Part shown: positions 1 through 64,000 of the stretch, in pieces
Layout: every line of letters begins with the position of its first letter
Numbering within the stretch: position 1 is the first letter of the stretch
Assembly: GCF_009935845.1 (NCBI RefSeq)
Contig: NZ_QWEK01000023.1
Span: 1 to 64,000 of the forward strand
Reading direction: 5' to 3'
DNA: 64,000 nucleotides
Source: Pseudoflavonifractor sp. 524-17
GTDB lineage: Bacteria > Bacillota > Clostridia > Oscillospirales > Oscillospiraceae
The notes under the pieces: model-generated
Told to the model about the DNA's origin: nothing
What the model saw: only the letters and a program-made list of their open reading frames with translations
Databases searched by the model: none
Made by a program: the position numbers and the translations under genes

Positions 1-64
1 TATTTATCTTCCTTGCGAAAATGGAGAATTTGAAACATTTACATACAAAATAAGATAAATATAA

Positions 65-93
65 GGCGGCTAGTATTGACACAACTAGCCGCC
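65..93. repeat. inverted repeat, possible operator
   Basis: Two arms, GGCGGCTAGT at 65-74 and ACTAGCCGCC at 84-93, form a perfect 10-bp palindrome around a 9-nt loop. A third copy of the half-site (ACTAGCCGC) lies at 122-130, inside the spacer of the promoter at 108-136. Repeated half-sites placed over a promoter fit a repressor operator. A terminator is the alternative, since a short T-rich stretch follows. Confidence 0.5.
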
Positions 94-107
94 TTGTATT
101 TTGCCTA

Positions 108-136
108 TTGACAAATAGAAAACTAGCCGCTATAAT
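108..136 (+). promoter_or_regulatory. consensus sigma-A promoter
   Basis: TTGACA at 108-113 and TATAAT at 131-136 are separated by exactly 17 nt, so both hexamers match the consensus perfectly. The promoter drives the small gene at 190-477. Its spacer carries one copy of the ACTAGCCGC half-site, which suggests repression in the resident state. Confidence 0.85.
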
Positions 137-189
137 ACAAGACAATCAAGCAACAAAATAATAAACAATATCTGAAAGGGGAATAAACA

Positions 190-477
190 ATGGACACGCC
201 GAAAACCTTAAAGGAAATCAAGATGGAATTTATCAAGGAATACGTCATGGAGCAGGGAAATGAAGATATTCAATGGCTGATTGATACCATCAAAACAGAG
301 GTTGACGCAAAGGACAAGGACGGAAAACCCATCAAGCGCAAAGCAACCTATATCGACATTAGAAACGCTTTCGCCCGTAAATACTTCCCTGACCTTGCCC
401 CAAAGGGAACAAGCAAAAAGGCAAACATGATGAAAGATACCCTTGCCGAATTGCAAGCGGCCCTAAAGAAGAAATAA
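190..477 (+). CDS. small hypothetical protein of a mobile-element remnant
   Basis: A 95-residue, lysine-rich, probably soluble protein that I do not recognise. It starts at ATG 190 behind GAAAGGGG and a consensus promoter, and ends just before a GC-rich terminator hairpin. The N-terminal half is acidic and helical in character; the C-terminal part (about residues 50-95) has alternating basic and hydrophobic residues and ends in KKK. The size, strong promoter and position beside a tyrosine integrase fit a DNA-binding accessory protein of an integrative element, but no motif proves it. Its base composition is lower in GC than the chromosomal genes nearby, which supports foreign origin. Confidence 0.6.
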   Translation: MDTPKTLKEIKMEFIKEYVMEQGNEDIQWLIDTIKTEVDAKDKDGKPIKRKATYIDIRNAFARKYFPDLAPKGTSKKANMMKDTLAELQAALKKK

Positions 478-483
478 CAATCA

Positions 484-517
484 AGCGGGAGCGGCGCAAG
501 CCGCCCCCGCTTTCCTT
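484..517 (+). terminator. rho-independent terminator
   Basis: GCGGGAGCGGC and GCCGCCCCCGC form a stem around a GCAA loop, followed by a T-rich TTTCCTT. It lies 7 nt after the stop codon of the small gene. Confidence 0.6.
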
Positions 518-743
518 ATGCGCCCAGCGGAGCGGGAGCAAAGGCCGACAAGCCGCCAACGGCGGCGCAGTCGGCCACATCGAGCGGGAGCGGGACTTGT
601 TCGGCGGCTGGATAGCATAGAACGCCCTACAAGGCCCATAGAAGTCCCTAGGAGCGTTTCTAGTCCCTAGGAAATACCCAACACTACCCACGCCACAAAA
701 GCCGCCTAGCGGTCCTTACAAGCGGCCCAGCGGCGGCGGTAGC
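518..743. other. gene-free GC-rich stretch with repeats
   Basis: No credible gene is visible. There is a perfect-armed hairpin at 543-576 (GGCCGAC/GTCGGCC outside, GCCGCC/GGCGGC inside). A direct repeat AGTCCCTAGGA occurs at 643-653 and 662-672, 19 bp apart, reminiscent of arm-type integrase sites. Several GCGGC-rich motifs follow. Confidence 0.5.
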
Positions 744-778
744 AAAAAAGAGGGGGAGCGGCTAGGCCGTTCCCCCTG
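744..778 (-). terminator. terminator of the integrase gene
   Basis: On the minus strand a stem of GGGGGAACGGC and GCCGCTCCCCC is followed by CTTTTTT. It starts about 10 nt beyond the integrase stop codon. Confidence 0.7.
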
Positions 779-787
779 TCTGGTGTA

Positions 788-1750
788 TTAGTCGTTCCTT
801 TGTACGTTCTTTCTCGGCCCGCTCCTAGTTAGGCTTTCAAGCGGATTGTTTTCTATAAACCGTTCCTTTACAGAGTTAGCGTAAACGTGCATATAATGCT
901 CACTCATTCTTAGTGTTGTATGCCCTAATACCTTTGATAGCTGTACTACATCGCCGCCGTTTTCATACCATATTCTAGCGAATGTGTGCCGCAATCCATG
1001 TATATTAGTCCTGTTTACGCCCCTACTCTTTGTAAATTGCCCGTATCCAATACGAAAAGCCCCTTTAGAAACTTGTTCGCCGCTAATATTGCAGAATAAG
1101 TAATCTTCTGGCTCTGTGTCCTTTGTTCGCCACATAGCTATATAGTCTGTTAATACCTTTATCAACTGCGGCGGCAAATTAACAATTTGGTCTTTTCTAT
1201 TTTTTGTGTGCTGATAATGTACTGTACCCTCTTTCAAATCTATATCTTTCATTTGTATTTCTACAAGTGTTCCCATTCTTGCCCCTGTTCCAATTACAAA
1301 ACATGAAGCCGCCCAACTTCTCCATTCAACAAAATTAGCTTTCTTGTCTGGCTTTTTCAATAATAGTTTTACTTCTTCGGCGGAGTAATCTTTTTCTTTT
1401 GTAGTATCATCCTGTTCTCTAGTCCTTACAAGCCTTATTTTGCAATGCTCTGTTAGATAATTGTGATTATCTTCCATGCACCAATTCATAAAGGCCCTTA
1501 ATATAATCAGATAATGATTGATTGATTTTGTTCTCAATCCTTCCTCTTGCATAGCCGCCGCCCATTCTGGAAACATGGCCCCGTAAATATCGCCTATGTA
1601 TTCTACCCTGTCCCCAAAATACCGACAAAACTTTTTATAGCCATACTCATATGTTTGTATTGTTTCCGGTACTGCCCCTAGTGCTTTCTTTTCTGTTATA
1701 AACCTGTGCCATACGTTATCAGTCCATTCTTTTGTTTCTTCCTCTACTTT
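788..1750 (-). pseudogene. tyrosine recombinase/integrase lacking a start codon
   Basis: This is a phage/ICE-type tyrosine integrase. The catalytic set is visible: Arg in GTGARMGTL, the HGLRHTF box, LGHTTLRMSEHY and the nucleophile Tyr of EHYMHVY. The core-binding domain lies upstream in the open frame between 1577 and 1750, ending at a TAA at 1751-1753. That extension contains no ATG, GTG or TTG, so the only usable start is the internal ATG at 1576, which would remove much of the core-binding domain. Upstream and in the same frame is the 5' stub of a replication-initiator gene. I infer a deletion scar, so the integrase is probably inactive unless the TAA is read through. A simple rho-independent terminator follows the gene. 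Confidence 0.75.
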
Positions 1751-1825
1751 TTAAGATATTTTTTCTAGTCGGTGGTTGCTCATCACCGTGTACCCTTTGT
1801 TCCTCTCCACGCGGAATACTGGCAT
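1751..1825 (-). pseudogene. 5' stub of an ICE replication-initiator-type gene
   Basis: ATG at 1825 follows a good ribosome site (GGAG, 8-10 nt upstream) and encodes 24 residues beginning MPVFRVERNKGYTVMSNH, then a TAA. That opening is the hallmark N-terminus of the helix-turn-helix replication-initiator proteins found on many clostridial ICEs, which normally run to several hundred residues. Here homology stops after about 19 residues. The frame then continues, past one stop codon, into the integrase. This is a clear remnant, best explained by a deletion that joined the two genes. Confidence 0.65.
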
Positions 1826-2039
1826 GGTTCTCCGCTCCTTTCGGTGTCTGGACATGAAAAAACGCCGCAGGCTTTTCTAAATCTGCGGCGTTGGCCGGGA
1901 CGCAGAAACGGGCGGTGTCTTGCCGACATCGCCCGTTTTCTGTGCTGTTGTTCACTTGTTTGCGCCGCCCCGTTTTCCGCTGCCCTTAAAAAACATTGAT
2001 TTTACTGGGTTTCTCCATGTTTTCTTATGGCAACGCCCT
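1826..2039. other. leader region with two hairpins, up to the junction with xdh
   Basis: A perfect 10-bp hairpin (AACGCCGCAG/CTGCGGCGTT, 1861-1892) and an imperfect long hairpin (1903-1942, arms around CAGAAACGGGCG) lie upstream of the replication-initiator stub. They look like the untranslated leader of the former element gene. Near 2040 the sequence changes into the xanthine-dehydrogenase-like gene, whose C-terminal coding is cut off there. Confidence 0.45.
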
Positions 2040-3897
2040 CTGGAGACGCCGCCTTTGATCTGGCCGATAACCTCTTCCCGATCAAAGGCGTGGCCTACAT
2101 CATGGGCGGCCACAAATTTCTCTACAGAAACCTGTCCTGCGGCCAGGTCCACCTCTACCTCGGCCATGCATACGCCGTAGGCATAGGACTGATAAGCCTC
2201 GCCGCTGCCGTTGGCCCGGTCGTATTTCAGGCCGGCCACTGCATACCAGCCGTGGCCATAGGCGTTCTGTGCCCGGGCGTGGAGCTCCTGCACCAGGTGG
2301 AGATAAGTAACATATTTCTCAGGGTGGGCCGGGTCATAGACCTTCTCATCCCGGAATTCCAGACAGTCCGCGCTGACGCCCAGCTCCTCGGCGGCAACAG
2401 CGGACATCTTGTCCCGCACCTGCTGCGCGGCGTTGCGCATGGCGTTGCCCACCACTACAGTGGTGCGGGTGGCCACAGTGGCGCCGCTGTTGGGAACATA
2501 GTTGGTGTCCACAGGGCACACCACCACCCGCTCCCGGTGGACGCCCAAGGTCTCGCACAGGACATTCACCAGCATGGTGTGACAGCCCATGCCCACTTCG
2601 CTGACGCTGGTGAGGATGACGATACTCCCATCCCAGTTGGTGAGCCTGGATACGGCGGAGGTATCCAGGCCCTGTCCGGCGGCACCGAAAGCCTCCCCAC
2701 GGTGGAGCAGGGCCATGCCCACACCGCGGACTTTGCCAAGACCCTTATTGCTGCGGCGGCTCTCCGCCGCGCGGGCTCTGCGCGTGTTCCAGCCAAATTC
2801 TTCATCTGCTTTCTCCAGACACTTGTCCAGAGAGACGCAGGTCATAGTCTGGCCCACCGCGGAGATATCATTCTCCCGGATATGGTTCTTTTTGCGGAAT
2901 TCCATGGGATCCATACCCAGTTCCCGGGCGACTTCGTCCATTATCAGCTCACAGGAGAAGTCCACCTGGGGGGAGCCGAAGCCCCGCATGGAGTCGGAGT
3001 AGAGATTGTTGGTATAGGCAAAGGTCAGATCCGTGTGAGTGTTGGGGACCACATAGGGTCCGCAGGACTCAATGGCGGAGCGGGTGGCCACCGGGTGGGA
3101 CTTGGAGGTATAGGCCCCGCTGTCCCCCAGAATCGTAACCTGAATGGCGGTCAAGGTACCGTCATTTTTATAGCCTACTTTGTAATGGCAGCGGTAGGGG
3201 TGGCGTTTGGTGCCCTCCAGGATGGATTCCTCCCGCGTACAGACCAGCCGCACCAGCTTTCCTGTCACAACCGCCGCCACTGCCGCGCGGGAAGCCATGA
3301 CCGCCAAATCGTAGTTTTTGCCGCCGAAGGAGCCGCCAATGGTGGGAATGCGCAGACTTACCTGGTTTTCCGGCAGGCCCAAAGTCTCGCAGACGGTCTG
3401 GCGGACATTATAGGCACTGTTGGTGGGGGCACAGACCACCATAGACTGGAACTCCGGCACCGCCACCACGGCCTCCGGCTCGATGGGCATGCGCTCCTGC
3501 CGCTGTGTGGTGTAATCCCGGACTAAAATGTGGTCGGCGGCGGCAAAGCCGGCCTCCACATCTCCCTTTCCTGTCTGATAGTGGCACAGAACGTTACCAT
3601 TGGGCTGGAGCTGGGGAGCGCCCGGCTTGAGCGCCTCCTCCTGGTGACGGCGGGAAGCTCCTCATACTCCACCCGGACCAGCTTTGCCGCCTCCCGGGCC
3701 TGCTCCAATGTAGCGGCGACTACCATAGCCACGCCCTCCGCGCACTTGGCGGCGGAGTCATCAATGGAAATTACTCTTGCGTGTGGATACGGGCAACGGA
3801 CCACAGCGCCATGAAGCGCGTCGGGAAAGCGCAGATCGTTGACATACTTGGCCTTATCCAGCACTTTCTCCAGTACGTCGATCCGGTTGTTCGTCAT
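2040..3897 (-). pseudogene. xanthine dehydrogenase-type molybdopterin-binding subunit, frameshifted and truncated
   Basis: This was the large molybdenum-cofactor subunit of a xanthine dehydrogenase/aldehyde oxidase-family hydroxylase. The ATG at 3897 opens a frame with the usual N-terminus and remains homologous to about 3650 (VRVEYEELPAVT). The remainder (EEALKPGAPQL onward, IGGSFGGKNYD, GQIKGG) is in another frame, so there is a 1- or 2-nt indel near 3640-3655. At the other end coding breaks off just after HDVGHAF...GQIKGG near 2040, before the C-terminal active-site region, and continues as unrelated residues into mobile-element sequence. Two independent lesions make this a pseudogene. The upstream neighbours are the iron-sulfur and FAD subunits of the same enzyme. 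Confidence 0.85.
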
Positions 3898-3905
3898 TGT
3901 TTACC

Positions 3906-4385
3906 TCAATTTTCTCCCCGCATCACACGGGCGGCGTCTTCGGCGGCCTCGATAACCTGCTGATAGCCGGTACAGCGGCACAGATTTCCCGAGATAGCCG
4001 TCTTAATCTCCTCGCGGGTGGGGTTGGGATTGCGATCCAGAAGGGATTTTACGGACATCACCAGACCGGGAGTGCAGAAGCCGCACTGAAGGGCGTGATG
4101 GTCCAGAAACGCCTGCTGAATAGGGTGGAGGGATTCGTCGGCGGAGATGCCCTCCACGGTCTGGATAGATTTGCCCTCCATAGAGGAGGCCAGCACCAGG
4201 CAGGAGTTCACGTTTTCTCCATCCACCAGCACGGTGCAGGCGCCGCACTCGCCCACGCCGCAGCCCTCTTTGGTGCCGGTGAGGCCCAGGTCCTCCCGCA
4301 GCACGTCCAGCAGACGGGCGTAGGGCTTCACCTGAAGCTCGACCGGCTGGCCATTGACGGTCATATGTACAGATACCAGTTCCAT
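3906..4385 (-). CDS. xanthine dehydrogenase-type [2Fe-2S] subunit
   Basis: This small subunit passes electrons from the molybdenum site to FAD. The 159-residue protein has the ferredoxin-type ligand set in EGCGVGECGACTVLVDG and the second cluster ligands in QCGFCTPG and GNLCRCTGYQ, so both [2Fe-2S] domains are complete. I take the ATG at 4385, with GGAGG 9 nt upstream, over the TTG at 4394. It is the only intact gene of a three-subunit operon: the FAD subunit upstream lacks its N-terminus and the molybdenum subunit downstream is frameshifted and truncated. It probably no longer has a functional partner here and may be drifting. Confidence 0.85.
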   Translation of the reverse strand: MELVSVHMTVNGQPVELQVKPYARLLDVLREDLGLTGTKEGCGVGECGACTVLVDGENVNSCLVLASSMEGKSIQTVEGISADESLHPIQQAFLDHHALQCGFCTPGLVMSVKSLLDRNPNPTREEIKTAISGNLCRCTGYQQVIEAAEDAARVMRGEN

Positions 4386-4386
4386 A

Positions 4387-4840
4387 TTAACCAACCTCCA
4401 ACACTTCTTCCAGCGCCCGGCGGACCAGAGCGGTAATCACGGGCTGCTTGTACTCTGTGGACCAGCGCACCCCGGTGCGCTCGATCATCTCGCCGGCCAC
4501 CGCTTTGGCGGCGGCGCCAATCAGGGCGGCGTCCGGCTTCTTGCCCAGCAGTACGGACTCGGCCTGTTTGGCGCGCTCCGGCGTGGCAAAGACACAGCCG
4601 GGGGCCAGACGGATGTGGTTCACCGTTCCCTGGGCGTCCTGATGCGCCACCACGGCCACATTCATCCGGGAGATGGACAGGGCCTTTCTCCGGCCCAGCT
4701 TGACAAAGGTAGTGCGCATGGAAGCCACCGAGGAGAAAAAGACCTCTGTAATAATCTCATTGGCGGCCAGGGCGGTTTTGCCGGGCTTGACAATGATCTC
4801 GCTGACAGGGATGGTGCGCGGTCCGTTGGCATAAAAATAG
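4387..4840 (-). pseudogene. xanthine dehydrogenase-type FAD subunit, 3' fragment
   Basis: The fragment encodes the C-terminal half of the FAD-binding subunit (CoxM/XdhB type): GPRTIPVSEI, KTALAANEIITEV, KLGRRKALSISRMNVAV and the C-terminal helical domain. The N-terminal FAD-binding segment, about 100-120 residues, is missing. Upstream of about 4840 the frame runs into unrelated sequence with three TGCCAC repeats, close to the tRNA-fMet terminator. A rearrangement at the tRNA probably removed the promoter and 5' part of the operon. The exact junction is uncertain by tens of bases. Confidence 0.75.
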
Positions 4841-4950
4841 GCGTTGCCAGACCAGCCAGCAACGCCGAGAATGCCACTTTTTTGGAGTGAGTGCCACAAA
4901 AATGCCACAAACCTAAAAACCATTCATCTGAATATCTGCCAAAAGTTATA

Positions 4951-4985
4951 AAAACAGCCGATTTCTTATAGAAATCGGCTGTTTT
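4951..4985. terminator. bidirectional terminator after tRNA-fMet
   Basis: AAAACAGCCGATTTC and GAAATCGGCTGTTTT form a perfect 15-bp stem with a TTATA loop. U-rich ends occur in both directions. It lies directly downstream of the minus-strand tRNA pair. Confidence 0.85.
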
Positions 4986-4987
4986 AC

Positions 4988-5064
<77 letters not shown>

Positions 5065-5067
5065 ATA

Positions 5068-5156
5068 TGGTGCCGGAGACCGGGGTCGAACCGGCACGGG
5101 AAAAAAGTCCCACAGGATTTTAAGTCCCGGGCGTCTGCCAATTCCGCCACTCCGGC
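5068..5156 (-). tRNA. tRNA-Leu (TAA)
   Basis: An 89-nt class II tRNA with encoded CCA. The acceptor GCCGGAG pairs with CTCCGGC, the anticodon loop is CTTAAAA, and there is a long variable arm (GTGGGACTTTTTTCCCGT) as expected for leucine. Confidence 0.95.
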
Positions 5157-5906
5157 ATATCCGCCCTCATGCCGCGCTCCGTTCTCTTGAATACTTAGAC
5201 AGCATACCACAGCGTCAAGGGTTTGTCAAGCATAAATTTCAACTTTTGCGTTATTATTTTTTTCGCCCATGTTTGCCGCGGTTCCTTTTGTTGTCCCGTC
5301 TGCCTCTTGCTTGACCTTTTCTTTTATGAGAGGTATCATATAGCTGACCAAAGGCAGAGCACCGGCGCCTTGCTGTCCATGCTGCCAAAGACAGGACCAG
5401 GGTGCGCCCTGTTTCAAATCATTTTCGGGAGTGTTTTAAATGGGAAAACCACTTAGGACGGCAATTACCCTTCGGATAGTTGTCCGTCATCTTTACCGCA
5501 AACGTCTGTGGCATTGATTTATACGTTGACGGGCTGAAAGAAAACCCGGATGTCAGCCCGGTTTGCTGTAAACAGCCAGGGGAAAATAACGTTCCGCTTA
5601 CAATTGGGGCCGTCTGCCGCATATGTGAACAGAATTCCAATATAACCCCAACTGCAAGGCGGTATCTATTTCAAAAGCACACTGTCCCACGCAAAGTGCG
5701 CCAAATAGCGCGGCCCAGGGCACTGTTAGGGAGGAGTGGTCCTCTCCAATAGTGCTTTTTGCAGCGGTTCTTTTCCCCCATCGTTTGACGCCAGGAATCT
5801 CCTGCCTGATCATTTTTAATTGCATTTTAAGAAATCCTAAATGCCTCAGCCGGTTTTCTGCGGTATAATGACCGTACAGACAACCCCGGCGAAAGGAGCT
5901 TTCATT
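5157..5906. other. 750-bp intergenic region with structured sequence
   Basis: No convincing protein gene is visible; a 90-codon frame at 5480-5752 runs through a terminator and lacks a ribosome site. The stretch at 5457-5490 folds into a strong hairpin (GACGGCAA against TTGTCCGTC). A plus-strand terminator at 5720-5760 shows that something between 5160 and 5720 is transcribed toward it. TATAAT at 5864-5869 is a possible -10 for the downstream gene, with a poor -35. An unrecognised small RNA is possible. Confidence 0.4.
5720..5760 (+). terminator. rho-independent terminator
   Basis: A 16-bp stem (5720-5735 with 5740-5755, one mismatch and two G:U pairs) with a GTGG loop is followed by TTTTT. 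It does not follow any recognised gene. Confidence 0.65.
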
Positions 5907-6518
5907 ATGGAAATTACGCTGGAACAGGTGGAGCAGCTGCGTCAAAAAGCCGACGTCACCTACGAGGAAGCCAGGGCCGCCCTGGAATACAGCAAAGGGG
6001 ATCTGCTGGACGCCCTGATTATGCTGGAGCGTCAGGGCAAAACCCGGGCCGGCCGGGGCGGAAGCTATACCACCCGGCCCGGCGGGCAGACGCAGCCCCC
6101 CGACAGCTGCGCTGGTGTTCCCACCGGGGCTTGGGAGAAGGCGGGGGGCTCCGGCGGGCGGGGCTCTGACACGTTCTGGGAGCCGGTGAAGGCTGCCGCC
6201 CGCACCAGCGTCACTGTCCTCAAGCCCAGCACCCGCAACCGGCTGGAGCTGTGGCGGGGCGGCCGGTATGTTACTTCCATGCCCATTCTGATTCTGCTCA
6301 TCGCCCTGCTGTGTATCTTCTGGATCGCCGTCCCCCTGCTGATTTTGGGGCTCTTTTTGGGGTACCGCTACCATTTCACCGGCCCGGACGTGGGCCGGAA
6401 GGAGCTCAACCAGGTGATGGACACCGTGTCCGACACTGTGGACGACTGGAAGGAAACAGTAAAGCGGGAGTACCAGGACAAGCACCGCAATTCCAAACAA
6501 AAGAAGCCCACCCCATAA
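5907..6518 (+). CDS. DUF4342-type membrane protein with UBA-like N-terminus
   Basis: A 203-residue protein. Residues 6-42 resemble a UBA/EF-Ts-type three-helix domain (ADVTYEEARAALEYSKGDLLDAL). A Gly/Pro-rich linker spans about 45-90. A DUF4342-like segment ends in one long hydrophobic stretch (about 125-153), followed by a basic cytoplasmic tail. I place the start at ATG 5907 behind GAAAGGAG, not at upstream codons of the open frame. It is 12 nt upstream of a response regulator and reads as the first gene of a signalling operon. Function is unknown; a membrane-stress or scaffolding role is only a guess. Confidence 0.8.
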   Translation: MEITLEQVEQLRQKADVTYEEARAALEYSKGDLLDALIMLERQGKTRAGRGGSYTTRPGGQTQPPDSCAGVPTGAWEKAGGSGGRGSDTFWEPVKAAARTSVTVLKPSTRNRLELWRGGRYVTSMPILILLIALLCIFWIAVPLLILGLFLGYRYHFTGPDVGRKELNQVMDTVSDTVDDWKETVKREYQDKHRNSKQKKPTP

Positions 6519-6530
6519 GGAGGAGAGATC

Positions 6531-7214
6531 ATGGCGGAACAGATTCTGCTGATAGAGGATGAGGAAAAGCTGGCCCGAATGGTGGAGCTGGAGCTGCGCT
6601 ATGAGGGCTATGAGGTAGAAAAATCCTTCGACGGCCGGGACGGGCTGGAGAAGGCCCTCTCTGGCCGGTATGACCTGATTCTGCTGGACATTATGCTCCC
6701 CCTGCTGTCCGGGATGGAGGTGCTGCGCCGCCTGCGGCGGGAGAGCCAGGTGCCTGTCATTATGCTTACCGCCCGGGACACTGTGGTGGATAAGGTGTCC
6801 GGTCTGGATTCCGGGGCGGACGACTATATTACAAAGCCCTTCGCCATTGAAGAGCTGCTGGCCCGCATCCGGGTGGCCCTGCGCAAGCAGTCCGCCCCCG
6901 CCGCCCGGCCCGCCAACACCCTGTCCGCGGGCCATCTGGTGATGGACACCGACCGCCACGCCGTCACCGTCAAGGGCGCCCCGGTGGAGCTCACCCGCCG
7001 GGAGTTCGATCTGCTGCGCTACCTGCTGGAGAACAAGGAGAAGGTCATCTCCCGGGAGTCCCTGCTGGACAACGTGTGGGGCTTTGACTACGTGGGGGAG
7101 ACCAACGCCGTGGATGTGTACATCCGCTTCCTCCGGGCAAAGCTGGAGGAGCCCTTTGGCGAAAAGCATATCCACACCGTCCGGGGCGTGGGCTATGTCA
7201 TCCGGGAGGACTGA
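6531..7214 (+). CDS. OmpR/PhoB-family response regulator
   Basis: A 227-residue transcription factor with a receiver domain (about 4-115; acidic pocket EDEE near residue 10, phosphoacceptor Asp53 in LLDIMLP, Lys in TKPF) and a C-terminal winged helix (about 125-225, ending VRGVGYVIRED). GGAGGAG precedes the ATG. It controls transcription after phosphorylation, most likely by the histidine kinase at 7798, although a flavodoxin-like gene separates the two. The 12-nt spacing from the upstream membrane protein suggests one transcript. Confidence 0.95.
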   Translation: MAEQILLIEDEEKLARMVELELRYEGYEVEKSFDGRDGLEKALSGRYDLILLDIMLPLLSGMEVLRRLRRESQVPVIMLTARDTVVDKVSGLDSGADDYITKPFAIEELLARIRVALRKQSAPAARPANTLSAGHLVMDTDRHAVTVKGAPVELTRREFDLLRYLLENKEKVISRESLLDNVWGFDYVGETNAVDVYIRFLRAKLEEPFGEKHIHTVRGVGYVIRED

Positions 7215-7258
7215 CGTCCCGCCGCTGATCTCATCTTACCGCAAAGGAGTGTTCCCCC

Positions 7259-7756
7259 ATGGCGCCTTCCGCGATTGTCTATACCTCTCACACCGGCTTT
7301 ACCGCCCGGTACGCCGGGATGCTGGCCCGGGCCTCCGGCATCCCATCCTATGATCTGGCCTCCGGCGAACAGCCCCCCGCCGGTACCAGTATTCTGTTCC
7401 TGGGCTGGCTGTGCGCCGGGCGGATCCGCGGCCTGGCCAAGGCCCGGCGGCGCTGGAGCGTCCAGGCCGTCTGCGCCGTGGGCATGGCTGAGTACAAGCC
7501 GGAGAACACGGCAAAGCTGATTCAGGACAACAATCTGGGGGAACACCCCTTTTTCTACCTCCGGGGCGGCTATGCCCCGGAGCGTCTGCGGGGAATTTAC
7601 CGGCTGATGATGGCGCCTATGACCCGTTCCGTCCTCCGCGCCCCCGCTGAGACGCAGGAGCAGCGGGCCATGCAGGAGGCATTCCGCTCCGGCGGCAGCT
7701 GGATGTCGGAGGAACAGCTCTCCTCCGTCCTGGACTGGCTGGACCAACAGCGTTAA
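7259..7756 (+). CDS. flavodoxin-like protein
   Basis: A 165-residue protein whose N-terminus (VYTSHTGFTARYAGMLA) matches the FMN-phosphate loop of flavodoxins (S/T-x-T-G-x-T). FLGWLCAGRIRGL follows, as in flavodoxin-domain proteins of the HemG/menaquinone-dependent oxidoreductase type. AAGGAG lies 9 nt upstream of the ATG. It probably binds FMN and moves electrons in the cytoplasm. Its place between a response regulator and its sensor kinase is unusual and may link redox state to signalling, but the sequence does not prove that. Confidence 0.75.
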   Translation: MAPSAIVYTSHTGFTARYAGMLARASGIPSYDLASGEQPPAGTSILFLGWLCAGRIRGLAKARRRWSVQAVCAVGMAEYKPENTAKLIQDNNLGEHPFFYLRGGYAPERLRGIYRLMMAPMTRSVLRAPAETQEQRAMQEAFRSGGSWMSEEQLSSVLDWLDQQR

Positions 7757-7797
7757 CCCTGACGCTTACTCATACACCTATTTTGGCAGGTGATCCT

Positions 7798-9459
7798 ATG
7801 GCGAAACAAAAAAACGATTCTTCCAACCCTCAAAAGCCCCTCAGCCGCCTGAAGTCCTCCATTGTCACCCGGCTGAACACCAAGCTGTTCTTCCGCCTGC
7901 TGCGCATCTACGTGGGGATGGACCTCCTGCTGGCCCTGCTGGCCTTGGGGGGCATTCTGGTGTGGGCGGAGTACCAGTGCGCCGACATTGCGGCCCTGGT
8001 GGAATGGCGGGGCGTCCCTTCTGCCGAGGCCACCGTCTGGATGCAGGCGGGGGACTACACCGTGGCCGCGTTGGATCGCGCGCCCCGAGGGACCGGCGCC
8101 TTCTCCCGCTTCTCCCCCTCGGAGCGGCTGTACACTGCCAGGCGCACCCTCTGCCTGGGGGGGCACATCCTCTTCGGCGACCGGCAGGCCGCTCAGGAGC
8201 CGGACGTGGCCTGGAGCGTCCTGGACACGGAGCACACCTTCGATCTGGTCACTTTTCTGGAGGAGGGCGCCGTCTCCTACGGCTGGGTAGAGCAGCCTGT
8301 CACAGAGGACGCGCCCCTTCTGGATTCTCCCCGGGCGGAGCGGCAGAACCACACCCTCTATATTGTGGAGCTTACTACCTCCGGCGGCGCGCCCTATGCC
8401 ATTTGGCTGAACATCCACTGGCCTGTATCCCTCTTCCTGCTGGCCCTGCGGATTTTAATGATCTGCCAGCTCCTCTCTCTGGTGTGCAACCTCTTTAAAA
8501 ACGCAGGTACTATCCGCAAGACCCTCAAGCCCATTCAGGAGCTGGCCGCCGCCGCCAACCGGCTGGGCCATCCCGGGACCATGTCCCCGGAGGAGCTGCG
8601 GGCCCTGGCGGGGAAGCTGGATGAGATCAACGCCACCCATCTGGACACCCGCATCTCTGTCCCCGGCACCCAGAAGGAGCTGCAAACGCTGGCCCAGGCC
8701 ATCAACGCCATGCTGGACCGGATCAATGAGGCGTACCATTCCCAGATGCGCTTCGTCTCCGACGCCAGCCACGAGCTGCGCACCCCCATTGCGGTCATTC
8801 AGGGCTATGCCAACCTGCTCAACCGCTGGGGCAAGGACGATCCTGCCACCCGGCAGGAGGCCATTGACGCCATCCAGGGGGAGGCCGGCGCCATGAAGGA
8901 GCTGGTGGAGCAGCTGCTCTTCCTGGCCCGGGGGGACAACGACTCCATGCACATTGAAATGGAGCTGTTCGACCTTACTGAAATGGCCGCCGAGGTACTG
9001 CGGGAGACTGAGATGATCGACCGCACCCATGTGTTCGCCGCCCAGTGGGAGGGGGCCGTCCCCATCCGGGCGGACGTGGGCCTCACTAAGCAGGCCCTTC
9101 GCATTCTGGTGGACAACGCCATCAAATACACTCCGGCGGACGGGAGGATCACCCTCTCGGTGAAGTCGGAGGGGAACTCCGCCCGGCTCACCGTCCAGGA
9201 CGAGGGTCAGGGCATCGATGCCGCCTCTCTTCCCCATATTTTTGACCGATTCTACCGCACCGACGAGTCCCGCACCCGCCAGACTGGCGGCACCGGCCTT
9301 GGCCTGGCCATCGCCCGGTGGATTGTAGAGCGCCACGGCGGCTGGTTTGAGGTCACCTCTTGGGAGGGCGTGGGCACCCGCATGGCGGTTGTCTTTCCTC
9401 TGGACTGTCCCGCCGGGGCGGATCTCCCTGAAGACGCCGCCCCGCCCCGCAGTGCGTAA
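7798..9459 (+). CDS. sensor histidine kinase
   Basis: A 553-residue membrane kinase. TM1 is at about 30-57, an extracytoplasmic sensor region of about 145 residues follows, TM2 is at about 203-225, then a HAMP-like linker, HisKA with His325 (SDASHELRTP), and HATPase_c with N (VDNAIKYTPADG), G1 (DEGQGI) and G2 (TGGTGLGLAI) boxes. The start is the ATG at 7798 with AGGTGAT 5 nt upstream; a TTG further upstream is less likely. It should phosphorylate the response regulator at 6531. The gene ends before a strong terminator. The ligand is not predictable. Confidence 0.93.
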   Translation: MAKQKNDSSNPQKPLSRLKSSIVTRLNTKLFFRLLRIYVGMDLLLALLALGGILVWAEYQCADIAALVEWRGVPSAEATVWMQAGDYTVAALDRAPRGTGAFSRFSPSERLYTARRTLCLGGHILFGDRQAAQEPDVAWSVLDTEHTFDLVTFLEEGAVSYGWVEQPVTEDAPLLDSPRAERQNHTLYIVELTTSGGAPYAIWLNIHWPVSLFLLALRILMICQLLSLVCNLFKNAGTIRKTLKPIQELAAAANRLGHPGTMSPEELRALAGKLDEINATHLDTRISVPGTQKELQTLAQAINAMLDRINEAYHSQMRFVSDASHELRTPIAVIQGYANLLNRWGKDDPATRQEAIDAIQGEAGAMKELVEQLLFLARGDNDSMHIEMELFDLTEMAAEVLRETEMIDRTHVFAAQWEGAVPIRADVGLTKQALRILVDNAIKYTPADGRITLSVKSEGNSARLTVQDEGQGIDAASLPHIFDRFYRTDESRTRQTGGTGLGLAIARWIVERHGGWFEVTSWEGVGTRMAVVFPLDCPAGADLPEDAAPPRSA

Positions 9460-9465
9460 CAACAG

Positions 9466-9512
9466 AATCCCCGCCGATCCGAGTTTGAATTCCGGATCGG
9501 CGGGGATTTTTT
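9466..9512 (+). terminator. terminator of the signalling operon
   Basis: AATCCCCGCCGATCCG and CGGATCGGCGGGGATT form a 16-bp perfect stem followed by TTTT. It may also serve the converging rpiB gene. Confidence 0.9.
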
Positions 9513-9554
9513 ACTCCAAACTGTATTCTTTTGACCTTTTATGCCTCTGACCTT

Positions 9555-9992
9555 TTATGCCTCAATGTCTCCGATCAGGTCCACCCGCCGCTGGTGGCGG
9601 CCCCCCTCGAACTGGGTGGTAAGGAAGGCCTCCACAATGCGCTCCGCCAGATTCCGGCCCACCATGCCGCCCCCCAGGGCCAGCATATTGGCGTCGTTGT
9701 GGCGGCGGGTCATCTCGGCGGACAGGGGCTCGGAGCACAGGGCGCACCGGATTCCCTTCACCTTGTTGGCGCAGATGGAGATGCCAATTCCGGTGGTACA
9801 CACCACAATCCCCCGCTCACACCGGCCCTCCGCCACTGCCAGGGCGGCCGCCTTTCCGTAGACGGGGTAGTCCACGCTCTCCGCAGAGTGACAGCCGCAG
9901 TCCTCCACCTCATAGCCGTGGTCCGTCAGCCAGGTTTTGATGTGCTCCTTTAAGGCAAAACCGCCGTGGTCGCTGCCAATTGCGATTCTCAT
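9555..9992 (-). CDS. rpiB: ribose-5-phosphate isomerase B
   Basis: Interconverts ribose 5-phosphate and ribulose 5-phosphate in the pentose phosphate pathway. The 145-residue protein has the RpiB/LacA signature: GSDHGG at 6-11, catalytic Cys65 in VVCTTGIGISI, and RRHNDANMLALGGG with His98 and Asn99. The length is typical. It is the last gene of a minus-strand run behind a HisJ-type phosphatase; the intergenic gap is about 50 bp and has an AGGAGG ribosome site. Confidence 0.95.
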   Translation of the reverse strand: MRIAIGSDHGGFALKEHIKTWLTDHGYEVEDCGCHSAESVDYPVYGKAAALAVAEGRCERGIVVCTTGIGISICANKVKGIRCALCSEPLSAEMTRRHNDANMLALGGGMVGRNLAERIVEAFLTTQFEGGRHQRRVDLIGDIEA

Positions 9993-10043
9993 CCGACATA
10001 ACCTCCTAATATAATGCCCTTTGTTGTCAAACTTCCTGGTGTC

Positions 10044-10844
10044 TTACGGGATGATGGGAATGAACCCCGGCCTGCGCTTCTCGTAGACCGCTACATACCG
10101 GAAGCCCAGTTCAGCCAGCAGGGCATAAGCCTCCGGGATGCCCCGGCCCACCATCTGAGGGGCGTGGGCGTCGGAACCCACCGTCACCAACTCTCCCCCG
10201 TGGGCCCGGAAGCGCTCCAGCACCGGACGCCAGGGCTGGATGGTCCGGCCGCAGTAGGTATTGACCTCCATGCCCCGTCCGGCCTCCGCCACCCGCTTCA
10301 AAATGGCGTCAATCCGCTCCAGGTAGGGATCGATGGCCACATCCTGGGGCATATAGCGCAGGGGATAGATGACGTGACCCAAAATGTCATAGGTCTCCGC
10401 CAGCTCCGCCAGCTCCGCCATGGAGGCAAAGTAGTCGTCCAGCACCCGGCGGCACACCTGCCGGTCCTGGTAGTCCAGGAAGAAGAAGTCCCGCCCCCCC
10501 TGCTGGGGGCTGAGGTTGTGGAGGGAGCCGATGACGAAATCCAGCTCCGGCAGACTGGTTATCTCTTTGGCGTACGCCGGGTCAAATGGGGCGCCGCCAT
10601 ACTCAATGCCCAGCTTCACGTTCAGCTTCCCGCCCAAGCTGTCCTGGACCGCCTGGTACTGAGCCAACGCCGGGGCCCAGTCATAGCCGGGGGCGAAGTC
10701 CCCCTCCTCGGTCAGCCGGTCATAGTGGTCAGTCACGCACAGCTCGGCCAGCCCCGCCTGGACCGCCCCCTGGGCCATGTCCGCCAGGGGAGCCTCGCTG
10801 TCCGGGGAGAGGACGCTGTGGGTATGGTAGTCAATATAGTACAT
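10044..10844 (-). CDS. histidinol-phosphatase, HisJ-type PHP family
   Basis: A 266-residue PHP-domain metal-dependent phosphoesterase. The metal-binding motifs are visible: DYHTHS at residues 5-10, TDHYD near 40, IEYGG and VIGSLHNL, and a C-terminal GSDAHAP. The HisJ family releases phosphate from histidinol phosphate in histidine biosynthesis, but no other his gene is in this window, so another phosphoester substrate is possible. It sits 15 nt downstream of the glycosyltransferase gene on the same strand. Confidence 0.85.
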   Translation of the reverse strand: MYYIDYHTHSVLSPDSEAPLADMAQGAVQAGLAELCVTDHYDRLTEEGDFAPGYDWAPALAQYQAVQDSLGGKLNVKLGIEYGGAPFDPAYAKEITSLPELDFVIGSLHNLSPQQGGRDFFFLDYQDRQVCRRVLDDYFASMAELAELAETYDILGHVIYPLRYMPQDVAIDPYLERIDAILKRVAEAGRGMEVNTYCGRTIQPWRPVLERFRAHGGELVTVGSDAHAPQMVGRGIPEAYALLAELGFRYVAVYEKRRPGFIPIIP

Positions 10845-10859
10845 AATTCACACTCCAAA

Positions 10860-12836
10860 TCAAAGGGGCCAGGAGGGCAGCCACTGGAGCACATTTGTGG
10901 TGTACCACCGGGGAACCGCCAGGCCGGTGAGCACCGGATAAAAGGCCCCGTACACCACTGCCGCCAACACCGCCAGACTGTATACCTCCCGCCGGGCCCT
11001 GGGGGGCGCCAGCTCCAGAAAGTCATTACATACATAAGCAAGGGCCACGCAGAGGAACAAAATAGAGGGGAAGTAGTGGTAGGCAAAGGTCGTGCGGGTG
11101 ATAAAGAACCAGGGCGCCAGCTGGGCCAGATAGGCGATGAGAATAAACAGCGCCTTTCCGCACCGCCGCCGCACCCCCTGCACCGCCACAGACAGGACAG
11201 CCAGCAGGCCCCCCCAGCATACCACCGGGTTGGAAAAAGCGGCAAAGGCGGATTTCAGATTGGGTCCTACGTTGTAGTTGAGGTAGTACAGAATCGGCCG
11301 GGCGTCCACCACCCACTGATACCAGCGGGACTCATAGGGGTGGACGTCATGCACCCCTTTGTGGTAGTTGAACATATAGAGCTGGTTGTCCCACATCTCC
11401 TGAAAGGCCGCGGACAGGGAGGGCGTTCCTTTTGCCGCGGCATAGGGCAGGTAGGACAGCACGTAGATGCACGCCGGAATAAGGACAAAGCACAGTACCG
11501 AGAAGGCCAGCGTCTTCCACAGCCAGGGCCCCAGCCGCTCCCGCCGGTTCCCCTCATTGTCCCGGGGCCAGTCCCGAATTTTGAACCACAGGCCCAGGAA
11601 GTAGAGCAGAGCCAGCCCCGCGCCGCCGTAAATCACCGTCCACTTGCTGGCCGTTCCTACTCCCCAGGCCAGCCCGGACAGGAAGAGCCACACCGCCCCC
11701 TTGGCAAAGGAGGTCCCCGCCGGCAGGGCGAGGTACCGGTACATGAGCCAGTACATGAGCAGGATAAAGAAAACGCCGTAGGTATCGATGGTGGCGATGC
11801 GGGTCTGGGTCAGGTGCATGAAGTCGAAAGCAAAGAAAGCCGTGCCGCACACCGCCGTGCCCGTCCGGCCAAAGAGATTTTTCAGAAATACATAGAGCAC
11901 CGGCAGCATCAGCACGCCGAACAGCACCCCCATAAACCGCCAGCCAAAGGGGGTCATGCCGAAGAGCTGGATGCCTATGCTCAGAATCAGTTTGCCCAGA
12001 GGGGGGTGAGAAATTTCATAAGGCGCCGCCCCGCGCACATGCTCATAGGCGGTGCGGGCATGGTAGATCTCGTCAAAATAGGTGGAGTTGGTCCAGTAGG
12101 GCGCCTCAGGCACTGTGTCCTGCTCGTCAAAGAGGGGGGACGGCTCCGCCAGCAGAGCGCCCATGTCCAGCCGCCCGCCGTCCTGACCATAGAGAGCCAG
12201 CTCCCCCAGCTCCATAGGGGTGCGGTCCGCCCGGCCGGTAATGCGGATAAACTGAACCTCAATGGCGTTTTCCGGCGTAATTTCCAGCCATTTGAACAGG
12301 TCCACATAGTGCTGGGGCAGGGCGTAGCTGGGGTCGTATCCCTGGGCATCCGCCCAGTAGTACCCCGTTACCCCGCCGTTTTCGTCCTTCCGGGCCCAGA
12401 GGGTGGACCAGTGCTGGCCGTCCGCAGACAGCTCCACATTATAATCCCCGGTGCCCAGTCCAGGGTAGTACATCAGCTTGGACACAATCACCGGCTGGGA
12501 CAGGGTGAGCTCCACCGGCTGCCGGGTGGAAAAATCCTGAAAGGACTGGGGATTGCGCAGGGACCCCAGCTGAAAGAAGGCAGTGGCTGCGTAAACCGCC
12601 GTCAGCACCAGCACCCACACCAAGTCCAGCCGCTCCATGGGGTGGCAGGTTCCCGCAAAGGTAAATTTCCCCCGGTGACGTTCCACCGGCGTTCCGTTGT
12701 GGCGCAGGATACGCTCGTGGATACTCTTGGGTCCCAGAGCCAGCTGCCAGTAGTGGACAAAAAAGAACAGTAAAACCGTCAGCAGCGCCAAGGGGAGCAG
12801 CAGCGTAGGGGACAAATAGGACAGATAATTTGCCAT
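10860..12836 (-). CDS. PMT-type glycosyltransferase (GT39) with F5/8-like insert
   Basis: A 658-residue polytopic membrane protein of the dolichyl/polyprenyl-phosphate-mannose--protein mannosyltransferase family. It transfers sugar from a lipid carrier to secreted proteins or wall polymers outside the membrane. The catalytic Asp-Glu pair appears in STYFDEIYHA, followed by ISHPPLGKL and about ten TM segments. Between TM1 and the DE motif lies a soluble stretch of about 150 residues (VELTLSQPVIVSKL, ELSADGQHWSTLW, FIRITG) that looks like a discoidin/F5-8 type C fold, which could bind carbohydrate. AGGT lies 6 nt from the ATG. Its acceptor is unknown. Confidence 0.85.
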   Translation of the reverse strand: MANYLSYLSPTLLLPLALLTVLLFFFVHYWQLALGPKSIHERILRHNGTPVERHRGKFTFAGTCHPMERLDLVWVLVLTAVYAATAFFQLGSLRNPQSFQDFSTRQPVELTLSQPVIVSKLMYYPGLGTGDYNVELSADGQHWSTLWARKDENGGVTGYYWADAQGYDPSYALPQHYVDLFKWLEITPENAIEVQFIRITGRADRTPMELGELALYGQDGGRLDMGALLAEPSPLFDEQDTVPEAPYWTNSTYFDEIYHARTAYEHVRGAAPYEISHPPLGKLILSIGIQLFGMTPFGWRFMGVLFGVLMLPVLYVFLKNLFGRTGTAVCGTAFFAFDFMHLTQTRIATIDTYGVFFILLMYWLMYRYLALPAGTSFAKGAVWLFLSGLAWGVGTASKWTVIYGGAGLALLYFLGLWFKIRDWPRDNEGNRRERLGPWLWKTLAFSVLCFVLIPACIYVLSYLPYAAAKGTPSLSAAFQEMWDNQLYMFNYHKGVHDVHPYESRWYQWVVDARPILYYLNYNVGPNLKSAFAAFSNPVVCWGGLLAVLSVAVQGVRRRCGKALFILIAYLAQLAPWFFITRTTFAYHYFPSILFLCVALAYVCNDFLELAPPRARREVYSLAVLAAVVYGAFYPVLTGLAVPRWYTTNVLQWLPSWPL

Positions 12837-12956
12837 AGGGACCTCCGGTGATTCAAAACTGGCGGATACCTCCGCATTGCACAGACGAAAAGGGATGGAT
12901 CCCTCTGTCTGTCCCTTTTCAGACGTCTGGACAGCGCTCAGGTTCCATCCCCTATT

Positions 12957-14120
12957 TTATTTCTTTTTCTTGCGTTTGTCAAAAAATCCTTTCAGGCCAT
13001 CTTCCCCTGTCACGCCGCTGTCGGGGAGCTCACCCATAGCCCGGCCAAAGCCGCGCAGGGCCTCCTTCTGGCTTTGGGACAGGCCCCGGGGGACCTCTAC
13101 CAGCACGGTGACGTACTGATCGCCCCGGCCCCGGCCATTGACGGCGGGGATGCCCTTCCCCTTCAGGCGGAAGGTGGCGCCGGGCTGAGTGCCTTCCGGC
13201 AGGGTCCACTTCACCTTGCCGTCGATGGTGGGGATCTCCAGCTCCGCCCCCAGCGTGGCCTGGAGGAAGGAGACCTTCTGGTCCAGGTAGACATGGACCC
13301 CGTCCCGCTTAAACTGGGCATGGGGCTTCACGGTGACGCCAATCACCAGATCTCCGGCGGGTCCGCCGTTCTTGCCGGCGCCCCCCTGTCCCCGCAGGGA
13401 GATAGCCTGGCCGTTGTCGATGCCAGCGGGGATTTTTACGGTGATCTTCCGCTGCTTGCGCACCGCGCCGGCTCCGTTGCAGCTCTTACAGGGGGTGTGG
13501 ATCAGCTTGCCCGTTCCGCTGCACTTGGGGCACTGGACCTGGGTGGCAAAGGAGAACGCGCCGCCGCCCCGCTGAATCCGCACCACGCCGCTGCCCCGGC
13601 AGTCGGGACAGGTCTCCGCCGTGGTGCCGGGGGCGCAGCCTGAGCCCTTGCATGCCTCACAGGGCTCGCTGCGGGTGAGGCTGATCTCCTTTTCACAGCC
13701 GAAAGCCGCCTCCTCAAAGGAGATGGTCACGCTGGCCCGCAGGGTCTCTCCCTTTACAGGACCGTTACGCCGGGCGCCCCCGCCGAAGCCCCCGCCAAAT
13801 CCGCCGCCGAAGAAGCTGCCAAAAATATCGCCCAGGTCGATATCCCCCATATCGAACCCGCCGAACCCGCCGCCGGGGTTGAAGTTGGGGTCCACCCCTG
13901 CGTGGCCGAACTGGTCGTAGCGGCCCCGTTTTTCCTTATCCGACAGCACCTCATAGGCCTCGTTTACCTCTTTGAACCGGGCCTCTGCCGTCTTGTCGTC
14001 CGGGTTCAGGTCCGGATGGTACTGCTTGGCCAGTTTCCGGTAGGCCTTTTTCAGCTCGTCATCTGTGGCCCCCTTGCTTACGCCCAGGACCTCGTAGTAA
14101 TCTCGTTTCTGTTCAGGCAT
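12957..14120 (-). CDS. dnaJ: chaperone DnaJ
   Basis: Hsp40 co-chaperone that delivers clients to DnaK and stimulates its ATPase. The 388-residue protein has a J domain with HPD at 35-37, a Gly/Phe-rich region (about 75-110), a zinc domain with four CxxCxGxG repeats ([32 protein letters not shown]) and the two C-terminal substrate-binding barrels. I use ATG 14120 with GAGGTG upstream over the GTG at 14132. It is the last gene of the CIRCE-controlled operon. Confidence 0.97.
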
Positions 14121-14189
14121 ATATGTCCTCACCTCTTTGCGCGGAAAGCGGCGGGGCCGCAGGCCCCGCCCTTTTACCGTTTCTGATCC

Positions 14190-16037
<1,848 letters not shown>

Positions 16038-16107
16038 AACAGAATTCCTCCCAAAATATAGAAATTTATGTTTTTACAAAGAAAATGGGGAAAACGCGGG
16101 GCGCGCC

Positions 16108-16464
16108 TTACCGGCACTTGCAGCACCGGCTCTGATCCCGCTGCATATCCGTGCGGCGGCCGCTCTTGTCAAATTGGGACAGAGGCTTCTTTCTTTTGCA
16201 CTTGGGGCACCGCTTGCGCAGCTCCCCCTTTTTCGCCCCGGTCAGGTTGGTGATCCGGACCAGCTCTCCGGTGTCCTGGTCAATATAGTAGCCGTTGGCC
16301 CGCTGGCCCTGGATGGAGAACGAGCCCCGCTTCAAGTGGCAGTCCTGCAGCTGGAACGTATGAATCTTTTTACCGTCTTTTTTATACCGCAGGGTTACAA
16401 GCCGCTGGGTATTTCTCCAGCCCCTGCCCCGTTTGGTAAAATAAATTGGAAGCTGCTGCTCCAT
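16108..16464 (-). CDS. small zinc-ribbon protein inside the heat-shock operon
   Basis: A 118-residue basic protein. The C-terminus has two CxxC pairs (RCPKCKRKK and RCCKCR), which could bind one zinc ion. The N-terminal part reads like a beta-rich domain (IYFTKRGRGWRNTQRLVTLRY). I do not recognise the family. It lies between grpE and dnaK, an uncommon addition to this operon, and would be induced by heat through CIRCE. A nucleic-acid or ribosome-binding role is possible from its charge, but unproven. Confidence 0.7.
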   Translation of the reverse strand: MEQQLPIYFTKRGRGWRNTQRLVTLRYKKDGKKIHTFQLQDCHLKRGSFSIQGQRANGYYIDQDTGELVRITNLTGAKKGELRKRCPKCKRKKPLSQFDKSGRRTDMQRDQSRCCKCR

Positions 16465-16494
16465 ACCGGCACCCCTTTCTCTTTCAGGCAGCCG

Positions 16495-17082
16495 TTAATT
16501 GGCCACCTTCACCATGGCAAAGCGGATGACCTTCTCCCCGCACTGGAAGCCGGTCTGGAAGACCTCTACCACGGTGCTGGCGCCGGCGGACTCGTCCTCC
16601 ACATGCATCACCGCGTTGTGGCGGTTGGGGTCGAAGGTCTCTCCCAGGGCGGGGATCTCCTCCACGCCCAGCTTGGCCAGAACCTCTTTGAAGCCGGCCA
16701 TGGTCAGCTCCACGCCCTTTTTGTACGCCTCATCGCCGGTCTCCTGCTTCAGGGCCCGCTCCAGATTGTCGTAGACGGGAAGGAATGCCACAACCGCATC
16801 TGCTTTGGCATTGGTATAGGCGTCGGCCTTCTCCTTCTGGGTGCGCTTGCGGTAGTTGTCGTACTCGGCGGCCAGGCGGAGGTACTGGTCCTCCTTCTGG
16901 GCCAGGGCCTCCTTGGCGGCGGCCAGCTCAGCCGCGGGGCCGCAGGTCTCTTCCCCGGCCTCCTCCGGCACAATGGCCTCGGGGGCTTGGGGCACCGCGC
17001 CGCACTCAGGGGCCTGCTCCTCTACGCACTCGCCGGCCTGCCGCTCCGGGACTTCGCCGGTGTCTTTCTTCTGTCTGCTCAA
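16495..17082 (-). CDS. grpE: nucleotide exchange factor GrpE
   Basis: Releases ADP from DnaK. The 195-residue protein has an acidic, low-complexity N-terminal tail (about 1-55), a long coiled-coil helix (about 55-110, with RLAAEYDNYRKRT) and the C-terminal beta domain (FDPNRHNAVMHVED, VVEVFQTGF). The length and order of domains are normal. It follows hrcA by 16 nt, with AGGAGG upstream of the start. Confidence 0.96.
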   Translation of the reverse strand: MSRQKKDTGEVPERQAGECVEEQAPECGAVPQAPEAIVPEEAGEETCGPAAELAAAKEALAQKEDQYLRLAAEYDNYRKRTQKEKADAYTNAKADAVVAFLPVYDNLERALKQETGDEAYKKGVELTMAGFKEVLAKLGVEEIPALGETFDPNRHNAVMHVEDESAGASTVVEVFQTGFQCGEKVIRFAMVKVAN

Positions 17083-17098
17083 AGGAAATACCTCCTAG

Positions 17099-18142
17099 TT
17101 ATCGTTCTTCCTCTATCCCCGGCCCCTGGCCGAAGAGGCGGGACAGCCCCTCCGCCAGATAGGTCAGCCGGGCGGTAATTTTCGCGTAATCCATCCGGGT
17201 GGGGCCCACTACGCCGATGACCCCCCGCATCCCCTCGCCGATGTCGTAGCTGGCCACCACCACGCTGGTGTCCTTCAGGGCGTCGGCCACGTTCTCCGGG
17301 CCGATGAGGATGTTCATGGCCTCGTCCTTGGGCACGGGGAAGCGTCCGGCGTCCTCCGCTTCGGACAGGTAGCTCATCAGCGGCTGGGCCCGCTCCAGGT
17401 TCTGGTATTCCGGCAGCTCCAGCAGGTGGGCCAGGCCGGAGGTATGCACCCGGCGGTGCTCCAGACTCTCCAGCACCTCCATGGCGAAGGACACCACCAG
17501 GCTGATCAGCCCGTAGGCCTCGCCCGCCGCGTGCTGGGCCACCCGCATCAGCTCCGGCGTAATCTGCTCCAGAGTCAGGCCGGTAAACGTGGTGTTGAGC
17601 AGGGTATTGAGCATCTGCAGCTGGGCCGCCGTCAGATCGGAGGGCAGCTGGACCAGCTTGTTCCGCACCACGTTGGTGCCGGTCATCACCACAATAATGA
17701 AGGCGTTGCGCTCCACCATCAGCAGGTCAAAGCGCCGTATCGTCACCTGGGAAAATCCCGCTGACAGGGCGAAGGCGGGATAGTTGGTCAGCTTGGACAC
17801 CACCCGGCCCGCTTCTGAAATCACCCGGTCCAGCTCCGCCATTTTCATCCGCAGGGCCTGGTTCATCCGCTCCGTCTCCTGAAGGGACAGCTTGTGGGCC
17901 TCCATCAGCTCGTTGACGTAAAGCCGGTACCCCTGTGGAGAGGGGATGCGCCCGGCGGAGGTATGGGGCTTCTCCAGCAGGCCCAGGGCCTCCAGATCTG
18001 CCATTTCGTTTCGGATGGTGGCGGAGGAGACAGACCGCCCCAGGAATTCCGCAATGGCCTTGGAACCCACCGGCTCGGCGGTGGCGATATAGCTTTCAAT
18101 GATGGCACGGAGTATTTTCTTTTTTCGCTCGGTGAGATCCAT
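17099..18142 (-). CDS. hrcA: heat-inducible transcription repressor HrcA
   Basis: Represses class I heat-shock genes by binding CIRCE; its activity depends on GroEL. The 347-residue protein has an N-terminal winged helix (ILRAIIESYIATAEPVGSKAIAE, SSATIRNEMADLEALGLL) followed by the GAF-like and dimerisation domains, ending ITARLTYLAEGL. It is the first gene of its operon. A perfect CIRCE element lies 26 nt upstream, so the operon is autoregulated. Confidence 0.97.
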   Translation of the reverse strand: MDLTERKKKILRAIIESYIATAEPVGSKAIAEFLGRSVSSATIRNEMADLEALGLLEKPHTSAGRIPSPQGYRLYVNELMEAHKLSLQETERMNQALRMKMAELDRVISEAGRVVSKLTNYPAFALSAGFSQVTIRRFDLLMVERNAFIIVVMTGTNVVRNKLVQLPSDLTAAQLQMLNTLLNTTFTGLTLEQITPELMRVAQHAAGEAYGLISLVVSFAMEVLESLEHRRVHTSGLAHLLELPEYQNLERAQPLMSYLSEAEDAGRFPVPKDEAMNILIGPENVADALKDTSVVVASYDIGEGMRGVIGVVGPTRMDYAKITARLTYLAEGLSRLFGQGPGIEEER

Positions 18143-18167
18143 GCCGCCACTTCCTTTTTCAAAGGCT

Positions 18168-18194
18168 TTAGCACTCTTTGCTCCTGAGTGCTAA
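18168..18194. promoter_or_regulatory. CIRCE operator
   Basis: TTAGCACTC and GAGTGCTAA are separated by exactly 9 nt (TTTGCTCCT), a perfect match to the HrcA-binding element. It overlaps the predicted transcription start of the minus-strand heat-shock operon. Confidence 0.98.
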
Positions 18195-18198
18195 AGAT

Positions 18199-18227
18199 AA
18201 TGTACCACCCTCCCAAATAATTGTCAA
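18199..18227 (-). promoter_or_regulatory. sigma-A promoter of the hrcA operon
   Basis: On the minus strand TTGACA (18222-18227) and TACATT (18199-18204) are separated by 17 nt. CIRCE begins 4 nt downstream, the usual arrangement for HrcA repression. Confidence 0.9.
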
Positions 18228-18307
18228 GGGGCGGGTTGTAAATTAAATATGAACACCAAGCCAAAAAAATATCCCTTGCCCAAATCTGGACAAGGGACGG
18301 CGGCGGC

Positions 18308-19084
18308 TTATTCAAAGGAAATTCTGTCTCCGGTGTGCAGGGGGAAGAAATGTCCCGGCGCCGCGCGCTGGAGCAGGTCCAGGGCGGGACTGCCGGTGCA
18401 GTGGCCGGTGTAGATCCGCTCCACGCCCAAGCCTTGGGTGAGGGCCAGGGCCAGGGCGCGGACCTTGGCAGGGGCGGTACCCAGAGAGCCCATACCGTGC
18501 CGGCCCACCAGATGGAAGCCCCCCAGCAGGGCGTATACCCTCTTTTGGGGGAAGTACTCCAACACCTGGGCCACAATGCGGTCTGCTCCGGCGTGGCAGC
18601 AGGAGTTCAGCACCACCAATCCCCTGGCAGTCTCCGCCACCAGAGACTGCTCGTGGTCCACGCTGTCTGGCACCAGGTGGAGGCCCTGTGCCAAAGGGCG
18701 GGGTCCGTCGGCCAGGTCAAAGCGGTCCCGCCAGTTGGGAAACAGATCCGGGTCCACTCCGGCGGGCCGGCGGGCTTCATCCGCCGTGTCCAGCGCGTAG
18801 GCCGGCGCCGCCTGGGGCCGGGCCAGCACCTTGGCGGCGGCGTTGATCTTCAAAAAAGCGGCCAAACCGCCGGCGTGGTCGTCGTGTCCGTGGGAGAGGG
18901 CGGCCCCCTCCACCTGGGCCAGGTCGATCCCCAGCCGCCGGGCGTTCTCCAGCAGGGCGCCGCCCCCGGTCCCCCCGTCCAGGAGGAAGGTCCGCCCCCC
19001 GCAGTCCAGATGAAAGGACAGGCCGTGCTCCGCAATCAGGTGCGGCGGCGCGGAATTCTCCACTAAAACCGTAATTTTCAGCAC
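18308..19084 (-). CDS. metallo-beta-lactamase-fold hydrolase
   Basis: A 259-residue MBL-fold protein of the type with dihydropteroate-synthase-like annotation (7,8-dihydropterin-6-methyl-4-aminobenzene-phosphate synthase group). The metal site HGHDDHAGG is at about residues 65-73; later ligands are in SCCHAGA and TGHCTG. I place the start at GTG 19084, giving LKITVLVENSA at the N-terminus with AAAGGGG 8 nt upstream; the longer open frame adds about 80 residues that look non-coding. Substrate is uncertain. It is separated from the MATE gene by about 70 bp. Confidence 0.8.
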   Translation of the reverse strand: MLKITVLVENSAPPHLIAEHGLSFHLDCGGRTFLLDGGTGGGALLENARRLGIDLAQVEGAALSHGHDDHAGGLAAFLKINAAAKVLARPQAAPAYALDTADEARRPAGVDPDLFPNWRDRFDLADGPRPLAQGLHLVPDSVDHEQSLVAETARGLVVLNSCCHAGADRIVAQVLEYFPQKRVYALLGGFHLVGRHGMGSLGTAPAKVRALALALTQGLGVERIYTGHCTGSPALDLLQRAAPGHFFPLHTGDRISFE

Positions 19085-19152
19085 AGGCAGCACCCCTTTC
19101 CCTTCGTGCTCAGGTATTGTGCCATTTATCAAGCAAGAACCTGGCCGCGAGG

Positions 19153-20547
19153 TCAGCTTCCCGCCCGGGTGATGTCGTTGATCCATGCGTGGGAACGGAA
19201 ACGCAGGATACCCAGCGTGCTCTTTACCAGCTGCTCTGCCGATATGGCCACATACACCCAGAAGATACCCCACCGCAGCACCAGGGCGAAGAAGGCGGCC
19301 AGCGGGATGGCCACCAGCCACATGGCGGACACGTCGATAAAGGCGGCCACCCGGATATCCCCGCCGCCCCGGAGCACCCCCACCGTATTGGTGGTGTCAA
19401 AGGCGCGCAGAGGCATGGGGATGGACACGAAAGTAAGGATTAGGGTGGCCACCCGGCCCGCCTCCGGGGAGAGGTGGAAGACGGGGTAGACCAGCGCCGG
19501 CAGCCAGGTATGGCAGGAGAGCAGCAGCACTCCGCCGATGACCACGCCGCACAGCACGGATAAAAGGTTCAGCGCCGCGGCCACCTCATACACCGTGGAC
19601 CGCCGGCCTGCGCCGATCTCCCGGCCCACGATAATGGCGGCGGTGCCGGCGATGGCGAAGACGGCCACCATGGTTACATCCTCAATGTTGCCTGTAATGG
19701 CCCGGGCGGCTAAAATCTCCTTGCTGCCCTCCATATGGCCCATGATCACCTTATACATGGAAGTGCCCAGACCCCAGAGGGTCTCGTTGAGCACCACCGG
19801 CGTGCCGAAGCGGAGGAACTTTTTCAGCAGCGCCTGATTGGGCCGGAGCATCAGCTGAGGTTTTAAGCGGAAGCGCTTGTTGCACAGGGCGTAGGCCGCC
19901 ATGGCGGCGAATTCCACAATGCGGGAGATCAAAGTGGCCAGAGCCGCCCCCTCCACCCCCAGCCGGGGTGCGCCCAGGTTGCCGAAGATGAGCACCCAGT
20001 TCAAAAAAGTGTTGGTTCCCATGGAGACAGCGAAAATGATCAGCCCCAGCTTGGGGTTCTCCATGCTCCGATGGGCCCCCACGTACACGCCGGTGACGCT
20101 GTTGAACAGATAGGACAGGCCCACAATGCGGGCGTACCGCGCCGCCAGGGGGATCAGCTCCTGATTGTCGGTGAGCAGAGACATCAGCTCCACCGGGAAG
20201 CAGGTCATCACCACCGCGAATACCGACGAGATGGCCAGGGCAAAATACAGCCCGATGCCCATCACCCGGTTGATGGCGTCCGTATCCCCCTTGCCCCAGT
20301 ACTGACTGATGAGGACGGAGGACCCGCTTTGCAGTCCAAAAATCACCAGCTGGATGATAAACACCGGGATGTTAGCCTGGGCGACCGCCGCCAGGGGCGC
20401 TTCCCCCAGCGTGCCCACCATAAAAGTATCAATCATTCCCAGGGAGGTGGTAATCAAATTTTGAAGCAGAATGGGCAGTGCCAGCGACACCACATTGCGG
20501 TAAAACGCGCTGCCCCGCCTGAGACAGGAAAACATAAAGCAAACCAA
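19153..20547 (-). CDS. MATE-family efflux transporter
   Basis: A 464-residue, 12-TM multidrug and toxin extrusion protein. The NorM-like first helix (SLALPILLQNLITTSLGMIDTFMVG), the SQYWGKGD loop and repeated hydrophobic segments define the family. Such pumps expel cationic compounds in exchange for Na+ or H+. A start a few codons further in is possible; GTTTGC-rich upstream sequence gives no clear ribosome site. It lies downstream of a 100-bp dispersed repeat that separates it from the cysteine desulfurase gene. Confidence 0.9.
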   Translation of the reverse strand: MVCFMFSCLRRGSAFYRNVVSLALPILLQNLITTSLGMIDTFMVGTLGEAPLAAVAQANIPVFIIQLVIFGLQSGSSVLISQYWGKGDTDAINRVMGIGLYFALAISSVFAVVMTCFPVELMSLLTDNQELIPLAARYARIVGLSYLFNSVTGVYVGAHRSMENPKLGLIIFAVSMGTNTFLNWVLIFGNLGAPRLGVEGAALATLISRIVEFAAMAAYALCNKRFRLKPQLMLRPNQALLKKFLRFGTPVVLNETLWGLGTSMYKVIMGHMEGSKEILAARAITGNIEDVTMVAVFAIAGTAAIIVGREIGAGRRSTVYEVAAALNLLSVLCGVVIGGVLLLSCHTWLPALVYPVFHLSPEAGRVATLILTFVSIPMPLRAFDTTNTVGVLRGGGDIRVAAFIDVSAMWLVAIPLAAFFALVLRWGIFWVYVAISAEQLVKSTLGILRFRSHAWINDITRAGS

Positions 20548-20596
20548 CTCTCTACAAATCTATCAATGGACATACTCAGATATGAGAACCTGGACT

Positions 20597-20696
20597 TATA
20601 ACCGTGGAATGGCGGATGACCGCGGGAGTTTCTGCCGCCGCGGGGGCGGCAAAAGACCCGGCCGGACAGCGTTCAGCGGCTGTGGATACAGGTTCT
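20597..20696. repeat. dispersed 100-bp repeat, copy A
   Basis: This stretch aligns over its whole length with 53272-53368. Shared blocks include ATAACCG at one end, GACC(C)GG(C/T)(C/T)GGACA(G/A)CGTTC in the centre and an end block TG(G/A)AT(A)(C/T)AGGTTCT. It sits between the MATE and cysteine desulfurase genes. A GCCGCC/GGCGGC hairpin lies in the middle. Confidence 0.6.
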
Positions 20697-20698
20697 TT

Positions 20699-21835
20699 TT
20701 ATGACAGTCCCACCCGGCCGGCCTGAATCTCTTTCAGCGCGGCGATGAGGGCGCCGGCCTCCTCATAGGTGCTGTCCGGCCCGAAGGACAGGCGCAGCAC
20801 CCCCATCCGGGTCCGCTTGGGCAGATCCAGAGCGGCAAGGACGTGACTGGGCCGGCCCTTGTGGCAGGCGGAGCCGGAGGAGACGCAGATCCCAAAATCT
20901 CCCAGGGCCCGCACCAGCATCTCGCTGGGGTAGCCCGGCAGGGACACGGCGCAGATATGGGGCGCCTCTCCGGCGGATACAATCTCTATCCCCGGCACGT
21001 TTGCGCACAGCTCATTCAGGGTATACTCTTTCAGGGAAGCCATGTGGGCGCGGTAGGCCGGGGCATGGGCGGTCCAGTCCCGGCAGGCGGCGGCCAGGGC
21101 GGCAATCTGGGCGGTGGCCTCTGTGCCGGAGCGCAGGCCCCCCTCCTGTCCGCCCCCCCGCAGCAGGGGGGGCAGCTTTAACCCTCTGCGGATATACTGC
21201 GCCCCAACCCCCTTGGGCGCGCGGATCTTGTGTCCGCTGACGGTGAGCAGGTCCACCCCCAATTCTGCCGGGGTGAAGGGGATTTTTAAAAATCCCTGCA
21301 CCGCGTCGGTGTGGAAGAGGATATCAGGGCAGAACGCCTTTACCATTCTGGCGCACCCGGCCACCGGCTGAATCGTCCCCAGCTCGTTGTTCACCAGCAT
21401 CACGGACACCAGCACGGTCTCCTCCCCCAGGGCGGCGGCTAACTCCTCCGGGCGGATGCGCCCCTGCCGGTCCGGCTTGAGCCGGGTGACGGTATATCCC
21501 TTCCGCTCCAGGGCTTTGATGGGCTCCAGTACGGCGGCGTGCTCAATGGCGGTGGTGATGATGTGCCTGCCCCGGCGGCGGCCGTGGTCCGCGGCGGCAG
21601 CTACCGCCCAGTTGTCCCCCTCGGTGCCGCAGGAGGTAAAGCAGATCTCCCCTGCCTCACACCCCAGGGCGGCGGCGACAGCCGCCCGATATTCCCCCAG
21701 CCGTTGGGCGGCCGCCCGTCCGAAGGCGCACTGGGCGGAGGGATTGCCGAACTGCGCCGTCATCTCCTCCGCCGCGGCCTGGACGGCGGCGGCGCACACC
21801 GGCGTGGTGGCTGCGTGATCCAAATAGGCAAACAT
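20699..21835 (-). CDS. cysteine desulfurase (NifS/IscS family)
   Basis: A PLP-dependent enzyme that removes sulfur from cysteine as an enzyme-bound persulfide for Fe-S clusters or tRNA thiolation. In this 378-residue protein the N-terminus is the typical AYLDHAATTPV, the PLP lysine is Lys203 (SGHKIRAPKG), and the catalytic Cys324 lies in SSGSACHKGRPS. The order and size are those of the NifS group. No iscU- or thiI-like gene follows, so the acceptor is unknown. The dispersed repeat copy A starts within a few bases of the stop codon. Confidence 0.94.
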   Translation of the reverse strand: MFAYLDHAATTPVCAAAVQAAAEEMTAQFGNPSAQCAFGRAAAQRLGEYRAAVAAALGCEAGEICFTSCGTEGDNWAVAAAADHGRRRGRHIITTAIEHAAVLEPIKALERKGYTVTRLKPDRQGRIRPEELAAALGEETVLVSVMLVNNELGTIQPVAGCARMVKAFCPDILFHTDAVQGFLKIPFTPAELGVDLLTVSGHKIRAPKGVGAQYIRRGLKLPPLLRGGGQEGGLRSGTEATAQIAALAAACRDWTAHAPAYRAHMASLKEYTLNELCANVPGIEIVSAGEAPHICAVSLPGYPSEMLVRALGDFGICVSSGSACHKGRPSHVLAALDLPKRTRMGVLRLSFGPDSTYEEAGALIAALKEIQAGRVGLS

Positions 21836-21917
21836 CCCGAGCGCCCCTTCCCATTGGTAATTCAGTTATTGTATCCTTCCAGCACAAAAAAGTCAACCAC
21901 ACAGAGGAGTGAAAGGT

Positions 21918-22076
21918 ATGGAATCCTATGTCTGCGGCCCCTGCGGCTATGTATACGACCCCGCTGTGGGGGATCCGGAGCACGGCGTCGCCCCCGGCAC
22001 CCCCTTTGAGGCCCTCCCCGACGGCTGGGTCTGCCCCATCTGCGGCCTGGGCAAAGAGGTCTTTGAAAAGCAATAA
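21918..22076 (+). CDS. rubredoxin
   Basis: A 52-residue one-iron electron carrier. The two CxxC knuckles are visible: [11 protein letters not shown] at 5-14 and [11 protein letters not shown] at 37-46, with the conserved acidic [14 protein letters not shown] between them. The start follows GAGGAGTGAAAG. It probably serves in oxygen or superoxide detoxification in this anaerobe. It is monocistronic, divergent from the cysteine desulfurase and followed by a terminator. Confidence 0.96.
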
Positions 22077-22084
22077 GCTGCCTG

Positions 22085-22110
22085 AAACCGCCCCCATGGG
22101 GCGGTTTTTC
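22085..22110 (+). terminator. rubredoxin terminator
   Basis: AAACCGCCCC and GGGGCGGTTT pair around CAT and are followed by TTTTC, 9 nt after the stop codon. Confidence 0.9.
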
Positions 22111-22213
22111 GGTGCGCAAGCGACCGCCGGTGCATCTGAAAAACTCCGGCAGGCGGGCTGCCCTTTGTCAAGCGATGGCATCATAGATTGAGATAACTTA
22201 GATGGGCTTATTA

Positions 22214-22242
22214 TTGACGTAATCGAGGGTATATGATATTAT
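22214..22242 (+). promoter_or_regulatory. sigma-A promoter of the hybrid kinase operon
   Basis: TTGACG (22214-22219), a 17-nt spacer and TATTAT (22237-22242) lie about 70 nt upstream of the first kinase start. Confidence 0.75.
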
Positions 22243-22312
22243 GACAAAGATTTTCTGACTTTTGCGGCGAAGCTGTGGGAACAGGGCGGAAAGCGGTCTG
22301 GAGGGTAGGCGT

Positions 22313-24934
22313 ATGGAGCATTCAGAGGGATTTTGGGAACAGACTGGAGAAGGCGCTCCGGACTTTAGGGTCCATGAGCAGCAAAGTGGTATGCGGAGCG
22401 TGCAGAATCTGGAGGTTATTATCAACGAGGGCCTTCGCGTCGCCCTGTTGGAGGAAACGCCGGATGATTCACTCCAGGTGCTGCTGAAGCACCTGGGAAA
22501 GGCCCTGAACGGGGCGCGGACCTATATCTTTGAGCAGAATGAGTCCGGTGGCGATGACAACACCTACGAGTGGACGGCCGATGGGGTGGCGCCGGAAAAG
22601 GAGAATCTTCAAAATGTCCCTGCGGAGGTGTGCGCCAGCTGGTATCGGAATTTCAGCACCGGCAGGCACATTGTCATCAAGGACCTGGAAAATATCCGGG
22701 AGACCGAGCCCCTTCAATACGAGAACCTGAAGCGCCAGGGCATTCATTCCCTTGTCGTGGTCCCCTTGTATGACGGCAAGCGGATCGTCGGCTTTTACGG
22801 CGTGGACAATCCCCCTGTAAAATCGCTGGAATACGCGTCAAATATGCTTCAGACAGCGGCATACTTTATCGTATCCTCTCTGAAACGGCGCAACCTGTTC
22901 CGGGCGCTTCAAAAGCGCAGCTACAACGTGCTTCACGCCCTCAGCGTGGATTATCTGGGCATCTATCAGGTAAACTTCGACACAGGCGAGTGCGAGATCT
23001 ACCGGAACAGCAAACGGGTGGGCTTGGATTGGGCGGCCCATTTTATTAAGGATGGCTATCAGGCGGCGATGGAGCGGTACATTTCCAAGTGCGTGGCCCC
23101 CCAGGACCAGGAACGCCTGCGCGCCATGACGAAGAAGGACTATGTGCTCACCCAGCTCCGGACAGAGAAGAAGTTTTCTGTCCGATACCAGGTAAGTGAG
23201 AATTTTTTTGGACTAAAATACCTGGAGATTCATTTTTCCGCCACAGAGAAGACCCAGGCAGAGAACTGCGCTATTTTTGCCCAGCGGGACGTCAACGCCG
23301 TGGTGGAGCAGGAGGAGACGTACAAGCTGGAGGCGAGGCAGAGCCTGGAGGACATTCTGGAGGGCGCCAGAACCGGCATCTGGACCATTGAGCTGGAGGA
23401 GGGGTGCCAGCCGAGGATGTACGCGGACCGGACCATGCAGATTCTTCTGGGCGTGCCGGGCGAGATCGAGCCGGAGGCGTGCTACCGGCACTGGTTTGAA
23501 CATATTGATCCGGACTATGTGGAAATGGTACAGGAATCCGTACAGGAAATATTGAAGACCGGGCGTTCGGAGGTAATTTACCCCTGGAATCATCCGGAGC
23601 TGGGGAAAATTTATGTCCGTTGCGGCGGTGTGCCGGACAAGGCTTTTAAAAAACCGGGCGCCTGCCTGAACGGATACCATCAGGACATCACGGAGACCAT
23701 GGTGGCGCGGAAGAAGCAGGAGCAGTCCATCATGGAGCTTCTGGAGCGGGTGAGGCAGGCAAATTCGGCAAAAAGTGAATTCCTCTCCCATATGTCCCAC
23801 GACCTCCGCACGCCGATCAACGGGATTCTGGGAATGCTGGCCATTTTGGAAAAAAGCCAGGATGACCCGGAGCGGCAGAGGGACTGCCAGAGGAAAATTC
23901 GTGCGTCAACCGAGCATCTGCTGTCTCTGGTCAACGACGTTCTTCAGGTCAGCAAGCTGGAGAGCGGAAGGCCGGCGGCGGTGGAGGAGCCCTTCGATCT
24001 CCGCAATACCTTGGAAGACTGTATCACCATTCTCTCCCCCCTGGCGGAGGAGCGGGGCATCCGGCTGGAGCTGGAGGCGTCCGGCCTGCGCCATAACAGG
24101 GTCATTGGGAATCCGCTGCACTTGAGGCAGATCCTGATGAATGTCATCGACAACGCCCTCAAATATAACCGCCCCCGCGGCTCTGTCTTTGTCCAGGCGG
24201 AGGAGACCGCCTTCCAGGACGGCACCGCAACCTGCCGGTTTGTCATCAAGGACACCGGCATCGGCATCGGAGAGGACTTCAAGGCACACATTTTTGAGCC
24301 CTTCACCCAGGAGCATCAAGGCGCCAGGACCAACTATAACGGCGTTGGGCTGGGCATGTCTATTGTAAAGAAATTGGTAGACCAGATGAAGGGAACCGTT
24401 ACAGTAGACAGCCAGCCGGGCGAGGGAAGCGTGGTCCAAATCACCCTGCCTGTTCGAGTGGATGAGACATGGGACGGACAGCCCGCAGATGAAGAGGGCG
24501 ATGTTGCCGGGATGTGTGTCCTTTTGGTGGAGGACAACGAGATCAACTGTGAAATCGTAGAATATATTCTCAAGGAGGCGGGCGCGCAGGTGGTAACCGC
24601 CAACGACGGAAAGGCCGCCGTAGATGCGTTTACGGCGTCCGCTCCGGGGACGTTTGACTGCGTACTCATGGATTTGATGATGCCGGTTATGAGCGGGTAT
24701 GAGGCGGCGCGGGTGATTCGCGGCCTGAACCGGGCGGACGCACAGGCCGTGCCCATCATAGCGCTGTCGGCCAACGCATTTGAAGAGGATATCGCACTGG
24801 CAAAGGACGCCGGGATGAATGAGCACCTGGCAAAACCGGTGGACATCCGCAGGATGCTCCAGGTCATGAGCCGGTTTCGAGGCCAGTATCAGGCGGCACA
24901 AGAGTTAAAAACTGTGGAGATGGAAGAAATATGA
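22313..24934 (+). CDS. cytoplasmic hybrid histidine kinase (GAF-PAS-HisKA-HATPase-REC)
   Basis: An 873-residue kinase with no membrane segment. It has a GAF-like domain (about 30-185, GIHSLVVVPLYDGKRIVGFYGVDN), a middle sensor region and a PAS-like domain (about 330-460), HisKA with His496 (FLSHMSHDLRTPING), HATPase_c (NVIDNALKYNRP, DTGIGIG, GVGLGMSIV) and a complete receiver with Asp787 (VLMDLMMP). GGAGGG precedes ATG 22313. The stop overlaps the start of the next hybrid kinase by 4 nt, so the two are translationally coupled. There is no output domain and no HPt gene nearby, so the phosphorelay target is elsewhere. Confidence 0.92.
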   Translation: MEHSEGFWEQTGEGAPDFRVHEQQSGMRSVQNLEVIINEGLRVALLEETPDDSLQVLLKHLGKALNGARTYIFEQNESGGDDNTYEWTADGVAPEKENLQNVPAEVCASWYRNFSTGRHIVIKDLENIRETEPLQYENLKRQGIHSLVVVPLYDGKRIVGFYGVDNPPVKSLEYASNMLQTAAYFIVSSLKRRNLFRALQKRSYNVLHALSVDYLGIYQVNFDTGECEIYRNSKRVGLDWAAHFIKDGYQAAMERYISKCVAPQDQERLRAMTKKDYVLTQLRTEKKFSVRYQVSENFFGLKYLEIHFSATEKTQAENCAIFAQRDVNAVVEQEETYKLEARQSLEDILEGARTGIWTIELEEGCQPRMYADRTMQILLGVPGEIEPEACYRHWFEHIDPDYVEMVQESVQEILKTGRSEVIYPWNHPELGKIYVRCGGVPDKAFKKPGACLNGYHQDITETMVARKKQEQSIMELLERVRQANSAKSEFLSHMSHDLRTPINGILGMLAILEKSQDDPERQRDCQRKIRASTEHLLSLVNDVLQVSKLESGRPAAVEEPFDLRNTLEDCITILSPLAEERGIRLELEASGLRHNRVIGNPLHLRQILMNVIDNALKYNRPRGSVFVQAEETAFQDGTATCRFVIKDTGIGIGEDFKAHIFEPFTQEHQGARTNYNGVGLGMSIVKKLVDQMKGTVTVDSQPGEGSVVQITLPVRVDETWDGQPADEEGDVAGMCVLLVEDNEINCEIVEYILKEAGAQVVTANDGKAAVDAFTASAPGTFDCVLMDLMMPVMSGYEAARVIRGLNRADAQAVPIIALSANAFEEDIALAKDAGMNEHLAKPVDIRRMLQVMSRFRGQYQAAQELKTVEMEEI

Positions 24935-27510
24935 AAAGCATGACTTTGCCGCGCTCGTTAAAAATCAGCATAGCGGTAGTTATTTGTCTCATTATTTTCG
25001 TGTTTTCCCTCCTTGGAGTATCCATTCACAATATGAGCGAAAACACCATCGAGGATATTGGCACTGCATATATGGCCGGAATGAACCAGCAGGTGTCCTT
25101 ACACTTTGAAACCATCATCGAGCTCCGCCTGACGATGGCGGAATCCATCGCGCACATCGCGGCAGGGGAGGGAGCGCCCAATTACGGCTCGAAGGAGGAG
25201 ATCGAATACGGCGCAAGGGCAAGGCATTTTTTGTGCGCCGCCCTATATTCGTCTGACGGCGAAATTGAAATGATCTACGGCGACCCTGTGGCGCTCAACC
25301 ACCCGGAGCCGTTTTTGGAGAGCCTGAGGAAGGGGGAGCGCAAGGCGGCGTCCGCCGTTGACAGCAGCGGCGCAGGGGTTATTTTGTTCGGTGTTCCCTG
25401 TAACTACCCCATGTCCGACGGAAGCGACAGTCTGGCCATCATTGTGGGGCTGTCTACCAAATACATGGGCGAGGTTCTCTTCCTCGATTCAGACAGTTCG
25501 CTGATGTATTCCTTCGTCATACGAAAGGATGGCAGCTACGTTGTCGGGAACGAGGGCGACGGCCACGAAACTTATTTTGACCGGCTCTACAGTATCTTTG
25601 ACGGCCAGGACCTGGAGGCGGCCTTCTATATTAAACAGCTGACGGCGGCCATGAATGCCAACGAAGACTATTCCGTTATTGTGAAAAACGGCGGGTCGCG
25701 CCACCATGTATATTGTACCAACCTCCCCTACTGCGAGTGGTACTTGGTGACAGTTCTTCCCTTCCAGGGGCTGGATTACGCTATCTCCGGCATGGGGGTT
25801 CGTTGGCTCGCCATCGTCTATGCCTCCTCGTTTGCGGTAATCGCCATGCTCCTCTACATATTCTGTCAGTGTCTGAAGCTATTCCGAAACCAGGTATCTG
25901 AGCTGAAGCGCATGAACACGGAAATGGATGCGGCGCGGAAATCTGCCGAGCAGGCACGCAGAGAGGCGGAATATGCCAACGCGGCGAAACAGGGCTTCCT
26001 CTCCAGCATGAGCCACGACATACGCACCCCCATGAATGCCATCATCGGTATGACCTCTCTGGCCATAGACAATATGGGCAACCCAGAACAGGTTCAGGAT
26101 TACCTGCATAAAATTGCGCTGTCCAGCAAGCATCTGCTGGGTCTTATCAATGATGTGCTGGATATATCGAAGATTGAAAGCGGCAAGATGACGCTGAACA
26201 TTGAGCCGGTGTCGTTAAGGGATGTGATGGACAGCATTGTCAATATGATGCAGCCCCAGATTCAGGCGAAAAATCAGAGGTTCCACGCAACGGCCTACGA
26301 AATTCTGTCGGAAGATGTATGCTGTGACAGTGTGCGGCTGAATCAGGTGTTGATTAACCTGCTGGGGAACGCCGTCAAATTTACGCCGGAACAGGGCTGT
26401 GTTGAGGTGTCAGTCTATCAGGAGGCGCTGCCGGAGGATACTGCCTGCGTTCGCACCCATTTCCTGGTGAGCGATACGGGGATCGGCATGTCAGAAGAGT
26501 ATCAGAAGGTAATCTTTGAGTCCTTCAGCAGAGAGGACAACACCCGTGTACAAAAAATAGAGGGTTCCGGGCTGGGAATGGCGATTACCAAGCGTATTGT
26601 AGACGCCATGGGCGGAACCATTTCTGTCCGCAGCGAACAGGGCAAGGGCAGCGAGTTCCATGTCACCCTTGACCTGGCAAAGGCGGCACGGCGGGAGACC
26701 AGCGCGGAACGTCCAGATTGGAATGTGCTGGTGGTTGACGGCAATCAGCGGTTGTGTGTCAATGCGGTTCATGCGCTGCAGTCTGTCGGCATCCGGGCTC
26801 AATGGTGTCTGAGCGGGGAGCAGGCGGTGGAACAGATTGCGCAGCACCGCCGCGATGACAGCTATCAGCTGACGATTCTGGGCTGGGACCTGCCGGATAT
26901 GAATGGGATCCAGGCGGCCCGGGCGATCCGGCTCAGCTGTGGAGAGGACGGTCCGGCTATGCTGCTCTCGGCCTGCGATTGGAGCGGGATAGAAAAGGAG
27001 GCCAGGGAGGCGGGAATTTCCGGGTTTATCTCCAGGCCGCTGTTCAAATCCACCTTGCTTGACGCCCTGAGCGCATTTTCCGGCACTGCCGTTGAAGAAG
27101 CTTCCGCCGAAAAGGCGGCGGACCTGGTGCTCCGCGGGAAACACATCTTACTGGCAGAGGATAACGAACTTAACTGGGAGGTTGCAAGGGAGCTCCTTTC
27201 CGCCCTTGAGATGGAGCTGGATTGGGTGGAAAACGGGAAAATCTGCGTTGCGAAATTTGAGGCATCCCCTGTCGGGTACTATGACGCGATTATTATGGAC
27301 GTGCGGATGCCTGTTATGGACGGCTACGAAGCGACCGCGGCCATTCGCGGGCTGAAGCGTGAGGACGCGGGCATTCCCATTATCGCGATGACCGCCGATG
27401 CGTTTTCAGAAGATATTCAAAGGTGTCTGGAGTGCGGTATGAACGACCACCTGGCAAAACCGATTGACATCCAAACCGTCGCCTACAAATTAAAAAAGTA
27501 TCTCAGATAA
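24931..27510 (+). CDS. membrane hybrid histidine kinase with one dead and one intact receiver
   Basis: An 859-residue kinase. TM1 is at about 8-30, an extracytoplasmic Cache-like sensor at about 31-287, TM2 at about 288-312, HisKA with His362 (FLSSMSHDIRTPMNA), then HATPase_c (NLLGNAVKFTP, DTGIGM, GSGLGMAI). The first receiver (about 592-705) has TILGWDLPDMNG, with Gly651 where the phosphorylated Asp belongs, and lacks the acidic pair at its N-terminus, so it cannot be phosphorylated. The second receiver (about 735-859) is complete with Asp790 (IIMDVRMPVMDG). Its start ATGA overlaps the previous kinase. It probably senses an extracellular small molecule; pseudo-receivers usually have a regulatory or docking role. 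Confidence 0.92.
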   Translation: MKSMTLPRSLKISIAVVICLIIFVFSLLGVSIHNMSENTIEDIGTAYMAGMNQQVSLHFETIIELRLTMAESIAHIAAGEGAPNYGSKEEIEYGARARHFLCAALYSSDGEIEMIYGDPVALNHPEPFLESLRKGERKAASAVDSSGAGVILFGVPCNYPMSDGSDSLAIIVGLSTKYMGEVLFLDSDSSLMYSFVIRKDGSYVVGNEGDGHETYFDRLYSIFDGQDLEAAFYIKQLTAAMNANEDYSVIVKNGGSRHHVYCTNLPYCEWYLVTVLPFQGLDYAISGMGVRWLAIVYASSFAVIAMLLYIFCQCLKLFRNQVSELKRMNTEMDAARKSAEQARREAEYANAAKQGFLSSMSHDIRTPMNAIIGMTSLAIDNMGNPEQVQDYLHKIALSSKHLLGLINDVLDISKIESGKMTLNIEPVSLRDVMDSIVNMMQPQIQAKNQRFHATAYEILSEDVCCDSVRLNQVLINLLGNAVKFTPEQGCVEVSVYQEALPEDTACVRTHFLVSDTGIGMSEEYQKVIFESFSREDNTRVQKIEGSGLGMAITKRIVDAMGGTISVRSEQGKGSEFHVTLDLAKAARRETSAERPDWNVLVVDGNQRLCVNAVHALQSVGIRAQWCLSGEQAVEQIAQHRRDDSYQLTILGWDLPDMNGIQAARAIRLSCGEDGPAMLLSACDWSGIEKEAREAGISGFISRPLFKSTLLDALSAFSGTAVEEASAEKAADLVLRGKHILLAEDNELNWEVARELLSALEMELDWVENGKICVAKFEASPVGYYDAIIMDVRMPVMDGYEATAAIRGLKREDAGIPIIAMTADAFSEDIQRCLECGMNDHLAKPIDIQTVAYKLKKYLR

Positions 27511-27531
27511 GAGAGATTGAATAGATAAAAA

Positions 27532-27568
27532 AGAGATTGCCTGCCCCCTTTGGGGGGCAGGCAATCTC
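27532..27568. terminator. hairpin 1 of 3, terminator-like
   Basis: GAGATTGCCTGCCCCC pairs with GGGGGCAGGCAATCTC. On the minus strand it is followed by TTTTTT, so it can end the XRE transcript; it also lies 22 nt after the kinase operon. Confidence 0.75.
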
Positions 27569-27618
27569 AAAGTGTCAAAAAACGCAAAATTTGAAGGTTT
27601 CGGAGGGAGGGATAGTGT

Positions 27619-27645
27619 GAAAGGGAACCGTCAGGGTTCCCTTTC
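27619..27645. repeat. hairpin 2 of 3
   Basis: GAAAGGGAACC and GGTTCCCTTTC pair perfectly with a small loop. No U-tract follows on either strand. Confidence 0.6.
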
Positions 27646-27659
27646 GCGTCCAGGCAAAT

Positions 27660-27693
27660 CAGTTTTCAGAACTTTTTGAAGTTCTGAAAACTG
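27660..27693. repeat. hairpin 3 of 3
   Basis: CAGTTTTCAGAACTT and AAGTTCTGAAAACTG form a perfect 15-bp stem with a TTTG loop. No U-tract is present. Three perfect hairpins within 165 bp are more than two converging genes need. Confidence 0.65.
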
Positions 27694-27734
27694 CCCCCAA
27701 TCTGTCAAAAAAGCCTCGCATTTTAGGAATAGAC

Positions 27735-28448
27735 TCAAAAAGGCTTTGACCCTGATTCGGATTTTGTATCTGAAGATGATGCAATACGCATTCGAAACGG
27801 TTGCGGGTTATGGCGATTCCCGGGTTTTTCCTGGAGCCGTCTGTTCCGGTTCAGCAAAACGTCAAGCTCATACTTCATCAATCCGTGTTTGGTGCAGTAC
27901 AGATATAGGCTTCCTCCGCCCCACATATCGGGGAATCGAAAATTGGGACTTTGTTCAGGGTATAGCCTGTTAATCCAAACGCGGTCGTCGTTTACACAGG
28001 CTGCAAAAAGGAGATAATGCTCCCGCCGCATGTCGTGCTGTACAGTGGCATAATATTCAGCATCAACGTCCTCTATCTGCGGCGTGTGTTTAGGGGCGGC
28101 TGTGTTCGGGAGCAGCGGCTGCAGCTGACGCCCGCAGCAGGCAATCGAAGCGGCCCCTGTGCTGGTGAGGATATTTCCGCAGACAGGGCAGACGTAAAAT
28201 TGTATCCGATCCATTTTCCCCACGTCAGGGCGGTTGGGATTCAACTCCCCCTGGAGCAATTTGAGAATATCTGCGCCCAGGACATTCGCCAGCGCTTCCC
28301 AAAGTGAAACGTCGGGGCATCCCAGGCCGCACTCCCATTTTGAAATCGTCTTATTGCTGATATTCAGCTGATCGGCAACCTGTTTTTGCGTTAGACCTTT
28401 TTCTGTACGAAGCTGAAGGATGAGCTTTCCAACCTTTGCACAATCCAT
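27735..28448 (-). CDS. XRE-family regulator with zinc-ribbon C-terminus
   Basis: A 237-residue protein. The N-terminal Cro/CI helix-turn-helix (about 4-60: KGLTQKQVADQLNISNKTISKWECG) is followed by a Cys-rich segment (YVCPVCGN... ACCGRQL, about 84-110) that can bind a metal, and a C-terminal domain rich in aromatic residues (VWINRLYPEQSPNFRFPDMWGGGSLYLYCTKHG). This architecture occurs in Firmicutes regulators that may sense metal or redox state; the ligand is not evident. GGGAGG precedes ATG 28448. It converges on the tandem kinase operon. Confidence 0.85.
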   Translation of the reverse strand: MDCAKVGKLILQLRTEKGLTQKQVADQLNISNKTISKWECGLGCPDVSLWEALANVLGADILKLLQGELNPNRPDVGKMDRIQFYVCPVCGNILTSTGAASIACCGRQLQPLLPNTAAPKHTPQIEDVDAEYYATVQHDMRREHYLLFAACVNDDRVWINRLYPEQSPNFRFPDMWGGGSLYLYCTKHGLMKYELDVLLNRNRRLQEKPGNRHNPQPFRMRIASSSDTKSESGSKPF

Positions 28449-28714
28449 CTGTTCGCCTCCCTATCAAGTACAGCTATTGTGCAGTAATTTGAACCAAACG
28501 TATTGGCGGCGGCTCATGCAGAGGAGCACCACTGCACGACGTTTGAATGGTAGACAAGGAGAGCTGTCAGAGCGAAATCCAGGGCCTTGTATATCAGCTC
28601 GAAGTGCCTGGAGGTTGATACGGTCTGTCAGCTCTTTGCAGCAGCCGCCTATTTATGTTCTCCTCTGCGATTGCGATAGAATATAGCAAATATTTTAGAA
28701 TTTTTCAGATAAAT
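28449..28714. other. gene-free region upstream of the XRE gene
   Basis: I see no gene, RNA motif or convincing promoter beyond the ribosome site of the XRE gene. Confidence 0.4.
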
Positions 28715-28761
28715 GCAAAAAAGGCCGCTACCCTGGAAGCACCAAGGCGGCAGCCTTTTTT
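28715..28761. terminator. terminator-like hairpin downstream of tRNA-Ala
   Basis: AAAAAAGGCCGC and GCGGCAGCCTTTTTT can pair with one bulge. The stem is flanked by an A-run on one side and a T-run on the other, so it can end transcripts in both directions, including the tRNA transcript. Confidence 0.6.
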
Positions 28762-28854
28762 CACTTGTCCATGGCATAAACCAGAGGACACACCAGCACG
28801 AACAGGCTCCCGGCCACATAGATGACCGGCTCCTGGGTTCGTCTGGCGCACTTT

Positions 28855-28931
28855 TGGTGGACCTGAAGGGGATCGAACCCTCGAACCTCACGGATGCGAA
28901 CCGTGCGCTCTCCCAGCTGAGCTACAGGCCC
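28855..28931 (-). tRNA. tRNA-Ala (CGC)
   Basis: A 77-nt tRNA with encoded CCA, acceptor GGGCCTG/CAGGTCC containing the G3:U70 pair that specifies alanine, D-loop TAGCTCAGCTGGGAGAGC, anticodon loop TTCGCAT and T-loop TTCGATC. Confidence 0.93.
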
Positions 28932-29256
28932 ATATCATAAACCCTAACTAAGCCCTAATGGGGCGACTGGCCTATGGGACTTGATTATTATAGCACACTT
29001 TGGAAAAAAGTAAAGCCTTTTTTTAAAAAATATAAAAATGTGCTTTCCTGTTTGGAAATACAGCCTTTCATGGCCAATAGGGCCGCGCGGGAAAGCCATC
29101 GCTGGTCAGCTTTTCCGCCAGCTGCCGGGTCCGTTCCGTCCGGGAGACGCAGACAATGGCGGTGCAGCAGAAAAAGGGCTTGTCACCTGTGAATCACAGG
29201 CGGCAGGCCCTTTCAGACGCATATCGAACCTTTTTTATCTTCTCCCAGGAGAGCTG
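28932..29256. other. intergenic region with terminator and a helicase-like relic
   Basis: A minus-strand terminator lies at 29171-29214. Between about 29070 and 29165 the minus strand reads TAIVCVSRTERTRQLAEKL followed by SDGFPARPYWP and a stop, which resembles the C-terminal helicase-domain start of RecQ-like proteins. It has no start, no upstream context and is about 30 codons, so at most it is a relic. Nothing else is visible. Confidence 0.35.
29171..29214 (-). terminator. terminator of the membrane-protein gene
   Basis: On the minus strand GGGCCTG...CCTGTGA and TCACAGG...CAAGCCC form a two-part stem followed by TTTTT. Confidence 0.7.
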
Positions 29257-30027
29257 TTACATGAGACGGGCGGTGTAGTAGACTGCCATTACCAGGAGCC
29301 ACACGATGAGAGCCACATAGAGGAACATCATAGCGCCCACAATCAGACCTACCACCTGAATCAAGGCCACCACCAAGCAGTTAATATACAGCATGGTATA
29401 GCTGGCGTGCTTGGACAGCAGGGCCATAGGCTTGCCCTTGACGGAGATCGTGCCGCCGTTGGTCTGGAGGGTGCGGGTGAGCAGAGCCACCGCGGCCAGC
29501 AGCAGACCCTCCGCCACCAAATAGGAGTAGACCACCGCGCCGTGGGCGATCCGCCGCTCCAGCAGCCACAGGCCCAAAAAGCCGGCCACACCCATCAGCG
29601 CCACAAGGAAAAACTCCCGCTGGTAGAGGTAGTAGATCAGCGCCAGCACCGCCATGCAAGGCACTGCGGTGTAGAGCACCCGGATGCCGGTAGAGGGGTA
29701 CAGCCGCAGGATCACCGCGCAGGCCGCCAGCACTGCCAGCACCGTGGTGACAATCTGGGGCAGAAGGGTGGGCTTGCCGTCCTTGCGGCTCTTCAGCCAC
29801 CAGGCGAGGGAGGCGGCGAAGCAGAGGGGCAACGCAATGGCCAGAACTTGAAAGACCTTATCCAACGCCAGACGCAGGGGAATCTGCGCTACGGTGTAAT
29901 TGACATAATACCGGCTGAGGAAGAGCAGCAGGGCCTCCAGTACAACGGAGCCGGCGATCCACACGAGAACGCGGTTAAGAATCGCGTCTTCCTGCTTGCT
30001 CCGCTCCGCTTTTTCTCTCTTGTTCAT
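29257..30027 (-). CDS. multi-pass membrane protein of unknown function
   Basis: A 256-residue protein with a short charged N-terminus (MNKREKAERSKQEDAILNR) and about seven hydrophobic segments from residue 22 onward. It has no catalytic motif that I recognise. A basic cytoplasmic loop (KSRKDGKPT) lies near residue 85 and another (QTNGGTISVKGKP) near 190. AGGAGATGAA precedes the start. It is monocistronic, with its own terminator. Similar seven-TM proteins are common in Oscillospiraceae without assigned function. Confidence 0.8.
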   Translation of the reverse strand: MNKREKAERSKQEDAILNRVLVWIAGSVVLEALLLFLSRYYVNYTVAQIPLRLALDKVFQVLAIALPLCFAASLAWWLKSRKDGKPTLLPQIVTTVLAVLAACAVILRLYPSTGIRVLYTAVPCMAVLALIYYLYQREFFLVALMGVAGFLGLWLLERRIAHGAVVYSYLVAEGLLLAAVALLTRTLQTNGGTISVKGKPMALLSKHASYTMLYINCLVVALIQVVGLIVGAMMFLYVALIVWLLVMAVYYTARLM

Positions 30028-30222
30028 GTATTCATCTCCTGTATTTTATCTCATGTTTTTACATTTTAGCAGATTGCCCACCAATTTGCAACAGGGAAAA
30101 GCGGGTTTGGTTGAGAGAAGGCTTTACCCCCACCCCGTGCTATGCTACAATAGGCTTCAGGCAAAACAGGGGGGTTTCTCTTGAATGAGAGACTGTTTTT
30201 TACAAGGGACAGGAGTATGTTG

Positions 30223-31281
30223 ATGAAAAAGATCGGTTCACTGCTGGGATTGGGCGTCCTCACTCTTTTGCTGGGGGCCTGCGGGGCGCCGGGGCGGGGG
30301 AGTGCGGCGCAGACCCCGGCGGTGCGTGAGTTCTTTGCTATGGATACCTTTATGTCGGTGCAGGTGTGGGGCGCCGGGGGAGAGGCGGCGGCCGCTGCCC
30401 TCCAGACAGAGACGGTACGGCTGGAGGGCCTGTTCTCCCGCGCCAGAGCGGAGAGCGACATCACCCGGCTCAACGCCCGGGCGGGGGACGGGACGCAGGT
30501 GCCCCTGTCGCCGGAGACCGTACAGGTGCTGGCGGCAGCGGGGGAAGTCCGCCGGGCTGTGGGCGGGACCTTTGACGTGACCGTCGCTCCGGTAATGGAC
30601 CTGTGGGGCTTTGGGGCCGGGGGGACAGGGTGCCGGGTGCCGGACCCGCAAGCCCTGTCCCGGTGTCTGGCCCTGGTGGACGGGGGAAAGCTGGAGACCG
30701 GGGACGGCTGGGCCCGTCTGGAAGAGCCGGGAATGGAGGCGGACTTGGGAGGCATCGCCAAGGGGTATACCGCCGGCCGGCTGGTGGAGCTGCTGGGGGA
30801 GTATGAGGTGTCCTCCGCCCTTCTGAACCTGGGTACCAGCACTATTGCCGCCGTGGGCGCCCGGCCGGACGGCACGCCCTGGCGGGTGGCCCTCCGGGAT
30901 CCCCGGCAGGAGGAGGGGCAGATCATGGTGCTGGCGCTTTCGGACCGGATTTTGTCTACCTCCGGGGGCTATGAGCGGTTTTTTGAGGCGGATGGCAGTA
31001 TCTATCACCACATTCTGGATCCCCGCACCGGCTGGCCCGCCGGCAGCGGCCTGCTGTCGGTGACGGTGGTGGCGGAGGATGGCGCCCTGTCCGACGTCCT
31101 GTCCACCGCCCTGTACGTCCTGGGACCGGAGGCGGCGGTGGACCTGTGGCGGACCGCCGGGGATTTTGAGTGCGTGCTGTGCCAGACAGACGGCGTAGTG
31201 CTGGTGACGGAGGGGCTGGAGGACCAGATGACGTTTGGGGGGGAGGACTATGGGTACACCTGTGAGATCGTCCGCCGCTGA
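30223..31281 (+). CDS. apbE: FAD:protein FMN transferase, lipoprotein
   Basis: Attaches FMN covalently to threonine of extracytoplasmic proteins such as Rnf/Nqr subunits, using FAD and Mg2+. The 352-residue protein starts with a lipoprotein signal (LTLLLGACG, lipobox Cys at about 19). The ApbE features FFAMDTFMSVQVWG, ADLGGIAKGYTAGRL, LLNLGTS and HHILDPRTGWPA are present. I use ATG 30223, 7 nt from AGGAG; ATG 30217 is too close to it and TTG 30181 is weaker. The next gene begins inside its 3' end. Confidence 0.95.
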   Translation: MKKIGSLLGLGVLTLLLGACGAPGRGSAAQTPAVREFFAMDTFMSVQVWGAGGEAAAAALQTETVRLEGLFSRARAESDITRLNARAGDGTQVPLSPETVQVLAAAGEVRRAVGGTFDVTVAPVMDLWGFGAGGTGCRVPDPQALSRCLALVDGGKLETGDGWARLEEPGMEADLGGIAKGYTAGRLVELLGEYEVSSALLNLGTSTIAAVGARPDGTPWRVALRDPRQEEGQIMVLALSDRILSTSGGYERFFEADGSIYHHILDPRTGWPAGSGLLSVTVVAEDGALSDVLSTALYVLGPEAAVDLWRTAGDFECVLCQTDGVVLVTEGLEDQMTFGGEDYGYTCEIVRR

Positions 31282-31669
31282 CCGCCCGGGGCCCCGTCTG
31301 TGGGACGGGGCGGTGGTGCTGGCGGTGCTTATCGCCGCCGGAGCGCTGTTCTGGTGGCTGAGACCGGCGGGGGGCGGGGCGCTCACCCTCACCATCCGCC
31401 TGGACGGCGCAGTCGCCGCAGCCTATGACATGACTGCCCCCGGCGTGCCGGAGACGATCTCGATTGACGCGCCGTGGCCCCTGTGGCTGGAGCGGTCTGG
31501 GAACCGGGTGCGGGTGGCGCAGAGCAGCTGCCCCGGCCGGGACTGCGTCCACACCGGCTGGATTGGCCGGGCGGGAGAGCAGATCATCTGTCTTCCCAAC
31601 AAGCTCATTATTTCCCTTACAGGGGGACAGGATACGTCCACAGACAATTTTGACGTAATTGCCGGATAA
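31250..31669 (+). CDS. NusG domain II-type membrane-anchored protein
   Basis: A 139-residue protein with one TM segment (about 17-37) and an extracytoplasmic NusG-II-like domain; the hallmark [13 protein letters not shown] and the C-terminal [14 protein letters not shown] are visible. This family is regularly found beside apbE or with polyprenyl-diphosphate synthase subunits in Firmicutes, but its function is unknown. ATG 31250 lies inside the apbE gene, overlapping its end by 32 nt in another frame, with GGGGGGGAGG as ribosome site. It may be a partner of the flavinylation enzyme. Confidence 0.88.
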
Positions 31670-31727
31670 GAAGTTCCCGCCAGAAGAGAAAAAGAGACAG
31701 CCTTTATTATTTAAGGAGGGCAATTCT

Positions 31728-33242
31728 ATGGGTCCCTATCTGCTGGCCCTGGACCAGGGCACCACCAGTTCCCGCGCGATTTTGTTTGACCGGGAGCAAC
31801 GTATCTGCGCGATCTCCCAGAAGGAGTTTACCCAGTTTTACCCCCGGGAGGGGTGGGTGGAGCACGACGCCATGGAGATCTGGTCCACCCAGTACGGGGT
31901 GATGATGGAGGCCATCGCCCAGTCCGGCGCGGCGGCGGGGGAGATCGCAGCCATCGGCATCACCAACCAGCGGGAGACCACGATCCTTTGGGACCGGGAG
32001 ACCGGCCGGCCCATCCATAACGCCATTGTGTGGCAGTGCCGCCGCACCGCCCCTTTGGTGGACGGGCTGCTGGAGCGGGGGCTGGGGCCGTATATCCAGA
32101 CAACTACGGGTCTGGTGCCTGACGCCTATTTCTCCGCCACCAAGATCAAGTGGCTGCTGGACCATGTGGAGGGGGCCCGGGACCTGGCCCGGCAGGGCCG
32201 GCTGTGCTTTGGCACGGTGGACGCCTGGCTGCTGTGGAAGCTGACAGGCGGGGCAGTCCACGCCACCGACTACACCAACGCCTCCCGCACCATGCTCTAC
32301 GACATCCGCCGCCTGCGCTGGGACCAGCGTTTGCTGGACGAACTGGACATCCCGAAGGGCATTTTGCCTGAGGTGCGGCCCTCCAGCGGGATTTACGGCT
32401 ATACGGACATTCAGGGGGAGAAGGTGCCCATTGCCGGCATCGCCGGAGACCAGCAGGCCGCCCTCTTTGGCCAGACCTGCTTTGAGCCGGGGGACGCCAA
32501 GAACACCTACGGCACCGGCTGCTTCCTGCTGCTCAACACCGGGGCGGTCCCCTGCGAGAGCAAAAACGGCCTCATCACCACCATCGCCGTGGGGCTGGAG
32601 GAGGGGGTGCAGTACGCGCTGGAGGGCTCCGTCTTTGTGGGGGGCGCGGTGATCCAGTGGCTGCGGGACGAGCTGCGCTTTCTGGACGAGAGCCGGGACG
32701 CGGAGTATTATGCCCAAAAGGTGCCGGACACCGGCGGAGTGTACCTGGTCCCCGCCTTTACCGGCCTGGGGGCGCCCTACTGGGATATGTACGCCAGGGG
32801 GTGCATGGTGGGGCTCACCCGGGGCACCCGGCGGGAGCACATCATCCGGGCGGCCCAGGAGTCCATCGCCTATCAGGTGGCGGATCTGGCCCGGGCCATG
32901 GAGGGGGACACCGGCCTGCCCCTGTCCCAGCTCCGGGCCGACGGCGGGGCCAGCCGGGACGGCTTTTTGATGCAGTTCCAGGCGGACATTCTGGGCCGGC
33001 CTGTCCACCGCCCCGTCATCCGGGAGACCACCGCCCTGGGCACGGCCTATCTGGCCGGTCTGGCGGTGGGGGTGTGGCGGGACCGTGCGGAACTGAAGCA
33101 GCTGTGGCGGGAGGACCGGGCCTTTGTCCCCGCCATGGCGGAAGACCGCCGGTCCGCGCTGTTCGCCGGCTGGCACAGGGCGGTGGGCCACAGCCGGGGC
33201 TGGGCGGCGCCGCAAGGCGGGGGAGAGTTTGGCCAGCAATGA
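31728..33242 (+). CDS. glpK: glycerol kinase
   Basis: Phosphorylates glycerol to glycerol 3-phosphate with ATP. The 504-residue FGGY-family protein has the N-terminal [16 protein letters not shown], the glycerol-contacting [16 protein letters not shown], the Gly-rich [13 protein letters not shown] and the C-terminal [17 protein letters not shown] use ATG 31728, with GGAGG 8 nt upstream. The usual FBP-inhibition and PTS-regulation His regions cannot be judged with confidence. No glpF or glpD lies next to it, so the gene is a stand-alone kinase here. Confidence 0.96.
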
Positions 33243-33377
33243 GGCCCTGGGGAAGATATGCCAGTCAGGTATTGCCGTCTATATTAAGGAAGTATTTGCT
33301 TTTTCAAAATCCCCCTGCTCTGCGCCGCGTCTCCGGGGAGCTGTGTGGGAAAAGAGATAAAAATATGAAAAGCCATA

Positions 33378-33406
33378 TTGCGAAACAGAGAAAAATGATG
33401 TATGAT
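33378..33406 (+). promoter_or_regulatory. promoter of the SRP RNA
   Basis: TTGCGA (33378-33383), a 17-nt spacer and TATGAT (33401-33406). The transcript would start near 33413, about 45 nt before the mature RNA, implying 5' processing. Confidence 0.65.
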
Positions 33407-33454
33407 AACAAGCGGAGCTTTCCGAAAGCCGGGACGGCGGTCCGGCTTACGGCA

Positions 33455-33727
33455 AGGCCGCACTAGTCGGGGAGATAGCGGTGCCCTGTTACCTGCAATC
33501 CGCTACAGCAGGGATGAAGCCCGGCCCCCGGATTTTCGCTGTGTCGTCTGACCCAGGCAAGCGGTGATGATGGATCGGTCCCGCGCAACGGGACCCCGTG
33601 AACCGTGTCAGGTGGGGAACCAAGCAGCACTAAGCGGACTGTCCCGTGTGCCGCGGGAGGCCCGCTCCTGAGCTGGCTGCCTGGGTAACGGACAGGGCGG
33701 AAACTTCAAAGGCCGGTGTGCGGTCTT
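33455..33727 (+). ncRNA. ffs: signal recognition particle RNA, large bacterial type
   Basis: About 270 nt, the size of Firmicutes scRNA with an Alu domain. The 5' end (GCCGCACTAG... TAGCGGTGCCCTGTTACCTG) matches the Alu-domain consensus and pairs with the 3' end (GGTGTGCGG). The S domain contains GTGAACCGTGTCAGG, the GGAA tetraloop in GGGGAACC and AAGCAGCACTAAGC. It binds Ffh to target secreted and membrane proteins. It precedes dnaX, the arrangement seen in Bacillus. The exact ends are estimated. Confidence 0.93.
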
Positions 33728-33755
33728 GCCATAAGCCGGCACAGTCGGAAGCGCA

Positions 33756-33797
33756 GGAGCGAAGCGGCGGGGGTGCCCCCATCCTCGCTCCTTTTCT
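33756..33797 (+). terminator. terminator between SRP RNA and dnaX
   Basis: GGAGCGA and TCGCTCC form the outer stem, with a GGGGG/CCCCC inner pair, followed by TTTTCTC. Confidence 0.7.
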
Positions 33798-33838
33798 CTA
33801 TTTTTATGGCGTTTATGCCGCGGAAGAGGTGAACCGCT

Positions 33839-35542
33839 TTGTATCAGGCCCTTTATCGAAAGTGGCGGCCCCGCACCTTTGACGATGTGGTGGGGCAGTC
33901 CCATATTACCGATACCCTCAAGCGGCAGGTGGCGGCGGGGCGGCTGTCCCACGCCTACCTGTTCACCGGTACCCGCGGGACAGGGAAGACCTCCTGCGCG
34001 AAAATTCTGGCCCGGGCGGTAAACTGCGAGCACCCAGTGGAGGGAAACCCCTGCAACCAGTGCCCGTCCTGCCTGGGGATCGAGAATGGCTCCATTCTGG
34101 ACGTACTGGAGCTGGACGCCGCCTCTAACAACGGCGTGGATCAGGTCCGGGCCCTGCGGGACGAGGCGGTGTACACCCCCGCGGCGGTGCGCCGGCGGGT
34201 GTACATTGTGGACGAGGTCCACATGCTGTCCACCGCGGCGTTTAACGCCCTGCTGAAAATCCTGGAGGAGCCGCCGGCCCATTTGATGTTCATCTTAGCC
34301 ACCACAGAGCTGCATAAGGTGCCGGCCACCATTAAATCCCGGTGCCAGCAGTTCGCCTTCAAGCGCATTCTGCCCTCGGACATCACCCAGCGCCTGGGCT
34401 ATGTGGCGCAGCAGGAGGGCATGGAGCTCACCCAGGAGGGCGCGCAGCTGCTGGCCCGTCTGGCGGACGGGGGCCTGCGGGACGCCCTGTCCCTGCTGGA
34501 TCAGTGTACCAACCCCACCGGCGTGGTGGGGGAGGCGGAGGTGCTCAGCGCCCTGGGCCTGGCAGGCAATGTGGAGACGGCGGCGCTGATGGAGCGCATT
34601 GCCGGCGGGGACACCGCCGGCGCCTTGGAGACGTTGGGCCGGCTCTACGCCGCTGGGAAGGACGTGGGCGCCCTGCTGGGGGAGCTGGCCTCCCTGACCC
34701 GGGATTTGCTGGTGCGCAAGACTGCACCCCAGGGGGGCGCGGCGCTGCTCACCGGCGGCTATGAGGAGCGCGTCATGGGACAGTTGGGCGGCCGGCTGGC
34801 GGCGCCCCGGCTGATGCAGATGCTGGAGCTGCTGCAATCCACCCTGGCGGACCTGTCCCGCAGCAGCAACCGCCGCACCGATGCGGAGCTGTGCCTCATC
34901 AAGCTGTGCGACACCACGCTGGACCACAGCCCGTCCGGCCTGAGCGCCCGGCTGGCCCGGTTGGAGGGGATGATTTCCGGCGGCGGGGCGGAGTGGCCGG
35001 CGCGGCCGGAGCCGGCCCCGGTATCCCCGGCCCTGGCGGCAGAGCCGGCCACTCCCGCTCCGGCGGAGAGAGCGCCTGCGCCGGCGCAGGCGGAAAAGTC
35101 AGACTCCCAAAAGGCGGAACCGCAGAAGGCAAAGGCTCCCCCGGCCCGGCCCGGCGGGGATCTCTGGCCCAGGCTGGCGGAGGCCCTGCGGGGACAGGTG
35201 CCCATGAGCGTCTACCCCTTCCTCAGCAACCCCGCCATGGTGCAGGGACAGCTGGAGGATGAGCGGCTGATCCTGTGGGTGGACAGCGAGTTCACCCGGG
35301 ACCTTGTGGGCAAGGCCGCAGTTGTGGAGGCGGTGAAGCGGACGGCGGAGGGACTGCTGGGACAGAGCGTGGGCTGCACAGTCTCCGTGGGCAGGCCCCC
35401 AGAGGCGGCGCCCGTGCCGGGACAAGCCCTGGCTTCACAGACGCGGCCGGCAGCAGAACACCCTGGGGAGCCGGCCCATGACAAGCTGAAGGACCTGGCA
35501 GCCCGCGGGGCCCGGTTTGATAATATTATTGTGCAAGCGTGA
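33839..35542 (+). CDS. dnaX: DNA polymerase III subunits gamma/tau
   Basis: Clamp-loader ATPase of the replisome. The 567-residue protein starts with MYQALYRKWRPRTFDDVVGQ, has a Walker A (GTRGTGKTS), a zinc module (CEHPVEGNPCNQCPSC), Walker B (VYIVDEVHML) and a sensor I region, then collar and a Pro/Ala-rich linker (about 375-440) before the tau C-terminus. The start is TTG at 33839 behind AGAGGTG; no ATG fits the family N-terminus. It is followed by ybaB after 30 nt, the conserved Gram-positive order, but recR is absent downstream. Confidence 0.96.
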   Translation: MYQALYRKWRPRTFDDVVGQSHITDTLKRQVAAGRLSHAYLFTGTRGTGKTSCAKILARAVNCEHPVEGNPCNQCPSCLGIENGSILDVLELDAASNNGVDQVRALRDEAVYTPAAVRRRVYIVDEVHMLSTAAFNALLKILEEPPAHLMFILATTELHKVPATIKSRCQQFAFKRILPSDITQRLGYVAQQEGMELTQEGAQLLARLADGGLRDALSLLDQCTNPTGVVGEAEVLSALGLAGNVETAALMERIAGGDTAGALETLGRLYAAGKDVGALLGELASLTRDLLVRKTAPQGGAALLTGGYEERVMGQLGGRLAAPRLMQMLELLQSTLADLSRSSNRRTDAELCLIKLCDTTLDHSPSGLSARLARLEGMISGGGAEWPARPEPAPVSPALAAEPATPAPAERAPAPAQAEKSDSQKAEPQKAKAPPARPGGDLWPRLAEALRGQVPMSVYPFLSNPAMVQGQLEDERLILWVDSEFTRDLVGKAAVVEAVKRTAEGLLGQSVGCTVSVGRPPEAAPVPGQALASQTRPAAEHPGEPAHDKLKDLAARGARFDNIIVQA

Positions 35543-35572
35543 TCGGACAGAGATGAAGGAGGAACCACAGCC

Positions 35573-35920
35573 ATGGCAAAAGGATACGGACGGCCCGGCA
35601 TGGGCGGTATGGGCGGCGGCATCAATATGAATATGATCAAGCAGGCCCAGAAAATGCAGCAGGACATCGCCAAGAAGCAGGCGGAGCTGGAGGAGAAGGA
35701 GTACACGGCCCAGGCGGGCGGCGGCGTGGTGGAGGCCAAGGTCAACGGCCAGCGGACGCTGCTCAGCGTGACCATCAACCCGGAGGCGGTGGATCCGGAG
35801 GATGTGGAGATGCTCCAGGATCTTATTGTGGCCGCGGTGAACGAGGCTCTGCGCACGGCGGAGAGCGAGATGGCGGCGGCGATGCAGAAGATCACCGGCG
35901 GCCTGAGCCTGCCGTTCTGA
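35573..35920 (+). CDS. YbaB/EbfC nucleoid-associated protein
   Basis: A 115-residue DNA-binding protein. After a Gly/Met-rich N-terminal tail, the family core is clear: KQAQKMQQDIAKKQAELEEKEYTAQAGGGVVEAKVNG and the C-terminal helix EDVEMLQDLIVAAVNEAL. Members form dimers that bind DNA without strong sequence preference and are linked with dnaX. It has AAGGAGG upstream and a terminator downstream. Confidence 0.95.
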   Translation: MAKGYGRPGMGGMGGGINMNMIKQAQKMQQDIAKKQAELEEKEYTAQAGGGVVEAKVNGQRTLLSVTINPEAVDPEDVEMLQDLIVAAVNEALRTAESEMAAAMQKITGGLSLPF

Positions 35921-36040
35921 GAGCCTGTACGGCTTGGCGAGGACCCCGGATTCTGGCCGCAAAGATTTGCGCTGAGGCGGTTGGCACCGCATCCAGGACG
36001 GAAAACCAGCGGCGGGGCCGGCCCGCTGCGGTACAGCAAC

Positions 36041-36070
36041 AAAACCTCCACAAGCGGGAGGTTTTTTGTT
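36041..36070 (+). terminator. terminator of dnaX-ybaB
   Basis: AAAACCTCC and GGGAGGTTTTTT pair around a short loop. It also lies directly ahead of the next gene's ribosome site. Confidence 0.85.
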
Positions 36071-36102
36071 TCTTTTCAACCGAAACAGACAGGGAGGTTT
36101 TT

Positions 36103-37230
36103 ATGGAACAGGCGAAGGTATACTTTACCGATCTGCGGGTAACAGCAGGAGACAGTCTGCCCAAAAAGCTGGCGCGGCTGATCCGGACGGCGGGCATTGA
36201 GACCATTGACTTTACGCGGAAGATGACGGCCATTAAGCTCCACTTCGGCGAGCCGGGGAATCTGTCCTACCTGCGGCCCAACTACGCCAAGGCGGTGGCG
36301 GACGTGGTGAAGGAGCTGGGGGGCGTTCCCTTTCTGACGGACTGCAACACCCTGTACGCCGGACGGCGGAAAAACGCCCTGGAGCACCTGGACAGCGCCT
36401 ATGAAAACGGCTTCTCCCCCTTCTCCACCGGGTGCCAGGTGATCATCGGGGACGGGCTGAAGGGCACCGACGACATTGAGGTTCCGGTGGAGGGAGGCGT
36501 CTATGTCAAAAACGCCAAGATCGGCCGGGCTATCATGGACGCGGACGTGTTCCTCTCCCTGAGCCACTTCAAGGGCCACGAGGCCACCGGGTTCGGCGGC
36601 GCGCTGAAAAACATCGGCATGGGCTGCGGAAGCCGGGCGGGAAAGATGGAGCAGCACTCCGCCGGCAAGCCGGAGGTGAACCAGGCCAAATGCGTGGGCT
36701 GTAAGCAGTGCGCCAGGCAGTGCGCCCACAGCGCCATCTCCTACGGAGAAGGCCGGAAGGCCGCCATTGACCACAGCAAATGCGTGGGCTGCGGGCGGTG
36801 CATCGGCGTATGCAATTTTGACGCCATCCACAACCCCAACGACTGCGCGAATGACGAGCTCAACGCCAAAATCGCCGAGTACAGCAAGGCGGTGGTGGCA
36901 GGACGGCCCCATTTCCACATCAGCCTGGTCATTGATGTGTCCCCCTACTGCGACTGCCATGGGGAAAACGACGCCCCCATTCTGCCGGATGTGGGCATGT
37001 TCGCTTCCTTTGATCCGGTGGCCCTGGACCAGGCCTGCGCGGACGCCTGTCTGCGGCAGACCCCCCTGCCCAACTCCAGACTGACGGACAACATGCAGGC
37101 GGCGGACTTCCACGATCACCACGACCACTTCTGCAACAGCTTCCCCGAGACCAACTGGAGAACCTGCCTGGAGCACGGGGAGCGCATCGGCCTGGGTACC
37201 CGGCAGTATGAGCTGATTCAGGTAAAATAG
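36103..37230 (+). CDS. DUF362 protein with two [4Fe-4S] ferredoxin motifs
   Basis: A 375-residue protein. Residues 1-185 are a DUF362 domain (KLHFGEPGNLSYLRP, FLSLSHFKGHEATGFGGALKNIGMG). Then two 4Fe-4S motifs follow: KCVGCKQCARQCAH at about 195 and KCVGCGRCIGVCNF at about 228. The C-terminal segment is rich in His and Cys (CDCHGEND, FHDHHDHF). It is likely a soluble electron-transfer protein of anaerobic metabolism, but no reaction is known for the family. AGGGAGG precedes the ATG. Confidence 0.88.
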   Translation: MEQAKVYFTDLRVTAGDSLPKKLARLIRTAGIETIDFTRKMTAIKLHFGEPGNLSYLRPNYAKAVADVVKELGGVPFLTDCNTLYAGRRKNALEHLDSAYENGFSPFSTGCQVIIGDGLKGTDDIEVPVEGGVYVKNAKIGRAIMDADVFLSLSHFKGHEATGFGGALKNIGMGCGSRAGKMEQHSAGKPEVNQAKCVGCKQCARQCAHSAISYGEGRKAAIDHSKCVGCGRCIGVCNFDAIHNPNDCANDELNAKIAEYSKAVVAGRPHFHISLVIDVSPYCDCHGENDAPILPDVGMFASFDPVALDQACADACLRQTPLPNSRLTDNMQAADFHDHHDHFCNSFPETNWRTCLEHGERIGLGTRQYELIQVK

Positions 37231-37242
37231 GGAAGGGATCGA

Positions 37243-37271
37243 TTGACTTTTTGGGGCAATCAGGATATAGT
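37243..37271 (+). promoter_or_regulatory. promoter of deoC
   Basis: TTGACT (37243-37248), a 17-nt spacer and TATAGT (37266-37271), about 45 nt upstream of the deoC start. Confidence 0.75.
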
Positions 37272-37317
37272 TGGCGTGTAGCATGGATAGAATAGGGTAA
37301 TAGAAAGGGATGAATTT

Positions 37318-37965
37318 ATGGATATCGCCAATATTCTCTCACGGTGCGACCATACGCTGCTGAAGCAGGACGCCACGTGGGAGCAGATTAAGACCATCTG
37401 TGATGACGGCATGGCCTTTCATTGCGCATCAGTGTGCATCCCGGCTTCCTATGTGAAGCAGGCCTCCAACTATGTGGGGAACGAGCTGAAGATCTGCACA
37501 GTGATCGGCTTCCCCAACGGCTACTCCACCACCACGGTGAAGGTGTTTGAGACGGAGGACGCCATCCGCAGCGGCGCGGACGAGATCGATATGGTAATCA
37601 ATCTGGGCTGGGTAAAAGACCAGCGTTGGGACGACGTGCTGGAGGAGATCAAGACCATCAAGGCGTCGTGCAAGGGCCGCATTCTCAAGGTCATTGTAGA
37701 GACCTGCCTGCTGACCGAGGCGGAAAAGATAAAGATGTGCGAGCTGGTCACCAAGGCGGGGGCGGAGTATATCAAGACTTCCACCGGCTTTTCCACCGGG
37801 GGGGCCACTGCCGCGGATGTGGCGCTGTTCAAGGCCCACGTGGGGCCGGACGTGAAGATCAAGGCCGCCGGCGGGATACACTCTTTTGAGGAGGCCCAGG
37901 CCATGCTGGACGCCGGCGCGGATCGGCTGGGGGCCAGCGCTCTGGTAAAGCTGGCCAAAAACTGA
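37318..37965 (+). CDS. deoC: deoxyribose-phosphate aldolase
   Basis: Splits 2-deoxyribose 5-phosphate into acetaldehyde and glyceraldehyde 3-phosphate in deoxynucleoside use. The 215-residue TIM barrel has DHTLLK near the N-terminus, [10 protein letters not shown], Asp91 in [11 protein letters not shown], the Schiff-base Lys153 in [14 protein letters not shown] and KAAGGI later. It has its own promoter. The next gene encodes a BMP-type lipoprotein of the nucleoside-binding family, so the pair fits nucleoside uptake and breakdown. Confidence 0.96.
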
Positions 37966-38073
37966 GATTTGCAACGATTTATGCTCTTTGGGCGGGCTTC
38001 TGCGCTGGCAGAGGCCCGCTTTGTTACTCATGTAACAATTCTGAAACTTTTTTCGGAAACCGGACAAATGTAG

Positions 38074-38102
38074 TTGCTCTTTGAACGGACATATTGTATA
38101 AT
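38074..38102 (+). promoter_or_regulatory. promoter of the BMP lipoprotein gene
   Basis: A perfect TATAAT (38097-38102) lies 17 nt after a weak TTGCTC (38074-38079), leaving an 80-nt leader. Confidence 0.65.
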
Positions 38103-38181
38103 ACACCTATCCCCAGACCGGTGCGGGACAGACCGTCTTACGGATTGGGGTCCTGTATTTAGGAAAGGAAGGTCGATTACA

Positions 38182-39369
38182 TTGAAGAAGTTACATAAGG
38201 CCGCGGCTTTGCTGCTGGCCCTCGGCATGGTAGGCCCCCTGGCCGCCTGCGGCGGCGGCAGCACCCAGCCCAGCAGCGCCCCCACCCCCGCCAACAGCGA
38301 CGCACCCGCTCCCTCCAACGCCGGCGGCCCGACCGCCAGCAGCCCCATCACCAAGGTGGCCCTGGTCACCGACGTGGGCACCATTGACGACGAGTCCTTT
38401 AACCAGGCCTGCTGGCAGGGCGTGGAAACCTGGTGCAAGGCCAACGGCGTGGAGTACAACTACTATCAGCCCACTGAGGATTCCGACGACGCCCGTCTGG
38501 TCTCCATCAACCAGGCTGTGAATGAGGGCTACAATACCATTGTTATGCCCGGCTACCTGTTTGGCCCCTCCCTGGCTACGGCCCAGGATCAGTTCCCCGA
38601 CACGTACTTCATCGCCGTTGACGTGAGCGAGGGCGACCTAAACACCGCCGCCGGCCCCAACACCGTGTGCATTACCTTTGCCGAGGAGCAGGCCGGCTAT
38701 CTGGCGGGCTACGCCACGGTAAAGGATGGCTACACCAACTTGGGCTATCTGGGCGGCATGGCCGTGCCTGCCGTGCAGCGCTTCGGCTACGGCTATGTCC
38801 AGGGGGCTGACGCCGCCGCCCAGGAGATGGGCACCAACATCACCATCAACTACACCTATGGCGGCCAGTTCTTCGGCGACCCCTCCATCACCTCCAAGAT
38901 GGAGGCCTGGTACTCCAACGGCACGGAGATCGTCTTTGCCTGCGGCGGCGGCATCTACACCTCCGCTGTGGACGCCGCGGTGCTACATGACGGCAAGGTC
39001 ATCGGCGTGGACGTGGACCAGCACTATGTGGGTGAGGCCAAGAATGAGGACGGCTCCAACAAGTACCCCTACAATCCCTTTGTTACCTCTGCTATGAAGG
39101 GTCTGCAGAACGTCACTGAGAGCGTTCTGGACGATCTGAGCAAGGGCAACTGGTCCAACTACGGCGGCAAGTTCATGACCTTCTCCCTGAATGAGGGCGA
39201 TTATGTGGGCCTGCCCACCGACGCCGGCTCTTGGGGGTTTAAGACCTTTACCCTGGATGAGTATAACGCGGTTGTGGATCAGATCAAGAGCGGCGCCATT
39301 GAGGTAAGCAACGATATCACCAAGATGCCCGCCGTCTCCGCTAATACTACCGTCAACGAGATCCCCTAA
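38182..39369 (+). CDS. BMP-family (PnrA-like) substrate-binding lipoprotein
   Basis: A 395-residue secreted lipoprotein. Signal peptide with lipobox LAAC (Cys at about 22), then a Ser/Pro/Ala linker, then a BMP fold (KVALVTDVGTIDDESFNQACWQG, VMPGYLFGPSLA, AEEQAGYLAGYATV, VGVDVDQHYVGE-like region). Members bind purine nucleosides for ABC import. The start is TTG 38182, the only codon in register with the signal peptide, behind GGAAGG. No ABC ATPase or permease is adjacent, so the transporter must be encoded elsewhere or the protein has another use. Confidence 0.93.
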   Translation: MKKLHKAAALLLALGMVGPLAACGGGSTQPSSAPTPANSDAPAPSNAGGPTASSPITKVALVTDVGTIDDESFNQACWQGVETWCKANGVEYNYYQPTEDSDDARLVSINQAVNEGYNTIVMPGYLFGPSLATAQDQFPDTYFIAVDVSEGDLNTAAGPNTVCITFAEEQAGYLAGYATVKDGYTNLGYLGGMAVPAVQRFGYGYVQGADAAAQEMGTNITINYTYGGQFFGDPSITSKMEAWYSNGTEIVFACGGGIYTSAVDAAVLHDGKVIGVDVDQHYVGEAKNEDGSNKYPYNPFVTSAMKGLQNVTESVLDDLSKGNWSNYGGKFMTFSLNEGDYVGLPTDAGSWGFKTFTLDEYNAVVDQIKSGAIEVSNDITKMPAVSANTTVNEIP

Positions 39370-39396
39370 TTGCTCTTTGCGATAATCAGAGATAAT

Positions 39397-39433
39397 AAAA
39401 AGGTGCGCCGCCCCCGGGCGGCGCACCTTTTTT
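39397..39433 (+). terminator. terminator of the BMP gene
   Basis: AAGGTGCGCCGCC and GGCGGCGCACCTT form a perfect 13-bp stem followed by TTTT. Confidence 0.95.
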
Positions 39434-39516
39434 CCCGCCGCTTGGATCCTGAAAGACCATGCCCGGTCAGCCGGCGGTGATGGAACCGCATCAATGAGAA
39501 TAGGGAGTGAATGGCA

Positions 39517-39819
39517 ATGGAAGAAATTTATATCCCCGTGCTGTCCCATTTTGAAAATGGAAACCTCTGGACAGCCAGTGACGGCCGTATGCGCTATCTG
39601 GTCCGGCCGGAGGAGAATGTTCTCACCGCCCAGGTTTGGGAGGGGCCGTGGAGCTATGAGTTCAGCACGGTGGAGGAGACCCGGCAGTTTCCTATGGACC
39701 TCCAAGGGCTTGACCAGCTGGCCCAGTGGGTCCGCGCCTGGGCGGCAGCGATCAACGCCCGCCCTGTTCCCACGCTGGAGCAGAGCATCGCCCGCCGGGC
39801 AGAGACGGTCGCCGAATAA
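39517..39819 (+). CDS. small hypothetical protein
   Basis: A 100-residue acidic protein with no signal peptide. It reads as a compact alpha/beta domain (EIYIPVLSHFENGNLWTASDG, RYLVRPEENVLTAQVWEGP) with a C-terminal helix (LEQSIARRAETVAE). I do not recognise it. GGGAG is 9 nt from ATG 39517, so I use that over ATG 39511. It stands alone between two terminator-flanked units. Another frame is open across it but lacks a ribosome site. Confidence 0.6.
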   Translation: MEEIYIPVLSHFENGNLWTASDGRMRYLVRPEENVLTAQVWEGPWSYEFSTVEETRQFPMDLQGLDQLAQWVRAWAAAINARPVPTLEQSIARRAETVAE

Positions 39820-40421
39820 GAAAGCGGCCGGCGTCCATCCAAATTGGCCGGTAAAGGAATTCTTTCACTGGCGGACATATGAACCGCTTTACAGGGAATG
39901 AATAGTTTCTGAAAGATAGTGAATATATCCGGGAATATAGACATAATATGAATGGTTGGATGGGGATAGTTTCGGTCAAAATTCATGAATTATTTGAGTT
40001 CTGCTTGAAGAAAGAGAGCCGCTTTAGTACTTATTTCTATTTCCAAAGTCTATATGGCTTTTGTAGGACTCTCAACGGGATGAATTTGTATAAGTTGTAT
40101 ATTCTTTGTCTATAATTTAGCATACTTTTATTTTGGATTGACGATATTAGGGGTTCTGTGTTATACTCTTATCTGCAACAAGAAGTGGGCGGCACCGATG
40201 ATCAATTCCATATGCTCCCACAGGTATGCAAGCAGTGTGTCATGTCAGATCAGAACAGACCATGCGCGACTGGCCAACACAGGCCCTTATTATGGCCTTG
40301 ATTTGTCTGCGCCCCAGCAGGATATGTTATGACTGACGCGGGAAAGAGGGTGAAGGAAGGAAGAGTGCTCTTGCACCGCAGCAGAGAAACACAGCAGCCC
40401 ATTATTGAGTAGGAGGAAACT
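39820..40421 (+). other. 600-bp AT-rich intergenic region and long leader
   Basis: No gene is convincing. The stretch 39900-40140 is markedly AT-rich. A promoter lies at 40138-40167, so the dipeptidase mRNA has about 250 nt of untranslated leader; I recognise no riboswitch in it. The last 40 nt are duplicated in front of the second dipeptidase gene. Confidence 0.5.
40138..40167 (+). promoter_or_regulatory. promoter of the peptidase-pgs cluster
   Basis: TTGACG (40138-40143), an 18-nt spacer and TATACT (40162-40167). It is the only good promoter that I find before the cluster. Confidence 0.65.
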
Positions 40422-42290
40422 ATGAAAAAGAACAAGCTTTTCAGAAGCGTCGTCTCCCTGTCAATGGCTTGCGCAGTTACTCTAGGCACAATGCAGAGTG
40501 CCAGTGCCTGTACTACCGTGGCCGTCGGCAAGGACGCCTCTGATACCGGCTCCGTACTGGTGGCCCACACCTGTGACGGCTGGTATGACCACCGGATCCA
40601 GATCGTAGAGGGCGGCACCCACGCCGCCGGCGAGATGGTGGACATCTACAACGACCCCTGTACCGCCACCAAGAGCGAGGTTACTCTCGTGGGCCAGGTC
40701 CCCCAGGCGGAGGAGACCTATACTTACTTCAACATCGCCTACCCCTTCATGAACGAGAAGGGCGTGGTCATCAGTGAGTTTACCTGGAGCGGCCGCAGCG
40801 AGGTGGGCTCCCCCGAGGGCATGATGGTCATCGCCAACCTGGAGATGCTGGGCCTGCAGCGGGCCGCCACCGCCCGTGAGACCATCGAGGTGATGGGAGC
40901 CATGGCGGAGAAGTACGGCTACTGCGACGGCGGCGAGTGTCTGCTGGTGGCCGACCAGAACGAAGTGTGGATCTTTGAGGTCTGCGGCGGCGGTCCCCTG
41001 TGGACCCAGGGCAGCGAGGCCCCCGGCGCCCACTGGGCCGCCCGGAGAGTGCCTGACGACCAGGTCTTCGCCGGCGCCAACCGGTCCCGCTTGGGCGTGA
41101 TCGATTTCAACGACCCTGACAACTATATGTGGTCCACCGACATCACCGCCCTGCCCAAGCAGATGGGCTGGTGGAACGACGGCGAGGAGTTCAACTTTAC
41201 CAAGATCTTTAACCCCGAGCCCTATGGCTATGAGTTCTACGCCAGCCGCCGTGAGTGGCGGGTGTTCAGCCTGCTGGCGCCCTCCCAGGACTTCCCCGTA
41301 CTGGACCGCCAGAGCCACTACGACTTCACCATCGTCCCCGATGAGCTGGTCTCCATCCAGGACATTATGGACATCTACAGCGACCACCTGGAGGGCACCG
41401 AGTACGACATGACCAAGGGTCTGGCCGCCGGCCCCTTCGGCAACCCCCACCGCTGGCAGGTCCCCGGCAGCATGAAGCCGGAGTACGCCTCCTCTGAGGA
41501 CTGGGAGCGCGAGATCGCCCAGTTCCGCTGCACCTACGCCTTCGTGGCTGAGCTGCGGCCCGACATGCCCGGCGAGATCGGCAGCGTGCTGTGGTTTGGC
41601 GAGGACTGCCCCGATACCACTGTGTATACCCCCATCTACGCCGGCACCACCCGGGTGCCTGAGGAGTGGTCCACGGGCGACCGGAAGTCCTTTGACCAGA
41701 ACTGTGCCTGGTGGGCGTTCAACTTTGTGGGCAACTACGCCCAGCTCAACTGGAACGCCATGTACCCCGTCATCCGGGAGCGCAAGGCCGGTATCGAGTC
41801 TGAGTACTTCGCCGAGCAGGCCGAGATCGACGCCAAGGCGCTGGAGCTGTACAATACCTCCGGCGTGGACGCCGCCAAGGAGTACCTGACCAATTACGTT
41901 TACAGCAACATGGAAGAACTCAACGACACCTGGTGGGCCTTTGCCTGGGAGCTGGTTGGCACCTACTACGACGGCATCCAGATCAACGAGGACGGCTCCT
42001 CCACCACCCTGGGCTATCCCACCGAGTGGCTGGAGGCCGTGAAGTTCGGTGAGACCAGCCTGGCCGACAAGGGTGAGAGCATCCCCGGCGGCGAGGAGCC
42101 CGCTCCCTCCGCTGAGCCCACTGCCGCTCCCGCTCCCTCCGCCGCCCCCGCGCCCGCGGATCCCGGCCCCAGCAGCGCCCCCGCGGTGAACACCACCTCC
42201 AGCAACTCCACCGCGCTGCTTATCGGCTCTGCCTGCGTCATTGTTGCCGCCATTGCCGCTGTAGTTATTCTGCAGAAAAAGAAGCAGTAA
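40422..42290 (+). CDS. secreted C69-family dipeptidase, copy 1
   Basis: A 622-residue N-terminal-nucleophile hydrolase of the PepD/C69 type, which cleaves dipeptides. A signal peptide (1-29) ends directly before Cys30 (SASACTTVAVGKDAS); cleavage exposes this catalytic cysteine. Later family motifs are AHTCDGWYDHRI, WTQGSEAPGAHWAARRVPDD and NCAWWAFNFV. A Pro/Ala/Ser-rich linker (about 545-595) leads to a C-terminal TM helix and a KKKQ tail, so the enzyme is held on the outer face of the membrane. No LPXTG motif is present. AGGAGG precedes the start. It is the first gene of the pgs-linked cluster. Confidence 0.93.
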   Translation: MKKNKLFRSVVSLSMACAVTLGTMQSASACTTVAVGKDASDTGSVLVAHTCDGWYDHRIQIVEGGTHAAGEMVDIYNDPCTATKSEVTLVGQVPQAEETYTYFNIAYPFMNEKGVVISEFTWSGRSEVGSPEGMMVIANLEMLGLQRAATARETIEVMGAMAEKYGYCDGGECLLVADQNEVWIFEVCGGGPLWTQGSEAPGAHWAARRVPDDQVFAGANRSRLGVIDFNDPDNYMWSTDITALPKQMGWWNDGEEFNFTKIFNPEPYGYEFYASRREWRVFSLLAPSQDFPVLDRQSHYDFTIVPDELVSIQDIMDIYSDHLEGTEYDMTKGLAAGPFGNPHRWQVPGSMKPEYASSEDWEREIAQFRCTYAFVAELRPDMPGEIGSVLWFGEDCPDTTVYTPIYAGTTRVPEEWSTGDRKSFDQNCAWWAFNFVGNYAQLNWNAMYPVIRERKAGIESEYFAEQAEIDAKALELYNTSGVDAAKEYLTNYVYSNMEELNDTWWAFAWELVGTYYDGIQINEDGSSTTLGYPTEWLEAVKFGETSLADKGESIPGGEEPAPSAEPTAAPAPSAAPAPADPGPSSAPAVNTTSSNSTALLIGSACVIVAAIAAVVILQKKKQ

Positions 42291-42305
42291 AGCATCTTCC
42301 ATAAG

Positions 42306-42347
42306 CCCGCGCCGGCCGCTGTGCATAATATCTCCGGCCGGCGCGGG
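42306..42347 (+). other. intercistronic stem-loop 1
   Basis: CCCGCGCCGGCC and GGCCGGCGCGGG form a perfect 12-bp stem between the two dipeptidase genes. It is followed by AAAGAG rather than a U-tract, so it looks like an RNA processing or stabilising element and not a full terminator. Confidence 0.65.
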
Positions 42348-42397
42348 AAAGAGACAGAGAACCATGCAGGCAGCCCATTATTGAGTAGGAGGAAACT

Positions 42398-44311
42398 ATG
42401 AAAAAGAGAAAATTTTTCAGAGGCGTTATCTCCCTGTCGATGGCTTGCGCGATTGTGTTTGGTACCATGCAGAGTGCCGGCGCCTGTACCACCATTGCGG
42501 TGGGCAAGGATGCCTCGGCGGATGGGGCGCCTATGATCGCCCACTCCGTTGACGGCTGGTACGACGAGCGGATTGAGGTTGTCGCCGGCGGCAAGCATGC
42601 GGCCGGTGAGATGGTGGACATTTACCGGGATCCCTGCCAGGACGGCTATCAGCCGGTAGAGCTGGTGGGTCAGATTCCCCAGGTGGAGGAGACCTATACT
42701 TATTTTGACACGGGCTATCCCTTCATGAACGAGAAGGGCATCACCATTGGCGAGCACACCTGGAGCGGCGACTATGCCGCGTTCTATAACGGGGAGCAGG
42801 CCATGATGGTGATTGCCAACCTGCAGGCGCTGGGCCTGCAGCGGGCCTCCACCGCGAAGGAGTGCGTCCAGATCATGGGCGAGCTGGCCGAGAAGTACGG
42901 CTATGCCGACGGCGGCGAGACCTTGCTGGTGGGCGATTCCAACGAGGTGTGGATCTTTGAGATCTCCGGCCCCGGCCCCCTGTGGACGCCTGACAGCGGC
43001 AGACCCGGCGCCCACTGGGCCGCCCGCCGCCTGCCTGATGACGAGATCCACTCCGGCGCCAACCGCTCTGTCCTGCGCGAGATCGACTTCAACGACCCGG
43101 ACAACTTCATGTGGTCCACCGATATCACCCAGTATCCCAAGGAGCTTGGCTACTGGAAGGAAGGCGAGCCCTTCAATTACTCTATCATTTTTGATACCGT
43201 AGAGGGCAACGAGGCCTACACCTGCTCCGGCCGTGTGTGGAGAGTGTATGACCTGCTGGCCAACTCCCAGAATTTCCCCATCTGTAATGAAGAGCAGGCG
43301 CTGACCGAGCTGCCCTTCTCCACCAAACCCGATAAGAAGCTTACCATTCAGGACATTATGGCCGTCTATTACGACCACTATGAGGGCACCCCCTTTGACA
43401 TGACCACCGGACTGGCCGCGGGCCCCTGGGGCAACCCCGTCCGCTACCGGGCCAAGAAGGACAACAAGCCCGAGGATGTAGCCAAGTTTGACTGGGAGCG
43501 CTCTATCGCCATCTACCGCTGCTCCTATTCCTTCGTGTCTCAGATGCGCCCCAACATGCCAGCTGAGATCGGCACGGTTCTGTGGTACGGCTGCGATTCC
43601 CCCGACACCACTGTTCACGTCCCCATCTACGCCGGTACCACCGAAGTCCCCAAGGAGTGGTCTGAGAGCGACCGCTGGAAGTTTGACACCAACTGCGCTT
43701 GGTGGGCGTTCAACTTCGTGAACAACTGGGCCACAACGGGCTGGAACATTATCTACCCCGACATCGCAGCCAAGCGCGACAGCATTGAGTCCAAGCTGTT
43801 TGCCGAGCAGGCCGAAGTGGACGCCAAGGCGCTCGAGCTCTACAACAGCGGCGATGTCGCCGGCGCAAAGGCGTATCTCACCGGTTATGTCTGCGACACC
43901 ATGGACGATGTCTATGACCAGTGGTGGGCCTATGCCTGGGAGCTAGTAGGCAAGTTCAACGACGGACAGTCCTACAATGCGGAAGAGCACAGCACTTCCG
44001 GCTTCCCCTACAGCATGGAGTATCTGGACGCGGTTGACTACGGTCACAGCCACCTGGACGCCTCCAAGGGTCTGAACGGAGCGCTGCCTGCCGGCGGTGC
44101 CGCAGAGCCCGAGCCCTCTGCGCAGCCCGAGCCCTCTGCGCAGCCCGAGCCCTCTGAGGCTCCCGCCCCCTCTAAGGCCCCCGCTCCCAGCGGTGATTCT
44201 CAGCAGACTGCCTCCAGCAGCTCCGCTGCCCCGGTTATCATCGTGGTCTGCCTGATCGCTGTGGCCGTTGCCGCTGTGGTCATCCTTCAGAAAAAGAAGA
44301 AGAAGAACTAA
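42398..44311 (+). CDS. secreted C69-family dipeptidase, copy 2
   Basis: A 637-residue paralogue of the preceding gene with the same layout: signal peptide 1-29, nucleophile Cys30 (SAGACTTIAVGKDAS), C69 domain, and a C-terminal anchor. Its linker has a short tandem repeat (EPSAQP three times, then EPSEAPAPSKAP) before the TM helix and a KKKKKN tail. The leader just upstream repeats that of copy 1 (CAGCCCATTATTGAGTAGG), which shows a duplication of gene and leader. The pair probably differ in dipeptide preference. Confidence 0.93.
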   Translation: MKKRKFFRGVISLSMACAIVFGTMQSAGACTTIAVGKDASADGAPMIAHSVDGWYDERIEVVAGGKHAAGEMVDIYRDPCQDGYQPVELVGQIPQVEETYTYFDTGYPFMNEKGITIGEHTWSGDYAAFYNGEQAMMVIANLQALGLQRASTAKECVQIMGELAEKYGYADGGETLLVGDSNEVWIFEISGPGPLWTPDSGRPGAHWAARRLPDDEIHSGANRSVLREIDFNDPDNFMWSTDITQYPKELGYWKEGEPFNYSIIFDTVEGNEAYTCSGRVWRVYDLLANSQNFPICNEEQALTELPFSTKPDKKLTIQDIMAVYYDHYEGTPFDMTTGLAAGPWGNPVRYRAKKDNKPEDVAKFDWERSIAIYRCSYSFVSQMRPNMPAEIGTVLWYGCDSPDTTVHVPIYAGTTEVPKEWSESDRWKFDTNCAWWAFNFVNNWATTGWNIIYPDIAAKRDSIESKLFAEQAEVDAKALELYNSGDVAGAKAYLTGYVCDTMDDVYDQWWAYAWELVGKFNDGQSYNAEEHSTSGFPYSMEYLDAVDYGHSHLDASKGLNGALPAGGAAEPEPSAQPEPSAQPEPSEAPAPSKAPAPSGDSQQTASSSSAAPVIIVVCLIAVAVAAVVILQKKKKKN

Positions 44312-44332
44312 CCTTTATTCGCCTGCGTACAT

Positions 44333-44359
44333 GCGGGCAGAGGCCCCGCTTCTGCCCGC
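44333..44359 (+). other. intercistronic stem-loop 2
   Basis: GCGGGCAGA and TCTGCCCGC pair perfectly (9 bp), 26 nt ahead of the lipoprotein gene. No U-tract follows beyond CATTTATC. Confidence 0.55.
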
Positions 44360-44384
44360 TCATTTATCAAGGAGGATACGAACT

Positions 44385-45074
44385 ATGAACTTCAGCAAAA
44401 AGCTTGCCGTTTCTCTGCTGGTCCTGTCCATGACCGCCTCTCTGGCCGCCTGCGGCGGCGGTGGCGGACAGGGCAGCGCCCCCTCTGCCGCGCCCTCCAC
44501 CGCCCCTGTGGAGTCCACCACCCCCGACGCCAATACGCCCAGCGGCGGCGGCAGCTCTGGCGGCGGCGCCTCCTCTGCCGAGTTTGACGGCAAGCTCCAC
44601 GGCCCCTTCGTGATGACCACCTGCGGCCAGTCCACCGGCTCTGTCATGTGCCATATGGTGGCCACCCAGGCCGGCGTGACTTCTGTTGATGAGCACCAGC
44701 TGATGGCCAGCGAGCTGGACACCCTGGCTCCGGACGCGAAGACGCTGATCATCAGCACCGGCACCTCCGGCAAGGGCATGGGCGCCGCGGGCACCGACGT
44801 GGGTGACGAGATCGAGCGCTGCACCGCCGTGGCCCAGGCCGCAAAGGAAAAGGGAATGGTAGTTGTCTGCGCCCACGTGGAGGGCATGTCCCGCCGCACC
44901 GACGCCAACGACCAGGCCTCCATCGACGCGATTCTGCCCTTGGCGGATGTGATCGTCTGTGTTGAGGAGAGCGACAGCGACGGCCTGTTCTCCAACTATG
45001 CCCAAGAGCACAGCATACCCATCATCACCGCCAAGGATACCCTTAGTCTGAGTGATTATATGACTGCGGAGTAA
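44385..45074 (+). CDS. DUF6305-like lipoprotein
   Basis: A 229-residue lipoprotein. The signal ends in LAAC (Cys at about 22), followed by a Gly/Ser/Pro linker to about residue 68. The folded part (GPFVMTTCGQSTGSVMCHMV... LIISTGTSGKGMGAAG) is a Rossmann-like domain typical of the DUF6305 family, with a later VVVCAHVEGMSRRTD and VIVCVEESDSDG. The family has no known function, but I recall it in gene neighbourhoods with pgs genes. It may bind a substrate for the permease that follows. GGAGG precedes ATG 44385. Confidence 0.8.
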   Translation: MNFSKKLAVSLLVLSMTASLAACGGGGGQGSAPSAAPSTAPVESTTPDANTPSGGGSSGGGASSAEFDGKLHGPFVMTTCGQSTGSVMCHMVATQAGVTSVDEHQLMASELDTLAPDAKTLIISTGTSGKGMGAAGTDVGDEIERCTAVAQAAKEKGMVVVCAHVEGMSRRTDANDQASIDAILPLADVIVCVEESDSDGLFSNYAQEHSIPIITAKDTLSLSDYMTAE

Positions 45075-45095
45075 ATCTACCCGCGATTCTTGTCT

Positions 45096-45130
45096 AGGAC
45101 TGCGGGCTTGTTCTCACAGCCCGCAGTCCT
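45096..45130 (+). other. intercistronic stem-loop 3
   Basis: AGGACTGCGGGCT and AGCCCGCAGTCCT form a perfect 13-bp stem just ahead of the permease ribosome site. No U-tract follows. Confidence 0.7.
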
Positions 45131-45148
45131 ACCTGAGGAGGTAATTTT

Positions 45149-46486
45149 GTGACTATGTTCCAGCACTCCTTGGCCGTCATTGCTGTAATCGCGATTGTTT
45201 TCGCCGTGGCGAAGAAAATGAAGGTCTGCACTGAGCTCACCCTGCTGCTAGCGGCACTGGGCGCTTTGGTGGCCCATCTGATTATCCCCATGGGTGTGGA
45301 TGAGCGCTCTGCCTTGCCCTTTACTGAGATCATCCGGCACCTGGTAGAGGGTACCTTCAATTACTTCGACGTGTGTATGACCTTCCTGACGGCTACCTTC
45401 TTTATGACCCTGTACAAGGAGACAGGGGGCGTAAACTACCTGGTCCGCCAGATCGTGGGCCGCTTCTATAAGAAGCGTGTATTCTGCCTGCTGCTTCTCC
45501 TGGTGGTCATGATGGTTCCCGGCGCTGTCACCGGCTCGGGCGCCACCACCGTGCTGACTGTGGGCGGCTTGGTGGGCGCTGTGCTGGCCGCCATGGGCGT
45601 GGCGGAGGATCGCCGCGTCGCGCTGGTCTTCATTCTGGCCGCCATGAGCGCCGCCTGCCCCCCCATCAACTTGTGGACCATGATGGCCGCCGCCGGCGCC
45701 AACATGCCCTATGTAGGCTTCACCGCCCCTCTGGCGCTGCTGTCCATCGTGGGCGCCCTGTTCGCCACCTTCTACCTGACCCGGGGTACCAAAAGCGATT
45801 CCCCGGTGGACGCCGTCCTGGATACCCTGCCTGAGGCGCCCCAGGGGTGGAACGCCCTGCGCGCTTTCGTTCCCTTCGTAGTCATGCTGGTGCTGATTCT
45901 GGGCGCCCGGGTGGTTCCCGCTTACTGGCCTGTGATCGGCCTGCCTATGATTTTCATGCTCAGCGCCGCCGCGGTGCTGCTGTGCAGCCCCAAAAAGGTC
46001 AACGTACTGGACGTGGCTGTCACCACTGTGGTCAACCTGAAAGAGCTGGTGGGCATCATGGTTGTAGTGGGTATCCTGAACCAGATCCTCACCCTCACCG
46101 GCGCACGGGGCCTTATCTCCCTGGGCGTGGTCATTCTGCCCATCTGGCTGCTGTTCGCCGCCCTGTGGCTCATCCTGCCCGTGGCTGAGGGTGTGCTTCA
46201 GTACGCCGTCGCCCCCCTGCTGGGTGTGCCCTTGATTATGCTGTTCAACATGAAGGGCTTCAATGCCGTCATCGCCCTGTCCACTTGGTCCGTCATGTGG
46301 CCTTTGGGCGACTGCCTGCCCCCCACCGCCGTGGTCGGCCGGGCCACTGTCATGCAGCTGGACTACAAGGGCAACTACTATAAGGGCTTTGTCAAGGCCG
46401 CCTTGGTACCTATCCTGTTTATCCTGGCGCTGTGTACGGTCTCCATGATCTTCAACAACCAACTGGGCAATTTACTGGGGGTGTAA
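45149..46486 (+). CDS. ion-transporter-superfamily (DctM/TRAP-like) permease
   Basis: A 445-residue protein with about 11-12 TM segments. Two related loops stand out, GSGATTVLTVGG and CPPINLWTMMAAAGANMPY in the first half and GDCLPPTAVVGRATV in the second, matching the paired re-entrant hairpins of ion-transporter-superfamily carboxylate carriers (DctM and relatives). I infer transport of an anionic compound such as glutamate, a dicarboxylate or a gamma-glutamyl peptide. The start is GTG 45149, 8 nt from GAGGAGG. No DctQ-type small subunit is present; a 57-residue membrane peptide follows after 3 nt and may take that role. Confidence 0.82.
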   Translation: MTMFQHSLAVIAVIAIVFAVAKKMKVCTELTLLLAALGALVAHLIIPMGVDERSALPFTEIIRHLVEGTFNYFDVCMTFLTATFFMTLYKETGGVNYLVRQIVGRFYKKRVFCLLLLLVVMMVPGAVTGSGATTVLTVGGLVGAVLAAMGVAEDRRVALVFILAAMSAACPPINLWTMMAAAGANMPYVGFTAPLALLSIVGALFATFYLTRGTKSDSPVDAVLDTLPEAPQGWNALRAFVPFVVMLVLILGARVVPAYWPVIGLPMIFMLSAAAVLLCSPKKVNVLDVAVTTVVNLKELVGIMVVVGILNQILTLTGARGLISLGVVILPIWLLFAALWLILPVAEGVLQYAVAPLLGVPLIMLFNMKGFNAVIALSTWSVMWPLGDCLPPTAVVGRATVMQLDYKGNYYKGFVKAALVPILFILALCTVSMIFNNQLGNLLGV

Positions 46487-46489
46487 CGT

Positions 46490-46663
46490 ATGGATATTCT
46501 GGTTATTATCAATGCCATATTCACGATCCTTACCTATGCCACCGCGCTGTTCTTCCTGGTCGCGATTGTCCGCGCGTTCTTTAAGACCAAGAACGTGCAG
46601 AACGCCTTGGTGTACTGCATCATCATGGTTCCCTTCGTACTGCGTCTGCTGCGCTTGAAATAA
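46490..46663 (+). CDS. 57-residue two-helix membrane peptide
   Basis: A very small protein with two hydrophobic segments (about 3-27 and 38-54) joined by a basic loop (RAFFKTKN) and ending RLLRLK. ATG 46490 lies 3 nt after the permease stop codon, so it is translationally coupled to it; the downstream hydrolase starts 15 nt after its stop. The codon use is normal for the cluster. I do not recognise the family. The position suggests a small subunit of the permease, analogous in role to, but much smaller than, DctQ. Confidence 0.75.
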   Translation: MDILVIINAIFTILTYATALFFLVAIVRAFFKTKNVQNALVYCIIMVPFVLRLLRLK

Positions 46664-46678
46664 GGGGGAGGGATACAG

Positions 46679-47851
46679 TTGAGGAATCTGAATATCAATA
46701 CGGTGAAAGCCATCGCCGTCATCATTGCCGCTTTCTGTATGGGCGTATCCGGCTACCTGTTCTGGGAGCACCGCAACTATAAGGAACCTGTGGTGGTCAG
46801 CGAATATATTACCGAAGTCAAGAAGCTCAGCGACTACAGCGATGTGGTTAAAGGCACAACCAACGACTGCAATGTGTATATCTTTGACAGCGGCGTGGAG
46901 GGTGGCTGTATGCTCATCTGGGGCGGCACCCACGCGGAGGAACCCGCCGGCGTCATGGCCGCCAACCTGCTGGTAGAGAACCTGAAGGTCACCCAGGGCA
47001 AGGTCATCCTCATCACCCGGGAGAATAACAGCGGCTCCACCGTCAGCCGCGTGGGCGAGGCCTACCCCCGGTTCTACAGCTATCAGACCCCCTGGGGCAC
47101 CAAGACCTGGCGCTTTGGCGACCGCCACGCCAACCCCCTGGACTCCTGGCCCGACCCCGAGGTCTACATCCACTATCCCAGCGGACAGACCTTGGCCAAC
47201 GTGGACATCCGCAACACCAACCGCAATTGGCCCGGCAAAGAGAACGGCCTGCTCACCGAGCGGACCAACTACGCCGTGACTCAGCTCATCAAGGCTGAGG
47301 GCGTGGACATGACGCTGGATTTCCATGAGGCCGAACTGGAGTACACGGTGGAGAATACCATCGTGGTCCATGAGAAGGGCCAGGCTGTGGCCGCCATGGT
47401 GTCCATGATGCTCACCTCCCAGACCTTCGACGTGCCCATCGGCATGGAGTTCTCTCCCACCGCCCTCCACGGTCTGAGCCACCGTGAGGTAGGCGACCAC
47501 ACCGACGCTGCGTCCTATCTGGTAGAGGTGGCCGAGCCCATGCTGGATCGCATCCGCGGCATCACCGACGAAGAGCTGCTGATGAGCGGCAAGGATGTCT
47601 TCGTGATCAAGGCCGGGGAGCGGGGACTGCTCTACGCCCCCATTGACGAGAACGGCTGGCCCATTGACAAGCGCGTGGCCCGCCACGTCACCACCGCTCT
47701 TACCATTATGGAGGTCAACAACACCGTCAACCCCGACCAGACCATTCTGATTGAGAACGTCCCCTCTTACGAGGAAATGATGAGCAACGGACTGGGTATC
47801 TACTACCACAACCCGCTGGCCGTCCCTGCCGACCGGGTGTACTATGACTGA
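46679..47851 (+). CDS. membrane-anchored AspA/AstE-type zinc hydrolase
   Basis: A 390-residue protein with one N-terminal signal anchor (about 10-28) and an extracytoplasmic succinylglutamate desuccinylase/aspartoacylase domain. The zinc site is WGGTHAEEPAG with His85 and Glu88, later DFHEAE with His216, and the substrate-binding region DIRNTNRNWPG. These enzymes hydrolyse an amide or peptide bond next to an acidic amino acid; here the substrate may be gamma- or N-acyl-glutamyl compounds. The start is TTG 46679 behind GGGGGAGGG. It lies between permease and pgsB. Confidence 0.85.
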   Translation: MRNLNINTVKAIAVIIAAFCMGVSGYLFWEHRNYKEPVVVSEYITEVKKLSDYSDVVKGTTNDCNVYIFDSGVEGGCMLIWGGTHAEEPAGVMAANLLVENLKVTQGKVILITRENNSGSTVSRVGEAYPRFYSYQTPWGTKTWRFGDRHANPLDSWPDPEVYIHYPSGQTLANVDIRNTNRNWPGKENGLLTERTNYAVTQLIKAEGVDMTLDFHEAELEYTVENTIVVHEKGQAVAAMVSMMLTSQTFDVPIGMEFSPTALHGLSHREVGDHTDAASYLVEVAEPMLDRIRGITDEELLMSGKDVFVIKAGERGLLYAPIDENGWPIDKRVARHVTTALTIMEVNNTVNPDQTILIENVPSYEEMMSNGLGIYYHNPLAVPADRVYYD

Positions 47852-47874
47852 CCGTCCGTGAACTGAAAACCTGC

Positions 47875-47912
47875 TTGGAAAGCCCTTCGTCTTGCGGCGA
47901 AGGGCTTTCCAA
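47875..47912 (+). other. intercistronic stem-loop 4
   Basis: TTGGAAAGCCCTTCG and CGAAGGGCTTTCCAA form a perfect 15-bp stem in the 84-nt gap before pgsB. It is followed by AGGCTAGGG, with no U-tract, so it may reduce but not stop transcription. Confidence 0.7.
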
Positions 47913-47935
47913 AGGCTAGGGAGGAATACAGCCCT

Positions 47936-49015
47936 ATGCTTGTGATTTCACTGCTTCTGTTTGCAGGGTATCTCGCCTGGCTGCTGTGGGAGGGCTATGC
48001 CAACCGGCGGGCCCGGCGAACCTTCCGGCATGTGATCCACGTCAACGGGATCCGGGGCAAAACCGCCACCTGCCGCTTGATTGACGCCCAGCTCCGCCAG
48101 GCCGGCTTCAAGGTGTTTACCAAGACGACCGGCACCGCCCCCTTGTACATTGACACCAGCGGGGCGGAACACCCTATCCGCCGGCGCGGCCCTGCCAACA
48201 TCATTGAGCAGGCCGCCATCCTCCGGCGGGCCCGGCGGGAGGGGGCGGAAATTCTGGTGGTGGAGTGTATGGCTGTGGCGCCGGAGCTCCAGCGTGTGGC
48301 CCAAGAGAAGATTGTGCAGGGGGATTGGAACGTCATCACCAACGTGCGCTATGACCACGTTTTCGAAATGGGAGAGCGCCTGGAGGACATCGCCCACAGC
48401 CTGAGCGCGGTGATCCCCAGAAGCGGGGTACTGTTTACCGGGGACGAGAACTTTTTCCCCTTTTTTGAGGAACAGTGCCGCGCCGCCGGGACACAGGCCG
48501 TACTGTGCCGGGGCGGAGAGGGCGCGGGGAGCGAGAATCTGGCCATCGCCCAGAGCATCGCCCGGCGGCTGGGGGTGCCTCAGGAGCGGCTTCTGGGGGC
48601 GGAGGACTGCCGGCAGGAGTTTGGCGCCTGCAAGCGGTACCCCCTGGGGGAGCGGCAGTTCCTCAACCTCTTCTCCGCCAACGATCCCCAGTCCTCTCTG
48701 CTGCTGCTCCGGGAACAGTTCCCCCAGCCGGGGGAGCTGACGCTGATTTACAACCACCGGCTGGACCGGCCCGACCGGCTGCTGCTCTTTATCCGGTACT
48801 TCTTCCCCTATGTGTCCTGTCAAAAGCTCATTGTTATGGGCGGGGGACGCCGGCTGGCCCGGCGGTTGCTCCGGAGGGCGGGGCTGGAGGCGGAGACCGC
48901 CCCCAGCTGGCGCGCCGCCCTGGAGCGGGCGGACACCCCCCTTGTGGCCGGGATCGGCAACATCAAGGGCTGGGCCTGCCAGATGATTTGCGCCCTTGAG
49001 GAGGGAAGCCTATGA
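47936..49015 (+). CDS. pgsB: poly-gamma-glutamate synthase PgsB/CapB
   Basis: An ATP-dependent Mur-ligase-like amide ligase that joins glutamates by their gamma-carboxyls at the membrane. The 359-residue protein has an N-terminal TM segment, the P-loop HVNGIRGKTATCRLID (about 37-52), the TKTTGTAP motif and VVECMAVAPELQ...NVRYDHVFEMG. The length is somewhat below the usual 390-400. It overlaps pgsC by 4 nt (ATGA). The product could be gamma-PGA or a short gamma-glutamyl chain. Confidence 0.93.
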   Translation: MLVISLLLFAGYLAWLLWEGYANRRARRTFRHVIHVNGIRGKTATCRLIDAQLRQAGFKVFTKTTGTAPLYIDTSGAEHPIRRRGPANIIEQAAILRRARREGAEILVVECMAVAPELQRVAQEKIVQGDWNVITNVRYDHVFEMGERLEDIAHSLSAVIPRSGVLFTGDENFFPFFEEQCRAAGTQAVLCRGGEGAGSENLAIAQSIARRLGVPQERLLGAEDCRQEFGACKRYPLGERQFLNLFSANDPQSSLLLLREQFPQPGELTLIYNHRLDRPDRLLLFIRYFFPYVSCQKLIVMGGGRRLARRLLRRAGLEAETAPSWRAALERADTPLVAGIGNIKGWACQMICALEEGSL

Positions 49016-49440
49016 ACGAACTGGCCATTCTCTCCCTCCTGGTGACCCTGATCTTTACCGAAGTAACTCAGATCATCCCAGGGGGGATTGTGGTGCCCTT
49101 TTATTTTGCCCTCTACCTGGAGGAGCCGGTAAAGGTAGCCGCCACGCTGGTGTCCGCCCTGATTGCCCTGGGGGTGGTAAAGCTCATCGGCAGCGTCACT
49201 ATCCTGTATGGGCGGCGGAAGTTTGCCCTGTACATTATCGTCGGCCTGCTGGAGAAGGCCCTGTTTACCTACCTGTATTTCGGAAACTCCTACCTGTTCT
49301 ACAATCTGTCCATGACCATCGGCTATCTGGTGCCGGGCATTCTGGGGGGACAGATGGAGAAACAGGGATGTGTGAAGACCCTGTGCGCCCTGGCGGCAGT
49401 GGTATTCCTCATCAAGCTGATTCAGATTATTGTGACATAA
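49012..49440 (+). CDS. pgsC: poly-gamma-glutamate synthase PgsC/CapC
   Basis: A 142-residue membrane partner of PgsB with four hydrophobic segments. The family opening (LLVTLIFTEVTQIIPGGIVVPFYFALYL) and the loop SVTILYGRRKFA are visible. PgsB and PgsC together form the minimal ligase. Its start overlaps pgsB; pgsW follows 6 nt after its stop. Confidence 0.92.
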   Translation: MNELAILSLLVTLIFTEVTQIIPGGIVVPFYFALYLEEPVKVAATLVSALIALGVVKLIGSVTILYGRRKFALYIIVGLLEKALFTYLYFGNSYLFYNLSMTIGYLVPGILGGQMEKQGCVKTLCALAAVVFLIKLIQIIVT

Positions 49441-49446
49441 GAGCCT

Positions 49447-50577
49447 ATGAAGATGACAAAGACCAAACTGCTGGCAGCCTGCGCGGCCATCCTGGCAATC
49501 ACCTGGCTGCTGTTGATGCTCACCAGGGCCACCGCCCCCGCGGCCCACTGGGCGCAGAAGCTGGAGGCTGCGGAGCGGACCCAGGCCTGCCTGGCGGCGG
49601 TGCGGCAGCTCAAGGAGGACCGGGGCGTCCCCATCAGCGCCGTCAACGATATCAATCACACCGGTGTCATCGGGCAGGATTACTCCCTCATTACCACCAC
49701 TCTGGGCAACCTGGAGGCCAAGCGGACCTCCACCAATCCCAACATGGCCGCTATGGTGGTAGATATGTTCTGTGAGCTGGGCCTGGAGCCTGGAGACAAG
49801 GTGGCGGTGAACTGCTCTGGCTCCTTTCCGGCCCTGAACCTGGCGGTGCTGTGCGCCATTGAGGTCATGGAGCTGGACCCTCTGCTGATGACCTCCTTTG
49901 GCTCCTCCACCCACGGGGCCAACGATCCAGAGCTGACCTACCTGGACATGGAGTACGCCCTCTACCAACAGGGCTTGCTGGGGATCCGGAGCGATTGCTT
50001 TTCTATCGGCGGTCTGGAGGATGTGGGAGGAGACATGAACCCGGCGGTGGTGCAGACCATTGTGGACCGGCTCACTGGCTGCGGCTATCCCTTCTACTAT
50101 GAGGCCGACCTGCTGGACAACATCCACCGGCGCTTTGAACTGTACCAGGATTATGGGGACATCCGCTGCTTTATCAATGTGGGGGGCAACGACGTGTCCT
50201 TTGGCAACAGCAAGATCATTGTGTACAGCGACGGCGGCATTCTCACCGCCCTGCCGGAGAACGACCATTCCACCGGCCTGGTGCAGCTCTTTCTGGCCGA
50301 AAATACGCCGGTGATCCACCTGCTCAATGTAAAGAGCCTGGCCACGGCTTACGGACTGCCCATCGATCCCAGCCCCATGCCACTGCCGGGGGAGGGGGGC
50401 GTCTACTTCCAGTACACCTACCACAAGGCTGTCGCCTGGGGAGGGCTGGCTCTGACAGCGCTGATATGCGGCCTGGGGTGGAACAGCCTTCGGACGCCCG
50501 AGCCCCGTTGGAGAGGGAGGGGCCGGCCCAAAAGCCGGCGGAACGGGCCGCCCACAGATACGCGGGAGAAAATTTGA
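49447..50577 (+). CDS. pgsW: poly-gamma-glutamate system protein PgsW-like
   Basis: A 376-residue membrane protein with one TM helix near each end (about 8-25 and 318-335) and a large extracytoplasmic domain in between (NPNMAAMVVDMFCELGLEPGDKVAVNCSGSFPALN-type region; each segment matches the PgsW family). A basic tail follows. PgsW-type proteins occur in pgs operons that lack PgsA, and may replace it in export or release of the polymer; no mechanism is known. It is tightly spaced after pgsC and ends 42 nt before the foldase gene. Confidence 0.82.
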   Translation: MKMTKTKLLAACAAILAITWLLLMLTRATAPAAHWAQKLEAAERTQACLAAVRQLKEDRGVPISAVNDINHTGVIGQDYSLITTTLGNLEAKRTSTNPNMAAMVVDMFCELGLEPGDKVAVNCSGSFPALNLAVLCAIEVMELDPLLMTSFGSSTHGANDPELTYLDMEYALYQQGLLGIRSDCFSIGGLEDVGGDMNPAVVQTIVDRLTGCGYPFYYEADLLDNIHRRFELYQDYGDIRCFINVGGNDVSFGNSKIIVYSDGGILTALPENDHSTGLVQLFLAENTPVIHLLNVKSLATAYGLPIDPSPMPLPGEGGVYFQYTYHKAVAWGGLALTALICGLGWNSLRTPEPRWRGRGRPKSRRNGPPTDTREKI

Positions 50578-50619
50578 ATGCGATTTGCGCCGCTTAGAGC
50601 GGCAGGATGGTGAATTCAT

Positions 50620-51765
50620 ATGAAAAAAAGAGTGTTTCTACTGTTTGTCATGGCTGCTGTGCTCCTCACGGCCTGCGGAGGCCCGGAAAAGGGGGAGACC
50701 ATGGGGGTCTATCACCAGATCACCGGGGTGAAGCCGGAAGAAGTGGTGCTGGTGCTGGACGGCAATGAGATTTCCGCAGAGCTGTACTGCTATTGGACGG
50801 CCTTCAATTGCAGCGCCCTGGAGTATCAGCTCAACATGTATCACGACTATGGCATGTATCAGGAGCTTTTCCAGGAGGACGGCAGCCTCAACTGGGGGGC
50901 GGAGTTCCCCGCCGGCTCCGGCATGACACTCTCCCAGTATGCCAAGACCATGGCAGAGGACACGATCTTTTTCTACGCCGCCATTGAGAATCTGGCAAAA
51001 ACCCACGGCGTCGTGCTCAGCGCGGAGGATGAGGCCGTCATTGAGACGGAGCGGCAGAATATGGAGGAGGCCCTGGGCGGACCGGAGGGCTTTGAGAACT
51101 ACCTGACAGAGATGGGGCTGAGCCGGGAGAGCCTGACCCGGGTCATGGCGGTGACCAGCCTGCTGGACGGGCTGATTGAGCTGGCCGGACAGCAGGACAG
51201 CCCCCTCTATTTGCCGGAGGCGGACTATCCAAAGTATCTGGGCTATACCGACTTTCTTTTCTTCGCCGTGGACGCGGATAAAGACCAGGAGCAGGCGCGC
51301 AAGGAGGCGGAGGAGATCCACCAACAGCTCGGCCAGGCCGAAAATCCGGCGGCCCGCTTTGGCGAGCTGGCGGTACAGTACACTGCGGAGGGCCGGGCCA
51401 TGACGGACTATTTCTACACGCCGGGCTCCATGCCAGAACCCTTTGAAGCCGCCGCCGCTCAGCTCCAGCCCGGCCAGCTCAGCCCTGTTGTGGAGACGGA
51501 AAGCGGCTGCTATATTTTGTTGGGCAAGTCCCTGCCAGAGGGGCTGGAGCGCCAGCCAGAGCAGCGCAAGACACTGCTGGAGAACTACATCGTCGCCCAA
51601 GCGGGCCAGTACCAGGAAGAGATGGAAGTGGTGCGGAAAGGGGACCTGACCAGCCTGGACGCGGGGAACTTCTATCAGGACTACCTGAAATATATGGAGG
51701 ACAGGGCCGTGGAAAATGCCACCGCCATACTGTCCGGGAAGGAAAATGGGGCGTCTGAGTCATAG
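50620..51765 (+). CDS. PrsA/SurA-like peptidyl-prolyl isomerase lipoprotein
   Basis: A 381-residue lipoprotein (lipobox LLTAC, Cys at about 19). The N-terminal helical chaperone part (SALEYQLNMYHDYGMYQELF... NLAKTHGVVLSAEDEAVIE) is followed by a parvulin-like domain at about 205-305 (FLFFAVDADKDQEQARKEAE, PAARFGELAVQYT, GQLSPVVETESGCYILLG). It may help fold the secreted dipeptidases and hydrolase of this cluster. The gene is 42 nt after pgsW with AGGATGG-type ribosome sequence. No other PrsA copy is in this window. Confidence 0.88.
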   Translation: MKKRVFLLFVMAAVLLTACGGPEKGETMGVYHQITGVKPEEVVLVLDGNEISAELYCYWTAFNCSALEYQLNMYHDYGMYQELFQEDGSLNWGAEFPAGSGMTLSQYAKTMAEDTIFFYAAIENLAKTHGVVLSAEDEAVIETERQNMEEALGGPEGFENYLTEMGLSRESLTRVMAVTSLLDGLIELAGQQDSPLYLPEADYPKYLGYTDFLFFAVDADKDQEQARKEAEEIHQQLGQAENPAARFGELAVQYTAEGRAMTDYFYTPGSMPEPFEAAAAQLQPGQLSPVVETESGCYILLGKSLPEGLERQPEQRKTLLENYIVAQAGQYQEEMEVVRKGDLTSLDAGNFYQDYLKYMEDRAVENATAILSGKENGASES

Positions 51766-51937
51766 TGTCTGTTTTAAAACCTGCGCAATGGCCAAGGCCG
51801 CTGTGTACCCCGCCATTTATCAAACAAAGCCTGGTAAAGATGGGCGCGTCCTCCCCCAGAGACGCCAGTCCACAGGATTTTCCGCGTGCTGGAGGAGGTA
51901 GGGGCTGGTCTCGCGTTGCAGGTGGTTTGACACTGGC

Positions 51938-53239
51938 TTACATCTTCTTTTTGTCGTCTGCCGCCGGGTTGTCAATAAGAGTTCCGTCCTCTCCAAAGCG
52001 GGAGCCGTGGCAGGGACAGTCCCAGCTGTGCTCGGCGGCGTTGTACTTCAGGGCGCAGCCCATATGGGGGCAGCGAGGTACGGTGGGAGTAAGGAGCCCA
52101 AGAGCGGACAACAGCCCGTTCACCGCCAGCTGAGGGCGTAGGATGGTGCGGGCGGGGGAGAACACGGCGGCATACGGATTATCTCTTCCCAGCACCAGGT
52201 CCGTTAAAATTCCGGCCGCGGCCATAGAGGAGGTCATGCCCCATTTGTTGAAGCCTGCCGCCACATAGAGTCCCGGCGTGCGCTGGGAATAGGGTCCGAT
52301 ATAGGGGATTTCATCCAGGGACATGCAGTCCTGTGTGGCCCAGCGGGCGGTCTCTTGGGCGTCGGGATAGCGGCTTCTGGCAAAGCGCGTCAGCTCCTGC
52401 CAGCCGCCGCCTTGCCTGCCGGTCCGGTGGCTGCCGCCGCCCAGGAGCAGCAAATCGCCATAATTGCGGAAGGACAGCCCCTTTTTGTCCGCATCTAAAT
52501 ACATGCCGCAGACATCCGGGGCGTTTTTCAGGGAGAGGACATAGGAGCGATGCTGGTACAGCTTCAAAAAATAGCCGCCGTGCTTGTTGAGAAGGGGGAA
52601 GTGGGTGGCAGCGATTATTTTGTCCGCCGAGATGGTTCCGGCGTGGGTGACCGCTCTGCCGGGGGCCAGCTCCAAAACCTTGGTGTACTCAAAAATACGC
52701 AGAGGCTTGGCGAGAGCGGCGATGAACTTGAGGGGGTGGAACTGGGCCTGGCGGGGGAATTTTACCGCCCCGGCCACAGGAAAGGGGAGGGGGAGATTCT
52801 CCGAACACACCGCGGGAAAGCCCAGCCGCTCCAGCGCCGCCAGCTCCCGCTCCACCTTCCGCCGGCTGTCTCTGGAGTAGACAAAGGCGTCCTTCTCCTC
52901 AAAATCACAGTCAAACTCCCGGCACAGCTTGCGGTAGGCCTCTAACGCCCCCAGGTTAGCCTCCAGGCAGAGCCGGGCGCGCTCCGCACCGAATCGCTGT
53001 ATGAGCTTGTGGCAGATCAACCCGTGCTGGGCGGAGATCTTGGCCGTGGTGTTCTTGGTGATGCCGCTGCCGATGCGGTCTGCCTCCACCAGGGCGCAGT
53101 CCACACCCGCCTGGGCCAACCGGTAGGCGCACAGCAGGCCCGCCATGCCGCCGCCGATGATCAATACATCGGTTTTCAGGTCTGACCGGAGGGGAGCGAA
53201 TTTGGGGAGCTGTACCGTTTGAAGCCATACGGAGTCCAT
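51938..53239 (-). CDS. FAD-dependent oxidoreductase with C-terminal Rieske domain
   Basis: A 433-residue enzyme of the DAO type. The N-terminal FAD-binding fold is [22 protein letters not shown] (first glycine near residue 28), followed by the family sequence [18 protein letters not shown]. The C-terminus has a Rieske [2Fe-2S] site, [10 protein letters not shown] and CPCHGSRF. Substrates of this YhfW-like group are unknown; amines or amino acids are likely. It converges with the foldase gene. A 100-bp dispersed repeat lies upstream of its start. Confidence 0.92.
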
Positions 53240-53271
53240 CTCATCACCTCAATGGAATTAAGAAGCGGGAT

Positions 53272-53368
53272 TCATAACCGGAGAATGCTGGAGAGCCATT
53301 GGATTTTGCTGTCCCGCAAGGAAAAAGACCGGCTGGACAACGTTCTGCGGTTGTGAATATAGGTTCTA
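53272..53368. repeat. dispersed 100-bp repeat, copy B
   Basis: This stretch aligns along its length with copy A at 20597-20696, with about 65-70% identity by eye. It lies upstream of the oxidoreductase and at the left edge of the accessory island. Confidence 0.6.
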
Positions 53369-53436
53369 AGGTGTCCGCGAACTTGACGGATTATACCCCA
53401 AGAGATGCCCTGCGCCCACAGTGCAATCAAAAGAAA

Positions 53437-53479
53437 TCATCCGAACCATTCCCCACAGAGGAGACCTGGTTCGGATGAT
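53437..53479. repeat. perfect inverted repeat
   Basis: ATCATCCGAACCA and TGGTTCGGATGAT, 13 bp each, are separated by 17 nt. It may be a terminator or the remains of a recombination site. The rest of 53369-53585 shows no gene. Confidence 0.6.
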
Positions 53480-53585
53480 CTTCAGAAATCCCAAAACGCC
53501 GGTTGAATTACTGACTGCAAGCAAAAATCCCGCACAAATGGGGCGGTGGCGTAAGAAAACATTTTAAGCGAGGGTCGGCGTAGCG

Positions 53586-53981
53586 TTAAGCTGCGCCGAC
53601 TTTCGCATTATTTGTGTCTTGGGCAGTTTGAGATTGCTCCCGAGCTCCCTCAAAATCAAACGCACCTATGAAGTTATAGACAATTTCGATTTCCCGGATT
53701 TTCACCCGCTTCTGCTGTTCGTCGGTCGTGTAGGTGTCGGACACCCTGATCTGTTCCACGAACTCACGCAGGATAGTGGCGTCAAGCTGGGTCATGTCCG
53801 TATATTTCTTCACCACGGAAATGAACTTCCTGACGATGGTTTTCTTCTGCTCCTGCTGTTTCACTTCCCGCCCCAGGGTTTCCACGACGGCCTTTAACTG
53901 TTCCTGCTCCTGCTCGTAGTCACGGGGACAGCTTGCCAGAAATGTTGTCCTCAGAGAGCTTTTGTCAAGGGTAAATCTCAA
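53586..53981 (-). pseudogene. C-terminal fragment of a large serine recombinase
   Basis: The 131-codon frame encodes the C-terminal coiled coil and DUF4368-like end of an ICE-type large serine recombinase (VRKFISVVKKYTDMTQLDATILREFVEQIRV, KRVKIREIEIVYNFIGAFDF). The catalytic N-terminal resolvase domain and zinc ribbon are absent, and the first 20 residues (MRFTLDKSSLRTTFLASC) do not match the family. It is a remnant that marks earlier integration of a mobile element here. The nuclease gene begins 17 nt away. Confidence 0.8.
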
Positions 53982-53998
53982 AAAAACGGTTCGTCTGT

Positions 53999-55219
53999 CT
54001 AGACGAAGACAGACGAACCGCTTTTGAATCTATGATGTATCCACAGCTCAGGTGGGGACTTTAGATACTGCAAAAGCTGCTCCTCAAAGATTTGAAGCGT
54101 TTCTTCCGCAAATTCTTTCAGCTTAACTGGGTCACGCAAGTCCACGGCACATTGGTTCATGGTCTTAAAATTAGGCACGTCATCGTAGGACACGGCCTGC
54201 TTACCGTTGGAGTAGCGCCAGACAAACCACCAATAGTTCCGGGAAGCAATGACGCGGAAAGCAGGAAACTGCTTGTTGACCGTCTCCATGGCTGCGTCAT
54301 CTACTTTTACTGGCATCCAACCGTTTTCTCTCTTCTTCTCCACCAGACAAAAACCACCAACCAGATAGCCGTCGTCAGATGCCTCAATGCGGAACCACAT
54401 CTCTTGGTTCGAATCAGAAAATTCCAGTCCCTCCGCTTTTACCTTGTAGTTCACGCCGGGGCAAAAGTTCAAACATTGTAGGTTCGTTTTCTTTTTTTCC
54501 TTCAACTCCGCACTGCAATAGGACTTGTAGGAATCCTCCAACCATTCCAACTGGTAGGTTTCCGCAATCGCTTTCCTGTCGATTGCTTCCTTGAATGTCT
54601 CTAATACAGTACAAGCCAAGCTGCTATCCGCTGATTGCTTTTTCGAGTCGGACAAAAACCACTCAATAGCCTCTATGTACTGCCGAACTTGTTCCAAAAG
54701 TTCAGCGTTTTGGTCAGATTTAGGCTGTCTCGTCCTCCATTCCTCCAGCCATGTGCAGATACTTTTCCAGGAGATGCATGTGACAGCGTTTTCTTCTAAC
54801 GTATTCCCCTTATCCTTGGACTGCATGGTCCACAGGGAGGGTTTCGTTTTATCGTCCTTCGTCAAATAAACCAATTTGGCGTTTCGGGAATAGAAGTGAT
54901 AGTCATAGCATTGAGCCTCTTGGTCACCAGCGTTGATCTTGACCTCAATCGGAACAGAAAACTGGGGATGTTGGAGCATGATATCGATTCTCCGCCCGTT
55001 ATCAATCAGGTATTCCGTCATGACGCAGGTTCTTTCCAGGTTTTTCAGCTTCGCACTGTCCATTTGCAAAGGCACTTCCAGGAAGGACTTCAAGAAGGAC
55101 GTATCCGGCTTGCTCCCAGCCGACCTGTGTCCCTTTGGGTCCAGCAGATCCGCCAGAAAACGGCACATCAACACCTCGTCCTGTGCCACTCTCAGCGCCT
55201 TGAAAATATTGCTTTCCAT
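53999..55219 (-). CDS. PD-(D/E)XK nuclease-family protein
   Basis: A 406-residue protein of the PDDEXK_4 type. The nuclease core lies near the N-terminus: RRIDIMLQHPQFSVPIEVK, with Asp79, Glu92, Lys94, and a following Gln100 (DQEAQCYDY). The C-terminal two thirds read as an uncharacterised domain rich in aromatic residues. ATG 55219 overlaps the stop codon of the WYL gene (TGATG), so both are translationally coupled. A regulator-nuclease pair in an island points to anti-phage defence, but no such system with exactly this pair is known to me. Confidence 0.85.
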   Translation of the reverse strand: MESNIFKALRVAQDEVLMCRFLADLLDPKGHRSAGSKPDTSFLKSFLEVPLQMDSAKLKNLERTCVMTEYLIDNGRRIDIMLQHPQFSVPIEVKINAGDQEAQCYDYHFYSRNAKLVYLTKDDKTKPSLWTMQSKDKGNTLEENAVTCISWKSICTWLEEWRTRQPKSDQNAELLEQVRQYIEAIEWFLSDSKKQSADSSLACTVLETFKEAIDRKAIAETYQLEWLEDSYKSYCSAELKEKKKTNLQCLNFCPGVNYKVKAEGLEFSDSNQEMWFRIEASDDGYLVGGFCLVEKKRENGWMPVKVDDAAMETVNKQFPAFRVIASRNYWWFVWRYSNGKQAVSYDDVPNFKTMNQCAVDLRDPVKLKEFAEETLQIFEEQLLQYLKSPPELWIHHRFKSGSSVFV

Positions 55220-56223
55220 CACGATTTCTCCTTCTCTTTTTTTAATAGCCAAGAAATTTTCTGATACCTCTCCCATCCATTCCGCAAAATTTCTCCAATC
55301 TCCCGCCGCAGCCACTCCGGCTCCAGGACCTGGCACACCGCTACATATTGCAGCGCCCAGAATTTCAGTCCAGCCGCCCCGGTGGACACCATGGCGTCAA
55401 AGGTTCCGTCACCATTGTCCCGAAGCTGCGTCTCCATGCCAAACCGGTCCAGCACGTCGCTGACCAACTCCGCTTCGCAGCGCAGCACCGCCTGGACAGC
55501 CTCGCCGGGAAAGGGGTACACACGCTCCCGAACATACCGCTCCAGGTCCAGTCCGGGCGGCAGAGGAGCTATGGACTGGTCCTCCAGCAAAACCGGCGAC
55601 TGAATCCGGTCCACCCGATAGTGGCTGATGTTCTCTTCTCCCTGATACCGGAAGATAAGGTAATAGTTTCCATTTGCAAAGAAAAGGCCATAGGGCGACA
55701 CCCGATAGGGCTGCTCCCGGCGGGGATGGAGCCGCTTGTCCATGCCGTATTCCATGTACTGAAACTCCACCTGACAGCAGCGTGACACCGCCTCTTCTAG
55801 CACCTCCACGGACAGAAAGGTCTCCTGATTGATACCGCGCCAGGGTGTTCCAACGGACAGGGGGCGGCACTGTTCCCGCTGCCAGCGGCTCAGGCCCCGC
55901 CCCAGCTTCTTCAGCAGCCGCTCACACTGACGCCGGGAAATGCCCGGAAAAGCGGAGGCGGCGTCCGACAGCAGACGCACCTCCGACGGCTCCAACGGGC
56001 GGGACAAAAGCCGGTAGCCCTCGCCGTCATCCTGATACTCCGGAATATGACAGCCCACAGCCCGCAGCTTGTCCAGGGCGGCGTAGACCGCCCGCCGGCC
56101 ACAGCGCAGGCCGTACTCCGTTCGCAGCAGACGGAGCAACTCTCCCATGGGCAGGGCGTGGTCGGCGTCAGTATGCTCCGAGAGAACCTGATAGACCCGG
56201 AAGGGAAGGATGTTTATGGACAC
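55219..56223 (-). CDS. WYL-domain transcriptional regulator
   Basis: A 334-residue regulator with an N-terminal winged helix (about 1-60, LRTEYGLRCGRRAVYAALDKL), a WYL domain (about 140-215; CCQVEFQYMEYG, YRVSPYGLFFANGNYYLIFRYQ, HYRVDRIQSPVLLE) and a C-terminal WCX-like part. WYL domains sense nucleic-acid ligands in phage-defence control. I use GTG 56223 behind AAAAGGAGGCG. It is coupled to the nuclease gene, and an operator-like palindrome lies upstream of its promoter. Confidence 0.88.
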   Translation of the reverse strand: MSINILPFRVYQVLSEHTDADHALPMGELLRLLRTEYGLRCGRRAVYAALDKLRAVGCHIPEYQDDGEGYRLLSRPLEPSEVRLLSDAASAFPGISRRQCERLLKKLGRGLSRWQREQCRPLSVGTPWRGINQETFLSVEVLEEAVSRCCQVEFQYMEYGMDKRLHPRREQPYRVSPYGLFFANGNYYLIFRYQGEENISHYRVDRIQSPVLLEDQSIAPLPPGLDLERYVRERVYPFPGEAVQAVLRCEAELVSDVLDRFGMETQLRDNGDGTFDAMVSTGAAGLKFWALQYVAVCQVLEPEWLRREIGEILRNGWERYQKISWLLKKEKEKS

Positions 56224-56250
56224 GGCGGCGCCTCCTTTTCCTGATGGGTT

Positions 56251-56280
56251 ATTGTACCATAAACGCGGCGCGGATAGCAA
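56251..56280 (-). promoter_or_regulatory. promoter of the WYL-nuclease operon
   Basis: On the minus strand TTGCTA (56275-56280), an 18-nt spacer and TACAAT (56251-56256) lie 28 nt ahead of the GTG start. Confidence 0.65.
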
Positions 56281-56281
56281 C

Positions 56282-56315
56282 CACCCCCCTGTACTTGTTT
56301 CGGTATAGGGGGGTG
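56282..56315. promoter_or_regulatory. palindromic operator between divergent operons
   Basis: CACCCCCCTGTAC and GTATAGGGGGGTG are 13-bp inverted arms with one mismatch and an 8-nt spacer. The palindrome sits 2 bp upstream of the WYL promoter -35, and its right arm falls in the spacer of a possible plus-strand promoter (TTGTTT 56295-56300, TAACAT 56319-56324). It is a natural site for the WYL regulator. Confidence 0.7.
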
Positions 56316-56361
56316 TGCTAACATTACGGAAAATCCATTGGAAAGGAACGACTGTGCGTTT

Positions 56362-56787
56362 ATGGAAAAGAGGTCAACAGGAAAGCGGCTTCTCAGAGAG
56401 ACGGATTACGCGCTTTTGAAACGAGTGCTATACGGTAATTTCAGTTTGATCTGCTTGGATGTGGATGATCTGACGGTTCTGCGGGATGGCGAGACCGCTT
56501 TCCTTTGGGAATGCCCTCCCTGCGCGTCAATGGACGAACTGATAAGCATGGCCCTGCTGGTGGCGGCTGAAATGGATCCAGAGCGGGGCCGAAAAATCGT
56601 ATCTGTAGTGCTATATGTCAATGTGCCTAGGGATATGAGCCTCGAAAGCCTTGATGAAATATGCCGCGCAATTCAGTGGCCGATTCCAAAAGACGCGGAT
56701 ATTAGATTCGGCCGCGGTTTTCACAAAGAAGCTCGTTTCCTGCTTGCCACTTCTGAGGGAAGAGCAAAGAAGAGGAGGAAAACGTAA
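56362..56787 (+). CDS. small protein with FtsZ C-terminal-like domain
   Basis: A 141-residue protein, starting at ATG 56362 (TTG 56338 is an alternative). Residues about 60-135 resemble the FtsZ/tubulin C-terminal domain (RKIVSVVLYVNVPRDMSLESLDEICRAI, then DADIRFGRGFH), but there is no GTPase domain. It might bind other proteins of the operon or interfere with FtsZ. It is the first gene of the plus-strand island operon, and its stop overlaps the ATG of the phosphatase (TAATG). The match is by eye and moderate. Confidence 0.6.
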   Translation: MEKRSTGKRLLRETDYALLKRVLYGNFSLICLDVDDLTVLRDGETAFLWECPPCASMDELISMALLVAAEMDPERGRKIVSVVLYVNVPRDMSLESLDEICRAIQWPIPKDADIRFGRGFHKEARFLLATSEGRAKKRRKT

Positions 56788-57500
56788 TGACCTATGTGAT
56801 GTCGGATATTCACGGCTATTATGAAAAATACCGGTCCATGCTGGAGACCATTGAGTTTGCGGAGGATGACACCCTCTATGTGCTGGGGGACGTACTGGAC
56901 CGGGGGCCGGACGGGTTCAAGATCCTGCTGGATATGGCGGCGCGGCCTAACATAATTGGGCTTCTGGGAAACCATGAGCTGCTGGCCGCCGCGGTGCTGC
57001 CCTCCCTTTTGCGCACCATACGCCGGGGCGAGGAGCAGCCTTTGGCTAAAGCGGAGCAGGCGCAGATGCAGGAATGGCTTCAAAACGGAGGGAAGGCATC
57101 CATCCTGCAATTTCTCCAGTTCAGTGGGGAAGAAATGGAGACCGTGTGCGAGTATCTGCGGTCACTGTCCGCCTATGAGGAAATCACGGTACAGGGACGG
57201 CGGTTTGTGCTGGTCCACGCCGGGCTGGAGCATTTCTCCGCCGCCCGTCCTTTGGAGGAATATGACCTGGAGGATTTCCTGTTCTGCCGCCCAGACCCGG
57301 AGACCGCCTATTTCCCGGACAAAACCCTCGTTTTCGGGCACACCCCCACCCGGCTGCTCTTCAAACAAATCGGGAAACCGGAACTGCCGGACCGCATTTT
57401 CCATCGTAATACAATGATTGGCGTCGACTGCGGGTGCGCCTATCCCGGCGGACGGCTGGGGTGCTTATGCCTGGATACAATGGAGGAGTTTTATGTGTAA
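56787..57500 (+). CDS. PPP-type metallophosphatase
   Basis: A 237-residue phosphatase of the ApaH/PrpE/PP1 group. The metal motifs are complete: SDIHGYYEKY (6-15), LGDVLDRGPDG (about 33-43), GLLGNHE (about 57-63), LVHAGL and FGHTPT. It may hydrolyse phosphoproteins or dinucleoside polyphosphates. Its start overlaps the stop of the upstream gene by 1 nt, and the PHP/PolC-like gene starts 8 nt before its end, which indicates one tightly packed transcript. Confidence 0.9.
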   Translation: MTYVMSDIHGYYEKYRSMLETIEFAEDDTLYVLGDVLDRGPDGFKILLDMAARPNIIGLLGNHELLAAAVLPSLLRTIRRGEEQPLAKAEQAQMQEWLQNGGKASILQFLQFSGEEMETVCEYLRSLSAYEEITVQGRRFVLVHAGLEHFSAARPLEEYDLEDFLFCRPDPETAYFPDKTLVFGHTPTRLLFKQIGKPELPDRIFHRNTMIGVDCGCAYPGGRLGCLCLDTMEEFYV

Positions 57501-58605
57501 GCAATTTATAAAAAGAGTTCATTCAATTTGCCGCACACATTTCAGGAGAAATTCCGCGCACAGGAAATCGGTGGAAAGGACTGAGTTGAGCTGCCACACA
57601 GATTTTACCCCGGGGGAGGGTATTCTTTCTCCGAAGGAGTGGATCAGCAGTGCCCGTGAAGCCGGCATCCGAGCCATTGCGATCACGGATTTTCAAAATG
57701 CAGACGGGTTTATGGAGGCGGCGCAGGCTATCGAGAAACTGCACCGGGACGCAGAACCGGGAGAGCTGGATTTCAAGGTACTCTATGGCCTGGAAACTGT
57801 GCTGGAGGACGGATGTCTGATTCATCTTCTGGTGCAGCATCAGGAGGGATTAGCGCAGCTTTACCGGCTGCTGGAAAGCCGGAAGGAGCGTCCGTTTCTG
57901 CGAAAAGCGGAGATCAACGAGCATCGAGCCGGACTGTTGGTAGGCTGTCCCGGAAAGGACGGAGAAGTTTATCGCGGGATTCTAAAAAATCTGGATGACG
58001 CCCGTTTGGAGGAAATCGCCGGGTTCTACGATTATCTGTCGGTCCTGCCGCCGCAGCATTGCAGACTTCTGTCCATGCCGGAGCACATTTCCCGCAGCGA
58101 AGCCCTTCGGGCGGCGGAGGACTTGATCCTCAAAACCATTGCTCTTGGCAAACGGTCAGGCAAGCCAGTGGCCGCAGCAGGAAACAGGCGAACAGCAAAT
58201 CAGGATTGGGGTATGTTCCGAAGCAGTATGGCTTATCGCGCCCTGAAGGATGAGAACTTGGTCCTTGACCCCGCTTTCCTTGGCAAATGGCTGGGCAAAC
58301 CGGCGGACACAGCGGGAAATACACCCATGGGAAATCAGGATTGGGGTATGTTCAGATGGGGTATGACTCATTATATTCTGAAGGGTGAGGATTTGGAGAT
58401 ACCCCTGCCGAACCGCCTCTACACGGAAGAGGATGGGGCCTGGGATGTATCCCTGCCAGATCTCCTCTACGCGGATGAGATGTTGGACGTCTTCTCTTTC
58501 ATGGGAAAAGAAGCAGCGGAGGAAATTGTCCTTCACGCGCCCAACCGTCTGGCGGATCTATGCGAAGAAATCCGGATTTTCCCGGAGGATCAACGATGCT
58601 TGTAG
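57493..58605 (+). pseudogene. PolC-like protein part 1: degenerate PHP domain, ends at in-frame TAG
   Basis: A 370-residue frame that aligns with the PHP part of DNA polymerase III PolC: AIAITDFQNADGFMEA, FKVLYGLETVLEDG, GLAQLYRLLESRK, GEVYRGILKNLDDARLEEIAGFYDYL. The DEDD exonuclease normally inserted after the 'YGLE' segment is absent. The PHP metal ligands are lost (ELSCHTDF where HLHT is expected). There is an internal tandem duplication of 45 residues (NQDWGMFR at about 236 and 281). ATG 57493 follows GGAGG. The frame ends in TAG and continues directly into part 2. Confidence 0.75.
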
Positions 58606-59844
58606 CCCATCCTGCCCGGTGCGTTTCAGACTGTGTCGGACCTCTGCCGGAAGCAGCTCCGGATACGGTACGGCAGTATGATTCCTGAGACGGCGCAGGA
58701 ACGGATAGAGTATGAGCTTGCAGTCCTGCAAAACAATGAATGGTTCTGCTCCGTTCTCCTGATTGTCCGCCAACTGGTACAGGGGCTCCAGGGAAAGGGG
58801 TATCCGGTCCGTGCATTAGCCAGGTACTACTCGGACTCCGGTTATACATATTCGTATGCCGCATATCTGCTTGGCGTGACTGAAGTCGATCCTTTGGCCA
58901 TACAGATCCCCCGTGAACGCTTCAGGATGCCTGACGCGCCTGATTGGCAATTTGCATTGAACGTTCCAGAAGAGTGTGTGGAGGAATGCTGGAAAGAGGC
59001 CGTTGCGATCCTTTCTCAAATATTTCCCCAGGGAATGGCGGTATCAATGCCGGAATCATATCAATCCAACGGAAGGATCTTTGTCCCCCATGCTGCGCAG
59101 CTGCGCAACTGGCTGCCCTTGAAAAAGGTTGACGGACAATATTGGGCCCCTTATGGAGCCGCTGAGGATTTTCCCTGCCTATTTCGGTTGTATTTAGTGC
59201 CCGCAAAGGACCTGAGTCTGTTTCGTAAACTGGAACAATCAACTGGAACACACCCATCCTCCATAAACATTGAAGAAGATGCGCTTCCGTTATTATTGCG
59301 GGATCAAACGGATATCCCAGAGCTTGGATTTTCAGATATCCAGGCGATCTGGAAACTGGCAGATCCCCAAACAATGGATGACATCATCAAGGTTTTTGCC
59401 CTGCGCCACTCCTGGGGCGCTTGGGAGGACAACGGTGAGGAGTTGGTGAAAAAGAGGGCCGTTCTATTCAGCGAGATCATTGGGAGCATGGATGATGTTT
59501 TCTTGCGTCTGCTGGACGCAGGATTGGATATGGCGTTTGTATACCAGGTTACAGCGCAGCTCCAGAGATCTGAAGAACTGGATAAAGAATATATTTCCGT
59601 CCTGACACAAAATGGGATTCCAGAATGGATTATCAATTCCTGCAGCAAAATCATAAAGCTCTCTCCAAAAGCGTATTGTGCGGCAGCTTTTGCGATACCG
59701 GCACTTAAAGCAGCATGGTATAAGGCGCGCTTTCCGAAGGAGTACGCGCAGGCGTATTCTGAATGGCATTCTGAGAATCTGCATTCACAGGCGTTGAACA
59801 CTGCCTTGGCGGAGATTTTTTCCAGCTCCCCCGAGGCCGGTTAG
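58606..59844 (+). pseudogene. PolC-like protein part 2: degenerate polymerase domain
   Basis: In the same frame after the TAG, homology to PolC goes on: YGSMIPETAQERIEYELAVLQNN, LLGVTEVDPLAIQIP, LSLFRKLEQSTGTHPSSINI, LRHSWGAWEDNGEELV, VLFSEIIGSMDDVFLRLL and NGIPEWIINSCSKIIKLSPKAYCAAAFAI. The catalytic aspartates are gone: PDAPDWQFALN stands where PDIDLNF is expected, and the GSRGS motif reads ALARYY. GTG 58633 could start it separately, but its ribosome site is poor. The protein cannot polymerise DNA. It is either a decaying PolC paralogue or a domesticated inactive one. Confidence 0.75.
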
Positions 59845-59882
59845 GGTGAACAACTCGAAACAACGGTCACAGGGAGGCTGGT

Positions 59883-62800
59883 ATGAACGCTCAAGAAATC
59901 AAGAACATTCTGATCGCCTATCTGAAGACAGCCAACCGTGAGATCCGGATCTACCAGGAAAAAAGCATCGGGGACGCGGTGTGCGATCTGATGGCGGTGA
60001 CCAACTGCCTGACGGGCTACGAGATCAAAAGCGACCTGGATAATTACCAGCGGCTGAATCATCAAATCACTGCCTATGACCGTTTTTTGAGAAATGCTAT
60101 ATCGTCGTAGGCGGCCGTCACCTCAAATCAGCGGACCAGAAGGTACCTGGCCACTGGGGAATCATCACAATCCAGAGCGACCATGTCACCGTCAACCGCC
60201 CCGCCCGTGCCGGAAACCCGGACTGCGGCAGCCAGCTGAGGGTCCTCTGGAAGCTGGAGCTGTCCAACCTGCTGACAAAAGCAGGACTTCCGCCGTATAC
60301 TTACAAAAGCAAGCAGTACATCATAGACCGGATCGTGGAAAAACTGGCTCAGGCGGAAATCAGGCGGCATGTGGCCTATGAACTGATGCACAGGGACTAT
60401 GCGCTGTTCGACGCAAAAGACTACTCACTCCACTTCGGTGGAGCGGAGGAAACGGGGGATGGTTCCCCCGCAGTAAGCGGCCTGCCGGCGGCGGAGATTG
60501 TGGACGCCCTGTCTGAACAGGATTTCAAAGAGATGACCCTGGACCGGTGGATCGCGCTGTATGCCCAAGCCAAGGAGCTGCAAAAAAGCAAGGAGGACCT
60601 TAGCCGTGTGCGGACGGCTCCGAGGGCGCCCCACGACATCCCCTATACCGATATTGAGGTCTCATTGGGCGTACCTTGGGTCAGTGAACAGATCATCGAC
60701 GATTTCTGCTATGTTCTCCGCACGGGAGATGAGAAGTTGGTGGAGAGGATGCACTGGGCCCACAAGATAATCAGCTATGAGCCTCTGACCGGATACTGGT
60801 ATGTGGCAGACAAGCAGCGTACAGCATATTGGTATGGGGACAAAACGCGGCTTGAGCGCACCTATGGTCTGCCAAGCTACAACGCGCTGTATATTCTGGA
60901 GGCCACACTGAATCTCAGGGAGATCCGGCGGAAGACGAAAGCGGAAACGTTGGCGGCGCTGGAAAAGCAGGAGGCCATCGAAAATCTGTTCAAGGAGTGG
61001 GTCTGGCGGGACGAGGACCGCCGCTGGGAGATCGAGGAGGCATACAACAAGATCTTTCAGGGCTGCCGGGCCAAAGAATACAGCGGCCGTGAATTGAAAT
61101 TCCCGGAAATGAGCCCAGATGTCACGCTGCTTGATTACCAAAAGGATGCCGTCATGCGGGTGATCTCGGAGAAAAACACGCTCCTGGCCTTTGACGTAGG
61201 GGCGGGGAAAACCTATATCATGATCGCCGCCGCCATGAAAATGCGCCAGAAGGGGCGTTCCCGGAAAAACCTGTTTGTGGTGCCCAACCATATCGTGGGC
61301 CAGTGGGAGCTGATTTTCAAGCAGATGTATCCCGCAGCCAAGGTGCTGTCGGTGGACCCTGCCGCTTTTCGGCCTCAGCTCCGGCAGAAGGTGCTGGGGC
61401 AGATTCAGCGCGGGGATTATGACGGTATCATCATGGCGTACAGCTGCTTTGAGATGATCCCGCTGTCGGAGAAATACCTGATGGAGCAGATGGAGCGGAA
61501 GCTCCGGGAGCTGGACGCCTCTCTGCCGGGGAGGAATCCGGGGATTCATTTTCCAGGGATCGGCGCGTCGGTGAAACGGGAGAGGGACTACCTCAAAAAG
61601 CAGATTTTCGATCTGATTAGCACGCTGGAGGACTATACGGAAGCCATCACCTTTGACCAGCTGGAGATCAATACACTCTTTGTGGACGAGGCCCACAACT
61701 TCAAGAACATCCCTTTGCAGAGCAATCTGAGGGGAATTTCCGGCGTCAATATCACTGGTTCTCAAAAGTGCCTGGAAATGCTCCACAAGGTGCGGTGTGT
61801 CCAGGAGAACAATCAGGGCCGGGGCGTGGTTTTTGCCACCGGTACGCCGCTGTGCAATTCAATCTCGGACACCTACGCTATGCAGATGTACCTGCAATAT
61901 GACGAGATGAAGGAAGTGCACCTGGACCACTTTGACAACTGGGTGAAATCCTTTGCCAAGCCAGAGCGAGTATGTGAAATCGACGTGGACACCTCAAAAT
62001 ACCGTTTTGTCCTGCGGTTCGCGCGGTTTTTTAATCTGCCGGAGCTGTCCAGGATGTTTTCCCAGATAGCTGCCTTTCATGCGGTGGACAACAAGGAAGG
62101 GATTCCGCGGCTGGAGCGCTACAGCGATGTGATCCTGCCCCGCAATGCAGCGCTGCAAAGCTACATGGACCAGCTGTGCCTGCGCTCAGAAGAAATACGT
62201 GAATGGCGGGTGGACAAGACCAAGGATAATATGCTTAAAGTGAGTACCGACGGCAGAAAGGCGGCGCTGGATCTGCGGCTGGTGAATCAGGAGCAGCCCG
62301 GTGGGGAGATCTCCAAGGTCTGGCGCTGTGTTCAGCAGGTCATGGGGATTTACAAGGAGTACAACGGATGCAGCCAGATCATCTTTTGCGACTACTCCAC
62401 ACCCAAGGCAGAGAAGTTCAATATATATGACGAACTGAAACAGGAATTGATGAAGCATGGGGTCCCATCCAAAGAAATCGCCTTTATTCACAGCTGCCGC
62501 TCCGAGGCAGAAAAGGTGCAGCTTTTTGAAGAGGTAAACTGCGGTATGGTACGTGTTCTGCTGGGTTCCACCTTCAAGCTTGGCATCGGCGCCAACGTGC
62601 AGACCCAGCTCAAGGCTATCCATCACCTGGACGTACCCTGGCGGCCCTCCGACATGGTACAGCGGGAGGGCCGCATCCTCAGAAGAGGAAACCGATACCA
62701 GGAAATCAAGATTTTCCGCTATATCGCCGAGGGAAGCTTCGATTCCTACTCCTGGCAGCTGCTGGAGACCAAGCAGCGGTTTATCTCTCAGTTTTTGAGC

Positions 62801-63472
62801 GGCTCAGAATACCAGCGTTCCGCCTCCGACCTGGAGGAAAATGTATTGACCTATGCGCAGGTCAAGGCCCTGGCCATCTCCCAGCCGCTGATGAAGGTGC
62901 TGGCCGAGAAAGAAAATGAGCTGCGCCGCTTGCAGATGCTCTCCAATCACCACATCCACACCCAAGAAGCTCAGCGGCAAGCCATCGCTGAGCAGGAGGA
63001 GCAGCTAGCCATTCTCAAAGGAAGGCTCGCGGCTACTGAGCAGAATGCCAGCTATGTGGGCGGCATTTCTGAGGACGGCTTTCAGGCCGCTTACAGAACT
63101 GTGAAAGCGGTACTGACTGAGGACGTGGTTTTGGGCAGGACAGCTTCTCCCCTGGAGCTGTCGGTCTTAGGGTTCGGAATTGCAATCCCGGGAGCCGGGG
63201 AGCAGAACGCTAAAAAACCCTATATTGTTCTGTCCCGCAATGGGGCCGACTATCCGCTGGAAATGGGGCCATCCTCTGCCGGGAACGCGCGCCGTGTGGT
63301 GAACTTTTTGAAACGGTTTCACGAACTCCCCAAGCGCATCGAAGAACAGCGGGACGAATGCCTGAGGGAAATCGAGCGTCTAAAAGAATTGAGCCGGGAA
63401 ACAAACCCCTATTTGGATGACATGAGGTCTTTGGAGGAAGAAATCACACGAATACGCTCTAAAATCATCTGA
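59883..63472 (+). pseudogene. sce7726-type nuclease domain fused to SNF2-type helicase, broken by a 1-nt slip
   Basis: ATG 59883 opens a PD-(D/E)XK sce7726-type domain (SIGDAVCDLMAV, TGYEIKSDLDNYQRL). At the T6 run 60083-60088 the frame shifts: restoring one T gives YDRFFEKCYIVVGGRHL and an unbroken frame to 63472, about 1196 codons in all. The helicase part has Walker A in AFDVGAGKTYI (nt 61188-61220), VDEAHNFKN (near 61680), FATGTPLCNS, and motif VI VQREGRILRRGN (near 62660), then a coiled-coil tail. The second frame also offers an ATG at 60335 for a helicase of 1045 residues alone. It is the last gene of the island operon. Slippage, decay or sequencing error could explain the shift. Confidence 0.8.
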
Positions 63473-63542
63473 CCGAGAGGGCGGAAAGAAGTATCTGTGC
63501 AATTCAATTGGATTAGATTTTGCAGCAACAGAAACCGAAACA

Positions 63543-63581
63543 AAGACTTGGCGGGCAAACAAAGTCCGCCGGGTCTTTTTG
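63543..63581 (+). terminator. terminator of the island operon
   Basis: AAGAC(TT)GGCGG and CCGCC(G)GGTCTT pair and are followed by TTTTT. Confidence 0.8.
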
Positions 63582-63634
63582 CATCATAAGAAGAAACGAA
63601 CGGCAATGAATTTGCTTTAAGATGTGTGCTATTC

Positions 63635-63663
63635 TTGCAGAGCAAGCATCGAAGCAGTATAAT
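63635..63663 (+). promoter_or_regulatory. promoter of the VanR-like gene
   Basis: TTGCAG (63635-63640), a 17-nt spacer and a perfect TATAAT (63658-63663). Confidence 0.75.
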
Positions 63664-63783
63664 ATGATTGCAAACTACCTGATGTTAAGAAATCCAGCGG
63701 AAACTATCAGCCCCAAAAACAAAAAACTCCAAAAATGTTTGATAGGATGTCTTTGACTACGGTTATAGAAAAGAGGTCGCCCA

Positions 63784-64000
63784 ATGCCCGATAAAATTTT
63801 AGTGGTCGATGATGAACAGGAAATCTCCGATTTGGTGGAATTATATCTCCAAAATGAGAACTGCGAGGTGTTTAAGTTTTACTCGGCTAAAGATGCCCTT
63901 GCCTGCATTGAATCCACCGAGCTTGATTTAGCCATTCTGGATATTATGCTGCCGGAGGTGAACGGCTTTGCCCTCTGCCAGAAAATCAGGGAGCGGCATA
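63784..64000 (+). CDS. VanR-like OmpR-family response regulator, 5' part
   Basis: The frame runs off the window after 72 codons. The receiver start (KILVVDDEQEISDLVELYLQNENCEVF) and the phosphoacceptor region AILDIMLPEVNGF closely resemble VanR-type regulators; the acidic pair is Asp9/Asp10 and the phosphoacceptor Asp is near residue 53. AGAGG lies upstream of ATG 63784. A VanS-like kinase would be expected downstream. Whether resistance genes follow cannot be seen. It has its own promoter. Confidence 0.85.
   Translation, partial: MPDKILVVDDEQEISDLVELYLQNENCEVFKFYSAKDALACIESTELDLAILDIMLPEVNGFALCQKIRERH

What the first reader, a model, noticed from the sequence alone, without database searches (positions are those of the whole stretch)
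57493..59844. A catalytically dead, exonuclease-less PolC homologue split by one TAG
Two adjacent same-frame segments together align with PolC from the PHP domain to the C-terminal polymerase region, but the DEDD exonuclease is missing, the PHP ligands are changed, GSRGS is lost, and the palm aspartate motif PDIDLNF reads PDAPDWQFALN. The TAG stands roughly where a Tyr codon lies in PolC. The rest of the fold is too well kept for random decay. A non-catalytic PolC-like protein in an island could act as a replisome decoy or phage-replication sensor.
Basis: partly seen in the sequence, partly recalled or inferred. Interest (0 to 1): 0.8.

Follow-up and report, generated by a model that had tools for sequence, protein, structure and literature searches.

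The report
Inactive DNA polymerase relative, now broken
A probable mobile island in a clostridial bacterium carries a shrunken relative of the main replication enzyme PolC that has lost its catalytic residues yet evolved like a working gene in three genera, although in this strain a stop codon now cuts it in two.

Summary
Window 57493-59844 is one gene, 370 codons + TAG + 412 codons, homologous to PolC from PHP through palm to fingers. It lacks the exonuclease, the zinc-finger insert, GSRGS, TTGQHPGG, the C-terminal tail with the clamp motif, two of three palm aspartates and seven of nine PHP ligands. Two homologues in other genera of the family share these losses as far as they reach: L004 (88% identical, uninterrupted) and L005 (68% over aligned residues, open across the TAG site, truncated later). 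dN/dS is 0.24-0.34 in three of four pre-/post-TAG comparisons and 0.57 in the fourth, so the protein was non-catalytic before the copies diverged and was still constrained. The TAG is private to this copy: relatives have a sense codon there, not Tyr, and the gene's own terminator is also TAG. All three islands carry damage. Exonuclease loss alone is a known variant of clostridial PolC (PMC3919608). The family is rare and unlikely to be a recent copy of host PolC. I read it as a pseudo-polymerase with a binding role, now decaying. "Replisome decoy" is untested and weakened, because the N-terminal domains and clamp motif are gone.

The parts
57493..58602 (+). N half of the PolC-like pseudo-polymerase: PHP-A joined directly to PHP-B (no exonuclease) and the start of the palm region; 370 aa
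   Evidence: GGAGGAG just upstream of the ATG
58603..58605 (+). In-frame TAG, private to this copy; relatives L004 and L005 are open across it
58606..59844 (+). C half: rest of palm (without zinc finger, GSRGS, two of three Asp, TTGQHPGG) and fingers; ends before the HhH/clamp region; 412 aa plus TAG terminator; no evident ribosome-binding site for a separate start (by eye)
58144..58396 (+). Imperfect internal direct duplication (58144-58261 / 58279-58396, about 72% alike), shared with L004, absent from L005
56787..57500 (+). Calcineurin-like metallophosphatase, overlaps the start of the PolC-like gene by 8 bases; mostly deleted in L004
56338..56787 (+). 149-aa protein without a Pfam match, kept in L004
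55219..56280 (-). WYL/WCX protein (transcriptional regulator, role recalled); 95% identical in L004, 58% in L015
53999..55336 (-). PD-(D/E)XK nuclease-superfamily protein (PDDEXK_4; PADLOC candidate PDC-S26); 91% identical in L004, only 29% over part in L015
53586..53981 (-). DUF4368 fragment, probably the end of a recombinase (role recalled), left edge of the island
59883..60381 (+). Start of the next gene, split by a frameshift in the window; the frame runs on for 375 codons in L004; PADLOC model cll 1.4e-13 on the L004 protein, function unclear
60335..63472 (+). SNF2/DarB-like helicase, 1045 aa

Best explanation
The gene encodes a pseudo-polymerase. It is a PolC descendant carried by a probable mobile island of Oscillospiraceae that lost its exonuclease, zinc finger, catalytic palm and PHP metal sites and C-terminal tail, but kept the PHP/palm/fingers scaffold. 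Shown: homology, shared losses, constraint on the protein in the copies, a private stop in this one. Inferred: it works by binding rather than catalysis, most likely as a partner or scaffold of the island's own DNA-handling proteins (the helicase gene directly downstream, with the WYL protein and PD-(D/E)XK protein upstream), in the way that the dead polymerase ImuB serves in a complex. In the window strain the protein is probably no longer made whole: a 370-aa PHP fragment is expected, and the second half has no evident start of its own.
For: Homology. Motif losses against 46 PolCs: of 235 near-invariant columns L004 keeps 88, changes 101 and lacks 46; the catalytic motifs are among the changed ones. 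Constraint: dN/dS pre-TAG 0.295 (bootstrap 0.18-0.47) and post-TAG 0.339 (0.22-0.53) with L004, 0.243 (0.17-0.33) pre-TAG with L005, against 0.80 and 0.97 in two wrong-frame controls whose limits span 1. Frame 0 of the L004 gene has 0 stops; the other five have 14-32. Own clade with 100% SH-aLRT, stem about 8 changes per column against a path under 0.9 between members. A recent host copy is unlikely: the host PolC ranks 47th of 50 by summed BLAST score over the whole protein, and 23rd of 49, 42nd of 50 and 36th of 50 by region. Each of the three genomes has another PolC match, partial in G394. Synteny with WYL and PD-(D/E)XK genes in L004 and, more remotely, in L015, and with the downstream gene in L004 (only a 21-codon start remains in L015). 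Island G+C 0.537 against 0.600 in window 1-50000. The AlphaFold model of L004 matches PolC best (Foldseek 3f2b 3.9e-30; VIA 3f2b Z 30.9, rmsd 14.7 over 423, and 3f2c Z 30.8, rmsd 3.8 over 406).
Against: Only three copies are known, all in damaged islands: the window has the TAG and a split downstream gene, L004 a stop in the helicase, a mostly deleted phosphatase and a changed 3' end, L005 a truncated PolC-like gene. The post-TAG half is less constrained against L005 (0.57, 0.38-0.82). The model has mean pLDDT 57 and its alignment held four true PolCs, so its fold match is not independent. No partner, expression or binding evidence exists. The first palm Asp is kept, and L005 has Glu at the second position, so a trace of the metal site remains.
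Confidence: 0.5

Rival explanations
1. Plain pseudogene: an element-borne polymerase that lost activity and is simply decaying in every copy, without any function after the loss.
For: All three islands carry damage: one TAG here, truncation in L005, a frame change at the 3' end of L004. The post-TAG part is less constrained against L005.
Against: The losses are shared by copies about 0.5-0.7 synonymous changes per site apart (window against L005), and pairwise dN/dS over the whole aligned gene is 0.31-0.37 with in-frame length changes up to the truncations. Wrong-frame controls give 0.80 and 0.97.
Confidence: 0.3
2. Decoy or dominant-negative for the host or phage replisome: the inactive protein sequesters replication factors or a phage inhibitor of PolC.
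For: PHP, palm and fingers scaffold kept. Neighbours match models of candidate defence or anti-restriction proteins (PDC-S26, WYL, DarB-like helicase).
Against: N-terminal domains, OB domain, HhH/C-terminal part and clamp motif are absent. No PADLOC model matches the protein itself (0 hits at E 0.01).
Confidence: 0.15
3. The TAG is read through or recoded, so the window strain still makes the full protein.
For: Homology and constraint between copies continue after the TAG; the second half has no evident start site (by eye).
Against: The gene's own terminator is also TAG. Relatives have a sense codon there. The downstream gene is broken too. Branch counts on the window lineage are too small to show post-TAG constraint: pre 20 synonymous and 12 nonsynonymous, post 6 and 8.
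Confidence: 0.05

Closest known systems
PolC-type DNA polymerase III (C family; G. kaustophilus 3f2b, S. aureus 9qpc)
   Same: PHP, palm and fingers by sequence and predicted fold
   Different: No exonuclease, zinc finger, N-terminal/OB domains or C-terminal part; two of three catalytic Asp and seven of nine PHP ligands lost; far below the NCBIfam PolC cut-off (112 and 127 of 873 bits)
Exonuclease-less PolC of Clostridia (PMC3919608; G790 L020 and others here)
   Same: PHP domain uninterrupted by an exonuclease
   Different: The nine examined keep GSRGS, PDIDLN, TGQHPGG and LDxLG and are 1200-1323-aa frames
Minimal plasmid PolC of Cetobacterium (WP_330112558, L007)
   Same: No exonuclease motif found by pattern; ends soon after the fingers (by eye)
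   Different: Keeps PDLDIN and LIKLDIL; only about 20% identical to L004
ImuB, the catalytically inactive Y-family homologue
   Same: Works-like precedent: a dead polymerase homologue that acts in a complex (PMC12926913, PMC3919608, passages read)
   Different: Different polymerase family and different partners

Membership tests
PolC-type C-family DNA polymerase | PHP and Pol3 domains by curated Pfam cut-offs | tested here: met
   PHP 51.7 bits over 26.4, DNA_pol3_alpha 45.6 over 23.9; the finger domain is below its cut-off, 18.9 of 22
PolC-type C-family DNA polymerase | Three palm aspartates (said to be absolutely conserved in the family, PMC3919608, passage read) | tested here: not met
   First kept, second Q/K/E, third Y in L004
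PolC-type C-family DNA polymerase | GSRGS and TTGQHPGG motifs (recalled; near-invariant in the 46 PolCs) | tested here: not met
PolC-type C-family DNA polymerase | NCBIfam PolC equivalog score | tested here: not met
   112 (N half) and 127 (C half) against 873 bits
PolC-type C-family DNA polymerase | C-terminal HhH region and clamp-binding QLSLF | tested here: not met
   Protein ends before them
Exonuclease-less clostridial PolC | No exonuclease insert in PHP | tested here: met
Exonuclease-less clostridial PolC | Catalytic residues intact | tested here: not met
PHP phosphoesterase/exonuclease | Nine ligands HHDHEH[C/H]DH (motif as given in PMC12926913) | tested here: not met
   Window and L004 keep 2 of 9, L005 keeps 1 of 9, by alignment
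Known anti-phage defence system (PADLOC) | Protein matches a model of the library | tested here: not met
   0 families for the intact L004 protein at E 0.01; neighbours hit PDC-S26, WYL, cll and helicase models
ImuB-type accessory pseudo-polymerase | Y-family polymerase homology | tested here: not met
   C-family homology only
ImuB-type accessory pseudo-polymerase | ImuA and DnaE2 partners | not tested
   No search was made

The most novel reading that the evidence does not exclude
A lineage of catalytically dead C-family polymerase (pseudo-PolC) was captured by a mobile conflict island of Oscillospiraceae, stripped to PHP-palm-fingers and repurposed as a binding subunit working with the island's helicase and nuclease. 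It would be the first dead member of a family whose catalytic aspartates have been called absolutely conserved.
Probability: 0.4. Interest if true: 0.7.

Novelty: new variant of a known kind. Interest (0 to 1): 0.5.

Why it matters
The 2013 family survey states that the three catalytic aspartates are absolutely conserved in the C family, but it removed sequences without an intact active site beforehand (PMC3919608, passages read). The 2026 survey discarded strongly diverged or truncated sequences before its trees and names no dead C-family group in the section and passages read (PMC12926913). A selected, non-catalytic PolC relative would show that the bacterial replicase, like some Y- and X-family enzymes described there, can lose its polymerase site and be kept. 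It would also give a natural probe for what the PHP-palm-fingers scaffold binds.

Tried and rejected
Recent copy of the host polC: judged unlikely (host rank 47 of 50 over the whole protein, 23-42 by region; own clade with a long stem). Exonuclease loss as the key feature: rejected (PMC3919608). Phage or plasmid relatives: the records opened (L006, L008, L009, L043, L045, L046, L047) hold PolCs with GSRGS, PDIDLN and, where tested, LDxLG; L047 had no TTGQHPGG match; L007 is the minimal form. Other listed and unlisted records (26 phage records; 17 plasmid records) were not opened. The island has no near DNA match in the plasmid collection. IMG/VR scans with the window C half, L004 and L005 found none. 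Tree placement of the clade among PolCs is unresolved (stem about 8, long branches). Net charge does not separate the protein from PolC on the same columns. In some searches I had first labelled L045 as exo-less, wrongly; one search corrects it to nine exo-less rows and five changes on the tree.

Members found: 2 of 200 family genomes including the window's own (E 1e-25), 3 of 400 including the own (E 1e-60), 1 of 394 order genomes (own only), 2 of 391 class genomes of which one is an intact exo-less PolC, 1 of 149 phylum genomes (own) and 1 of 10 genus genomes (own), the last four at 1e-45; these sets overlap. In some searches the listed genomes had only two first-look candidates scored, so a copy could be missed; nearly all were scored. 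A more remote member would fall below the thresholds, so absence elsewhere is not shown. In the VIA second look most rows below the C-family polymerases cover the PHP part only.

Full report
Observation. The segment 57493-59844 is one reading frame of 370 codons, a TAG at 58603-58605, and 412 codons. The N half carries a PHP domain and the C half the palm start and fingers of PolC by Pfam, NCBIfam and solved structures; the finger domain lies below its Pfam cut-off (18.9 of 22 bits). The gene begins with GGAGGAG close upstream and overlaps the metallophosphatase gene before it; the C half shows no evident start site of its own; the terminator at 59842-59844 is also TAG.

Anatomy against PolC. 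Alignment with five PolCs and a larger set shows what is missing: N-terminal and OB domains, the exonuclease between the two PHP parts, the zinc-finger insert before the palm aspartates, GSRGSVGSS, TTGQHPGG, the VRKG fingers motif and everything after the fingers including the clamp motif. Of the three palm Asp the first is kept; the second is Q (window), K (L004) or E (L005); the third is Y in L004 and by the same alignment in the window. L005 has a gap there and reads L by eye. Of nine PHP ligands the window and L004 keep two and L005 one. Over 46 PolCs, 235 columns are at least 95% one residue; L004 keeps 88, changes 101 and lacks 46.

Relatives. A scan of GTDB genome contigs found one relative, L004, an Oscillospiraceae metagenome-assembled genome, 88% identical and uninterrupted across the TAG site. 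It is the same contig, reversed, as G394:C157, and G394 is labelled same family as the window's genome, so the window is taken to be Oscillospiraceae. A genome of a third genus, G068, has L005, 68% identical over aligned residues (60% and 56% by tblastn), open across the TAG site but truncated after 521 codons. Counts, thresholds and their limits are given under Tried and rejected. Each of the three genomes also has another PolC match, partial in G394.

Constraint. dN/dS (own Nei-Gojobori script) is 0.31 for window against L004 over 757 codons, 0.35 for window and 0.37 for L004 against L005. By part with bootstrap limits: pre-TAG 0.295 (0.18-0.47) and post-TAG 0.339 (0.22-0.53) with L004; 0.243 (0.17-0.33) and 0.57 (0.38-0.82) with L005. 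Two wrong-frame controls gave 0.80 (0.45-1.35) and 0.97 (0.60-1.65). Neighbouring genes gave 0.14-0.50 between window and L004. Branch counts with L005 as outgroup are too small to date the TAG: window lineage pre-TAG 20 synonymous and 12 nonsynonymous, post-TAG 6 and 8; L004 17 and 20, 10 and 7. The losses, being shared, predate this constrained period; that is the main argument against plain decay.

Origin. In a quick tree of 53 rows the three sequences form one clade (SH-aLRT 100) on a stem of about 8 changes per column, against a path under 0.9 between members; the place among PolCs is unresolved. The host PolC is 47th of 50 by summed BLAST score (23rd of 49, 42nd and 36th of 50 by region), so a recent host duplication is unlikely. 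Exo-less PolC is not rare: at least nine of 60 class genomes show the split match pattern (G751, G756, G761, G764, G773, G790, G794, G798, G806; the match list was cut). Eight of these were fetched; they and the phage-record PolC L043 lack the exonuclease in the alignment while keeping GSRGS, PDIDLN, TGQHPGG and LDxLG, and on the quick tree presence of the exonuclease needs five changes among 49 PolC rows. PMC3919608 (section 14 read whole) reports 6% of PolCs without Exo, with one exception from Clostridia and Negativicutes.

Structure. AlphaFold of the intact relative L004, with the window halves and four IMG/VR PolCs as alignment, gave mean pLDDT 57.4, pTM 0.43, best in PHP and the palm start. 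Foldseek's best solved match is PolC 3f2b, 3.9e-30; VIA Z 30.9, rmsd 14.7 over 423 residues for 3f2b and Z 30.8, rmsd 3.8 over 406 for 3f2c. As PolC rows were in the alignment, this supports but does not independently prove the fold.

Neighbourhood. G+C is 0.537 in the island and 0.600 in window 1-50000. Left: a DUF4368 fragment (recombinase, recalled), a PD-(D/E)XK protein (PDC-S26 model) and a WYL protein on the minus strand; then a 149-aa gene, metallophosphatase, PolC-like, and a gene whose helicase part is DarB-like. In L004 the PD-(D/E)XK, WYL and downstream genes are syntenic (91, 95 and 73-88% identical); in L015 the WYL protein is 58% identical, the PD-(D/E)XK protein only 29% over part, and a 21-codon start is left of the downstream gene. 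The nearest helicase relative among 200 family genomes, G052, sits with another WYL gene but no PolC-like match. To the right, outside the window, lies a vanG-type cluster: VanR (373 of 350 bits for the VanR-ABDEGLN model), a VanS-like kinase (348 of 400, below cut-off), VanG ligase (553 of 495), VanT (510 of 460), then a tyrosine integrase. All three islands show damage: the window downstream gene is split by a frameshift, L004 has a stop in the helicase, a mostly deleted phosphatase and a changed 3' end of the PolC-like gene, and L005 is truncated. The window copy is therefore most simply a recently inactivated member; a sequencing error cannot be excluded.

Mechanism and verdict. With both catalytic centres damaged and constraint visible, binding is the likely function. 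The gene order favours a partnership with the island's own helicase (inference). The replisome-decoy idea is possible but lacks the N-terminal and clamp-binding parts. Literature searches for an inactive or dead PolC/C-family homologue listed titles and abstract beginnings only, none describing one, on ImuB, returned nothing. Two surveys were read in passages and one named section each, and PMC11963600 in passages.

Noticed in passing
L014:784-5936 (right of the window, contig C49): vanG-type cluster: VanR and VanS-like two-component system, VanG ligase, a hexapeptide acetyltransferase and VanT racemase beside the island; a tyrosine integrase follows at L014:8005-8886.
   Followed up: partly
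L020, L043, L088-L094: Nine PolCs without exonuclease but with the catalytic motifs; five changes of exonuclease presence on a quick tree of 49 PolC rows.
   Followed up: partly
L007:3477-6221 (Cetobacterium somerae plasmid): Minimal 914-aa C-family polymerase without an exonuclease motif or long C-terminal part that keeps PDLDIN and LIKLDIL.
   Followed up: partly
L042:963-13922 (G052): WYL gene, DarB-like helicase, and genes that by eye look like a MoxR-type ATPase, a metallopeptidase/VWA-like protein and a LigA-like ligase in one array, a possible relative of this island type.
   Followed up: no
window:58144-58396: Imperfect in-frame duplication inside the PolC-like gene, shared with L004 but absent from L005.
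   Followed up: no
L015:9503-10608: Two tandem paralogous genes of 171 and 168 aa (70% identical) between WYL and the PolC-like gene in G068; the first was scanned and has no Pfam match.
   Followed up: no
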